Of a stretch of DNA of 35,386 bases, positions 1 to 35,386 are shown piece after piece. The position numbers were made by a program, and so were the translations under genes. Below the pieces are notes generated by a model that did not search any database, had not been told where the DNA came from, and saw only the letters and a list, made by a program, of their open reading frames with translations. The stretch is from a virus. How positions within the stretch are numbered: position 1 is the first letter of the stretch; the number at the start of each line of letters is the position of its first letter. The stretch lies in the IMG/VR virus record IMGVR_UViG_3300008339_009656, positions 1-35,386 of that record; one strand, given 5' to 3'.

Positions 1-2
1 TG

Positions 3-2687
3 GAAAGATTTAAAAAAAATATTCAAACAAAAATAGTTAAAACCGAACCTTTAAATGTGGAAAATATCATAGAAGATAAAATTAATAAACTTTTAAATGA
101 CCCAACGTATAAAGATTTAAATAGTTTAGAGAAGTTAAAAAAAATTAATACATTAAAAAAAGAATTAATAGACGAGTTAAAACTCAAACAACAAGATAAA
201 ACACTTTCTGCTAAAATTTCAGAAAAGGAAATTGAAAAATTAGTAGATGATAAGTTGGAATCCCTTTCTGGTACTATTGAGACATTTTACACAAAAAAGG
301 GTGTAACTGATTTTTTATTATCGGTTAAGGGTGTCGGTAACTTACTTGATGAATTTATATCTCTTGGTCAATTATTTAATTCTACCGCCGAAAAAAACAT
401 AACAACATTAAAAAATGATATTTCAGATATCATTGTGTTAATTGATAGGTCTGATTTAACTGAAAATTACTATAGAGAGGTTGCAAATAAAATAAAAGCA
501 CTTTCAAGTAATGCTAGAAAAACAAAAGAATCTGTTACTAAATTTTGGGATGATTTAAAGAAATTAATTACTGAAGCATTTCCGAATGACCCTAAAAAAG
601 CTCAAGACATAATAAATAAAATAGGGGGGCCAAACAAACTAGATGAGTTTTTCACTAAAACTAACCAATACGTTGAGGTTGGTGATAGAATTAAGGAGAC
701 GTGGCAAAAAATTTTAGACGCTTTTGGTAAATTTAAAAGTCTAAATAAAGAAGTTGGAGATATGAGTAGTAATGTCTTAAAATTTGGTGAAGGTCCGGCA
801 AAAAGATGGGTTAATTTTATTGCCAGTGGGAGTTTTACATCATTTAAAGAATGGACACAAAGATTAGCACAGAGAAGAAAATTTTTGTTTGTAGGGAAAG
901 AGGTACAAGGATTTAGTTGGAAGTCTTATTTTGATATGTATTGTAGGATATGGTTTGTTACTAATCTTGCGGTACCTATGGTTACTTCTTTCTTGTCCGC
1001 AGTAGGGTTGTGGTTTTTAACGGCTGTCGGTAAATTAACCGGTATTGGTGATGAGACAAAATATTTTACTGAAAATAAAAACAAATCTATAGGTGAACTT
1101 TGGGGTGAGTTTTATAGTGATTCAATAAAATCTAGTTTAATACCTTTTATTGATGATTATAATGGAAAAATGGAAGGTAGTTTCCCACAAAATATTGAAC
1201 AATGGGGTAAATGGGCTACTGATTTTGTAGGTGCAATAATCCCTTTCAATACAAAAATTGATGATATTGCTGATTTTATATTTAACACACCTGAATACCT
1301 ATCAAAAGCGGAACAAATTAAAAACGAACAAGTTAAAAAAGGTGAGGATACACTTGAAAAGGTTTCAGACAAATTAAAAGGAAAGGATAAAGTGTTTGCG
1401 GATAAAAACAACGAAGAGTTAACCAAAACAAACAATAATATTAAAGTAAAAGAATATAAAAATACAATAGTAGATGGATTAAACAATAGGTATTATATTT
1501 TCACAAATAAAGAAATAGGTACCATGCCATCAACAGAAGAAAGGGTAAAATTATTTAATAAAATAAAATATGAGGGTAAACCTGGAACATTTGAACAAGA
1601 TAAATTTTTTATTACAATAAATGGTAAAAAATATAAATTTGTTGATAACACATTCTATGAAGACCCAACCACAGGAAAACAAGGAAACTGGAAAGACCTA
1701 GGTGGAAGACTTTACGAAAACAAAAATAACATTATGAAAGATTTACTTAAAAAAATCATTTTGGAAGAGGAAGAAGAAAGAACTCTTAAAATGAAAGATT
1801 GGGATGAAATATTCACATTCCAAAAGATGGATGAAAAAAATCCAGGAAAATACACTGAGGTAAAACTTAAAATGGATTCTGTTATGGATAGAATGCCTCA
1901 TTGGAGAAAGAAATATAAAAAGGAATGTGAAGATATGGATAATTGTGATGATGATGGTGAAGATGATTCATTTGTTAGAGCAGTTATTGATACACACCCA
2001 GAAGTCGTTAGAATCCTATTTACAAAAGGTTTAGCTCATTTAACTTCCAGTGAAGAACAAGAAGATCTAAATGAAGGTTTACACAAATTATTGGCCGTTA
2101 TTAGAGAAGCTAAAAGTGTTGAGGTTGAGGTTTGGTCTGTTTACAGACACCCATCAAGTCCGGATAAAATCTGGTCATTGGTTAAAGGTGATTACAAACC
2201 AAAGGAACTAGCTTCAATGGATGTTAAAATGCAACAATCACCACAAAATTCAGTAGAACCAAAAAAAAACTCACTTGATGAGTTAAAAAAAAAAGAATCT
2301 GAAGCAATAAAAATATTGTCAACAGATGAAAAAAAAGGTTTAAATGAACTTCCAATAAAAGTAAGGAATGTTGTTAAAGAAAAAATAAAAAGAGGTTGGA
2401 CAACGGAAAAACCATCCGATAAGTTAATTAATTTTTTTAAGAAATCCGAAGTTGAATCCGCTTTGATTGACTCAATTGATATTTATAAATTAAAACCAAC
2501 CAAAGAATTCTTTAATTTCATTACCGATAACAAAACGGAAGATTCAATTAAAAGAGGTTTTTGTAGATCAATTTATTACGTTAAAAAAGAAATTGATTTG
2601 GAAGGAAAAGTGATGGAGAGAGTAGATGATATTTTAGATAAATGTCAAAATAAATTTGACGGAAAATACGGACAAAATTATATCTAA
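3..2687 (+). CDS. Large phage structural-type protein, 5' end outside window
   Basis: The reading frame is open from base 3, so the gene begins before the window; the GTG at 57 is only the first start-like codon and is probably not the true start. About 895 residues are visible. The N-terminal 270 residues are charged and helical. A hydrophobic stretch encoded around 950-1035 (WFVTNLAVPMVTSFL...) looks like one or two membrane-spanning or membrane-inserting helices. The C-terminal part is again highly charged. I do not recognise a family. An in-frame ATG at 1734 starts MKDLLKKIILE, preceded by ATT exactly like other starts here and resembling the N-terminal targeting peptides of other genes in the window, so an internal start or internal cleavage is possible. 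The next gene begins 5 bases after the stop, suggesting co-transcription. A tail or injection-associated virion protein is a guess from size, membrane helix and position before the fibre genes. Confidence 0.75.
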   Translation, partial: ERFKKNIQTKIVKTEPLNVENIIEDKINKLLNDPTYKDLNSLEKLKKINTLKKELIDELKLKQQDKTLSAKISEKEIEKLVDDKLESLSGTIETFYTKKGVTDFLLSVKGVGNLLDEFISLGQLFNSTAEKNITTLKNDISDIIVLIDRSDLTENYYREVANKIKALSSNARKTKESVTKFWDDLKKLITEAFPNDPKKAQDIINKIGGPNKLDEFFTKTNQYVEVGDRIKETWQKILDAFGKFKSLNKEVGDMSSNVLKFGEGPAKRWVNFIASGSFTSFKEWTQRLAQRRKFLFVGKEVQGFSWKSYFDMYCRIWFVTNLAVPMVTSFLSAVGLWFLTAVGKLTGIGDETKYFTENKNKSIGELWGEFYSDSIKSSLIPFIDDYNGKMEGSFPQNIEQWGKWATDFVGAIIPFNTKIDDIADFIFNTPEYLSKAEQIKNEQVKKGEDTLEKVSDKLKGKDKVFADKNNEELTKTNNNIKVKEYKNTIVDGLNNRYYIFTNKEIGTMPSTEERVKLFNKIKYEGKPGTFEQDKFFITINGKKYKFVDNTFYEDPTTGKQGNWKDLGGRLYENKNNIMKDLLKKIILEEEEERTLKMKDWDEIFTFQKMDEKNPGKYTEVKLKMDSVMDRMPHWRKKYKKECEDMDNCDDDGEDDSFVRAVIDTHPEVVRILFTKGLAHLTSSEEQEDLNEGLHKLLAVIREAKSVEVEVWSVYRHPSSPDKIWSLVKGDYKPKELASMDVKMQQSPQNSVEPKKNSLDELKKKESEAIKILSTDEKKGLNELPIKVRNVVKEKIKRGWTTEKPSDKLINFFKKSEVESALIDSIDIYKLKPTKEFFNFITDNKTEDSIKRGFCRSIYYVKKEIDLEGKVMERVDDILDKCQNKFDGKYGQNYI

Positions 2688-2692
2688 AAGTT

Positions 2693-3289
2693 ATGGAAAC
2701 AAATTTATTTAAAAAAGATAAGGATTTACAATATTGTGAAACATCAATAAAGGATTTTTATGACAGATATCAAACCTTCTATAACAAATATGAAAAAAAT
2801 ATCCAACCACAACCAACTTCAGTTGATAGTGATTTACCGGATAATATAAATGATTTATCTGAAGAAAAAAAAGTTGATCTTGAAAAACAAAAAAAGATTG
2901 TAAATGATTGTATTGAAACTTACACTAGAAAGTTTAAACGAAATATATTCAAAAAAAATCTTAATAAAGAAATCATACAATTAACAAATCCAGGAGGAAA
3001 AGTTAGACCTTTTTTTAGAATTGATGCTCAACTTGCTGAATCAACAGATATTTATAATAAAACAAATGATATGAGTATTTCTAATTCTATCAAAAAAGTT
3101 CTTACAGAACAAGTTGAAATCAAAAAACAAAATTTAACGGAAAGAAATATAATTAATGATAGAATCAATTTTATTTTGGAAGACACCAATAACCAAAGAC
3201 TTAATTTAATTAACGAAGCAAAAAAATTAATTAACAACGGATATAACAAAACTATTGTTAAAGAAATAGTGAATCAATACTTAAAATGA
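2693..3289 (+). CDS. Hypothetical charged protein, 198 aa
   Basis: This Lys/Asn/Glu-rich, mostly helical protein has no signal peptide, no membrane segment and no family I recognise. It starts 5 bases after the preceding large gene and is probably translated from the same message. In its last 70 residues it has several (V/I/L)-x-E tripeptides (KVLTEQ, FILEDT, NLINEA) of the kind cut by T4-type prohead proteases, alternating with helical segments; this is compatible with a processed virion or core component but is only suggestive in so AT-rich a genome. The stop codon is directly followed by a possible RNA pseudoknot. Confidence 0.7.
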   Translation: METNLFKKDKDLQYCETSIKDFYDRYQTFYNKYEKNIQPQPTSVDSDLPDNINDLSEEKKVDLEKQKKIVNDCIETYTRKFKRNIFKKNLNKEIIQLTNPGGKVRPFFRIDAQLAESTDIYNKTNDMSISNSIKKVLTEQVEIKKQNLTERNIINDRINFILEDTNNQRLNLINEAKKLINNGYNKTIVKEIVNQYLK

Positions 3290-3290
3290 T

Positions 3291-3327
3291 ATCGCATTAC
3301 CATCTGCGATTAACAAGGACGATGGTA
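3291..3327 (+). ncRNA. Possible H-type RNA pseudoknot after the 198-aa gene
   Basis: Stem 1 is ATCGCA (3291-3296) with TGCGAT (3305-3310). The loop of that hairpin, TACCATC (3298-3304), is perfectly complementary to GATGGTA (3321-3327), giving stem 2 of 7 bp. Loop 1 is one base and loop 3 is ten bases, which is good H-type pseudoknot geometry. It starts two bases after the stop codon at 3287-3289 and lies in a gene-free stretch (3290-3437) that ends in a strong terminator. It could be a 3'-end RNA structure, the 5' part of a small RNA ending at the terminator, or a translational element. The function is unknown. Confidence 0.45.
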
Positions 3328-3390
3328 GGATTTTTAGGTAGAACTATTAGTCCATAAACCTTAAAGAAAGGGAGGTGTTCAAAATCTAAG

Positions 3391-3421
3391 AAAGGTGACT
3401 CTAGAGTCACCTTTTCTTTTT
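3391..3421 (+). terminator. Rho-independent terminator
   Basis: AAAGGTGACTCTAGAGTCACCTTT (3391-3414) is a perfect 24-base palindrome that folds into a 10-bp stem with a CTAG loop, followed by a T-rich tract TTTTCTTTTT. It separates the upstream structural genes (and the possible pseudoknot RNA) from the tail-fibre genes. Confidence 0.85.
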
Positions 3422-3437
3422 GGGAGTATTTATGGTT

Positions 3438-3782
3438 ATGGAGTTTTTTATAAGAAAAAATAGTACATTACCCTTACTTCAAGTTAACATCACAAAAAAC
3501 CTTAGAGTTGATTCGTCGACCGATAATTTGGATGACAGTGTTATCTATTTTTATATGAAAGATGTTGAAACTGATGTATTTAAAATAGCAAAAGAAGATG
3601 CTTATTATGAGGCTGGTTCAATAACTTATCAATTTACAAAAAAAAACACAAGTAAGATTGGTAGATTTGAAGGTTATTTTAAAATAGAAAATGAAGAAGG
3701 ACTAATTGATTTACCAGTAGGTGATAAATTATACATAAACATTATAGATTCATTTAGTAATAGTGAGTTTTGTTGTAAATAA
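3438..3782 (+). CDS. Small tail-associated protein (fibre base-like)
   Basis: A 114-residue protein starting MEFFIRKNSTLPLLQVNI, followed by a beta-rich sequence ending in GDKLYINIIDSFSNSEFCCK. The opening resembles small beta-sandwich proteins or N-terminal domains at the base of phage tail fibres or baseplates, where a declared property (here DDSVIYFYMKDVETDVFKI) is followed by a GRFEGYFKI-type strand; this is recalled similarity, not a search result. The frame is also open upstream (TTG 3420, ATG 3432); I chose ATG 3438 because the family-like start is MEFFIRKN, and a GTATTTAT box overlaps 3426-3433. It lies 8 bases before the giant fibre gene, consistent with a role in fibre attachment. 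Confidence 0.65.
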   Translation: MEFFIRKNSTLPLLQVNITKNLRVDSSTDNLDDSVIYFYMKDVETDVFKIAKEDAYYEAGSITYQFTKKNTSKIGRFEGYFKIENEEGLIDLPVGDKLYINIIDSFSNSEFCCK

Positions 3783-3790
3783 TTATTAAA

Positions 3791-6700
3791 ATGTCAAACA
3801 AAAGAATATCCGAATTACCCTATATTGATCAAACGAAAATATCTGGTAATACTTTGGTTCCACTAGTAACATATTATAGTGCGGTTACTGGAACTACAGT
3901 CCATACATATGTTGATGACTTTAAGGACTACATTTTAAGTGGAGTATCTGGATTAACAGAAATATACGTAACTGGCGGTACTTATTCGGCAAATACAATT
4001 ACTTTTACAAACAATACTGGAGGAACATTTACTGTAACGGGTATTACAGTAACCGGAACTACGATAATGGTTGGTGATTATCTCCCTCTAAGTGGTGGGA
4101 CCGTTACGGGATCAACGTCTTTTACGTCTGGGTTAAATTCAAATATAATTTCAGCAACAACTTATCAGAATTTACCAATAAGTGGATTAACCGCTGGTAA
4201 TAACATTAATATAAGTGGTTCAAATGGTAATTTCACAATATCAGTAACCGGCAATTCTTTAGATTTACAACAAGTAACTAATGTAGGTAATACGACAGAT
4301 ATTGACATTATAGTTACTGATGGTATTGATAGTAGTAATATAGGCACACAAAGCATTGTAGTTACAAATGGAATATCTGGTTCATATTCTGCAATAAATT
4401 ATGATGGCACTATTTCATTAAAAGCAGGTTCTCAATCAAGTGGTTTAGCTAATACAAATGTCACTAATGCAAATGTGATGTTAGAATTTCCTAATAAAAC
4501 TGCAGGAAGTTATACAATAGCAACAACAAACGATTTAACAAGCTATGTACCATATACGGGAGCAACAACAAACGTTAATTTAGGTTCAAATGGATTATCA
4601 GCTAATACAATTTCAGCAACAACTTATCAGAATTTACCAATAAGTGGATTAACCGCTGGTAATAATATTAATATAAGTGGTTCAAATGGTAATTTTACAA
4701 TATCCGTTACTGGAATAACAAGTGGTACTACTTTTACTGGAAATACATCAGCCACTTGCATAAATGACTTATATGTAAGTAATTTACACGGATGTTCACC
4801 AATAACAATTCATGATAGTATACAATTTACTGGATCAACAGCATCTGGATTATTATCCTATGCTGAAGGATATCAAACAACAGCATATGGTGATTATTCT
4901 CACTCTGAAGGTAGACAGACAACGGCATCTGGTGATTATTCTCACGCTGAAGGTAGTGACACAACAGCATCTGGTGAATATTCTCACGCTGAAGGTTATA
5001 ATACACAAACTGGAAAATACGGAGCATACTTATCTGGACCAATAACAAGTGGTACCATAACTTTAAATTCAAGTTACGGTAACGTAACACCTAATTTTAC
5101 ATCTGGTAATACTATTGTTATTGATGATAGTGATTTTAATAGTAATATTGGAAGGTCAAATTATACAATATCCGCGGTTACTTTTTCTTCACCAAATACG
5201 ATAATTTATCTAAATCAAACAGGTACAACTTGTACCGGTAACGCGATTATTGGTAATATAAGTAATTTTTCATTATGGAACGGTGATCAAATATTAAGAG
5301 GTGATTACTCCCACGCTCAAGGTGAAGGAACAAAATCCATCGGTATTTCATCATCTGCTAGTGGTTATTACACTATCGCATTTGGAAATTATTCAAGTAC
5401 TAGTGGTGAGTACACAATTGCGTTAGGAAATTATTCTCACGCTGAAGGTAGAGCAACAACGACAATTAGAAATTATTCTCACGCTGAAGGCAGTACAACA
5501 ACCGCATCTGGATATTATTCTCACGCCGAAGGTATTCAGACAACGGCATCTGGATTATATTCTCACGCCGAAGGTGGTCAAACAGTAACTATAGGTCAAT
5601 ATTCTCACGCTGAAGGCGGTGAAACTACCGCCGTCGGTATCAGTACCCATGCTGAAGGAAAATCAACAATGGCATATGGTGTGTATTCACACGCCGAAGG
5701 TAGTGGAACAACGACATATGGTGTGTATTCACACGCTGAAGGAAAATCAACAACAACAATAGGTGGTCATTCACACGCTGAAGGTATTGGAACAACGGCA
5801 TTGGGTCAAAGTTCACACGCTGAAGGTATTCAGACAACTTCTGTTGGTAATGGTTCTCACGCTGAAGGTAATTACTCAGTAGCCATAGGTAGTGCTTCTC
5901 ACGCTGAAGGTGATTATACAACGGCATCTGGAAATTATTCTCACGCTGAAGGTTCATCAACAACAGCGTCCGGATATGCTTCTCACGCTGAAGGTTCATC
6001 TACAACAGCATCTGGTGTTGGTTCTCACGCTGAAGGTTATAATACGCAAACTGGAAAATATGGTGCGTATTTATCCGGACCAATAACAAGTGGTATTATA
6101 ACTTTAAATTCAAGTTACGGTAACGTAACATCTGGTTTTACATCTGGAAATACAGTTGTTATTGATGATAGAGATTTTAATAATAATATTGGAAGGTCAA
6201 TGTTTACTATTTCAGCGGTGACCTTTTCCTCACCTAATACAATACTATATCTTACATCAACTATTGTAAATTGTTCAGGAAACGCATTAATAGGTAATGT
6301 TAGTGATTTTAGTTTATGGAACGGTGACCAAATAATAAAAAGTAATTATTCACATAGTGAAGGTAATAATACTTTTACTTTGTGGGAAAATTCTCACGCT
6401 GAAGGTTATAAATCAATAGCACTAACACCCAATTCTCACGCTGAGGGTGGGGATCAACTTAATAACATACCTGGAGGTTATACTATTGGTGTTGGTTCGC
6501 ATGCTGAAGGTGTATTAACAACTTCTTTTGGGGGTTGGTCACACGCTGAAGGTTACCAAACGATAAGTTACGGTAATGGTTCACATTCTGAGGGTAAATT
6601 AACAACCGCATTAGGTAATTTTTCTCATTCCGAAGGTCTTCAAACGACAGCGTCGGGTTATTATTCTCACGCTGAAGGTCTTCAAACGACAGCGTCGGGT

Positions 6701-8803
6701 TATTATTCTCACGCTGAAGGATACAAAACAATAAGTAGTGGTATTGGTTCTCATGCCGAAGGTGGGGATCAACTTAATGACTTAGCTGGAGGTTATGCGA
6801 TTGGTGTTGGTTCGCACGCTGAAGGTATAAATACAACTTCTATTGGTATTGGTTCCCATACCGAAGGTAGATCAACCACAGCCTCCGGGTATGGTTCTCA
6901 CACTGAAGGTTCTTTAACGACAGCATCCGCATATTATTCTCATGCTGAAGGTAGAGAAACTACAGCATCTGGAGATTATTCTCATACTGAAGGATATAAA
7001 ACAATTGCAACTGGTAGAAGTTCTCACGCTGAAGGTGGTGATCAAATTAATAATATACCTGGAGGTTATGCGTTAGGTACTGGTTCACATGCTGAAGGTA
7101 TTAATACTCAAACAGGAAAATACGGAGCATATTTATCTAATCCTATAGTAAATGGTGTTATAACTCTTAATTCAAGTTACGGTAACGTAACATCTGGCTT
7201 TACATCTGGTAATACTGTTGTTATTGATGATAGATATTTTAATAATGATATTGGAAGGTCAAACTACACAATATCCGCAGTTACTTTTTCGTCACCTAAT
7301 ACTATATTATATCTTACTAGTACTATTGTATATTGTTCCGGAAACGCAATAATTGGAAATTTAAGTGATTTTACATTATGGAATGGTGATCAAATAATAA
7401 GAGGTGATTATTCCCACGCACAAGGTGAATTAACTTGGAGTATAGGTATAGGTTCTAATACAAAAGGAGCATTGAATACCGCGTCTGGTTATCATTCACA
7501 CGCCGAAGGTGGTGAAACACATTCCATTGGGAGTGGGTCACATAGTGAAGGTAGAACAACAACTTCTGTTGGTTCTTTTTCTCACGCTGAAGGTAATGCA
7601 ACAACAGCATCAGGAGGTTATTCTCACGCTGAAGGTAGACAGACAGCCGCAATTGGAATTTATTCACACGCTGAAGGTGGTTCAACAACGGCATTAGGTG
7701 AATATTCTCACGCTGAAGGTAGAGAAACAATGACATCTGGAAATTATTCTCACGCTGAAGGTTATCTTTCAACAACAGTTGGTAGTTATTCTCATGTTGA
7801 AGGTGAAAGAACAACAGCGTTTGGACGAAGTTCTCATACTGAAGGTATAGGAACAATCACAGTAGGTGACTATCAACACGTACAAGGTATGTGGAATGTT
7901 ACTGGTGATACAACACAAGGTGCTTTTATTGTGGGCAATGGTTCAGATAATAACAATAGAAGTAATTTAATATTTGCAGCAGGAAACCAAGTTAATATAT
8001 CCGGAAAAACAACAACCACGAACTTCAGAATGACATCTGGGGCAACAAATGGTTATGTTTTAACATCAGATAATGATGGAAATGCGAGTTGGAAAATATC
8101 CGAAGTTGTAGGTAACTATTTACCATTAAGTGGTGGAACCGTAAGTGGGGGTACATCGTTCACAAGTGGATTGAGTGCTAATACGATTTATATAACAACA
8201 ACACCGACGACTGACACACAAACAACGACACAATATTTAACAAGAGATTCTTCAACAGGTCAAATTAAAAGTAAAACTATTCCAGGACCAACAGTTTATG
8301 GTTTATTCGCTCAAACTGGGAATAGTACAACAATAAGTGGTACAACATCGGAATTGTCATTAATTGATGGTGGTATTGGTACATTATCTGTCCCTGAGAA
8401 TGGTTTTAACATTGGTGATTCATTTAGGGCTGACTTTGGTGGATTAATGTCTTCAAAACAAAATGATGATATAAGAATAAGAATTAAGTCTGGATCTGTA
8501 GTTTTAGCGGATAGTGGTTTACAAAATATGGATGCCGGAACTGATGATGTGTGGCAACTTTCAGTTAATTTTACGATAAGAAAAATTGGGGGGCCCACTC
8601 AAGCTGAAATTGTCACATTAGGCGTGTTCCACACAACAAAACAATCAAATGGCACACAAACAGGGTTTGCATTTAATACCGTTAATTATACAACATTTGA
8701 CACAACAATACCAAATCAATTGGATGTGACCGTACAATTTAGTAGTACTGACTCATTAAATAAGATTTATTCTGATATTTTTATTTTAAATAAAATCTAT
8801 TAA
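3791..8803 (+). CDS. Giant tail fibre with SHAEG (YadA/Hep_Hag-like) repeats
   Basis: A 1670-residue fibre. The N-terminus (MSNKRISELPYI...LVPLV) matches the usual attachment end of tail fibres. Residues ~60-340 are Thr/Ser/Gly-rich with a duplicated segment (LPISGLTAGNNINISGSNGN at two places). From ~355 to ~1365 there are dozens of 14-residue units of the form YSHAEGxxTTASGx, the left-handed beta-roll repeat of YadA-like heads and trimeric phage fibres. Three copies of a ~97-residue module (NTQTGKYGAYLS... to ...LWNGDQ) interrupt the repeats at even intervals. The last ~160 residues (from FAQTGNSTTISGTTSEL) lack repeats and look like a C-terminal beta-sandwich head of C1q/TNF type, the likely receptor-binding tip. 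It has no signal peptide. The length and near-identical DNA repeats make it prone to repeat-number change. Certain as a fibre; receptor unknown. Confidence 0.92.
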   Translation: MSNKRISELPYIDQTKISGNTLVPLVTYYSAVTGTTVHTYVDDFKDYILSGVSGLTEIYVTGGTYSANTITFTNNTGGTFTVTGITVTGTTIMVGDYLPLSGGTVTGSTSFTSGLNSNIISATTYQNLPISGLTAGNNINISGSNGNFTISVTGNSLDLQQVTNVGNTTDIDIIVTDGIDSSNIGTQSIVVTNGISGSYSAINYDGTISLKAGSQSSGLANTNVTNANVMLEFPNKTAGSYTIATTNDLTSYVPYTGATTNVNLGSNGLSANTISATTYQNLPISGLTAGNNINISGSNGNFTISVTGITSGTTFTGNTSATCINDLYVSNLHGCSPITIHDSIQFTGSTASGLLSYAEGYQTTAYGDYSHSEGRQTTASGDYSHAEGSDTTASGEYSHAEGYNTQTGKYGAYLSGPITSGTITLNSSYGNVTPNFTSGNTIVIDDSDFNSNIGRSNYTISAVTFSSPNTIIYLNQTGTTCTGNAIIGNISNFSLWNGDQILRGDYSHAQGEGTKSIGISSSASGYYTIAFGNYSSTSGEYTIALGNYSHAEGRATTTIRNYSHAEGSTTTASGYYSHAEGIQTTASGLYSHAEGGQTVTIGQYSHAEGGETTAVGISTHAEGKSTMAYGVYSHAEGSGTTTYGVYSHAEGKSTTTIGGHSHAEGIGTTALGQSSHAEGIQTTSVGNGSHAEGNYSVAIGSASHAEGDYTTASGNYSHAEGSSTTASGYASHAEGSSTTASGVGSHAEGYNTQTGKYGAYLSGPITSGIITLNSSYGNVTSGFTSGNTVVIDDRDFNNNIGRSMFTISAVTFSSPNTILYLTSTIVNCSGNALIGNVSDFSLWNGDQIIKSNYSHSEGNNTFTLWENSHAEGYKSIALTPNSHAEGGDQLNNIPGGYTIGVGSHAEGVLTTSFGGWSHAEGYQTISYGNGSHSEGKLTTALGNFSHSEGLQTTASGYYSHAEGLQTTASGYYSHAEGYKTISSGIGSHAEGGDQLNDLAGGYAIGVGSHAEGINTTSIGIGSHTEGRSTTASGYGSHTEGSLTTASAYYSHAEGRETTASGDYSHTEGYKTIATGRSSHAEGGDQINNIPGGYALGTGSHAEGINTQTGKYGAYLSNPIVNGVITLNSSYGNVTSGFTSGNTVVIDDRYFNNDIGRSNYTISAVTFSSPNTILYLTSTIVYCSGNAIIGNLSDFTLWNGDQIIRGDYSHAQGELTWSIGIGSNTKGALNTASGYHSHAEGGETHSIGSGSHSEGRTTTSVGSFSHAEGNATTASGGYSHAEGRQTAAIGIYSHAEGGSTTALGEYSHAEGRETMTSGNYSHAEGYLSTTVGSYSHVEGERTTAFGRSSHTEGIGTITVGDYQHVQGMWNVTGDTTQGAFIVGNGSDNNNRSNLIFAAGNQVNISGKTTTTNFRMTSGATNGYVLTSDNDGNASWKISEVVGNYLPLSGGTVSGGTSFTSGLSANTIYITTTPTTDTQTTTQYLTRDSSTGQIKSKTIPGPTVYGLFAQTGNSTTISGTTSELSLIDGGIGTLSVPENGFNIGDSFRADFGGLMSSKQNDDIRIRIKSGSVVLADSGLQNMDAGTDDVWQLSVNFTIRKIGGPTQAEIVTLGVFHTTKQSNGTQTGFAFNTVNYTTFDTTIPNQLDVTVQFSSTDSLNKIYSDIFILNKIY
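5000..5290 (+). repeat. Fibre inter-repeat module, copy 1
   Basis: First of three 291-bp in-frame modules in the fibre gene, running from NTQTGKYGAYLS to LWNGDQ. It shares long stretches of near-identical DNA with the copies at 6041 and 7103, for example TTAAATTCAAGTTACGGTAA. It is probably a spacer or bulge domain in the trimeric beta-roll. Confidence 0.85.
6041..6331 (+). repeat. Fibre inter-repeat module, copy 2
   Basis: Second 291-bp copy of the NTQTGKYGAYLS module. It differs from copy 1 mainly in the segment before LWNGDQ (TSTIVNCSGNALIGNVSDFS in place of the first copy's version). The equal length of all three copies argues for duplication with purifying selection. Confidence 0.85.
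6635..6718 (+). repeat. Exact 42-bp tandem duplication in fibre gene
   Basis: Two back-to-back identical 42-bp units (6635-6676 and 6677-6718), each starting GGTCTTCAAACGACAGCGTC and encoding GLQTTASGYYSHAE. The absence of any silent difference, in contrast to the diverged units around it, indicates a very recent tandem duplication of one beta-roll turn. Confidence 0.9.
7103..7393 (+). repeat. Fibre inter-repeat module, copy 3
   Basis: Third 291-bp copy of the NTQTGKYGAYLS module, again ending LWNGDQ and followed by a SHAQGE turn as in copy 1. Copies 2 and 3 share the TSTIV-type C-terminal half, so they are closer to each other there than to copy 1. Confidence 0.85.
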
Positions 8804-9277
8804 TTCAAAGTGGACCCTCTCTTTACTGCCGACCATTTGTTTGTACCACAATCCTTTTTCATCCAACCAAACATATGGATCATTAGGATTTTCCATCCAA
8901 CCGTGTTTTGAATAATAATCAAAATCTTTTCTTAAAAGGTTCGCCCTATGTGATGAATGAAAATCTTCACAACCTAACCAATGTGGCAATATAAATTCAC
9001 CTTCAATTTTTTCATATTCCATTGTGTTTTTAAAACCACGAACTTTCCAAACGTCAATTGAGTCGTTATAATATTGTTTAAGAGCGTTTACGTATGGTCT
9101 CCACATAATTGAACACGGATGATTTAACCAACCTTTATAAGGTTTACCATCTTTACGTAAACGACCGGTAATAGCCGATATTATCTGGTAAGCCTCAACT
9201 CGTTGTTTACCTAAACGTTTGTTGTCAAGTGATTCTAATGATTTTCTAAAATCTGAATATGGAAGAAATGTTTGCAT
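8786..9277 (-). CDS. MSMEG_6728 / pyrimidine-dimer-glycosylase-like family protein
   Basis: A 163-residue protein with the recognisable order of the MSMEG_6728 family (often annotated as related to pyrimidine dimer DNA glycosylases): MQTFLPYSDF at the start, LDNKRLGKQRVEA, GWLNHP with a following W, then LPHWLG and FHSSHRANLLRKD, and a final YVWLDE. The length is normal for the family. The family has been linked to DNA repair by similarity, but I know of no firm biochemical role, so repair of UV-damaged phage DNA is an inference. Its 3' end overlaps the end of the fibre gene (8786-8803) on the opposite strand. A TAGTTTTG -7-type box (minus strand, 9282-9289) lies so close to the start that transcription from it would give an almost leaderless message. 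Confidence 0.82.
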   Translation of the reverse strand: MQTFLPYSDFRKSLESLDNKRLGKQRVEAYQIISAITGRLRKDGKPYKGWLNHPCSIMWRPYVNALKQYYNDSIDVWKVRGFKNTMEYEKIEGEFILPHWLGCEDFHSSHRANLLRKDFDYYSKHGWMENPNDPYVWLDEKGLWYKQMVGSKERVHFELIDFI

Positions 9278-9312
9278 ATGACAAAACTAATGATTTTTTT
9301 TCAATTTACGAT

Positions 9313-9320
9313 ATATTTAT
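9313..9320 (+). promoter_or_regulatory. ATATTTAT box upstream of 9333 gene
   Basis: CGATATATTTATAAG lies 20 bases (box start to ATG) before the start of the 177-residue gene. It is one of at least ten copies of this box placed upstream of genes in the same orientation, and is a candidate phage promoter -10 element. Confidence 0.55.
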
Positions 9321-9332
9321 AAGAAAAAAATT

Positions 9333-9866
9333 ATGAAACAATCTATAAGACTAACCGAATCCGAATTAATTAACGTAATTAAGAGGATAATTAACGAATC
9401 AAATGGTAAAAATTTGATGGAACAAGTGAATCCAATTGTTTCAGATTTAACATTAACTTTAAATTATTCAGTTGACCCAACATCCAAACAAAAAACATAT
9501 TCACAATATATTACGTTTTCTACACCTATTAACGTGGAAGATAGACAAGCTGGTAAAAGTTATATGTATGAAGGAGTTTATGCTATAACATTTGATTTGA
9601 AGGAATGGGAAAGTATAACACCGAAAAAACAAACTAAAAGCGGTAAATTTATCACTGGAGAAATACGTGTTAGTGATAATGTTTTGAATTTTTTAAAACC
9701 ATACCTTAATAAAGGTAAAAGTCCGGACCCGATTAAAATTATCAACCTAATTCCGATGATTAAAAATACAGAAGGACAAGTAGTTAAATCAACAGCTTCG
9801 TCTGGATCTGTATATTTAACTGTAACTGAAAAACAAACAGGAGTACCAGTTGGCCCAAAAGATTAA
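9333..9866 (+). CDS. Small putative virion protein with N-terminal targeting peptide
   Basis: This 177-residue protein begins MKQSIRLTESELINVIKRII followed by NE. That peptide is shared almost residue for residue with three other genes in the window (13183, 28880, 29933) whose remaining sequences are unrelated. It forms an amphipathic helix and ends in I-N-E, matching the I/L-x-E cut site of T4-type prohead proteases. The mature part would start at SNGKN and is beta-rich (LTLTLNYSVD..., SGSVYLTVTEKQ); I do not recognise it. I infer a capsid-targeting leader and packaging of the remainder inside the head. An ATATTTAT box precedes it. A secreted-protein gene converges on it 9 bases downstream. 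Confidence 0.75.
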   Translation: MKQSIRLTESELINVIKRIINESNGKNLMEQVNPIVSDLTLTLNYSVDPTSKQKTYSQYITFSTPINVEDRQAGKSYMYEGVYAITFDLKEWESITPKKQTKSGKFITGEIRVSDNVLNFLKPYLNKGKSPDPIKIINLIPMIKNTEGQVVKSTASSGSVYLTVTEKQTGVPVGPKD

Positions 9867-9875
9867 TTGAATTTT

Positions 9876-10313
9876 TCACATTCCTTTAATAATCTGAAAT
9901 TTGGTAAATTTGTATATATCTTTATCTACACCGAACAATGAAAACCAACTAACTTGTTCATTGTTTACATCTAAATTTATTAGCATCCCAATATCATATC
10001 CGTCTATTAAAAAACTAACCATATACAAACTACCAACATTATTGAATATGATATTACCTTCTGTTTCTAATTCACCACGATAAAAATATTTGAATTGATT
10101 GCGTGTTAAGTCAAATTCATACGATACATTCGCATCATTACTGAAGTCATCAACAAATTTGGTACTATTAATAATATCAACAATATTTATACCAACGGTA
10201 TCAATTACGTGAGTATGATATGTTTCAGAAACTTCTATTCGGATAACTTGACCAAAAACTGACTGAGAGATTATTGAAGTCAACACTAGAATAAAAACGA
10301 TTAACTTTTTCAT
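9876..10313 (-). CDS. Small secreted protein, paralogue of the 13720 gene
   Basis: A 145-residue protein with a clear Sec signal peptide (MKKLIVFILVLTSIISQSVF, cleavage likely near FGQ), then a ~120-residue beta-rich domain. The C-terminal third aligns with the protein at 13720-14136: LDVNNEQVSWFSLFG and KFTKFQIIKGM here match TDLNNEQVIWYSNIG and KFKEFEIIKNM there. The family is unknown to me. It is predicted to be exported to the periplasm or beyond, which is unusual for a phage accessory gene and suggests a role at the host envelope, such as superinfection exclusion, lysis control or fitness in a prophage state (inference). It has its own host-type promoter and converges with the small virion-candidate gene at 9333. 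Confidence 0.78.
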   Translation of the reverse strand: MKKLIVFILVLTSIISQSVFGQVIRIEVSETYHTHVIDTVGINIVDIINSTKFVDDFSNDANVSYEFDLTRNQFKYFYRGELETEGNIIFNNVGSLYMVSFLIDGYDIGMLINLDVNNEQVSWFSLFGVDKDIYKFTKFQIIKGM

Positions 10314-10342
10314 AACTTTTATTTTTATATTATTTATATCAA

Positions 10343-10370
10343 CAAAGATAAGGTATTTTATATTATCAAA
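10343..10370 (-). promoter_or_regulatory. Host-type promoter for the 9876-10313 gene
   Basis: On the minus strand, TATCTTTG (10343-10350) is a perfect Bacteroidetes -7 box (TAnnTTTG), with TTTG (10367-10370) 16 bases upstream as a -33 element; this spacing is a little short. The box is about 30 bases before the start codon. Confidence 0.55.
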
Positions 10371-10436
10371 CTAAATATTAACATTTTTTAACAATTTACC
10401 TATTGACTTAATTTAATTTTGTTTTTCTAATATAGA

Positions 10437-10467
10437 AAAAATCCCACCATAATTAAATGGTGGGATC
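10437..10467 (-). terminator. Terminator of the tmRNA gene
   Basis: On the minus strand, ATCCCACCAT pairs with ATGGTGGGAT across a short TTAATT loop (10-bp stem), followed by a run of six Ts. It begins just after the encoded CCA end of the tmRNA, as expected for a tmRNA terminator. Confidence 0.88.
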
Positions 10468-10470
10468 AGT

Positions 10471-10883
10471 TGGTGGACCTAGTGAGCTCCGACTCTCACG
10501 TCCGGTTCGTCTTGTTTAAAAGACAACTACATGCTTAGGTTGGTATTTTCTAATACCCCAAACTATTTGGTTTTTTTTTGACCAAAAACAAAGTTAATTT
10601 GTTCTTCACCATCGTAAATTAACAACCAATGGATGACTCAATTTTGGGTTTAGTCATTCTCTACCTTTGTTGAGACTTCTGTTCCAAGGTTATGTGTCCA
10701 CCGACCCGCCGTTTCCGTACCTAATCTAGGCTACAGTAACTTCTTCAGTTGCAATTAAACCAACCACTGAAAGGTTATCTAATACGTTGCCGTATATTGT
10801 TTGAATCAGTTTTTAACGAGATTAATTCAGTCCCGGCATGCTCCCTTTATTCAACCAACGCCCGTCAAATCCGATATAGGCCC
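10471..10883 (-). ncRNA. ssrA: Transfer-messenger RNA (tmRNA)
   Basis: About 413 nt on the minus strand. The ends pair as a tRNA-like acceptor stem: 5' GGGCCTA (10877-10883) with TAGGTCC just before the encoded ACCA (10471-10481). Conserved tmRNA signatures are present in order: GGATTTGACGGG near the 5' end, GCATGCCG, CTCGTTAAAAA, and near the 3' end CTAAGCATGTAGT (10526-10538) followed by CCGGACG. tmRNA rescues stalled ribosomes and tags nascent proteins. The tag is not the usual host type ending in ALAA. In the frame whose UAA (10775-10777) aligns with the E. coli stop, the tag would read DSNNIRQRIR (10807-10775); two other frames are possible. The T-arm (GTGAG/CTCAC) has an unusual 8-base loop AGTCGGAG without TTC. 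A host-type promoter lies upstream and a terminator directly downstream. The identity is secure; the tag frame is not. Confidence 0.93.
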
Positions 10884-10918
10884 ATATGACGTAATGAATA
10901 TTTTCAAAGAACTTATTA

Positions 10919-10949
10919 CAAAGGTAATATATTTATTTTAAATAACCAA
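10919..10949 (-). promoter_or_regulatory. Host-type promoter of the tmRNA
   Basis: On the minus strand, TACCTTTG (10919-10926) is a perfect TAnnTTTG -7 box with TTG (10947-10949) 20 bases upstream. Transcription would begin about 30 bases before the mature tmRNA 5' end, leaving a leader for RNase P to remove. Confidence 0.65.
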
Positions 10950-10958
10950 TATATTTAT
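10929..10958 (+). promoter_or_regulatory. Two ATATTTAT boxes upstream of 10965 gene
   Basis: Two copies of ATATTTAT (10929-10936 and 10951-10958), 22 bases apart, precede the 388-residue gene. The nearer one starts 14 bases before its ATG. The upstream copy overlaps the spacer of the divergent tmRNA promoter. Confidence 0.5.
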
Positions 10959-10964
10959 ATAAAT

Positions 10965-12131
10965 ATGTTAAGAAAAAAATTCATTTTTGAGAACGAGGAA
11001 GAAGGACTAACTGATTATGAAAAAATCCTACGTGCCGCTAAAGGTAATATAAACCTTAGTGAACTTGATTTTGAAGATTCCGAAGGTAATGATTATAGTG
11101 ATGACATTGAAATTACTTATGATGGTTTGGTCTTTACTTTTGATGGTTTGGCCGAGTATTTAAGATTTTTCTTTAAAGACGAATACGAAGAAGGGAGTGA
11201 GTCTTATCACGATGCCGATCATTATGAGTATATGTATACCGGTAATTACGAGTGGAGTCGTGAATTTTGGGATAAGTCAACCGACGAATGGCGAGATGGT
11301 TATATACTTGATCGGTTAACACAAGAGCACCTAGATTTAATTAAAAGGTTAGCTCAAGTTTTATCACCCAATTTATCTAGTAAATTAAAAAACCTAAACA
11401 TTGTTGATTTAACTAAACAAGATAAATTAAAAAAAGAAGTTTCTGATTTTCTAGAAACAATAGATTTATCTGATAGTATAATTGATAAATGGGTTGATGC
11501 TAGTGTTGATGGTACGACAAATAAAATCTATGAAGGTATTGAAGAAAGATATTGTAATGTATTTAGTGAAATAGGTATTGAGAGATATAGTCAGAGATAT
11601 TGTTTTTGGAAATATGAAATGGATTGGGGTTCTTGTATGATTTTATATGCTCGTTTTGGTACAGATGAGGATAAGTTTTTGGACTTACTGTTTGAAGCGA
11701 TTAAAAAATTAAGAGTACGTCATTTACCGGTTTGGTATGAAATGGAATATGAATTTTGGGACAACGAAGCTTTTAATAAAACTTGGGGTCCAGAGGTGAC
11801 AGAATTATTAGAAGAGAAACTTGAAGAAATTGAAAATAATTCAGAATATTTTGATGAGAATTATAGTGATACTGTAGAAAAGGTACTACAACTTGGTGGT
11901 CTTGATAAATGGATAACAACAAATGACGATAAATATCAAATACGGATTAATCAAATTGAACCAGAAACCAGTTTAATTTCCTATAGTATTATACCAAAAG
12001 GTCAATGGAAAGCAAAAGGTGGAAAAACCGATATTGAAAGTTTAATATCGTTATTCTACAACGAAAAACTATTTGATTTGACTGAATCAAAAAAGAGATT
12101 CTCAATCCTCAGAAAAAAATCTATCCTTTAA
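10965..12131 (+). CDS. Hypothetical acidic protein, 388 aa
   Basis: It begins MLRKKFIFENEEEGLTDYEK and is strongly acidic and rich in Tyr, Trp and Phe (for example YHDADHYEYMYTGNYEWSRE). No signal peptide, membrane segment or catalytic motif is evident, and I do not recognise a family. Such acidic, aromatic composition is common in small phage effector or DNA-mimic proteins, but nothing here proves that. Its last 30 bases overlap the last 30 bases of the converging peptidase gene (12102). Upstream are two ATATTTAT boxes. Confidence 0.72.
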   Translation: MLRKKFIFENEEEGLTDYEKILRAAKGNINLSELDFEDSEGNDYSDDIEITYDGLVFTFDGLAEYLRFFFKDEYEEGSESYHDADHYEYMYTGNYEWSREFWDKSTDEWRDGYILDRLTQEHLDLIKRLAQVLSPNLSSKLKNLNIVDLTKQDKLKKEVSDFLETIDLSDSIIDKWVDASVDGTTNKIYEGIEERYCNVFSEIGIERYSQRYCFWKYEMDWGSCMILYARFGTDEDKFLDLLFEAIKKLRVRHLPVWYEMEYEFWDNEAFNKTWGPEVTELLEEKLEEIENNSEYFDENYSDTVEKVLQLGGLDKWITTNDDKYQIRINQIEPETSLISYSIIPKGQWKAKGGKTDIESLISLFYNEKLFDLTESKKRFSILRKKSIL

Positions 12132-13133
12132 AATACCATATAGATCCAATAATTCATCATTAGATATATAGATTTCACTATCACCGTAGAAATCACTTAT
12201 CAATATTCCATCTTCATCCTCAATAACATCAATCGTCTCCAATTGATGTACTTGAAAATCATCATTATCTTGAACAAGTGAATTCATTACTGTTTCTGAC
12301 GTATACACAATTGGTTTATATTCGTATTGGTATTTTTTATAACCAAGCACTTTTACCATATTTTGACCAACAATTATTGCATTTTTTACATCGTCAATTG
12401 ATATAAATTCTTGATTTGTGTGCATGTTATAATAACCGCACGACATATTAATACAACAAACATCAATTTTCTTTTTTAATTGTGAAATATCAGTGTATGG
12501 GTGTGATTGAATAAACATTTCATTTTTAAAACCATCCTCAATGACCTTTAATGTTTTGTTAAAAAATTCGGAATCTCTTTCAAACAAACGAACACCCGAA
12601 CAAATCTCGGTAATTAAATGATTTCCTGGGGCGTCATATTGTGTAATGTAACCAACATCTTGAAGAAAATTCACATCACATTTACTTGATCCGTGACATC
12701 CGGTTTCTTCTGAAACAAACAAACCAATTTTAACTTTATCCAAAGTTTTTAATAACTCCAAACAAATAAAAATACCACATTTGTCATCACCACCAATTCC
12801 GGTTGGTTTGTTATCTTCGGTATATGCCTTTAAACAAGGAACCATCTGGTTATTGAATTGTTTGCCGAAGGTATTTGGTCTAATAAGGTTTTCTTCTTTT
12901 ATGATAATTTTATCAACCTTTTGATGAACGGTATCAGTATGTGCGATGAACATTGGGTAATATTCTCCTTCATTTAATTTACCTTTGGTTGCATAGACAT
13001 TTAACATCTCATCCCTGTAATATGATACACCTGGAATCATATCAAGTTCGTTGCATATATATTCAACCATATCTTCTTCTTGATATGTTTTGGAGGGAAC
13101 TGATAATAATTCTTTAAATTTATTTAGGTTCAT
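12102..13133 (-). CDS. M20-like zinc metallopeptidase
   Basis: A 343-residue protein with the metal-binding and catalytic order of M20/peptidase T-type di-zinc enzymes: AHTDTV (H65, D67), GIGGDDKCG (bridging D116 or D117), SEETG (general base and ligand E142/E143), an Asp near YDAPG (D168) and a late His in MHTNQE (H238). Family members cleave small peptides or acylated amino acids in the cytoplasm. I chose the start MNLNKFKELLSVPS at 13133: the ATG at 13157 would add 8 residues but lies inside the predicted promoter. Possible roles are recycling peptides from proteolysis or processing a cell-wall or signalling peptide (inference). The C-terminus overlaps the convergent 388-residue gene. Confidence 0.88.
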   Translation of the reverse strand: MNLNKFKELLSVPSKTYQEEDMVEYICNELDMIPGVSYYRDEMLNVYATKGKLNEGEYYPMFIAHTDTVHQKVDKIIIKEENLIRPNTFGKQFNNQMVPCLKAYTEDNKPTGIGGDDKCGIFICLELLKTLDKVKIGLFVSEETGCHGSSKCDVNFLQDVGYITQYDAPGNHLITEICSGVRLFERDSEFFNKTLKVIEDGFKNEMFIQSHPYTDISQLKKKIDVCCINMSCGYYNMHTNQEFISIDDVKNAIIVGQNMVKVLGYKKYQYEYKPIVYTSETVMNSLVQDNDDFQVHQLETIDVIEDEDGILISDFYGDSEIYISNDELLDLYGILKDRFFSED

Positions 13134-13144
13134 CTGTTTTTTTT

Positions 13145-13177
13145 GTAAAGATAACATATTTATTTAGATAAAACAAA
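13145..13177 (-). promoter_or_regulatory. Host-type promoter of the peptidase gene
   Basis: On the minus strand, TATCTTTA (13145-13152) with TTTG (13174-13177) 21 bases upstream fits the Bacteroidetes -7/-33 pattern with one mismatch. It places the transcription start just before ATG 13133 and decides against the upstream ATG at 13157. Confidence 0.5.
13156..13163 (+). promoter_or_regulatory. ATATTTAT box upstream of 13183 gene
   Basis: ACATATTTATTTAG lies 27 bases before ATG 13183. It overlaps the divergent peptidase promoter, so the two directions may compete. Confidence 0.5.
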
Positions 13178-13182
13178 TTATT

Positions 13183-13686
13183 ATGAAAAGAACTTTAAGA
13201 TTAACCGAATCTGAATTGATTAATGTTATTAAAAGAATAATAACCGAGCAAGACACCGCACAAAAACCCAACGAGGATACTAGAATAACTCTACTAAATC
13301 GATGGAAAGATAAAAAAATTGTAAAAAATGGTGTGTTACGTGATTTTGGTTTAAATTCATTTAAAGTTTCTGGTCCTAACTATGATATTTGGGAATTTGA
13401 ATTAACTGGTAATCCGTTAACGTCAGATGATATGGGTACTAGAACAATCGCCAGTGCTAAATATAAATACAATCCAACTAAAAAAGTTTGGATAGATATT
13501 AATGGAGAGGAAAGAACTGGAGACGTTCAACCATATAGTGTTTTAAATAGATTTAAAGGTGAATCTGAAACCAAATGGACTGACTTTTGGGGTGGAGACA
13601 CATATAAAGATTTAGTAATTTCATCCAATAGTCCGTTTTTAAAGGATATGAAATTCTACTTGGGTATAGAAAGAACAAAAATTTAA
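13183..13686 (+). CDS. Small putative virion protein with N-terminal targeting peptide
   Basis: A 167-residue protein beginning MKRTLRLTESELINVIKRII followed by TEQ, the same leader as in the 9333, 28880 and 29933 genes, ending in the prohead-protease-like site I-T-E. After the leader (from about residue 23) the sequence is unrelated to the other three and I do not recognise it; it is Trp-rich and beta-like (NYDIWEFELTGNPL, KVWIDINGEER). I infer capsid targeting and cleavage. Its surroundings repeat those at 9333: an ATATTTAT box in front, and a convergent secreted-protein gene behind. Confidence 0.75.
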   Translation: MKRTLRLTESELINVIKRIITEQDTAQKPNEDTRITLLNRWKDKKIVKNGVLRDFGLNSFKVSGPNYDIWEFELTGNPLTSDDMGTRTIASAKYKYNPTKKVWIDINGEERTGDVQPYSVLNRFKGESETKWTDFWGGDTYKDLVISSNSPFLKDMKFYLGIERTKI

Positions 13687-13690
13687 TAAC

Positions 13691-13712
13691 CCCTCAAAAC
13701 TTAATCTGAGGG
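13691..13712 (+). terminator. Weak hairpin between convergent genes
   Basis: CCCTCA (13691-13696) pairs with TGAGGG (13707-13712) across a 10-base loop, followed on the plus strand by ATCTATTTT. It is a candidate weak terminator, possibly serving both converging genes; the T-tract is poor. Confidence 0.45.
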
Positions 13713-13719
13713 ATCTATT

Positions 13720-14136
13720 TTACATGTTTTTGATTATTTCAAATTCTTTGAATTTACAGATTCTAACCATTTCACCGATGTTTGAATACCATATAACTTG
13801 TTCATTATTTAAATCAGTATTTACAATCATACCAACAAGATGATCTTCTGATGAAAAAATAATATTGAATACCCCATTGACATTGACAAAGATTATATCA
13901 CCATCAACCTCAACTTTATTCTTTTTTATTAACTTAAAAGTTTTATTTGTTAAATCAAATATATAAGTCCCATTAACATTCCTTTCGGATTCGACTAAAT
14001 CATTACGATTAATTGCCCCAACAACACTACTATCACTAGTTACAGCATCAATGACTTTGGTAACCTTAATTTTGATTACTTGTGAGTTTACAATGTTAAC
14101 GAACAAAAGAGCTAAAATAAAAAGGACGTTTTTCAT
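13720..14136 (-). CDS. Small secreted protein, paralogue of the 9876 gene
   Basis: A 138-residue protein with a Sec signal peptide (MKNVLFILALLFVNIVNSQV, cleavage likely after NS) and a beta-rich domain. The region FDLTNKTFKLI... to the C-terminal KFKEFEIIKNM aligns with FDLTRNQFKYF... and KFTKFQIIKGM of the protein at 9876-10313, so the two are duplicates that have diverged. The function is unknown; export to the envelope is the only firm prediction. It has a good host-type promoter of its own, unlike the head genes, suggesting expression outside the late programme. It sits convergent to a leader-bearing small gene, as its paralogue does. Confidence 0.78.
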   Translation of the reverse strand: MKNVLFILALLFVNIVNSQVIKIKVTKVIDAVTSDSSVVGAINRNDLVESERNVNGTYIFDLTNKTFKLIKKNKVEVDGDIIFVNVNGVFNIIFSSEDHLVGMIVNTDLNNEQVIWYSNIGEMVRICKFKEFEIIKNM

Positions 14137-14167
14137 AGTTTTATATGTTTAATTAATAATTATAATA

Positions 14168-14199
14168 CAAAACTACATATTTTGTTTCAATCCACCAAA
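14168..14199 (-). promoter_or_regulatory. Host-type promoter of the 13720-14136 gene
   Basis: On the minus strand, TAGTTTTG (14168-14175) matches TAnnTTTG exactly, and TTTG (14196-14199) lies 20 bases upstream. This is the best Bacteroidetes-type promoter in the window apart from that of the tmRNA. Confidence 0.65.
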
Positions 14200-14206
14200 T
14201 ATTTAA

Positions 14207-16426
14207 TTAACTTTTTTTCTTTTTTGTTGGTTTTTTTACTTTAACTTCCGTTTTTTTGTCTTTTTCATTATATGATAAAATAAACTTGGAGCCTTTTTCT
14301 GGGTTATCGTTTAAGATTTTATCGGTTACAGCGTCGTCTACCCACTTTTGAATTGTTCTCTTTAATATACGTGCACCAAACCTTGTGTCGGTACCAACGG
14401 ATATGATGTGTTTTTTCAAAGTTTCATCAACTTCCAATTCAAATTCAATACCATTAATTCGTTTATATACTTTTTCAAGTTCAAGATCAACAATTTGTAA
14501 CAAATCACTTTCATTTAAGTCCTTGAAATAAATAATCTCATCAAAACGGTTAATGAACTCTGGGGCAAACTTTTTAAATAATTCTTTTTCTAGAAGTGAT
14601 TTTATTTCTTCTTCCTTTTTTTCTGTTTTGGTACTTGTTGAAAATCCAACACCAGTTCCAAAATCTTGAAGAACTCTAGTCCCAACATTTGAAGTCATTA
14701 AAATAATGCAATTTTTAAAATTGATTTTTCTTCCGTGTCCGTCAGTTAAAAATCCTTCATCCAACATTTGTAAAAACACATTAAATATTTCCGGATGTGC
14801 CTTTTCAATTTCATCTAACAAAATAACCGAATATGGTTTGTTCTTGATTTTATTTAAGAATGGAGAACCGTCTTCATAACCAACATATCCGGGTGCCGTT
14901 CCAGTTAATTTTGATGTTGCAATTTTATCTGAAAATTCACTCATATCAAGTCGGATAAGTGCGTCCTCACTATTAAACATATGTTTTGCCAATTGTTTTG
15001 CCAACTCAGTTTTACCAACGCCTGAGTTACCAATTAATAATCCACTAAAAATTGGTTTCTTTGGATCATTTAAACCAACCTTGTTTCGCTGGATCGCTCT
15101 TGCGATTTTACTTACCGCGTCATCCTGTCCAATTACTTTTGTTGATAAGGTTTCCTTCAATGTTTTTAATTGTTCGGTCTCATCTGTTGTTATTTTTGAG
15201 ATTGGAATTTTTGTCATTAATGAAACAACGTCATATACCACATCTTCGGTAACTTCTCTTTTAAATAAGTTTCTATTTTTTTCAAACTGAGCTTTTTCTC
15301 TTTCCAAATCAGTTAAAACCTTCCTTTCTTTGTCTCTAAGATTTGCGGCTTCTTCATAACGTTGACTATTAATAACTCTAACCTTTTCTTCTTTAATTTC
15401 TTGAGCTTGTCTTTTTAAATCCTCAATAATTTCTGGTAATTTAATTTCAACTTGCGATCTGGCACCAACCTCATCAATAATATCAAAAGCCTTATCTGGA
15501 AATTCTCTGTCCGTAATATATCGGTCGGCCAACTCAACACAAAGTTTTAAAATGTCCTCAGTATAACTAACTTTGTGGTGATCTTCATATCTTTCTTTTG
15601 AGTTTTGAAGTATTTGTAATGTTTCTTCTTTGGTTGATGGATCAACCATTACTTTTTGGAATCTTCTTTCAAGTGCACCATCCTTTTCAATGTTTTTTCT
15701 ATATTCCTCCAAGGTTGTCGCGCCAATACATTGTAATTCACCTCTTGATAAAGCCGGTTTAAATATGTTTGAAGCATCCATTGAACCTGACGCATTTCCT
15801 GCACCAATCATTGTGTGGATTTCATCAATAAAGATGATGATATCTGGATTATTATAAAGTTCCTCCATAATGACCTTCATCCTTTCTTCAAACTGACCTC
15901 TGTATTTTGTTCCAGCAACAATTGATGTCATATCCAATGAAACAATTCGTTTTCCGGATAAATTTTGAGGACAATCACCTTCAAATATTTTCTTTGCCAG
16001 ACCTTCAATTATGGCAGTTTTACCACAATTGTGAGAAACGACACCATTTGATATGTATTTTCTTTCATTGTCCAATACTTCAAGATCAAATGTATTGTGT
16101 ACACCAATATCTTCTTTTTCAACGACTTCATACATATTATTATCTTCAAAATAAATTAAATCACCAATATTAAGGTTTTTTAAACGAACCCAATACGATT
16201 CATTTAAAACCTCAACATTTTCATTATTTATTGATGATTCAACCTCAACCAAGTGATCCTCGGAACCAGAAAGTTCGGTACCATTTGAAAGTTTTATTTT
16301 ATAACAATTTTTGTTTTGTTTCTTAAATAGGTTACCAACAAGTTTGAAACCAGATGGTGTTTTAATTTTATACGTCCCTCCTTCATTTTCAATTAAATTA
16401 AAAAATTCTTCAATTTTGATTTTCAT
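14207..16426 (-). CDS. ClpC-like ATPase, C-terminal part, fused to split intein C-fragment
   Basis: A 739-residue protein. Residues 1-133 are the C-terminal part of an intein (TPSGFKLVG; block B SGSEDH; C-terminal block ending NGVVSHN), and Cys134 is the +1 extein residue. The extein starts CGKTAIIEGLAKK, the second half of a Walker A motif whose first half (GEPG) is in the gene at 16456-16749. It continues as a class I Clp ATPase: Walker B IIIFIDEIHTM, a UVR-like middle segment (SQRYEEAANLRDKER), second Walker A GNSGVGKTELAK, Walker B VILLDEIEKAHP, sensor region and a basic tail (KKPTKKKKS). A VGF near GTGVGFSTST could be the ClpP-docking loop. After trans-splicing the ATPase would be about 679 residues, lacking the Clp N-domain. 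It is probably an unfoldase working with host ClpP. It starts 29 bases after its partner's stop. Confidence 0.93.
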   Translation of the reverse strand: MKIKIEEFFNLIENEGGTYKIKTPSGFKLVGNLFKKQNKNCYKIKLSNGTELSGSEDHLVEVESSINNENVEVLNESYWVRLKNLNIGDLIYFEDNNMYEVVEKEDIGVHNTFDLEVLDNERKYISNGVVSHNCGKTAIIEGLAKKIFEGDCPQNLSGKRIVSLDMTSIVAGTKYRGQFEERMKVIMEELYNNPDIIIFIDEIHTMIGAGNASGSMDASNIFKPALSRGELQCIGATTLEEYRKNIEKDGALERRFQKVMVDPSTKEETLQILQNSKERYEDHHKVSYTEDILKLCVELADRYITDREFPDKAFDIIDEVGARSQVEIKLPEIIEDLKRQAQEIKEEKVRVINSQRYEEAANLRDKERKVLTDLEREKAQFEKNRNLFKREVTEDVVYDVVSLMTKIPISKITTDETEQLKTLKETLSTKVIGQDDAVSKIARAIQRNKVGLNDPKKPIFSGLLIGNSGVGKTELAKQLAKHMFNSEDALIRLDMSEFSDKIATSKLTGTAPGYVGYEDGSPFLNKIKNKPYSVILLDEIEKAHPEIFNVFLQMLDEGFLTDGHGRKINFKNCIILMTSNVGTRVLQDFGTGVGFSTSTKTEKKEEEIKSLLEKELFKKFAPEFINRFDEIIYFKDLNESDLLQIVDLELEKVYKRINGIEFELEVDETLKKHIISVGTDTRFGARILKRTIQKWVDDAVTDKILNDNPEKGSKFILSYNEKDKKTEVKVKKPTKKKKS
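16028..16426 (-). other. Split intein C-fragment (IntC, 133 residues)
   Basis: From its own ATG to the terminal His-Asn, with Cys as the following extein residue. It holds most of the intein fold, including block B (SGSEDH) and blocks F/G (NTFDLEVLDN...NGVVSHN). There is no endonuclease domain. The proportions resemble the IntC of atypical split inteins such as AceL-TerL. Confidence 0.9.
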
Positions 16427-16455
16427 AATATTTTTATAAATTTTTTGTTATGTTA

Positions 16456-16749
16456 TTAGATGGTCTCAATATTATGAGTATTCACATCAGAAACTTTTTC
16501 TACTTCAATCCACGTATCACCTAAAACACATCCAGGTTCACCAAGTATGATTGGATTATTCTTTTTTCTTCTGGATAAAATCTGAGCAATCCTATTAATT
16601 TCATCTTCTCTACCAACAACCGGATCCAACTTACCTTCTTCGGCCAATTTTATTAAGTCTCTTGAAAAGTTATCAAGAACCGGGGTTTTACTTTTGGAAT
16701 CCGTGTTTTTACTTTTGGATTTGTCCATATCATCAAATGACTCAATCAT
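16456..16749 (-). CDS. ClpC-like ATPase, N-terminal part, fused to split intein N-fragment
   Basis: A 97-residue protein. Residues 1-22 are a hydrophilic Lys/Ser-rich start with no Clp N-domain. Residues 23-73 are the beginning of a Clp AAA+ domain ([49 protein letters not shown]), ending in the middle of Walker A. Cys74 then begins a 24-residue intein N-fragment ([17 protein letters not shown]...) that carries the block A pattern C-x-x-GDT and ends at a normal TAA. The partner gene 29 bases downstream carries the rest of the intein and the CGKT half of Walker A, so an active ATPase can form only by protein trans-splicing. Directly upstream is a 229-base gap shared with the divergent UVR-motif gene. 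Confidence 0.92.
16459..16530 (-). other. Split intein N-fragment (IntN, 24 residues)
   Basis: Starts with nucleophile Cys74 of the upstream gene ([10 protein letters not shown], block A). At 24 residues it is far shorter than the ~100-residue IntN of canonical split inteins such as DnaE, and matches the atypical class with ~25-residue N-fragments. Confidence 0.9.
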
Positions 16750-16835
16750 ATCTTATATTTTTTGTTTTTATTTCTTGGATAAGTTTAAAACAAAACTACC
16801 AAATAATCAATCATATCTTAAATTTTTGTCAGTCT

Positions 16836-16880
16836 GTCAGTTATATTTTATAAAGTATGACATTTTGTCAGTTATATTTT
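16836..16880 (+). repeat. Direct repeats GTCAGTTATATTTT in divergent promoter region
   Basis: The 14-base sequence GTCAGTTATATTTT occurs exactly at 16836-16849 and 16867-16880, 31 bases (about three helical turns) apart, with a further GTCAG at 16829-16833. It lies in the gap between the divergent Clp and UVR-motif genes, so it may be a promoter pair or an operator. A related GTTATATTTTTT lies upstream of the 26919 gene. The rest of the gap (16750-16978) shows nothing else clear. Confidence 0.5.
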
Positions 16881-16978
16881 TTGAAAAAAGACAATTTATC
16901 ACAATATTATTTAAAAAATCAAATGGTATTAATTTGGTGAATAACAAAATCAAAATAAACTTTTAAAAATTATGTAAT

Positions 16979-17395
16979 ATGTTATTTAGAAATTTTCACA
17001 ACTTAAACCGTCTATTTAGAGACTTTGATGATTTATTTTTTGAAAATCCCACCCTTAAAGGTAAAGAAAAAATCCAAACCGGAATAGATGAAGATGGTGA
17101 ATGGGAAAAGAGATCATTTGTATCTGACTCTGGACTATTCTCTTATTCATTCATCACAAGAAAATCAAACAAACCACACAAAACAAATGAAATTGAAAGT
17201 TTAAAACTGGAACTTGAACAATGTGTTGAAAAACAAGATTTTGAAAGGGCGGTTGAATTAAGAGACAAGATTAAACTATTGGAGGAGAATAAGGAAGAAC
17301 TATCAAAACTTAATGAAGAACTAGAAGAAGCAATTCAAAAACAAGATTTTGAAAAAGCAATAGAAGTAAGAGATAAAATTAAGAGTTTAAAATAA
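16979..17395 (+). CDS. UVR-motif protein (possible McsA-like Clp adaptor)
   Basis: A 138-residue protein. The N-terminal 70 residues are Phe-rich (MLFRNFHNLNRLFRDFDDLF) and contain GEWEKRSFVSDSGLFSYSF. The C-terminal half has two tandem UVR motifs: LEQCVEKQDFERAVELRDKI (about 80-100) and LEEAIQKQDFEKAIEVRDKI (about 114-136). UVR motifs occur in UvrB/UvrC, in the ClpC middle domain and in the ClpC adaptor McsA. Because this gene is divergent from a ClpC-like ATPase that carries its own UVR-like segment, an adaptor or regulator role is the most attractive reading (inference). It lacks the zinc-binding cysteines of McsA. It ends in a strong terminator as a single-gene unit. Confidence 0.82.
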   Translation: MLFRNFHNLNRLFRDFDDLFFENPTLKGKEKIQTGIDEDGEWEKRSFVSDSGLFSYSFITRKSNKPHKTNEIESLKLELEQCVEKQDFERAVELRDKIKLLEENKEELSKLNEELEEAIQKQDFEKAIEVRDKIKSLK

Positions 17396-17416
17396 GTTAA
17401 TTCTCGTTAAGTTTTG

Positions 17417-17448
17417 AAATCCACCCAAATAAGGTGGATTTTTTTTTG
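17417..17448 (+). terminator. Rho-independent terminator after UVR gene
   Basis: AAATCCACC (17417-17425) pairs with GGTGGATTT (17433-17441) across a 7-base loop, followed by TTTTTTT. Confidence 0.88.
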
Positions 17449-17477
17449 TTGTCTAATATTATTTTTTTAAAAAAGTT

Positions 17478-17720
17478 ATGGCAGTAAAAAAAACAACAAT
17501 TGAAGGAACAAAAATTATTTGTGAAATTGAATCAAGTAATTTAAAAACAACTGAATATGATACGGAATCAAAAAAGTTAGTCGTAGAGTTTAAAAATGGT
17601 TTGAAATACGAATATGATGAAGTACCGCACAATGTATATGCTCAAATGAGGTTATCAGATTCACAAGGTAAATTTTTTAATTCCAACATTTCAAAGACTT
17701 ATAAGTACAAAAAATTATAG
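17478..17720 (+). CDS. KTSC domain protein
   Basis: An 80-residue protein matching the small KTSC domain along its whole length: SSNLKTTEYDTESKKLVVEF, then FKNGLKYEYDEVPHNVYAQM and a Ser/Gly-containing end GKFFNSNISKTYKYKKL. The domain is frequent in phages and next to lysyl-tRNA synthetases (the source of its name), and its molecular role is not established. It is a compact single-domain protein without signal or membrane segments, located between a terminator and the nucleotidyltransferase-like gene. Confidence 0.8.
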   Translation: MAVKKTTIEGTKIICEIESSNLKTTEYDTESKKLVVEFKNGLKYEYDEVPHNVYAQMRLSDSQGKFFNSNISKTYKYKKL

Positions 17721-17736
17721 AATTACATTTAGTCCT

Positions 17737-17744
17737 ATATTTAT
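17737..17744 (+). promoter_or_regulatory. ATATTTAT box upstream of 17751 gene
   Basis: CCTATATTTATATTG starts 14 bases before ATG 17751. Same box and orientation as the other candidate phage promoters. Confidence 0.5.
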
Positions 17745-17750
17745 ATTGAT

Positions 17751-18518
17751 ATGGCTATAAGTAAAAAAATCATTAATAGTTTTTATTTACAGGATAAGTT
17801 AAACCCAGAAGTTTGGATTAAAAAAGAAGGTACAAGAGGGGATAACACTGATGATTATACATTAAAACCTGAAATTAAAACAAGATTAAAAAAGGCTTCA
17901 GAAATCTTTATTGAATATTTGGACACTGATCTTTTTATTCACGACGTTATTTTTGTTGGTTCATTAGTTGGTTATAACTGGAGTGAATTTTCGGATTTTG
18001 ATATTCACGTCGTAATTGATTTAAACGAAGCCGGTGAAGATAAAGAACTTTATGAGGAGTTATTCAGATTGAAGAAATCATTATTTAACGCTGCACACGA
18101 CATTACCATCAAAGGTTTTGAAACTGAATTTTATGTTCAAGATTTAAATGAAAAAAACGAAAGTCAGGGTGTTTATTCATTAATTGATGATAAGTGGTTG
18201 AAAGTGCCAAAAATTGAAGAATTTAAAATTGATGAGAAAAAATTGAAATCAAAAATTCAACAATGGATTGATATTATTGATGGTGTTTTGGAGAATGCTG
18301 AAGATGAGAGTATTGAAGGTGCGGTTAAGTTAATTAAAAAATACAGAGAAAAACTAAGAAAATATAGAACTTGTGGACTCCAAAGAGAAGGTGAATATTC
18401 ATATGAAAATTTGGTTTTTAAATATCTTAGAAGAAACGGTTACATTGGAAAATTAGAAGAATTCAAAAATAAATTTGTTGATAAAAAATTATCCCTAGAA
18501 CAAGAAAATAAGGAATAA
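17751..18518 (+). CDS. Nucleotidyltransferase-fold protein
   Basis: A 255-residue protein with the polymerase-beta-like nucleotidyltransferase signature: FVGSLVGYNWSEFSDFDIHV, with G70-S71 and the metal-binding pair D82-x-D84. A third acidic residue may be E125 or a neighbour in KGFETEFYVQD, where a strand carrying the third carboxylate is expected. The C-terminal 90 residues are helical (KIQQWIDIIDGVLENAEDES...AVKLIKKYREKLRKYRTCGL). Family members transfer AMP or other nucleotides to proteins, RNA or small molecules. No antitoxin-like partner is adjacent, so a toxin-antitoxin assignment is not supported. It is preceded by an ATATTTAT box and is probably expressed with the phage late genes. 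Confidence 0.82.
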   Translation: MAISKKIINSFYLQDKLNPEVWIKKEGTRGDNTDDYTLKPEIKTRLKKASEIFIEYLDTDLFIHDVIFVGSLVGYNWSEFSDFDIHVVIDLNEAGEDKELYEELFRLKKSLFNAAHDITIKGFETEFYVQDLNEKNESQGVYSLIDDKWLKVPKIEEFKIDEKKLKSKIQQWIDIIDGVLENAEDESIEGAVKLIKKYREKLRKYRTCGLQREGEYSYENLVFKYLRRNGYIGKLEEFKNKFVDKKLSLEQENKE

Positions 18519-18540
18519 TTGAAAATTACCAACTAACGAT

Positions 18541-18548
18541 ATATTTAT
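18541..18548 (+). promoter_or_regulatory. ATATTTAT box upstream of the head module
   Basis: ACGATATATTTATAT is 67 bases before ATG 18608, a longer leader than at the other boxes. It would start the long run of head genes from 18608. Confidence 0.5.
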
Positions 18549-18607
18549 ATATAAAATTTGTTGCTTTTTGGCAATAATAAATTATTAAATTTTAAAAATA
18601 ATTAAAT

Positions 18608-19861
18608 ATGGCAGATTTAAGACCACTTGGTAGTGAAAAATTGCAAGGAATGGATAAAATTAAGAGAATTTTAGAAATTGCAAAATATAATGAAACACCA
18701 AAACAAGATATTAACGAAAACGCAACAACCAATTATACCATTCAATTGGCTGACGGTTTTACCTATGGTATTGTTAAAGAAAGACAAGGGTATATCATTA
18801 AAAAAGGTTTAAACGAATCCACCTTGGATTATTCTGATCCAATCAGAGAACGAAAATACTTCAGATCATATGCTGACGCAATGAAAAAGTTGAATCTAAC
18901 CGCAGGTGAAATAAATAGACTTTTTGAAAATGAAGAAGGTATTTCTTTAATTGGTGAGCAAGAAGGTCAAAAAAAAAAGTTTGTTCTAAAACTACCTAAA
19001 GCAAAAAGTACTGAAACACCTGACGTTGGTTCAGATGTTCCTACAACACCACCTACTCCACCAGCAGAATCCACACCAGAACCACCAGTAATGGGAGGTG
19101 AAGAAACTCCGGAAGTTCCACCGATGAGTGATGAAGAAACTCCAGATATGGGTGATACTGAAATGCCAGATATGGGTACTGAAGAAACTCCAGATATGGA
19201 GGAACCAAAAGATGATGAATTTGATTTGGAAGGTGAAGAACCGCAAGCATCATTTAAGTCCATTCAAAGATTAACAGGAAAATTAAGCCAAAGATTAAGA
19301 CAATTTGAAAAAGATAAAAAACTTGAATCTGATGATATCAAGTATGTATTAAATTCTATTATTTCAGCTCTTGATTTGGATAATTTGGATGAAGAAGATA
19401 AAGACGACATCCTTTCCAAATTTGACGAAGAAGAAACCGCATACGATGAGGAAGGTCCGGGAGAATTAGATTTACCATCTGAGGATGATTTTGATATGGG
19501 TGAAGAACCAGGTATGGAATCCGAAGAACCAATAGGAATGGAAACTGAACCAAAAGAAGATTTCTATATGTTTGGTGAATCAGTTGTTGAAAAAGTATTG
19601 TCAAAATATTTCAACGTAACAGAAGAAGAAAATAGAATATTGGAAGAAAAAAAGAAAAAGAAATTCGTTCAAGAAAAAATCAAAACAGTTGAGGTTAAAA
19701 AAGAAATACTTAAATTAAGCGAAAGTGTTAAACAAATTGAAACAAGTTTGAAGCTAATTAAGGAAAATGCACAATTTGTTGGGAAAACAAACAAAGAAAA
19801 TTTGGTTTTTATAAAAAATGGTAAACAAATAAAAGTTAACCAAAGAGGTCATATTATATGA
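18608..19861 (+). CDS. Acidic structural-type protein with Pro/Glu-rich linker
   Basis: A 417-residue protein. Residues 1-120 form a folded-looking domain (MADLRPLGSEKLQGMDKIKR, ADGFTYGIVKERQGYIIKKG, YFRSYADAMKKLNLTAGEIN). Residues ~140-215 are a repetitive linker of Thr/Pro/Glu/Met (TPDMGDTEMPDMGTEETPDM). A helical segment follows (SFKSIQRLTGKLSQRLRQFE), then a second acidic stretch and a C-terminal coiled-coil-like basic region (RILEEKKKKKFVQEKIKT). I do not recognise a family; position at the head of the packaging and head genes suggests a virion or assembly protein. Its stop overlaps the next start by four bases (ATGA at 19858), indicating translational coupling. Confidence 0.75.
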   Translation: MADLRPLGSEKLQGMDKIKRILEIAKYNETPKQDINENATTNYTIQLADGFTYGIVKERQGYIIKKGLNESTLDYSDPIRERKYFRSYADAMKKLNLTAGEINRLFENEEGISLIGEQEGQKKKFVLKLPKAKSTETPDVGSDVPTTPPTPPAESTPEPPVMGGEETPEVPPMSDEETPDMGDTEMPDMGTEETPDMEEPKDDEFDLEGEEPQASFKSIQRLTGKLSQRLRQFEKDKKLESDDIKYVLNSIISALDLDNLDEEDKDDILSKFDEEETAYDEEGPGELDLPSEDDFDMGEEPGMESEEPIGMETEPKEDFYMFGESVVEKVLSKYFNVTEEENRILEEKKKKKFVQEKIKTVEVKKEILKLSESVKQIETSLKLIKENAQFVGKTNKENLVFIKNGKQIKVNQRGHII

Positions 19862-20277
19862 ATTTAGTTTATGTAAACGAACTTGGTCCAAATTTCAGAG
19901 GAGATAACATTTATGAATTTATTTTTTCTGATTTGGATGATGTTTGGGGAGATGAGTGGGATGCCGAACCGGCTGGTGGTAAACCTTCACCTCCAGAAAT
20001 AAATTACGTTAAAAAAGTTGGTGTATTAAAAAACTCCGACATTTCATTGACTTTAATTCAAAATTCAGATTTTTTTGGTTTTTATGATGCCATTGATGAC
20101 GTAATAGCTTTGGCTTGGGAAAACACTGATAGTGATGATATTTTGATTCACAAAAAAAAGAGACTAGTTTTCAGATATGGTGAATCCATACAATCAGTTG
20201 AAGACAAACTATACGAACGAGAAATCGTATTAAAATGGGAAAAAAATTTAGTACAAGATGAAACATATGAATCCTAA
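19858..20277 (+). CDS. Hypothetical protein, 139 aa
   Basis: A compact acidic protein (MNLVYVNELGPNFRGDNIYE, FIFSDLDDVWGDEWDAEPA, KKRLVFRYGESIQSVEDKLY) with no recognised family, signal or membrane segment. It overlaps the previous gene by 4 bases and the next by 20, so it sits in a tightly coupled translational unit leading to the terminase. That placement suits a small packaging or neck protein, but no sequence motif shows this. Confidence 0.72.
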   Translation: MNLVYVNELGPNFRGDNIYEFIFSDLDDVWGDEWDAEPAGGKPSPPEINYVKKVGVLKNSDISLTLIQNSDFFGFYDAIDDVIALAWENTDSDDILIHKKKRLVFRYGESIQSVEDKLYEREIVLKWEKNLVQDETYES

Positions 20278-20842
20278 AATGGTGAAACTTCTACACGAGG
20301 GGTTTACCATGAGAACGTTAGAAAAACTTAATGAGAATCAGTTGAATGTTCTTTATGAAAAAGTAAAGAAAGAAACTAAGGAACAAGCACCACCACCAAA
20401 TGTTGTAAAAAATATAAGTGCTAGAGAAATAACCGTACCTTCGGGTGGTTCTGCAGCAATTGGTACTGCAAAAATTGAAAATAAAGACGGTAAAACCGTA
20501 ATAACCACAACTACTGAAGGTGAAATTGGTGAATCTGAAGTTACAGAAAAATCAGTTTCAAAACAACAACAAAAATTGATGGGTCTAGCACTATCTGTTA
20601 AGAAAGGTGATACACCAAAATCAAAAGTTTCCAAAACAGTTAAGGATTTGGCAAAAGATATGTCAAAAAAAGATTTGGAGGATTTCGCTTCAACAAAACA
20701 CAAAGGGTTACCAAAAAAGAAAGAAACCAAGGAAACCATCAAAAAACTTGAGGAGAACATAATGAAATTAATTGAAAATCACCTACCCCCACTTACAACA
20801 AAAGGTGAATTATTAAAAACAATTAAAGAACACAAAAAATAA
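20258..20842 (+). CDS. Lys-rich helical protein before terminase, 194 aa
   Basis: It begins MKHMNPKMVKLLHEGFTMRT and has a Lys/Thr/Glu-rich, largely helical sequence with a more flexible middle (VPSGGSAAIGTAKIENKDGK) and a C-terminal segment KKLEENIMKLIENHLPPLTT. I recognise no family. The position directly before the large terminase gene (stop at 20842, terminase ATG at 20846) is where many phages encode the small terminase, and the helical, basic composition would suit DNA binding, but this is inference by position only. The start overlaps the previous gene by 20 bases; a later ATG at 20309 (MRTLEKL...) is an alternative. Confidence 0.7.
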   Translation: MKHMNPKMVKLLHEGFTMRTLEKLNENQLNVLYEKVKKETKEQAPPPNVVKNISAREITVPSGGSAAIGTAKIENKDGKTVITTTTEGEIGESEVTEKSVSKQQQKLMGLALSVKKGDTPKSKVSKTVKDLAKDMSKKDLEDFASTKHKGLPKKKETKETIKKLEENIMKLIENHLPPLTTKGELLKTIKEHKK

Positions 20843-20845
20843 TGA

Positions 20846-22621
20846 ATGTCATTAACAAGGGAACAAGCCTTATTGGAATATGCAAAATGTGCAAATGATA
20901 CCGCATACGCACTAAAAACATATTTACAAACATATGACAACACACAATCAAAATACGTTCCTTTAGAGTTATTTAACGACCAGGTTACATTAGTTAAGGA
21001 TTACGACGAATGTGAGGAAAATATCGCATTAAAATACCGACAAGCAGGAGTATCAACTGTAACCTCAGCTTGGGCTTCAAAAAGACTTGTATTTGCAAGA
21101 AAGGAAAAACCAGAAAAAATTCTAATTATTGCCAACAAACTTGACACCGCAGTTGAGATGGCAAATAAAGTTAGGGCTTTTGTTGATCAATGGCCAAAAT
21201 GGATGGGTGTTGGTTTCTCATCTGAGAAGAACTCACAAAGACACTTTAAATTAACAAATGGTTGTGAAGTTAAAGCGGTTGCAACCTCAAAAGATGCCCT
21301 TCGTGGTTATACACCAACAATTCTAATATTTGATGAGGCTGCGTATATTGACGCCGATGAAGATTTCTGGTCAGCGTGTATGGCTTCCCTATCAACGGGA
21401 GGTAAAGTTATTGTAATTTCAACACCAAACGGATTTGACCCAATTTATTATTCAATTTATAATCAAGCTATCAAAGGGATGAATGATTTTAGGATTACCG
21501 AGATGTATTGGTGGCGAGACCCAAGATATTCCAAGGACTTAAAACTTATTAAGTGTGACGATATTGTTCATTATATGTTAAATAGAGCTGATTACAAGGA
21601 CGATGAGATAACAATTGACTATACGGATACAAAAGTTAGAGAAAGAGACTTTGAGGACATTAAAATAAAAATTGAGAATGGGTATAGGGCTTATAGTTCG
21701 TGGTTTGAAGCAATGGCCAAAAAACTAAAGTTTGATAGGAGAAAAATATCCCAAGAGTTGGAATGTAATTTTCTTGGGTCTGGGGATAACGTAATACCCC
21801 CAGAAACAATGAAGAAAATTAAAGATAACTTCATTAAGGAACCAGAAAATAGATTTATGGGTGGTGTTTTGTGGCAGTGGAAAGAACCGGTAGCTGGACA
21901 TCGTTACATAATGGGTTGTGACGTTAGTCGTGGGGATAGTGAAGATTTCACCACATTTACAATTATTGATTTTGACGAAAGAGAACAAGTACTGGAATAT
22001 ATGGGAAAAGTTCCACCAGATGTCGTTGCCGAAATTGCATATAAATGGGCCACGATGTATAATGCTTTCATTGTAATTGATATAACCGGAGGTATGGGCG
22101 TTGCAACATCAAGGAAACTTCAAGAAATGGGTTATAAAAATCTATATGTTGATGGTGTTAACCACGCAGATAAATGGAAGTGGGATCCGAAAGCACAAGA
22201 AAAAATTCCAGGAATTAATTTTAACTCAAAAAGAGTTCAGATTATTGCCTCATTTGAGGAAGCACTAAGACATGATTTTGCTGTAAGGTCACAAAGGTTA
22301 TACAACGAATTAAACACATTTGTTTATGTTAATGGTAGGCCAGATCACCAAAAAGGACAACACGATGACTTGATTATGGCAATGGCGATGGCCTTATATG
22401 TTGGTGAGACATCATTTGCCAAACTTGAAAAGGCGACAGAACATGCAAAAGCTATGTTGGAATCTTGGTCTGTTGAATCCAATAATTATTCTGATAGTTA
22501 TACGAATTTTAATCCCGGTTTACCAGTTTCCTCACCCAATATGGATCAGTTTGGTAGAACCCAATTAACCAAAAGCGATTACGAGAAGTATTTATGGTTA
22601 TTCGGGGGTAAAAGAGTTTAA
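20846..22621 (+). CDS. Terminase large subunit (T4 gp17-like)
   Basis: A 591-residue packaging motor and nuclease. ATPase domain: a deviant Walker A KYRQAGVSTVTSAW (residues 63-76) in which Ser replaces the usual P-loop Lys, then LIIANKLDTAVEMANKVR and Walker B ILIFDEAAYID (D163, E164) followed by the coupling motif VISTPNG. Nuclease domain (RNase H-like): MGCDVSRGDSEDFTTF with the first metal Asp near residue 357, VIDITGGMG near 411, and HDDLIMAMAMAL near 506 carrying the last acidic pair. The protein translocates DNA into the prohead through the portal encoded next and cuts the concatemer. The length is typical. Unlike several phage terminases, it carries no intein. Confidence 0.95.
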   Translation: MSLTREQALLEYAKCANDTAYALKTYLQTYDNTQSKYVPLELFNDQVTLVKDYDECEENIALKYRQAGVSTVTSAWASKRLVFARKEKPEKILIIANKLDTAVEMANKVRAFVDQWPKWMGVGFSSEKNSQRHFKLTNGCEVKAVATSKDALRGYTPTILIFDEAAYIDADEDFWSACMASLSTGGKVIVISTPNGFDPIYYSIYNQAIKGMNDFRITEMYWWRDPRYSKDLKLIKCDDIVHYMLNRADYKDDEITIDYTDTKVRERDFEDIKIKIENGYRAYSSWFEAMAKKLKFDRRKISQELECNFLGSGDNVIPPETMKKIKDNFIKEPENRFMGGVLWQWKEPVAGHRYIMGCDVSRGDSEDFTTFTIIDFDEREQVLEYMGKVPPDVVAEIAYKWATMYNAFIVIDITGGMGVATSRKLQEMGYKNLYVDGVNHADKWKWDPKAQEKIPGINFNSKRVQIIASFEEALRHDFAVRSQRLYNELNTFVYVNGRPDHQKGQHDDLIMAMAMALYVGETSFAKLEKATEHAKAMLESWSVESNNYSDSYTNFNPGLPVSSPNMDQFGRTQLTKSDYEKYLWLFGGKRV

Positions 22622-22662
22622 ATATTATAAAAAACTCTTATTTTTTAAACAAATAGAAAATT

Positions 22663-25641
22663 ATGGCAGAAAATAAATTAACGGTTTGGCAGAGGTTAGG
22701 GAAAGTATTTGGTCCGACATCCACATTGGATCAACAATCACCTGTGTTTAAATTTGATAAGAAACAATTATTAAAGACAACAGATAAAAATGAGTTTGAA
22801 AGGGAGAAACTTGAAGCCCAACAAACCATGTATATTGGTAAACAATGGCAGAAGGTTGAGAGTAATTTATACCAACAAGCGGTGTACTATGAACCAACCA
22901 GAATGGCTTCATATTATGATTATGAGGCCATGGAGTACTCAATCCATGGGGACACCAAAATTGCCACTCCTGATGGTTTTATGACCATAAAAGAGCTTTC
23001 AGACAAGGGTAGAGATTATGAATTTATAACATACGCTTATGACCATAATTTGAAAAAAGTAGTACCAGCAATCGCCAGAAATGCTCACTATACCAGAGAT
23101 GAAATGGCTTATAAAATTACGTTTGATGATGGGTCACATATTATCGCAACTTATGGTCATAGGTTCTTAAAAAGGGATGGTGTTTTTTGTGAGGTTGAAA
23201 ACCTTAAACCGGGGGATTCAATGATGCCATTTTATAGAAAATCTTTTTACAATAATCAAAATTACCATTGGGTTTATACTTGTAATTCAAACGAGGGTCA
23301 TCATGGTTGGATATCTGAACACAATTTAATTGCGGAGTGGTATTATAAAAGAAAAATTAATGAAGACGAAGAAGTTCATCATAAAGATTTCAATGGTAAA
23401 AATAACAAACCGGAAAATTTACAAATAATGAATATTTCCGAACATAGAGCTTATCATGCGAGATTAAACAACGAAAAATTATGGGCAAACCCCGAATATA
23501 GACAAAAAATGTCTGAAGTTGCTAGAAGAACCGGTAAGTATAGTTGGGAAGGGAAAAGAGCTAAAGAGAATAATCCGGCATATATAAAATTATCATTTGA
23601 TTTGATTGTTGAAAAAGCAAGAGAACATAGAACGTTAATGGAAACTGCCACCTCACTTGGTGTTTCATTTAGAAAAATACAGAATGAACTTAGATTCAAT
23701 GGGTTTAAAAATTGGTTTGATTTTTTGGATGTTTATGGAATTGATAAAAGTAATAGTGATACTTACGGTGAAAAAAACAATAACTTCAAAAAAATCGCTT
23801 GGGATTTATTAATTGAAATTGCTAGACAAGAAAATAGTATTACAAATACGGCCAAAAGATTGAATGTAAGTAGAAATAAAATTTTAAAAACAATAAAAGA
23901 AGGGGGATTTAATAATTGGATTACATTTTTGGAATCATATGGTATTGAAAAATCAAAACACCACCACCCAAAAAATGAAGAACCAGTTATTAATCACAAA
24001 ATAGTATCAATTGAACCATATGGTGTTGTACCAGTTTATGACTTAACTGTGCCGGGTTATAAGAACTTCGCTACAGATACCATTTTCTCACACAATACAC
24101 CTGAGATCTCTGCCGCTCTTGATATTTACTCTGAAGAATCCACCACTCCTGACCAAGACGGACACATTTTAAAAGTCTACTCTGAATCAAAAAGAATTAA
24201 ACAAGTATTGGTTGATTTGTTTGTAAATAGACTTGATATAAACACCAATTTACCGATGTGGACAAGAAACACTTGTAAATTTGGCGACAATTTCACATAT
24301 TTAAAGTTAGACCCAGAAAAAGGGGTTGTTGGGTGTCAACAATTACCAAATATCCAAATTGAAAGATTGGAAAAGGGGATGAGATTTCAACCGGACAAAT
24401 ATTCACAAGAAATGGAAAACGATGCTTTGAAATTTGTTTGGAAAGAAAAAAATATGGAGTTCAATACGTGGGAAATTGCCCACTTTAGAATACTTGGAGA
24501 TGACCGAAAATTACCTTATGGGACATCTATGTTGGAGAAGGCTAGACGTATATGGAAACAGCTCCTTTTATCGGAAGATGCGATGATGATTTACCGGGTA
24601 TCAAGAGCACCAGAAAGAAGGGTATTTAAAGTATTTGTCGGAAATATGGATGACAAAGATGTTGATTCATATGTACAACGTGTGGCAAACAAATTTAAAA
24701 GAGATCAGATTGCGGACCCTAAAACTGGAAATGTGGATATGAGATACAACCAATTGGCCGTAGATCAAGATTACTTTATCCCGGTTAGAGACCCTTCCCA
24801 AACCAATCCAATTGAAACATTGCCGGGTGGTACAAACTTAGCCGAAATTGCTGATATTGAATATATCCAAAAGAAACTGGTAACTGCCCTTAGAATACCA
24901 AAGGCGTATTTAGGTTTTGAAGAAGCAGTAGGTAATGGACAAAACTTATCTTTACTTGATATTAGATTTGCAAGAACAATCAACAAAATTCAAAAATCAA
25001 TGTTGGCCGAACTTAATAAGATTGCCATTATTCATTTATTTTTATTAGGGTTTGAAGATGAACTAACAAACTTTACGTTGGGGTTACACAATCCATCAAA
25101 ACAATCCGAACTTCTTTCATTGGAATTGTGGAAAGAAAAAATTGAATTATACAAAAATGCGGTAGCTGAAATCGCAAATTCGGTTGCACCAACCTCAGCT
25201 TCTTGGGCTAAAAAGAATATTCTAGGTTTCTCAGATGAGGAGATCAGATTGGATTTACAACAACAACGAATTGAAAGGGCTGTTGCAGCTGAACTTGCTA
25301 AAACACCTGAAGTCATTACAAAAACTGGATTGTTTGATAATATTGATCAATTATATGGTAAAAAACCAGGTGAACCGGCAGGTGAAGCACCAGAAGGTGG
25401 AGAAGAACCTGGAGGAATGCCACCAATGGGTGGAGGATCTGAACTAGGAGGACCACCCCCACCACCGGGACCAGAACCAGGAGGTGAAGTAGGAGTAACA
25501 CCAGAATCAACCAAGAAAAATGATTTAAATTTAATTCTGGAAGATAACTTATATTATGGTAAAACCTCTCTTGATTTATCAAAGGGTAGATTAACCATTA
25601 ATGAAATTGATGACAAATTAAAAGATTTATTGGATAAGTGA
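22663..25641 (+). CDS. Portal protein (T4 gp20-like) interrupted by an HNH intein
   Basis: A 992-residue precursor. Residues 1-92 and 479-992 are the portal. The junction restores YDYEAMEY-TPEISAALDIYSEES, the conserved gp20-type segment. The C-extein has IAHFRILGDDRKLPYGTSML, KARRIWKQLLLSEDAMMIYR, RVSRAPERRVFKVFVGNM and the helical wing, and ends with a Gly/Pro/Glu-rich tail (about 900-950) plus a short C-terminal segment. The portal is the dodecameric vertex that nucleates head assembly and channels DNA. Residues 93-478 are an intein (described separately) whose removal yields a ~606-residue portal. It follows the terminase by 41 bases and precedes the other head genes, as in T4. Confidence 0.95.
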   Translation: MAENKLTVWQRLGKVFGPTSTLDQQSPVFKFDKKQLLKTTDKNEFEREKLEAQQTMYIGKQWQKVESNLYQQAVYYEPTRMASYYDYEAMEYSIHGDTKIATPDGFMTIKELSDKGRDYEFITYAYDHNLKKVVPAIARNAHYTRDEMAYKITFDDGSHIIATYGHRFLKRDGVFCEVENLKPGDSMMPFYRKSFYNNQNYHWVYTCNSNEGHHGWISEHNLIAEWYYKRKINEDEEVHHKDFNGKNNKPENLQIMNISEHRAYHARLNNEKLWANPEYRQKMSEVARRTGKYSWEGKRAKENNPAYIKLSFDLIVEKAREHRTLMETATSLGVSFRKIQNELRFNGFKNWFDFLDVYGIDKSNSDTYGEKNNNFKKIAWDLLIEIARQENSITNTAKRLNVSRNKILKTIKEGGFNNWITFLESYGIEKSKHHHPKNEEPVINHKIVSIEPYGVVPVYDLTVPGYKNFATDTIFSHNTPEISAALDIYSEESTTPDQDGHILKVYSESKRIKQVLVDLFVNRLDINTNLPMWTRNTCKFGDNFTYLKLDPEKGVVGCQQLPNIQIERLEKGMRFQPDKYSQEMENDALKFVWKEKNMEFNTWEIAHFRILGDDRKLPYGTSMLEKARRIWKQLLLSEDAMMIYRVSRAPERRVFKVFVGNMDDKDVDSYVQRVANKFKRDQIADPKTGNVDMRYNQLAVDQDYFIPVRDPSQTNPIETLPGGTNLAEIADIEYIQKKLVTALRIPKAYLGFEEAVGNGQNLSLLDIRFARTINKIQKSMLAELNKIAIIHLFLLGFEDELTNFTLGLHNPSKQSELLSLELWKEKIELYKNAVAEIANSVAPTSASWAKKNILGFSDEEIRLDLQQQRIERAVAAELAKTPEVITKTGLFDNIDQLYGKKPGEPAGEAPEGGEEPGGMPPMGGGSELGGPPPPPGPEPGGEVGVTPESTKKNDLNLILEDNLYYGKTSLDLSKGRLTINEIDDKLKDLLDK
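22939..24096 (+). other. Intein with HNH endonuclease in the portal gene
   Basis: 386 residues. The intein starts with Ser93 (SIHGDTKIATPDGFMTIKEL, block A), has block B TYGHRFL, and ends with VPVYDLTVPGYKNF...IFSHN followed by Thr479 as the +1 residue. Nucleophile 1 is Ser and +1 is Thr, rather than the commoner Cys pair. Between the splicing blocks is an HNH endonuclease (EHNLIAEWYYK...EVHHKDFNGKNNKPENLQIM) and two tandem ~50-residue helix-turn-helix repeats (LGVSFRKIQNELRFNGFKNW and LNVSRNKILKTIKEGGFNNW), the likely DNA-recognition part. It looks intact, so it may be an active homing element. Confidence 0.92.
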
Positions 25642-25642
25642 T

Positions 25643-25650
25643 ATATTTAT
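25643..25650 (+). promoter_or_regulatory. ATATTTAT box upstream of 25665 gene
   Basis: GTGATATATTTATTATAAAA begins at the portal stop codon and its box starts 22 bases before ATG 25665. Confidence 0.5.
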
Positions 25651-25664
25651 TATAAAAACAAATT

Positions 25665-26393
25665 ATGAATACATTTGGTAAAATAAAAACAATGTTGGAG
25701 GAAGCGTCAGTTGTTTCTTATAAAAAGAATGAATTTTCTAAATATATGACCGTTTTTAAAAATATGGTTTTGGAAAATAAAGATATCTGTGAACTATATT
25801 ATATCTATGACGATCTCTCAACAAATAAAGGTCTGGATAGGGATATCGCTGATGATTACATCAATGAAAATGTTGAATATTCAAAAGTGTTGGTTTCTGA
25901 AAATGAAAAAACATTAAATAAACTATCAAACTGGTTGGAGAATATCGTTGAGTCAACTTCAAACAACTACAAAAATATTGATACATTAATTTATAATGAT
26001 TCAATCAAAAACTTGGAGAAAGTTTTGGAATCCAAAAAACAAATTAAAAATGTTTTAATTAAAGAGTCTGTTAAACTTGAAAATAAAGAGACAGTAAATA
26101 TGCCGTTACAAACAATGGTAAAAATGTATGAGTCCACTTTAAAAAGTAATATTAACTTAAATGAAAATGAGATTAAAGAAATTTCAGAATTAAAAAGTTT
26201 AAGTAAAAATGAAATTGAAAATGAAATCTCAGAATTAAAAGAATCTATTATTTCAAAATTAAAGGTCACATTAAACGAATCAAAGGATGGTGAATTGAAT
26301 TCAACGATCAATGACACCATTTCCAAAATTTCAGATACAGAAGTTGACCACTACAATCTTTATAAATTAAGAAAATTAAATTCCGACTTATGA
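25665..26393 (+). CDS. Coiled-coil protein in head module, 242 aa
   Basis: An almost entirely helical protein with heptad-like Leu/Ile spacing (KSLSKNEIENEISELKESII, TLNKLSNWLENIVESTSNNY). It begins MNTFGKIKTMLEEASVVSYK, with an L-E-E close to the N-terminus that could be a prohead-protease site. It occupies the place of the small core proteins gp67/gp68 between portal and protease genes in T4, and composition fits a prohead core component; sequence similarity to those is not visible. It overlaps the next gene by four bases (ATGA). Confidence 0.72.
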   Translation: MNTFGKIKTMLEEASVVSYKKNEFSKYMTVFKNMVLENKDICELYYIYDDLSTNKGLDRDIADDYINENVEYSKVLVSENEKTLNKLSNWLENIVESTSNNYKNIDTLIYNDSIKNLEKVLESKKQIKNVLIKESVKLENKETVNMPLQTMVKMYESTLKSNINLNENEIKEISELKSLSKNEIENEISELKESIISKLKVTLNESKDGELNSTINDTISKISDTEVDHYNLYKLRKLNSDL

Positions 26394-26650
26394 GTAAATT
26401 TATAAAATCATTGTTGGGTTCCGGAACACAAACGTTATCATCAAAAAGATTTGTTGGGATTTTGTGTGTACTATCACTAATCACGGCTTTATTCATTTCC
26501 TTATTCTCAAAAGGTAAATTTTGTCCCAATGATGGTATTGTTGACGTTATCGGTTTACTTGCGTTTGGTACACTTGGTTTAACTTCAACTGAATCTATTT
26601 TTGGAAAAAAATATGACAACAAAAAAAGTAACGATCAAGAAGAAATTTGA
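26390..26650 (+). CDS. Small two-helix membrane protein, possible holin
   Basis: 86 residues: a short basic N-terminus (MSKFIKSLLGSGTQTLSSKR), a first membrane helix (FVGILCVLSLITALFISLF), a loop with KGKFCPND, a second helix (VDVIGLLAFGTLGLTSTESI) and a highly charged Lys/Asp/Glu tail. Size and two-helix topology with a charged tail fit a class II-like holin, but no lysin is adjacent and head-module location is unusual, so another membrane role (for example prohead initiation at the membrane, as T4 gp40 has been proposed to aid) is possible. It overlaps the preceding gene by 4 bases and the converging bS21 gene by 16. Confidence 0.7.
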   Translation: MSKFIKSLLGSGTQTLSSKRFVGILCVLSLITALFISLFSKGKFCPNDGIVDVIGLLAFGTLGLTSTESIFGKKYDNKKSNDQEEI

Positions 26651-26823
26651 TTTTTTTGTTTGTACTGTGCTTTCTTTTTTTCTTCTCTTTTAATTACAGA
26701 CGGTTTTACAAATTCCTTTCTTTCTTGAAGTTGTTGAATTTGTTTTGTTTTGGAAACCTTAAACTTATATTGTTTAAGTGCTTGCTCCAATGATTTTTCA
26801 TTTTTAACGGGAATAATTATCAT
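26635..26823 (-). CDS. rpsU: Ribosomal protein bS21
   Basis: A 62-residue protein matching Bacteroidetes-type bS21 over its full length: MIIIPVKNEKSLEQALKQYK, a middle of basic residues and Gln (KVSKTKQIQQLQERKEF), then the signature KPSVIKREEKKKAQYKQK. bS21 binds the 30S platform near the 3' end of 16S rRNA; in Bacteroidetes it helps hide the anti-Shine-Dalgarno sequence. A phage copy could replace the host protein and bias initiation toward phage messages. It is the only minus-strand gene inside the head module, overlaps the end of the membrane-protein gene, and has an ATATTTAT box on its own strand 26 bases before ATG. No Shine-Dalgarno precedes it. Confidence 0.9.
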   Translation of the reverse strand: MIIIPVKNEKSLEQALKQYKFKVSKTKQIQQLQERKEFVKPSVIKREEKKKAQYKQKNQISS

Positions 26824-26841
26824 AATTTTTTGTTTTACAAC

Positions 26842-26849
26842 ATAAATAT
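26842..26849 (-). promoter_or_regulatory. ATATTTAT box upstream of bS21 gene
   Basis: On the minus strand, CATTATATTTATGTTG starts 26 bases before the bS21 ATG. This minus-strand copy shows that the box follows gene orientation, not a fixed strand. Confidence 0.5.
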
Positions 26850-26857
26850 AATGATTT

Positions 26858-26888
26858 TTGACAAATGTAAAAAGTTTTGTTATATTTT
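26858..26888 (+). promoter_or_regulatory. Candidate promoter of the 26919 gene
   Basis: TTG (26858-26860) and TATATTTT (26881-26888) are 20 bases apart, close to the Bacteroidetes -33/-7 pattern. GTTATATTTTTT here resembles the repeats at 16836 and 16867. It is divergent from the bS21 gene. Confidence 0.45.
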
Positions 26889-26918
26889 TTCAAACAATAA
26901 ACTTGAAAGATATGGAAA

Positions 26919-27380
26919 ATGAAAAAAGGAAAAACATCAAAACTAAAAATTTTTGATGACGCAAAATGTCATTATGGGACAGTGGACTCAAAAGAACTAA
27001 AATCAATTTATGTGGTATTACAAACTTGGATTGAACCCTTGGATGACGAAGAAAATTGGAACAGAATAACTGGAGTTATAAAAAGACAAATTCAACACAC
27101 GTTATTGGAAGTTGTTGACCCATTAACGTTTGAAAAAAAACAAATAGTTGATCTTGATTTAAGAACAAGTGGAATTCAAAAAAATAAAAGAAGTTTTTTA
27201 AATCTGGAAATTACTTTATTTGTTCACGACAAAACCTTGGATTTTAAATCATTAATTTTAAGGTCAAAAATCAAAAATATAATATCATCAATCTATTTGG
27301 ATGATTTAAAAAAATCAAAGTATTTCACATTAAGTCTCACAAAAACTAAAGAAACTGAAGTTAGTGAATATTTATCATAA
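26919..27380 (+). CDS. Hypothetical head-module protein, 153 aa
   Basis: It begins MKKGKTSKLKIFDDAKCHYG and continues with a mixed alpha/beta sequence (SIYVVLQTWIEPLDDEENWN, RRQIQ-like KRQIQHTLLEVVDPLTFEKK, DLRTSGIQKNKRSFLNLEIT). There is no signal or membrane segment and no recognised family. It lies 9 bases before the prohead protease gene and probably shares its message. The conserved-looking Trp-containing core and the position suggest a head or neck component, without direct evidence. Confidence 0.7.
   Translation: MKKGKTSKLKIFDDAKCHYGTVDSKELKSIYVVLQTWIEPLDDEENWNRITGVIKRQIQHTLLEVVDPLTFEKKQIVDLDLRTSGIQKNKRSFLNLEITLFVHDKTLDFKSLILRSKIKNIISSIYLDDLKKSKYFTLSLTKTKETEVSEYLS
27368..27375 (+). 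promoter_or_regulatory. ATATTTAT box upstream of prohead protease gene
   Basis: GTGAATATTTATCATAAAAA overlaps the end of the 26919 gene and starts 22 bases before ATG 27390. Because it lies in coding sequence (EYLS stop), chance cannot be excluded. Confidence 0.4.
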
Positions 27381-27389
27381 AAATATATT

Positions 27390-28094
27390 ATGAAAATATT
27401 AGGACCAAACGATACGGGCAAGGGGATTCTTGTGGAATGGGATGCTGGAACTATCAATCCAAATGATACCAGAAATAATCTAGTGATAAAAGAATCTTAC
27501 GGACAACTTGACCATTCAAAACCTTTTGTGTTTTATGCCACACTTCAAAAATATGGTGTACCAAATAGAAACGGAAGAATTTACCCTGAGAAAATATTAA
27601 AAAGGGAAGCTGAGAAATACAAAGATATGATTAATCGTGGAATGTCAATTTCAGAACTTAATCACCCAGAATCATCACTAATTGATTTGGATAGAGTAGC
27701 TCATCTCATAACTGATGTATGGTGGGAAGATAATGTATTGATGGGAAAAATTAAATTATTAACAACACCCGGATTTCACGAGAGAGGAATTGTATCATCA
27801 AAAGGTGATGTTGCCGCTAATATGATGAGACAAGGTGTAACAATGGGGGTATCATCAAGAGGTGTTGGTTCTTTGGTTAAAAAAGGGGAACAAAATGAAG
27901 TACAAGAAGATTTTGAATTAATTTGTTTTGATTTGGTTTCTTCACCATCCACACCGGGGGCTTATCTTTATTTAAATCAAGAAGATAGACCAAAATACGA
28001 AGAAAAATTATCTGAACAACAAAATATTGATTCAAATTCATTTTCCAAATCAGTTGACTTAATGAAAAGATTATCCGATTATTTAGGAAAGTAA
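27390..28094 (+). CDS. Prohead maturation protease (T4 gp21-like)
   Basis: A 234-residue serine protease of the gp21/herpes assemblin-like fold. The catalytic His is in SELNHPESSLIDLDRVAHLI (H92) and the Ser in GVTMGVSSRGVGSLV (S155 or S156), with the usual ~60-residue spacing; NRNGRIYPE (about 59-67) is the conserved N-terminal motif of this family, and the FDLVSSPSTPGA motif follows the Ser. Family enzymes cut head proteins after (I/L)-x-E during capsid maturation and destroy the core. Candidate substrates in this window are the capsid protein, the scaffold and the proteins with the LTESDL leader. Order portal-protease-scaffold-capsid is as in T4. Confidence 0.93.
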   Translation: MKILGPNDTGKGILVEWDAGTINPNDTRNNLVIKESYGQLDHSKPFVFYATLQKYGVPNRNGRIYPEKILKREAEKYKDMINRGMSISELNHPESSLIDLDRVAHLITDVWWEDNVLMGKIKLLTTPGFHERGIVSSKGDVAANMMRQGVTMGVSSRGVGSLVKKGEQNEVQEDFELICFDLVSSPSTPGAYLYLNQEDRPKYEEKLSEQQNIDSNSFSKSVDLMKRLSDYLGK

Positions 28095-28105
28095 AAATTT
28101 AAATT

Positions 28106-28315
28106 ATGGATGAAAAGTATTTTGTAGCAAGAGTAACCACTGATATGGTGGATGAGAACTCAGGGAAAGTAAAAAAAATGAAAGAAGAAAAGTTGGTTAG
28201 AGGTTTCTCACCAACAGATGTTGAAGCGAAGGTGACTAAACTTTATGAATCTTATACAATGGATTGGAGAATTACGGCCATTGTTGAGAGTAAAATTGAC
28301 GAAGTTATTGAATAA
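28106..28315 (+). CDS. Small protein resembling DUF4494
   Basis: A 69-residue protein, MDEKYFVARVTTDMVDENSG, then VKKMKEEKLVRGFSPTDVEA and a C-terminal beta/alpha segment. The pattern of an N-terminal strand, a K-K-x-x-E-E-x-L-V strand and an S-x-T-x-x-E-A helix recalls the small DUF4494 family of Bacteroidetes and their phages; this is pattern memory, not a search. Function unknown. It follows the protease gene by 11 bases and is the last gene before a strong terminator. Confidence 0.68.
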   Translation: MDEKYFVARVTTDMVDENSGKVKKMKEEKLVRGFSPTDVEAKVTKLYESYTMDWRITAIVESKIDEVIE

Positions 28316-28340
28316 TTTCAACTAAAAATTAAATTGTTTT

Positions 28341-28372
28341 AAAGGAGGTATTGCAAAATATCTCCTTTTTTT
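28341..28372 (+). terminator. Rho-independent terminator in head module
   Basis: AAAGGAGGTATT (28341-28352) pairs with AATATCTCCTTT (28357-28368) through one G-T pair and a GCAA loop, followed by TTTTTTT. The AAAGGAGGT inside it looks like a perfect Shine-Dalgarno but is the stem arm of the terminator. Confidence 0.88.
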
Positions 28373-28390
28373 GTGTCTTTTTTTTACTAT

Positions 28391-28398
28391 ATATTTAT
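28391..28398 (+). promoter_or_regulatory. ATATTTAT box upstream of 28414 gene
   Basis: ACTATATATTTATAATG starts 23 bases before ATG 28414 and directly follows a terminator, a strong positional argument that it starts a new transcript. Confidence 0.6.
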
Positions 28399-28413
28399 AA
28401 TGTAAAATATATT

Positions 28414-28863
28414 ATGAATAAAAGTTTCAGTAAAATTAGACATATCCAAGAATCAAATCAAAGACTGGAAAAAAGGTTACTTAAAGAAGATGATGAATTG
28501 AAAGATGAAAAACTACAACATATCATTGATGTTGATACCGAACTAGACAATGACCCCGCTTATAAGGAGTATGAAAAAATATATTCCATAAATAAAATAA
28601 AAAAAATGGTTTCAGATCAAATGGGGATTAATATATCGGATATGAGTGATGAAGAATCACAAGGATTAATTGATATGTTCACATCTTTTATGGATATAAG
28701 TAAAGAAGGTAAGGAGAAAATGACTCGTGAAAAACTTCTTGAGCGTAAGGATAGTGTGATTAATCTTGTTATTGAAATTATTGAAATTGCGGTTGAAAAT
28801 GATGATTTTGAAATGGTTACAAAATTACGAAACTATATTGAACTTTTAGAAGATTATAATTAA
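28414..28863 (+). CDS. Helical head-module protein, 149 aa
   Basis: It starts MNKSFSKIRHIQESNQRLEK, followed by RLLKEDDELKDEKLQH; L-K-E near residue 25 could be a prohead-protease cut after a basic amphipathic leader, as in other genes here. The C-terminus (EIAVENDDFEMVTKLRNYIE) resembles a single UVR motif. I chose ATG 28414 because the open frame further upstream (from 28351) runs through the terminator and the ATATTTAT box. No function can be assigned; a packaged or core protein is plausible. Confidence 0.75.
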   Translation: MNKSFSKIRHIQESNQRLEKRLLKEDDELKDEKLQHIIDVDTELDNDPAYKEYEKIYSINKIKKMVSDQMGINISDMSDEESQGLIDMFTSFMDISKEGKEKMTREKLLERKDSVINLVIEIIEIAVENDDFEMVTKLRNYIELLEDYN

Positions 28864-28879
28864 AAAAAACATAAAAATT

Positions 28880-29920
28880 ATGAAAAAAATAGTAAGATTA
28901 ACAGAATCGGATTTAACAAGAATAATTAAACGCGTTATTTCCGAACAAACTCAAGGTGAAAGTGGATTTATCCAAACAATAGTTGATAAATATAACATTT
29001 CAGATGAGTTGAGAAATGAAATTATAAATACTATTAAAAATTCTGAGTGTAAAAATATTACGTTTGAAAAACTTAAAATGGGTGATGGATTGGCCTTAGG
29101 TGATAAGTTAATTTTAACCCCAAGGACATTAGAGAACACTTTGGGTAGATTCTTATTTATTTTATTTCACGAATTGGCACACCAATACCAATTTAAAAAA
29201 TATGGAATGGAAAAAATGCTTGAATTATATAGTGATGAAATGGATTTAAAAGAAGCCGCACAATTTATGAAACAAGTTGAAAGTGTGGCGGATGAATTTG
29301 CTGTAAGAAAATTAAAAAACCTAGAAAGAAAAGGATTAATTACACCATCAAGATCCGATATGTTTAAAGGTTATGACGGTATTTCGTTAGAAAGATTGGA
29401 AATAATGATTGATATGTTTAGAAATCAATTAAGGAAAAGTAACATTACTGGCGCTAAAAATATTAGTGAGTTTTTATACAATATGGTTAAAATTGAACAA
29501 ACAAACCCACAAGTAAATTCTGAAAAACAAAAACCTTCTGAAATCACACCAACTGAAATAAAAAAAGAAATGAATAAAGAAAATAGTACAATCAGTGCCG
29601 ATGAAGTATATTATGAAATTCCAAAAGGTATAAAAAAAGTTGTTGGTAATTTAGATGCTTCGTCAATGGAAGATTTTAATGATGTTGAAGTTATAGATGG
29701 TAATTTAACTGTTAATAGTGATAAAATCAAATCACTACAAAATATTAAAACTATAAATGGTAAACTTTGGGTTTATGGTAACAATTTTGAAGACTTTGGT
29801 AATTTAAAAACGGTAAAAGGGGATGTAACATTGACTAAAAATACACCATTATTGGATATGTATACTGAAGATGAAATTAAAGGAATGATTAATATTGGAG
29901 GAAACTTACAAATAAAATAA
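28880..29920 (+). CDS. Leader-bearing HExxH metallopeptidase with repeat C-terminus
   Basis: 346 residues in three parts. Residues 1-23 are the shared leader (MKKIVRLTESDLTRIIKRVI then SEQ) with the I-S-E cut site. Residues ~28-200 are a zincin-like domain: FLFILFHELAHQYQFKKYG holds HELAH (H97, E98, H101), and VESVADEFAVRKL about 30-40 residues later may supply the third zinc ligand. After a Lys/Glu linker, residues ~255-346 contain short leucine-rich-like or beta-solenoid repeats (VVGNLDASSMEDFNDVEVID, GNLTVNSDKIKSLQNIKTIN, GKLWVYGNNFEDFGNLKTVK). I infer a peptidase packaged in the capsid and delivered with the DNA, with the repeats binding a partner. It is followed by a second leader-bearing gene 12 bases later. 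Confidence 0.85.
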   Translation: MKKIVRLTESDLTRIIKRVISEQTQGESGFIQTIVDKYNISDELRNEIINTIKNSECKNITFEKLKMGDGLALGDKLILTPRTLENTLGRFLFILFHELAHQYQFKKYGMEKMLELYSDEMDLKEAAQFMKQVESVADEFAVRKLKNLERKGLITPSRSDMFKGYDGISLERLEIMIDMFRNQLRKSNITGAKNISEFLYNMVKIEQTNPQVNSEKQKPSEITPTEIKKEMNKENSTISADEVYYEIPKGIKKVVGNLDASSMEDFNDVEVIDGNLTVNSDKIKSLQNIKTINGKLWVYGNNFEDFGNLKTVKGDVTLTKNTPLLDMYTEDEIKGMINIGGNLQIK

Positions 29921-29932
29921 TTAAATAATATT

Positions 29933-30310
29933 ATGAAAAAAGTAATTAAATTAACAGAATCGGATTTAACTCGTATTGTTAAACGAGTAATCCAGGAAGT
30001 AAACGATGAATTTGACGATGATTCAGTTATTGACAATAATTTCAATCAAGAAGAATATGATGAATTATTGGACCAAGCGAGGGAATTTTTATGTCGTGAA
30101 ATTGGTTTAGAAGAAGATGAGGTTTACAATATGAGTGATGACCAAATTATTGGTGAAATTAAATATTATGATAAAGGTTTATATCGTAGATTAGAAGAAC
30201 TGAAATATAGTAAACCTGTTGATTTAGATGAACCATACGATTCAATTGGTGGGTATTCAGTAAATGATTTGAGAAGAACTTTTAAAAATTATAAATACGA
30301 CAAAAAATAA
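29933..30310 (+). CDS. Small acidic putative virion protein with N-terminal targeting peptide
   Basis: 125 residues. The leader MKKVIKLTESDLTRIVKRVI then QEV matches that of the preceding gene at most positions and ends in I-Q-E. The rest is very acidic and helical (NDEFDDDSVIDNNFNQEEYD, EFLCREIGLEEDEVYNMSDD) and unrelated to the other leader-bearing proteins. The contrast between a basic leader and an acidic body suits removal of the leader in the prohead (inference). It ends before two tandem terminators. Confidence 0.77.
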   Translation: MKKVIKLTESDLTRIVKRVIQEVNDEFDDDSVIDNNFNQEEYDELLDQAREFLCREIGLEEDEVYNMSDDQIIGEIKYYDKGLYRRLEELKYSKPVDLDEPYDSIGGYSVNDLRRTFKNYKYDKK

Positions 30311-30335
30311 ACAATATTGAGTAATAAAATAATGT

Positions 30336-30361
30336 AATCCACCATAAAAGGTGGATTTTTT
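30336..30361 (+). terminator. Rho-independent terminator, first of a tandem pair
   Basis: AATCCACC (30336-30343) pairs with GGTGGATT (30350-30357) over a six-base loop, then TTTTTT. Its stem is nearly the same sequence as the terminator at 17417. Confidence 0.85.
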
Positions 30362-30375
30362 GTATCTAATAATTG

Positions 30376-30404
30376 GGGAATATCAAAAAATATTCCCTTT
30401 TTTT
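30376..30404 (+). terminator. Rho-independent terminator, second of a tandem pair
   Basis: GGGAATAT (30376-30383) pairs with ATATTCCC (30390-30397), followed by TTTTTTT. Two terminators in a row isolate the scaffold and capsid genes from upstream transcription. Confidence 0.8.
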
Positions 30405-30445
30405 ATATTAAATCCACATTTTTTTAACTTTTTTCAAAGTGACGC

Positions 30446-30453
30446 ATATTTAT
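30446..30453 (+). promoter_or_regulatory. ATATTTAT box upstream of scaffold-capsid unit
   Basis: ACGCATATTTATTAGG lies just after the tandem terminators and 51 bases before ATG 30497. It is the only candidate promoter for the scaffold and capsid genes. Confidence 0.55.
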
Positions 30454-30496
30454 TAGGAAAAATAAACTTTTTATAAGGCAAATATTGCAAAATTTT

Positions 30497-31873
30497 ATGG
30501 AAAAAAATAAATCTGTAGTTGAACAAGCTTTATTGCAAATGAAAGCAATAGAAGAGGCTATCAGTGAAAATGCAAAAGGAATACTTGCTTCTACCATGAA
30601 GGAAGAAATCGCAGAACTAGTAAAAGAATCCTTAAAGGAAAAAACTAAACTTACCGAACAAGATGAAGAAGATTCAGAAATGGATGTAGAAATGGAAGAC
30701 GATATGGAGGTTGAAGATGAAACAGGTGATGTTGAATTTGATGCTGAAATGGAAGATGAAGGTGAGGATGATTCAGAAATGTTAGATATGGATTTTGACA
30801 TGGAAGATGATAACGAGGATGAACTACCTCCACTTGACTTAACTCAAGCTTCAGCTGATGAGGTTTTGAGAGTATTTAAGGCAATGGGTGATGAAGATGG
30901 TATCATTATTAAAAAACAAGATGATGGTGACATCCACTTGGTTGATAACAATAATGACACTGAGTATTTAATCACATTTGGTGGTGAGTCGGCAGAAGCG
31001 GAATCTATGAATATGATGGAAAATTATATGGACGAAGAAGAAATGGATGAATCTTGGTCTGAAGAAATGGATGAAGAGGAAATGGATGAAGAAGAAATGG
31101 ACGAAGAAGAAATGGACGAAGAAGAAATGGACGAAAACGTTTATGAAATTGATCAAGAAACTTTGGAATCTGTTTTAGAATCATTCAAAGCTAAAGGAGT
31201 TGGAATGGGTAAACCTGGTTCAGGTATGAGCAAAACATCTGTTAACATGAAGGGTTTTAAAGAAGAAAAGAAATCCGGAGGTAAAGGTGTTGGAATGGGT
31301 AAACCAAATTTCAAATATCCTTCAAAAATGAAAGGTGGAGTAACTGAAACTGAAACTGACGAAATGGAAGAAGCCGAAACAACTGAAGCTTCAAGAACTT
31401 TAGGTAGTGGAAGAAAGTGGGGAAGAAAAGGTTTACCAAAACCAAAGGCAGCCCCAAGACACCTTGAAGTTGAATCAATTCAAAGTGAATTAAACTTGTT
31501 AAGAGAAAAGAATGAAGAATACAAAAAAGCATTGGACTTTTTGAGAAAGAAAATGGACGAGGTTGCTGTATTTAATTCTAATCTAGCGTACGCAACAAGA
31601 TTGTTTACTGAACATTCAACAACAAAACAAGAAAAAATAAATGTACTTAGAAGATTTGACAATGTTGAAACAATCAAAGAATCTAAGACACTTTACAAAA
31701 CAATTAAAGATGAGTTATCCAATGAGACAACAAGTCAATCAATTACTGAAAGTGTACAACAAAAAGTAGTTAAGACTCCTCAAAACGGATCATCAACAAA
31801 TTTAATTGAAAGTAAAACGTATGAAAATCCTCAATTTATGAGAATGAAGGATTTGATGACAAAAATAAAATAA
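30497..31873 (+). CDS. Prohead core/scaffold protein (gp22-like)
   Basis: A 458-residue, very acidic protein. The start MEKNKSVVEQALLQMKAIEE is at ATG 30497; a TTG 12 bases upstream in frame is unlikely. Residues ~50-110 and 170-215 are Asp/Glu/Met-rich, including tandem EEMD units (31066-31135). A basic, Gly-rich stretch has KGVGMGKP twice. The C-terminal 130 residues are a coiled coil (QSELNLLREKNEEYKKALDF) followed by LAYATRLFTEHSTTKQEKIN and a Gln/Ser tail. The position directly before the capsid gene, the composition and the coiled coil match T4 gp22, the major core protein that is degraded by the prohead protease; LVKE and KLTE sites are present near residues 40-52. Confidence 0.85.
   Translation: MEKNKSVVEQALLQMKAIEEAISENAKGILASTMKEEIAELVKESLKEKTKLTEQDEEDSEMDVEMEDDMEVEDETGDVEFDAEMEDEGEDDSEMLDMDFDMEDDNEDELPPLDLTQASADEVLRVFKAMGDEDGIIIKKQDDGDIHLVDNNNDTEYLITFGGESAEAESMNMMENYMDEEEMDESWSEEMDEEEMDEEEMDEEEMDEEEMDENVYEIDQETLESVLESFKAKGVGMGKPGSGMSKTSVNMKGFKEEKKSGGKGVGMGKPNFKYPSKMKGGVTETETDEMEEAETTEASRTLGSGRKWGRKGLPKPKAAPRHLEVESIQSELNLLREKNEEYKKALDFLRKKMDEVAVFNSNLAYATRLFTEHSTTKQEKINVLRRFDNVETIKESKTLYKTIKDELSNETTSQSITESVQQKVVKTPQNGSSTNLIESKTYENPQFMRMKDLMTKIK
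31066..31135 (+). repeat. Tandem 15-bp repeats encoding EEMDE in scaffold gene
   Basis: About five consecutive units like GAAGAAATGGACGAA. They differ only in Asp and Glu codon third positions and are probably prone to slippage. They encode an acidic stretch likely to mimic DNA charge in the core. Confidence 0.8.
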
Positions 31874-31909
31874 ATAAACAATAAACTCAAATTTAAAAAA
31901 CTAGAAAAA

Positions 31910-33730
31910 ATGGGAGCATTATTAGATTCAGGTCTTGTTGGTAACATCGGTTTAAAACACCTTAAAGTTATCAAAGAAGATACTATTAACAAATGGGATA
32001 AATTAGGATTCCTAGACGGTCTTAAAGGACATATTAAAGAGAACATGGCTCAATTATATGAGAACCAAGCATCTCACCTAATTAACGAAGCGGCAGCAAC
32101 TGATAGTTCAGGTTCTTTTGAAACTGTAGTATTCCCTATCGTAAGAAGAGTATTCTCTAAGTTGTTGGCTAACGACATCGTATCAGTACAAGCTATGAAC
32201 TTACCAATCGGTAAATTGTTCTACTTTGTACCTAAAATCCAAGGGTATACAACTGCTAACCCTACAACTAACGGTATACATAACCAACCAATTGGAGCAC
32301 CAGGTTCAACTGCGAACGTAGGTACTGGTTACAATGATGGTACTCAGTATGCTAAAAATCTTTATGATTTATTTTACGAAGGAGCTGAAGCGGCTTTAGA
32401 TCCTCCAGGATTGTTTGATTACTCTAAAGGTGAGTGGACAGCGGTTACTGCTTCTAACGTAACTACTGTTGCTTGGTCTAACGGTACATTGGTTGCTAAC
32501 GAAACATCTTACGAAACTTCAGGTGTAAGAAAAATGATTATTAAAGTTGGTGGTTTCGCAAGTGCTGGTGTTGGTAAATTAATCGGACCAGACGGAAACG
32601 AAATTGACAACGAATCATTCCTTTCTGACCTTAAAGTTATCAAAGGTGCTGGTTTAGTTCTTGACCCAGCTTCACCTTGTGCTGTTCCTGCTAACACACC
32701 ATTATTATTTAGAGTTGTTACTCAACAATATGGTAAAGGAATTGTTGCTCCAACATCTACTTCTACTCAAGCCACTTGGCCGGGTACTGGTAATGATGGT
32801 TTTTATGACAATATTTGTTCTCAAGACGGATTTATCTATTTAGAAGTTGACCTTTCTTGTCCTGCATGTGTTGATTGTGGTGCTACTACACTTGATGGTT
32901 ACACAGGTGCTACTGTTTCTGCTGTAACTTCTGGTACTGCATTTACTGTAACATACAAGAGATACAAAGAAATGGAATTTGAAGATAGAATCGGTGAAGT
33001 TTCTTTTGACCTTGAGTCAGTTACTGTATCTGTTACAGAAAGAAAACTAAGAGCTCAATGGTCTCCAGAATTAGCACAAGACGTTTCAGCGTTCCATAAC
33101 ATTGATGCTGAAGCTGAATTGACAGCTTTATTGTCTGAGCAAGTTGCTGCTGAAATTGATAGAGAAATCCTAAGAGACCTTAGAAAAGGTGCTGCTTGGA
33201 ACCTAAGATGGGATTACAACGGATGGAGAAGAATTCAACAAACAACTTCTTACACTCAAAAAGATTGGAACCAAACTTTGATTACAGCAATCAACCAATT
33301 GTCTGCACAAATCCACAAATCTACTTTAAGAGGTGGTGCAAACTGGTTTGTTGTTTCTTCTGAGGTTTCTGCAATCTTTGACGACCTTGAGTACTTCCAC
33401 GTATCAAATGCGTCTCCTGAGCAAGATCAATACAATATGGGTATTGAAAGAGTTGGAACATTATCTGGTAGATACCAAGTTTATAGAGATCCGTACTTCC
33501 CACCAAATCAAATCTTGATTGGTCACAAAGGTACATCTCTATTGGATACTGGTTACATCTACGCTCCGTACGTACCACTTCAATTAACACCTACAATGTA
33601 TAACCCATTCAACTTTACACCTATCAAAGGTATAATGACTCGTTACGCTAAGAAAATGGTTAACAACCGTTTCTACGCTAGAATCACAGTTGATGGAGTT
33701 AGAACATTTGACTTGAGAGAATTGAGATAA
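31910..33730 (+). CDS. Major capsid protein (T4 gp23-like)
   Basis: A 606-residue precursor with the gp23 layout. The N-terminal 60 residues are a helical prodomain (MGALLDSGLVGNIGLKHLKV...NMAQLYENQASHLINE). The mature protein probably starts at Ala61 after L-I-N-E (AAATDSSGSFETVVFP), as T4 gp23 is cut after residue 65. Then come FPIVRRVFSKLLANDIVSVQ and PIGKLFYFVPKI of the HK97-type fold, an inserted beta-rich domain (about 170-350, with VDLSCPACVDCGATTLDGYT), the spine-helix region (RKLRAQWSPELAQDVSAFHN, AEAELTALLSEQVAAEIDRE) and the C-terminal ARITVDGVRTFDLRELR. Codon choice is more GC-tolerant and uniform than in neighbours, as expected for the most abundant protein. A strong terminator follows. 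Confidence 0.96.
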   Translation: MGALLDSGLVGNIGLKHLKVIKEDTINKWDKLGFLDGLKGHIKENMAQLYENQASHLINEAAATDSSGSFETVVFPIVRRVFSKLLANDIVSVQAMNLPIGKLFYFVPKIQGYTTANPTTNGIHNQPIGAPGSTANVGTGYNDGTQYAKNLYDLFYEGAEAALDPPGLFDYSKGEWTAVTASNVTTVAWSNGTLVANETSYETSGVRKMIIKVGGFASAGVGKLIGPDGNEIDNESFLSDLKVIKGAGLVLDPASPCAVPANTPLLFRVVTQQYGKGIVAPTSTSTQATWPGTGNDGFYDNICSQDGFIYLEVDLSCPACVDCGATTLDGYTGATVSAVTSGTAFTVTYKRYKEMEFEDRIGEVSFDLESVTVSVTERKLRAQWSPELAQDVSAFHNIDAEAELTALLSEQVAAEIDREILRDLRKGAAWNLRWDYNGWRRIQQTTSYTQKDWNQTLITAINQLSAQIHKSTLRGGANWFVVSSEVSAIFDDLEYFHVSNASPEQDQYNMGIERVGTLSGRYQVYRDPYFPPNQILIGHKGTSLLDTGYIYAPYVPLQLTPTMYNPFNFTPIKGIMTRYAKKMVNNRFYARITVDGVRTFDLRELR

Positions 33731-33751
33731 TCAAAACTCAAAATAAAATGG

Positions 33752-33783
33752 AAAGGAGACAAGAAATTGTCTCCTTTTTTTAT
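33752..33783 (+). terminator. Rho-independent terminator after capsid gene
   Basis: AAAGGAGACAA (33752-33762) pairs with TTGTCTCCTTT (33767-33777) with a GAAA loop, then TTTTTTT. It is the strongest terminator in the window and closes the head module. Confidence 0.92.
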
Positions 33784-33805
33784 TTCTATAATTTTAGTTT
33801 TTATC

Positions 33806-33849
33806 ACGTAGTATACTACGTATTACCACACATTTTATATTATGTGGTA
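33806..33849. repeat. Two adjacent inverted repeats upstream of the protease gene
   Basis: ACGTAGTATACTACGT (33806-33821) is a perfect 16-base palindrome. It is followed at once by TACCACA (33824-33830) paired with TGTGGTA (33843-33849). No T-tract follows, so it is not an obvious terminator; a protein-binding operator or an RNA structure is more likely. It lies in the ~170-base gap between the capsid terminator and the subtilase gene, which otherwise shows no gene. Confidence 0.55.
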
Positions 33850-33954
33850 TAAAGTAAAACAAACTTTTTGATGGACCTAAAATAAGGTTTTTGGACGTGT
33901 TGTCACGTATCTATTGGTGTAAGAAAACAATATTAAAAAATTAAACTAATAGAT

Positions 33955-35386
33955 ATGAAAAACTTAAAAAATTTAATCACAACAACTTTAATCAGTTTAG
34001 TAACTGTATTATCATTCGCACAGAAAAGTTCTGTATGGGCAACTGTAGAAAACGCAGATCAATTACAAAAAAATTCACAATTTATTTCTATACTTACAGA
34101 TTTACACACTAACTTAACGTACTACAAAGCCTTTCCTTCTTCAAAACAAGAATCATTACAAAATGTATATGAAATTACTTGTGAATGCGATGTTGTTGAT
34201 TTATACACATCACTACATAGAGTGGAGGGGTTAAAAGGTATTGAGTATGCACCAACATACGAAACTTTAGAATTACCAAATGACTACACAACAACGTTTT
34301 CTGGTAATTGGGCTTTAGATTTAATAAATGCTCAAACTGCATGGTCATACACAACTGGAAATCCAAATCTAAACGTAGCAATTTCTGACCAAAATTACTA
34401 TAGTACCCACGAAGAACTAAACGGTAAAATTAATTATTATGACAACACAAACACATCTACAAGAACTCACGGTACGGCCGTGGCAACAATAGTTGCAGGA
34501 AACACAAATAACTCTATTGGTATTTCATCAATAGGTTATAACACAACACTTAATTTATTTAGAATGAATTATAATGATATGTTAAACGCATCATACAATG
34601 GGGCTAAAGTTATTAACTTATCTTGGGCGTCTGGATGTAATTATAACATTTACGCACAACAAGCAATTGACGAAATCTATAATAATGGGACTTTTATTGT
34701 TGCAGCAGCAGGAAATGGAACAACTTGTGGTAATCCGGATGCTCTAGTTTACCCAGCAGCATATAATCACGTATTTGCAGTTACAAGTGTAGGTAATCAA
34801 GATAATATAGAAAGAACAATAGGTAACCCTTCAACAAGACACCAAACAAATTTATCTGTTGATATTTGTGCACCTGGTTATAATGTGCCTTTAACACCAG
34901 CACCAGGGTGGTATACATATTCAAGTGGGACATCATTTGCAGCACCTTATGTTACTGGAACCGTTGCTTTAATGTTAGCTTTAAAAGAAGATTTAACAAA
35001 TAGTGAAATAGATTCAATTTTAAGAGTAAGTGCTGTTAACATTGATTCATTAAATCCAAATTATATTGGTAAAATTGGTTCTGGTAGATTAAATGCTGGT
35101 GAAGCATTAAGAATGGTCCAAAACTTAATTGATTTATCTAATAACGATGGAAATAATGGTCACGGAAATGATGAAGATGGTACTGACTCTTCAAACCCCG
35201 GTCAAGGTGGTGGTAACCAAGGTGGTAATGGAAACCACTATGGGTGGGATAAAGGACAAAAAGAATTATCTGAAGATTTTGACGATATTACAGTTGTTGA
35301 TATTAATGGAAAAATAACAAATTTAAATAACGCGCTTCCTGGAATGTATTTTATTGTTGACAATAACATAATAGTAAAAAGAATTT
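33955..35386 (+). CDS. Secreted subtilisin-like serine protease, 3' end outside window
   Basis: 477 residues are visible with no stop before the window ends. A Sec signal peptide (MKNLKNLITTTLISLVTVLS, cleavage near FAQ) is followed by a ~115-residue propeptide-like region. The S8 catalytic residues are in order: Asp145 in NVAISDQ, His172 in TRTHGTAVATIVAG, the oxyanion Asn in VAAAGNG, and Ser327 in SSGTSFAAPYVTG. After residue ~390 comes a Gly/Asn/Asp linker (HGNDEDGTDSSNPGQGGGNQ), then a segment VVDINGKITNLNNALPGMYF with IVDNNIIVKRI, which resembles the end of type A sorting domains of the type IX secretion system of Bacteroidetes. It would therefore be exported and possibly released at the cell surface. 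It lies behind the capsid terminator and looks like a cargo gene, not a virion gene. Confidence 0.92.
   Translation, partial: MKNLKNLITTTLISLVTVLSFAQKSSVWATVENADQLQKNSQFISILTDLHTNLTYYKAFPSSKQESLQNVYEITCECDVVDLYTSLHRVEGLKGIEYAPTYETLELPNDYTTTFSGNWALDLINAQTAWSYTTGNPNLNVAISDQNYYSTHEELNGKINYYDNTNTSTRTHGTAVATIVAGNTNNSIGISSIGYNTTLNLFRMNYNDMLNASYNGAKVINLSWASGCNYNIYAQQAIDEIYNNGTFIVAAAGNGTTCGNPDALVYPAAYNHVFAVTSVGNQDNIERTIGNPSTRHQTNLSVDICAPGYNVPLTPAPGWYTYSSGTSFAAPYVTGTVALMLALKEDLTNSEIDSILRVSAVNIDSLNPNYIGKIGSGRLNAGEALRMVQNLIDLSNNDGNNGHGNDEDGTDSSNPGQGGGNQGGNGNHYGWDKGQKELSEDFDDITVVDINGKITNLNNALPGMYFIVDNNIIVKRI

Follow-up and report, generated by a model that had tools for sequence, protein, structure and literature searches.

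A phage tmRNA with a conserved 21-residue tag, encoded near a ClpC-like unfoldase and a peptidase: a possible viral tag-and-destroy pathway

The stretch of DNA analysed in the present study (35,386 nt; hereafter, the window) constitutes a virus record of 35 kb and derives from a T4-like phage, with genes for the terminase, a T4-type portal, the prohead protease and the major head protein. The nearest named phages show about 29% identity in the terminase, and the host is probably a member of Bacteroidota. The portal gene (22663-25641, plus strand) is interrupted by a complete intein that includes an HNH endonuclease domain. The gene at 3791-8803 (plus strand) encodes a protein of 1670 aa with many SHAEG-type repeats, which is probably a tail fibre or an adhesin, and a pyrimidine dimer DNA glycosylase is encoded at 8786-9277 (minus strand). 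The features of the tmRNA locus and of the adjoining genes are listed in Table 1.

Table 1. Features of the tmRNA locus and neighbouring genes in the window.
Feature	Position	Strand	Details
Intrinsic terminator hairpin ATCCCACCAT/ATGGTGGGAT with T-run	10441..10466	-	read from sequence; perfect hairpin 3' of the tmRNA
One-piece tmRNA (ssrA), 413 nt	10471..10883	-	5' end 10883, CCA 10473-10471; RF00023 match and 13 RNA-model homologues
T-arm: GUGAG stem, loop AGUCGGAG (10494-10487), CUCAC	10482..10499	-	perfect stem; loop type shared by 34 of 127 unique homologues
Tag frame GNVLDNLSVVGLIATEEVTVA, resume codon GGC 10791-10789	10729..10791	-	21 aa; stop UAG 10728-10726; kept in 13/13 relatives
UAUAC directly 5' of the resume codon, A at -4 (E. 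coli A86)	10792..10796	-	98 of 99 unique contexts have this A
Acceptor stem, 5' strand GGGCCUA	10877..10883	-	pairs with UAGGUCC 10481-10475; all homologues in correct register have G3:U70
boxA-like leader TTCTTTGAAAAT	10900..10911	-	5' of the mature tmRNA end
Bacteroidota sigma-A -7 box TACCTTTG (TAnnTTTG)	10919..10926	-	TTGG 19 nt upstream (10949-10946)
388-aa protein, divergent from the tmRNA	10965..12131	+	no Pfam, NCBIfam or PHROG match; in 31/46 homologous loci
PepT/M20-M42-like metallopeptidase	12102..13157	-	Pfam M42 27 bits (cut-off 23.2); PHROG_4191 peptidase E 2e-37
ClpC-like AAA+ unfoldase without N-domain	14207..16749	-	two ORFs, 16456-16749 and 14207-16426; Pfam AAA_2, AAA_lid_9, ClpB_D2-small

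A complete one-piece tmRNA is encoded on the minus strand at exactly 10471-10883, where the initial annotation had placed it; it is matched by the whole of the RNA model RF00023 (78.3 bits against a gathering score of 47; E 5.8e-29; model positions 1-374 of 374) and is a tmRNA by homology. The acceptor pairing, the encoded CCA and the terminator named in that annotation are all present. As read from the sequence, the 7-bp acceptor stem GGGCCUA/UAGGUCC includes the G3:U70 alanine identity pair. The same pair was found in 109 of 127 automatic registrations of homologues, the remaining 18 starting at least one base off (with acceptors such as TGGGGGT), a misregistration judged by eye. The UAG stop codon of the tag is located at or near the tip of a GCCU/AGGU hairpin, like that of the classical helix 5 of tmRNA. 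In most homologues the stem of this hairpin is altered yet paired, and the UAG is predicted to be fully unpaired in 13 of 61 cases and partly unpaired in 48. The phage RNA shares with bacterial one-piece tmRNAs (RF00023) the tRNA-like domain with G3:U70, the D-loop GGAUUUGAC, the core CUAAGCAUGUAG, a PK1-like element, the A at -4 of the resume codon and the stop near a hairpin tip. It differs from them in the tag, which is 21 aa long, the commonest length being 10 (PMC11915505), and ends in TVA or AVA, and in the 8-nt T-loop AGUCGGAG found in about a quarter of the phage tag family.

The Bacteroidota sigma-A consensus is TAnnTTTG (PMC9723704). Among 107 unique upstream regions, 93 contain this motif, against 7% of shuffled sequences, and the element TTCTTTGA is found in 82 of the 107 unique leaders, compared to 0.2% in shuffles. 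The latter element may represent a boxA similar to that of rRNA leaders.

The reading frame of the tag was established by comparison with relatives that had been found by the RNA model only. A terminase search yielded 80 related contigs; 42 of these were searched with the RNA model alone, and 13 tmRNAs were detected. Their alignment revealed one conserved frame, GGC AAC GTA TTA GAT AAC CTT ... GTT ACT GTA GCC TAG, which fixes the frame of GNVLDNLSVVGLIATEEVTVA in the window. This frame is also open in 67 distinct tag DNAs, in which the alternative frames carry stops in 67 and 65 cases, respectively; these DNAs were selected by pattern, and the unbiased evidence on the frame is that of the 13 RNA-model relatives. 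In tmRNAs, position -4 relative to the resume codon is nearly always occupied by A (A86), and this base sets the frame (PMC2481249). Although the -4 base was not included in any search pattern, an A was found there in 98 of 99 contexts, 94 of which have GGC as the resume codon, and by this rule translation resumes at the GGC beginning at 10791. The comparison of relatives placed the resume codon at this position, and, in agreement with the earlier observation, no frame of the window encodes a tag of the ALAA type.

Of the frames considered in the initial annotation, the one running from 10803 to 10726 and ending in TEEVTVA is correct as a frame, but it begins at GGC 10791 and not at 10803, so that the first four codons are removed and 21 residues remain. 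The frame giving KQYTATY is not conserved in relatives. The tag DSNNIRQRIR or SNNIRQRIR, for which the UAA at 10775-10777 would serve as the stop, can be read in the window, but this frame is kept neither in the 13 relatives nor in the wider family. The long frame is conserved there instead, and the rule of the A at -4 makes GGC the resume codon, so a basic, non-degron tag SNNIRQRIR is scarcely conceivable. The corresponding description of the tag as basic and polar at the C-terminus, unlike a degron, is not supported either: the tag is long, hydrophobic in its pattern and ends in V-T-V-A, which is near the E. coli LVA degron.

Further members of the family were collected from IMG/VR with DNA patterns derived from the sequences of the tag end and the T-loop, and 93 of the 94 matches of the first tag pattern proved to be tmRNAs. 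The family includes 238 instances, some of them representing the same contig counted twice, with 69 tag DNAs and 42 tag peptides, and 237 instances are exactly 21 aa long. Among the 41 distinct 21-aa peptides, G1, G11, V18 and A21 are invariant, and a hydrophobic pattern is seen at positions 4, 7, 10, 12 and 13. The conservation of the tag end is partly a product of how the instances were selected, since the search pattern fixed the VT/AVA end, and the 13 model-found tmRNAs form the unbiased set. In the tag DNAs, pS (0.51) exceeds pN (0.28), with synonymous change near saturation. The tblastn search of the INPHARED collection (50,697 phage records) with two of the tags gave no match, 21-aa sequences being weak queries. 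Deviating tmRNAs were also recorded. In L420 the tag stop is altered, extending the end to ..EVTVAY; in L419 a large internal deletion has removed the tag end; and in a 484 kb phage (LR756508.1 92434-92880, L242) the tmRNA carries an apparent 36-residue tag, GVNNADYESAGFTAEDFAQMDGESLYHGSERKPAAV. The latter phage also has a gene for a ClpC-like protein whose loop reads IGF.

The tag of the window does not possess the C-terminal L/x-A-A of the ssrA LAA degron; it ends in TVA, and only distant members have VVAA. The most distant relatives, which were found via ClpC and not via the tag, carry GNTFAKMSALGLMREASVVAA and GNTFAKLSTLGLIREESVVTA, with ends ..SVVAA or ..SVVTA. These sequences tie the TVA and AVA ends to the usual tags ending in AA and mark the 21-aa tag as a long and modified form of the ssrA type. 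In E. coli, LVA acts as a strong degron (PMC9097571). Most likely, the 21-aa tag is a degron. It might instead be a binding or localisation peptide, composed of an amphipathic helix and a strand, that moves rescued chains elsewhere or keeps them stable, as the length fixed at 21 and the hydrophobic pattern would allow; however, the constant C-terminal alanine and the relatives ending in AA suit a degron, and protease-related genes adjoin the tmRNA, which makes such a peptide improbable.

The T-loop of the window was reported earlier as odd, and AGUCGGAG at 10487-10494 is indeed found there in place of UUCRANU, within a perfect GUGAG/CUCAC stem. UUCRANU is the usual T-loop in tmRNA, but it is not required for the RF00023 family score. 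An 8-nt loop AGTC[GA]GAG (AGTCGGAG or AGTCAGAG) was found in 34 of 127 unique complete homologues, most of the others having UUCGA; 18 of the 127 automatic registrations are visibly off by at least one base, and the oddest T-loops are among them. The variant loop is always closed by a stem of five pairs; four such stems, different in sequence and each fully paired, were observed. By these comparisons, AGUCGGAG is a conserved variant, or allele, and not a sign of decay. ARAGORN, when run on the window, reported no tmRNA at 10471-10883. This result and the non-canonical T-loop are what a decayed pseudogene might be expected to give, but the loop AGTC[GA]GAG is shared by 34 unique homologues with compensated stems, G3:U70 is kept, the tag frame is open, and a promoter and a terminator are present. 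The pseudogene reading is therefore very improbable and was rejected on account of the conserved T-loop and the compensated stems. The locus almost certainly represents a working phage tmRNA that carries the 21-aa tag, so far as this can be judged from sequence.

The T-loop variant and the tag are independent of each other, since the same tag peptides occur with UUCGA loops, and it follows that the tRNA-like ends have been exchanged. The loop AGTCGGAG is also carried by the tmRNAs of two phages whose tags are ordinary, namely ANNDVEIDDFAIAA in L209 and ANDNAFAPVAQAA in L210. The idea that the tag is specific to the odd T-loop was rejected on both grounds. In two family members the loop is interrupted (TT/CGAGT) by a group I intron (RF00028, 92.7 bits in L425, which is the same 281 kb contig as L354; a near-identical intron sequence is present in L268), and an HNH-type ORF lies directly 3' of these intron-bearing tmRNAs. 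The existence of T-loop introns makes it possible that AGUCGGAG is an intron-resistant allele. A lone tmRNA 3' end with the AGTCGGAG loop was noticed in a 310 kb contig (L231, 1306-1338), the rest of the tmRNA being absent; it is perhaps an attachment site, which would imply a bacterium with a AGTCGGAG T-loop. This loop is absent from 51 genomes of the class of Bradyrhizobium; 11 bacterial matches from a genome scan whose spacer was one base too long are no test of the T-loop and were attributed to chance.

The unfoldase encoded upstream of the tmRNA possesses two AAA modules and a PhiGF ClpP-docking loop, which reads FGTGVGF in the window and conforms to [VILM]GF in all 94 distinct loops compared. 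In S. aureus, ClpC no longer binds ClpP when the PhiGF motif is mutated (PMC12521514). With the bacterial ClpC of the ClpCP protease, the phage protein shares the two AAA modules, the PhiGF loop and the GTKYRG and GYVGY pore loops; unlike it, the protein is phage-encoded, has no N-domain and in some copies contains a split intein. Only about 30-45 residues precede the first AAA module in these proteins of about 680 aa; the N-terminal adaptor domain is absent, and the unfoldase is called no more than ClpC-like. In the window, the coding sequence is interrupted within the first Walker A motif: a split intein there consists of a 24-residue N-part followed by a stop and a C-part beginning with MKIKIEEFFN. 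The intein looks naturally split, since the N-part with the stop recurs in L387, L354, L298 and L264.

The product of the peptidase gene keeps H73-x-D75, D124-D125, E150-E151, D175 and H246 in 70 homologues, residues that correspond, by motif only, to metal ligands (HxD, D, EE, D, H). The NCBIfam PepT model gave E 4.6e-9 and 35.6 bits, below the curated score of 255, and for this reason the peptidase is referred to only as PepT-like. The search of PDB sequences with this protein gave no match.

In the tag loci, the tag is preceded on its own strand by the ClpC-like gene, at a distance of about 1-6.6 kb, and the PepT-like peptidase gene lies in between. Wherever a tag locus included at least 5 kb of sequence upstream, both genes were present (76 of 76), as they were in 46 of 46 loci with at least 7 kb. 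Other neighbours vary: two small ORFs of the window occur in one of 46 loci and the ORF of the 388-aa protein in 31. A 255-aa neighbour protein is also kept, in 23 of 25. Among 40 long contigs, ClpC is encoded in all 38 with the tag (58-94% identity) and is absent from the two with ordinary tags. With such constancy, the suggestion of the initial annotation that the tag may be linked to the phage's own Clp ATPase deserves to be taken seriously. L209 and L210, with their ordinary tags and AGTCGGAG loops, encode ClpP and no ClpC, and the L210 contig has two ClpP copies. The ClpC match in LR756511 (tag ANPEFAMAA) is only weak. In the 630-640 kb phages LR756502 and LR745206, ClpC with the PhiGF loop is present and no tmRNA was detectable. 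LR745206.1 (635 kb) also contains a GOLLD RNA (287 bits; L408, 2540-2945) near tRNAs. No SmpB was found in the 40 phage contigs, and ClpP is encoded in only three of the 38 tag phages, which means that host SmpB and ClpP would be needed. Linkage need not mean function, because the tag phages belong to a single lineage in which gene order is conserved, and all of them may share one ancestral arrangement.

The position of the tmRNA beside an unfoldase and a peptidase raises the possibility of a tag-and-destroy pathway operated by the virus itself during infection. AlaRS, SmpB and EF-Tu have established roles in trans-translation. In the proposed pathway, the phage tmRNA would be transcribed from a host sigma-A promoter and charged with alanine by the host AlaRS through G3:U70, and the host SmpB and EF-Tu would use it for the rescue of stalled ribosomes, so that alanine and GNVLDNLSVVGLIATEEVTVA would be added to unfinished chains. 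The V-T-V-A end and the conserved hydrophobic body would send the tagged chains mainly to the phage ClpC lacking the N-domain, which would dock on the host ClpP for their degradation, and the PepT-like peptidase would finish the peptides. In this way, both ribosomes and amino acids could be recovered for virion production. The C-terminal V-x-V-A and the linked genes make a degron for ClpCP the most likely role of the tag, and for the pathway as a whole we assess the probability at about 0.45.

Host ClpXP or Lon could make use of the terminal TVA equally well. It is quite possible, though we would not favour it, that the tmRNA and its tag work, a host protease of this kind degrades the tagged chains, and ClpC and the peptidase are neighbours only by kept gene order. 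The C-terminal V-x-A resembles the LVA and LAA degrons (PMC9097571), distant members end in AA, and the 255-aa protein is another retained neighbour. Recognition of tags by Lon has a precedent in Mesoplasma; the Mesoplasma/Mycoplasma ssrA tag is likewise long and does not end in LAA, but the phage tag is unrelated to it in sequence, belongs to a different phylum and has no link to Lon. Conservation over the whole 21 residues, with invariant G1, G11, V18 and A21, goes beyond what a C-terminal degron needs, and ClpC and the peptidase are the most constant neighbours; both points argue against a reading in which a host protease alone is concerned. A wider proposal is rather doubtful as a whole; it adds to the pathway (a 21-residue degron, a phage ClpC without N-domain taking over host ClpP, and a finishing peptidase) a T-loop swapped between the normal and the AGUCGGAG form and, in the latter form, resisting group I introns or homing endonucleases that target the T-loop.

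Phage tmRNAs have been reported before from mycobacteriophages, Bacillus phage G and SAR11/OM43 phages (PMC4131195, PMC9004378), and the tmRNA described here resembles them in being phage-encoded. It is distinguished from them by the 21-aa tag family, with no tblastn match in INPHARED, by the linked ClpC and peptidase genes, and by a host that is probably a member of Bacteroidota. The papers searched contained nothing relevant to a phage-encoded tmRNA, or to a tmRNA tied to ClpP, in Bacteroidota phages. The tmRNA database of 2025, which was built mainly with ARAGORN and BLAST, holds 97,179 sequences, of which 79 are unique entries from phages (PMC11915505). If ARAGORN behaves elsewhere as it does in the window, a database based on it would miss the AGUCGGAG T-loop form. 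The new elements are the family of tags of fixed 21-residue length, their conservation over the whole length, the AGUCGGAG T-loop and the constant ClpC and peptidase neighbours. Phage tmRNAs are little studied, and a fixed-length tag encoded beside an unfoldase and a peptidase makes a ribosome-rescue and proteolysis route of the phage's own directly testable. The tag and unfoldase pair could also serve as a tool in Bacteroidota.

What the first reader, a model, noticed from the sequence alone, without database searches (positions are those of the whole stretch)
14207..16749. ClpC-like ATPase split at its Walker A motif by an atypical split intein
The gene at 16456-16749 ends its Clp sequence at ...IILGEPG and continues with 24 residues of intein block A ([10 protein letters not shown]) to a normal stop. 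The gene at 14207-16426 starts with 133 residues of intein ending NGVVSHN and continues CGKTAIIEG. Joining the exteins restores GEPG-CGKT exactly. Each half has its own start, preceded by an A/T-rich leader, with a 29-base gap and a different frame. A 24-residue N-fragment belongs to the rare class typified by AceL-TerL and VidaL inteins, which are of interest for protein ligation. To my knowledge a Clp-family AAA+ unfoldase as host protein, interrupted in its P-loop, is not a standard location. Since neither half has a complete ATP site, activity depends on trans-splicing.
Basis: partly seen in the sequence, partly recalled or inferred. Interest (0 to 1): 0.92.

Follow-up and report, generated by a model that had tools for sequence, protein, structure and literature searches.

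The report
Phage unfoldase rebuilt by split intein
A large bacterial virus encodes its ClpC-like protein-unfolding motor in two genes, each carrying part of a self-splicing element (a split intein) that should join them into one working protein; relatives show every stage from an uninterrupted gene to one broken by a mobile endonuclease gene, and some have the motor in three pieces.

Summary
On the minus strand, gene 16749-16456 (73 aa of Clp + 24-aa IntN) and gene 16426-14207 (133-aa IntC + 606 aa of Clp) are separated by 29 nt and lie in different frames; joining them restores GEPG|CGKT. It is not an assembly error: the same 24/133 split recurs in about 15 diverged phage lineages. About 44 distinct alleles lack this intein, many in the same gene neighbourhood. 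Both intein fragments are under purifying selection. A contiguous version exists (L129) and models with confidence (pLDDT 89); its nearest solved structure is VidaL. In several relatives an intact ~390-aa nuclease gene sits between the halves; in others it is frameshifted or cut to 71-360 nt remnants; in the window it is gone. So the window is probably the end stage of a 'fractured gene', its split left by a lost homing endonuclease. A second intein family occupies Walker A motifs of related Clps, and some Clps are predicted to need two trans-splicing reactions between three proteins. Splicing itself is inferred.

The parts
16531..16749 (-). N-extein: 73-aa N-terminal piece of a ClpC-like ATPase, ending ...[10 protein letters not shown] (first half of D1 Walker A)
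16459..16530 (-). IntN, 24 aa, [24 protein letters not shown] (block A, nucleophile Cys1); stop TAA at 16458-16456
   Evidence: length 24 in 14 of 15 split lineages
16427..16455 (-). 29-nt A/T-rich gap between the genes, where relatives carry a ~1.2-kb endonuclease gene or its remnant
16028..16426 (-). IntC, 133 aa (SxxH block B at residues 55-58, DLEV block F region, terminal SHN)
14210..16027 (-). C-extein: 606 aa of Clp beginning CGKTAIIEG (Cys+1), with the rest of D1, short middle domain, D2 and D2-small
15008..15031 (-). Intact D2 Walker A GNSGVGKT; empty in the window, the site of a second split intein in relatives

Best explanation
A naturally split class-1 intein sits in the D1 Walker A motif of a phage ClpC-like unfoldase. 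Two proteins are made. IntN (24 aa) and IntC (133 aa) fold together into one VidaL-like intein. The acyl group passes from Cys1 to Cys+1, the terminal Asn of SHN cyclises, and the two Clp pieces are joined as GEPG-CGKT, giving a 679-aa Clp with both ATPase rings complete. Historically the intein was mobile: a free-standing endonuclease gene lay between the halves and drove homing into intein-free alleles. In the window's lineage that gene has been deleted down to 29 nt, leaving a fixed split that must keep splicing for Clp D1 to work. Shown here: anatomy, recurrence, empty sites, endonuclease at several stages of decay in relatives, purifying selection, predicted fold. Inferred: the chemistry, homing, that the window's own ancestor carried the endonuclease, and that loss of splicing disables Clp.
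For: Exact join at GEPG|CGKT matching the uninterrupted D1 sites of 71 relatives, sampled ones in the same gene neighbourhood. Gaps between halves of 6, 7, 11, 24, 29, 71, 121, 360 and 1202-1214 nt. Intact ORF of about 390-400 aa between the halves in L088, L095, L130, L134; broken into two ORFs in L087; remnant in L092. The L124 and L126 gaps are 92-94% identical to the last 114 and 65 nt of L095's endonuclease insert. Window vs L003 (no endonuclease in either): dN/dS 0.088 IntN, 0.055 IntC, 0.030 C-extein, with dS saturated. Intein presence needs at least 6-9 changes on the Clp tree. Some inteins are more alike than their hosts: L092/L120 85% vs 65%, L124/L126 100% vs 84%. L003 has two in-frame stops between the halves. 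AlphaFold model of the contiguous relative pLDDT 89.0, pTM 0.84; best PDB match VidaL, rmsd 2.2 A. One Clp gene per record in eight phage records of 123-296 kb, six of them intein carriers.
Against: No splicing assay, no proteomics. The good model was built on the contiguous relative L129, not on the window's two chains; the fused L003 model was poor (pLDDT 61.5). At the position of the block-F His the split versions have Arg or Asn, where L129 has His, so the C-terminal step could be slower. dS is saturated, so the dN/dS values are rough. The window is a 35-kb fragment, so a second Clp in this phage cannot be excluded. The window's 29-nt gap itself bears no recognisable endonuclease sequence.
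Confidence: 0.88

Rival explanations
1. Frameshift or assembly error in a contiguous (cis) intein: the true genome has one open frame.
For: A contiguous form exists in L129. L003 and L117 halves are in the same frame across the gap.
Against: Identical split in two other IMG/VR records (L001, L002) and the same split point in about 15 lineages from separate assemblies. L003 has two stop codons between the halves, and the window has two stops in a row plus a frame change. IntC keeps a conserved MK start in all lineages.
Confidence: 0.03
2. The split intein is dead; the two Clp pieces act as separate subunits that assemble without being joined.
For: The C-half alone has a complete D2 ATP site; non-covalent complementation of split proteins is possible in principle (general knowledge).
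Against: Purifying selection on both intein fragments and invariant Cys1, SHN and Cys+1. A D1 P-loop carrying intein residues is not expected to bind ATP normally.
Confidence: 0.06
3. The split is used as a regulator: Clp D1 becomes active only when both halves are made at the right time or under the right redox state.
For: Conditional splicing is published for other inteins (e.g. DnaB, PMC6195587, abstract). Cys1 and Cys+1 are redox-sensitive in principle.
Against: Sporadic distribution with many closely related empty alleles argues against a needed regulatory role; a selfish element explains it without one. Compatible with, not exclusive of, the best explanation.
Confidence: 0.12
4. The atypical split arose before any endonuclease; the endonuclease inserted later into a pre-existing gap, and the window's lineage may never have had it.
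For: The intein tree is unrooted; the short-gap lineages (window, L003, L117, L120, L093) show no endonuclease sequence.
Against: Endonuclease inserts occur on both sides of the deepest branch of the intein tree, and L124, L126 and L092 show outright deletion remnants.
Confidence: 0.3

Closest known systems
VidaL atypically split intein (PDB 6vgv, 6vgw)
   Same: Cysteine-dependent intein with a short IntN, split just after strand beta-2 (S1 position according to PMC13014065); best hit by sequence (E 1.5e-8) and by fold (TM-score 0.90 on VidaL, rmsd 2.2 A).
   Different: About 21% identity; IntN 24 aa here versus 16 aa for VidaL; host is a Clp ATPase; endonuclease gene between the halves in relatives.
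AceL-TerL / GOS-TerL atypically split inteins
   Same: Short IntN (25 aa in AceL-TerL), TerL-type host.
   Different: Split after helix alpha-1 (S2) in those (PMC13014065); here, as judged from the model, before alpha-1. No sequence comparison with them was run.
'Fractured genes' with split inteins and a free-standing homing endonuclease (Dassa et al. 2009, NAR 37:2560; not held)
   Same: Gene interrupted by split-intein halves with a nuclease gene between them (title as cited; details from memory).
   Different: The split is near the N-end of the intein instead of the canonical site (the canonical site from memory and PMC13014065); the window has no nuclease gene; a Clp ATPase host was not found among published hosts.
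ClpP inteins of algal chloroplasts and bacteria
   Same: A Clp protease-system protein as intein host (PMC5784728).
   Different: ClpP is the peptidase, an unrelated protein; the host here is the ATPase.

Membership tests
Intein (HINT fold, class 1) | Cys/Ser/Thr at position 1 with block A, C-terminal His-Asn followed by Cys/Ser/Thr | tested here: met
   [10 protein letters not shown] and SHN|C, invariant Cys1, SHN and Cys+1 in all aligned lineages
Intein (HINT fold, class 1) | HINT fold | tested here: met
   AlphaFold model of the contiguous relative L129, aligned with the window's fragments, pLDDT 89; inteins and other HINT domains dominate the PDB hits
Intein (HINT fold, class 1) | Extein ligation takes place | not testable with these tools
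   needs expression or proteomics
Atypically split intein (short IntN) | Two separate genes, IntN about 15-37 aa, long IntC (PMC13014065) | tested here: met
   IntN 24, IntC 133, separate starts and stops, different frame
Fractured gene with homing endonuclease | Free-standing endonuclease gene between the halves | tested here: not met
   Absent from the window (29 nt); present in relatives L088, L095, L130, L134
Fractured gene with homing endonuclease | The inserted ORF belongs to a known endonuclease family | tested here: inconclusive
   No significant Pfam match; PHROG Holliday junction resolvase E 5e-5 for L095; T7 endonuclease I E 0.48; conserved DFY[LI]..YIE pattern suggests PD-(D/E)XK
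ClpC | Two AAA+ domains, short UVR-type middle domain, ClpP-binding G-F loop | tested here: inconclusive
   Two AAA domains and D2-small, nearest solved chain ClpC; QRYEEAANLRDKE and GVGF read by eye; ClpP binding not tested
ClpC | N-terminal Clp_N domain | tested here: not met
   The N-gene begins only about 20 residues before the conserved [15 protein letters not shown] start of D1; no Clp_N match in Pfam

The most novel reading that the evidence does not exclude
Atypically split inteins can be made by a homing-endonuclease gene landing near the N-end of an intein (about the S1 position) instead of the usual insertion site, then being lost. Phage Clp unfoldases are a hotspot for this at the Walker A motifs of both rings, up to predicted Clp proteins assembled from three polypeptides by two trans-splicing reactions (L134, L124, L152, L153, L167).
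Probability: 0.5. Interest if true: 0.8.

Novelty: new variant of a known kind. Interest (0 to 1): 0.68.

Why it matters
It supplies about 15 natural short-IntN split inteins of one family, with a contiguous relative: rare raw material for protein ligation, since a 24-aa IntN can be synthesised. It also preserves, in natural alleles, each step from empty gene to intein with endonuclease to decayed endonuclease to bare split, so the origin of atypically split inteins becomes testable. And it adds the Clp/HSP100 ATPase, apparently unreported as a host in the open literature searched, with predicted three-piece natural assemblies.

Tried and rejected
Assembly error or frameshift: rejected (other records, 15 lineages). 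Unusual insertion site: rejected (P-loops are classic sites). A bacterial origin: one scan of 84,980 species genomes found no relative, but only two short patterns were used, so this is weak. Fusing the window halves for modelling: not possible because of the frame change; L003 read through its stops gave a poor model, the contiguous L129 a good one. Dating the contiguous form as ancestral or as a later fusion: L129 sits inside the split forms in an unrooted tree, which hints at later fusion but cannot decide. Naming the endonuclease family by Pfam or PDB sequence search failed. Conserved RNA hairpin before the endonuclease start: only four pairs predicted, left as a lead. Dassa et al. 2009 is not held.

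Full report
OBSERVATION. The two ORFs, the 24-aa IntN, the 133-aa IntC, the 29-nt gap and the frame change are exactly as described. The window is a 35,386-base IMG/VR virus record with T4-type head genes: terminase, portal, prohead protease, Gp23 capsid protein. Library matches place the flanks in Clp ATPases and the insert among inteins. The nearest solved Clp chain is ClpC/MecB. No ClpC N-terminal domain is present. The D2 ATP site is intact at 15031-15008, so the claim that neither half holds a complete ATP site is wrong.

RECURRENCE. Scans of IMG/VR with the C-gene and with the IntC alignment gave 71 loci with an uninterrupted D1 site (GEPGCGKT in nearly all, GDPGVGKT in L078) and 16 different intein-bearing alleles. 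Fifteen split lineages were tabulated: IntN is 24 aa in 14 and 26 in one, IntC always 133 aa, beginning MK. In the sample compared, intein-bearing and intein-free phages share the order TerL - 18608 gene - 17751 gene - KTSC gene - (UVR gene) - Clp - M42 peptidase gene (flanks end before TerL in some), so they look like alleles of one locus. A scan of 84,980 bacterial and archaeal genomes found none, with the caveat that only two short patterns were used.

STAGES. The stretch between the halves is 1202-1214 nt in L087, L088, L095, L115, L122, L130 and L134; 360 in L092; 121 in L124; 71 in L126; and 29 (window), 24, 11, 7 and 6 in others. In L088, L095, L130 and L134 I read an intact ORF of about 390-400 aa there; L115 and L122 have the length but their ORFs were not read. 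In L087 the ORF is broken in two. In L092 a C-terminal remnant is still recognisable. The L124 and L126 gaps are 92% and 94% identical to the tail of the L095 insert. The C-half start overlaps the nuclease stop in L134 and L130. The nuclease ORFs share a DFY[LI]...YIE pattern near the C-end and one has a weak match to Holliday junction resolvases, so a PD-(D/E)XK-like homing endonuclease is the likely identity (inference). L129 carries the same intein uninterrupted, in one 829-aa ORF.

MOBILITY AND SELECTION. On a tree of the Clp extein, intein presence changes at least 6-9 times. Near the window, three carriers (window = L001, L003, L005) sit among 18 empty alleles. Several inteins are closer to each other than their hosts are: L092/L120 85% vs 65%, L124/L126 100% vs 84%, L005/L088 81% vs 69%. 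This fits horizontal spread. Between the window and L003, both without endonuclease, dN/dS is 0.088 (IntN), 0.055 (IntC) and 0.030 (C-extein); dS is saturated, so the values are rough, but both fragments are clearly constrained. In eight records of 123-296 kb, six of them intein carriers, Clp occurs once, so no spare copy was found there. Those records are not known to be complete, and the window is only a fragment.

STRUCTURE. The contiguous relative L129, aligned with the window and other fragments, modelled well: pLDDT 89.0, pTM 0.84. Best PDB match VidaL (6vgv): E 2e-12, TM-score 0.90 on VidaL, rmsd 2.2 A; next gp41-1. On this model IntN supplies the first strands and IntC starts at the strand before the first helix, close to the S1 split described for VidaL and PolB16 (PMC13014065). 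The position of the block-F histidine is Arg or Asn in the split forms and His in L129; its effect is unknown.

A WIDER HOTSPOT. L124 and L134 carry a second split intein in the D2 Walker A (GVGK|T), with IntN of about 31-32 aa, IntC 148 aa and its own nuclease gene between the halves. A scan with that IntC found 35 loci, nearly all in Clp-type P-loops, at D2 or at D1 between K and T. L152, L153, L165, L167 and L168 have inteins at both rings. In these, D1 P-loops with Val (GVGK|T) are broken before Thr, while those with Cys (GEPG|CGKT) are broken before Cys, so the site follows the available nucleophile. Predicted consequence: some phage Clps need two trans-splicing reactions between three proteins. 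L156 shows the D2 element in contiguous form.

LITERATURE. P-loops are classic intein sites (PMC5050341). ClpP, but not ClpA/B/C, is listed as a host in the eukaryotic and organellar survey (PMC5784728). Searches for Clp ATPase hosts found nothing, but the library holds open-licence papers only, and Dassa et al. 2009 could not be read. Novelty claims are limited accordingly.

VERDICT. Real; intact by every sequence criterion tested; a member of the atypically split inteins in a new host; most likely the endonuclease-free end stage of a fractured gene. Splicing and homing remain to be shown.

Noticed in passing
window 10471-10883 (-): Phage tmRNA gene (Rfam RF00023, 78.3 bits; ARAGORN did not call it), about 3.3 kb downstream of Clp. 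Matches in all 11 related phage records searched (9 over the cut-off), usually near Clp. Predicted 21-aa tags are conserved but lack the usual ...LAA ending: GNVLDNLSVVGLIATEEVTVA in the window, GNVLNNLETLGLISTQEVTVA in four relatives. Possibly a dedicated degron for the phage Clp.
   Followed up: partly
window 22663-25641 (+), residues about 95-478: The T4-type portal gene carries a contiguous intein with an HNH endonuclease (Pfam Intein_splicing E 7e-15), apparently Ser1 at the start and SHN|T at the end.
   Followed up: partly
L134 3499-9034, L124 4601-9006, L152, L153, L165, L167, L168: Clp genes predicted to be broken at both Walker A motifs, giving three-piece Clps; the second nuclease family shows an IIEF[DH]G...[YF]H pattern.
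   Followed up: partly
L110 3769-3826, L111, L115, L122, L125, L130, L134 (just after the IntN stop): Conserved TATTTAT and a short hairpin between the IntN stop and the endonuclease start; two of four predicted pairs show compensatory change. Could control translation of the nuclease.
   Followed up: partly
window 16979-17395 (+): Divergent neighbour gene with two UvrB/UvrC motifs (Pfam UVR E 1e-19), next to Clp in several relatives; the Clp middle domain has a similar motif, so an adaptor role is possible.
   Followed up: no
L116 and L122 parent records (G003, G006): Two of eight large relatives encode a ClpP peptidase of their own.
   Followed up: no
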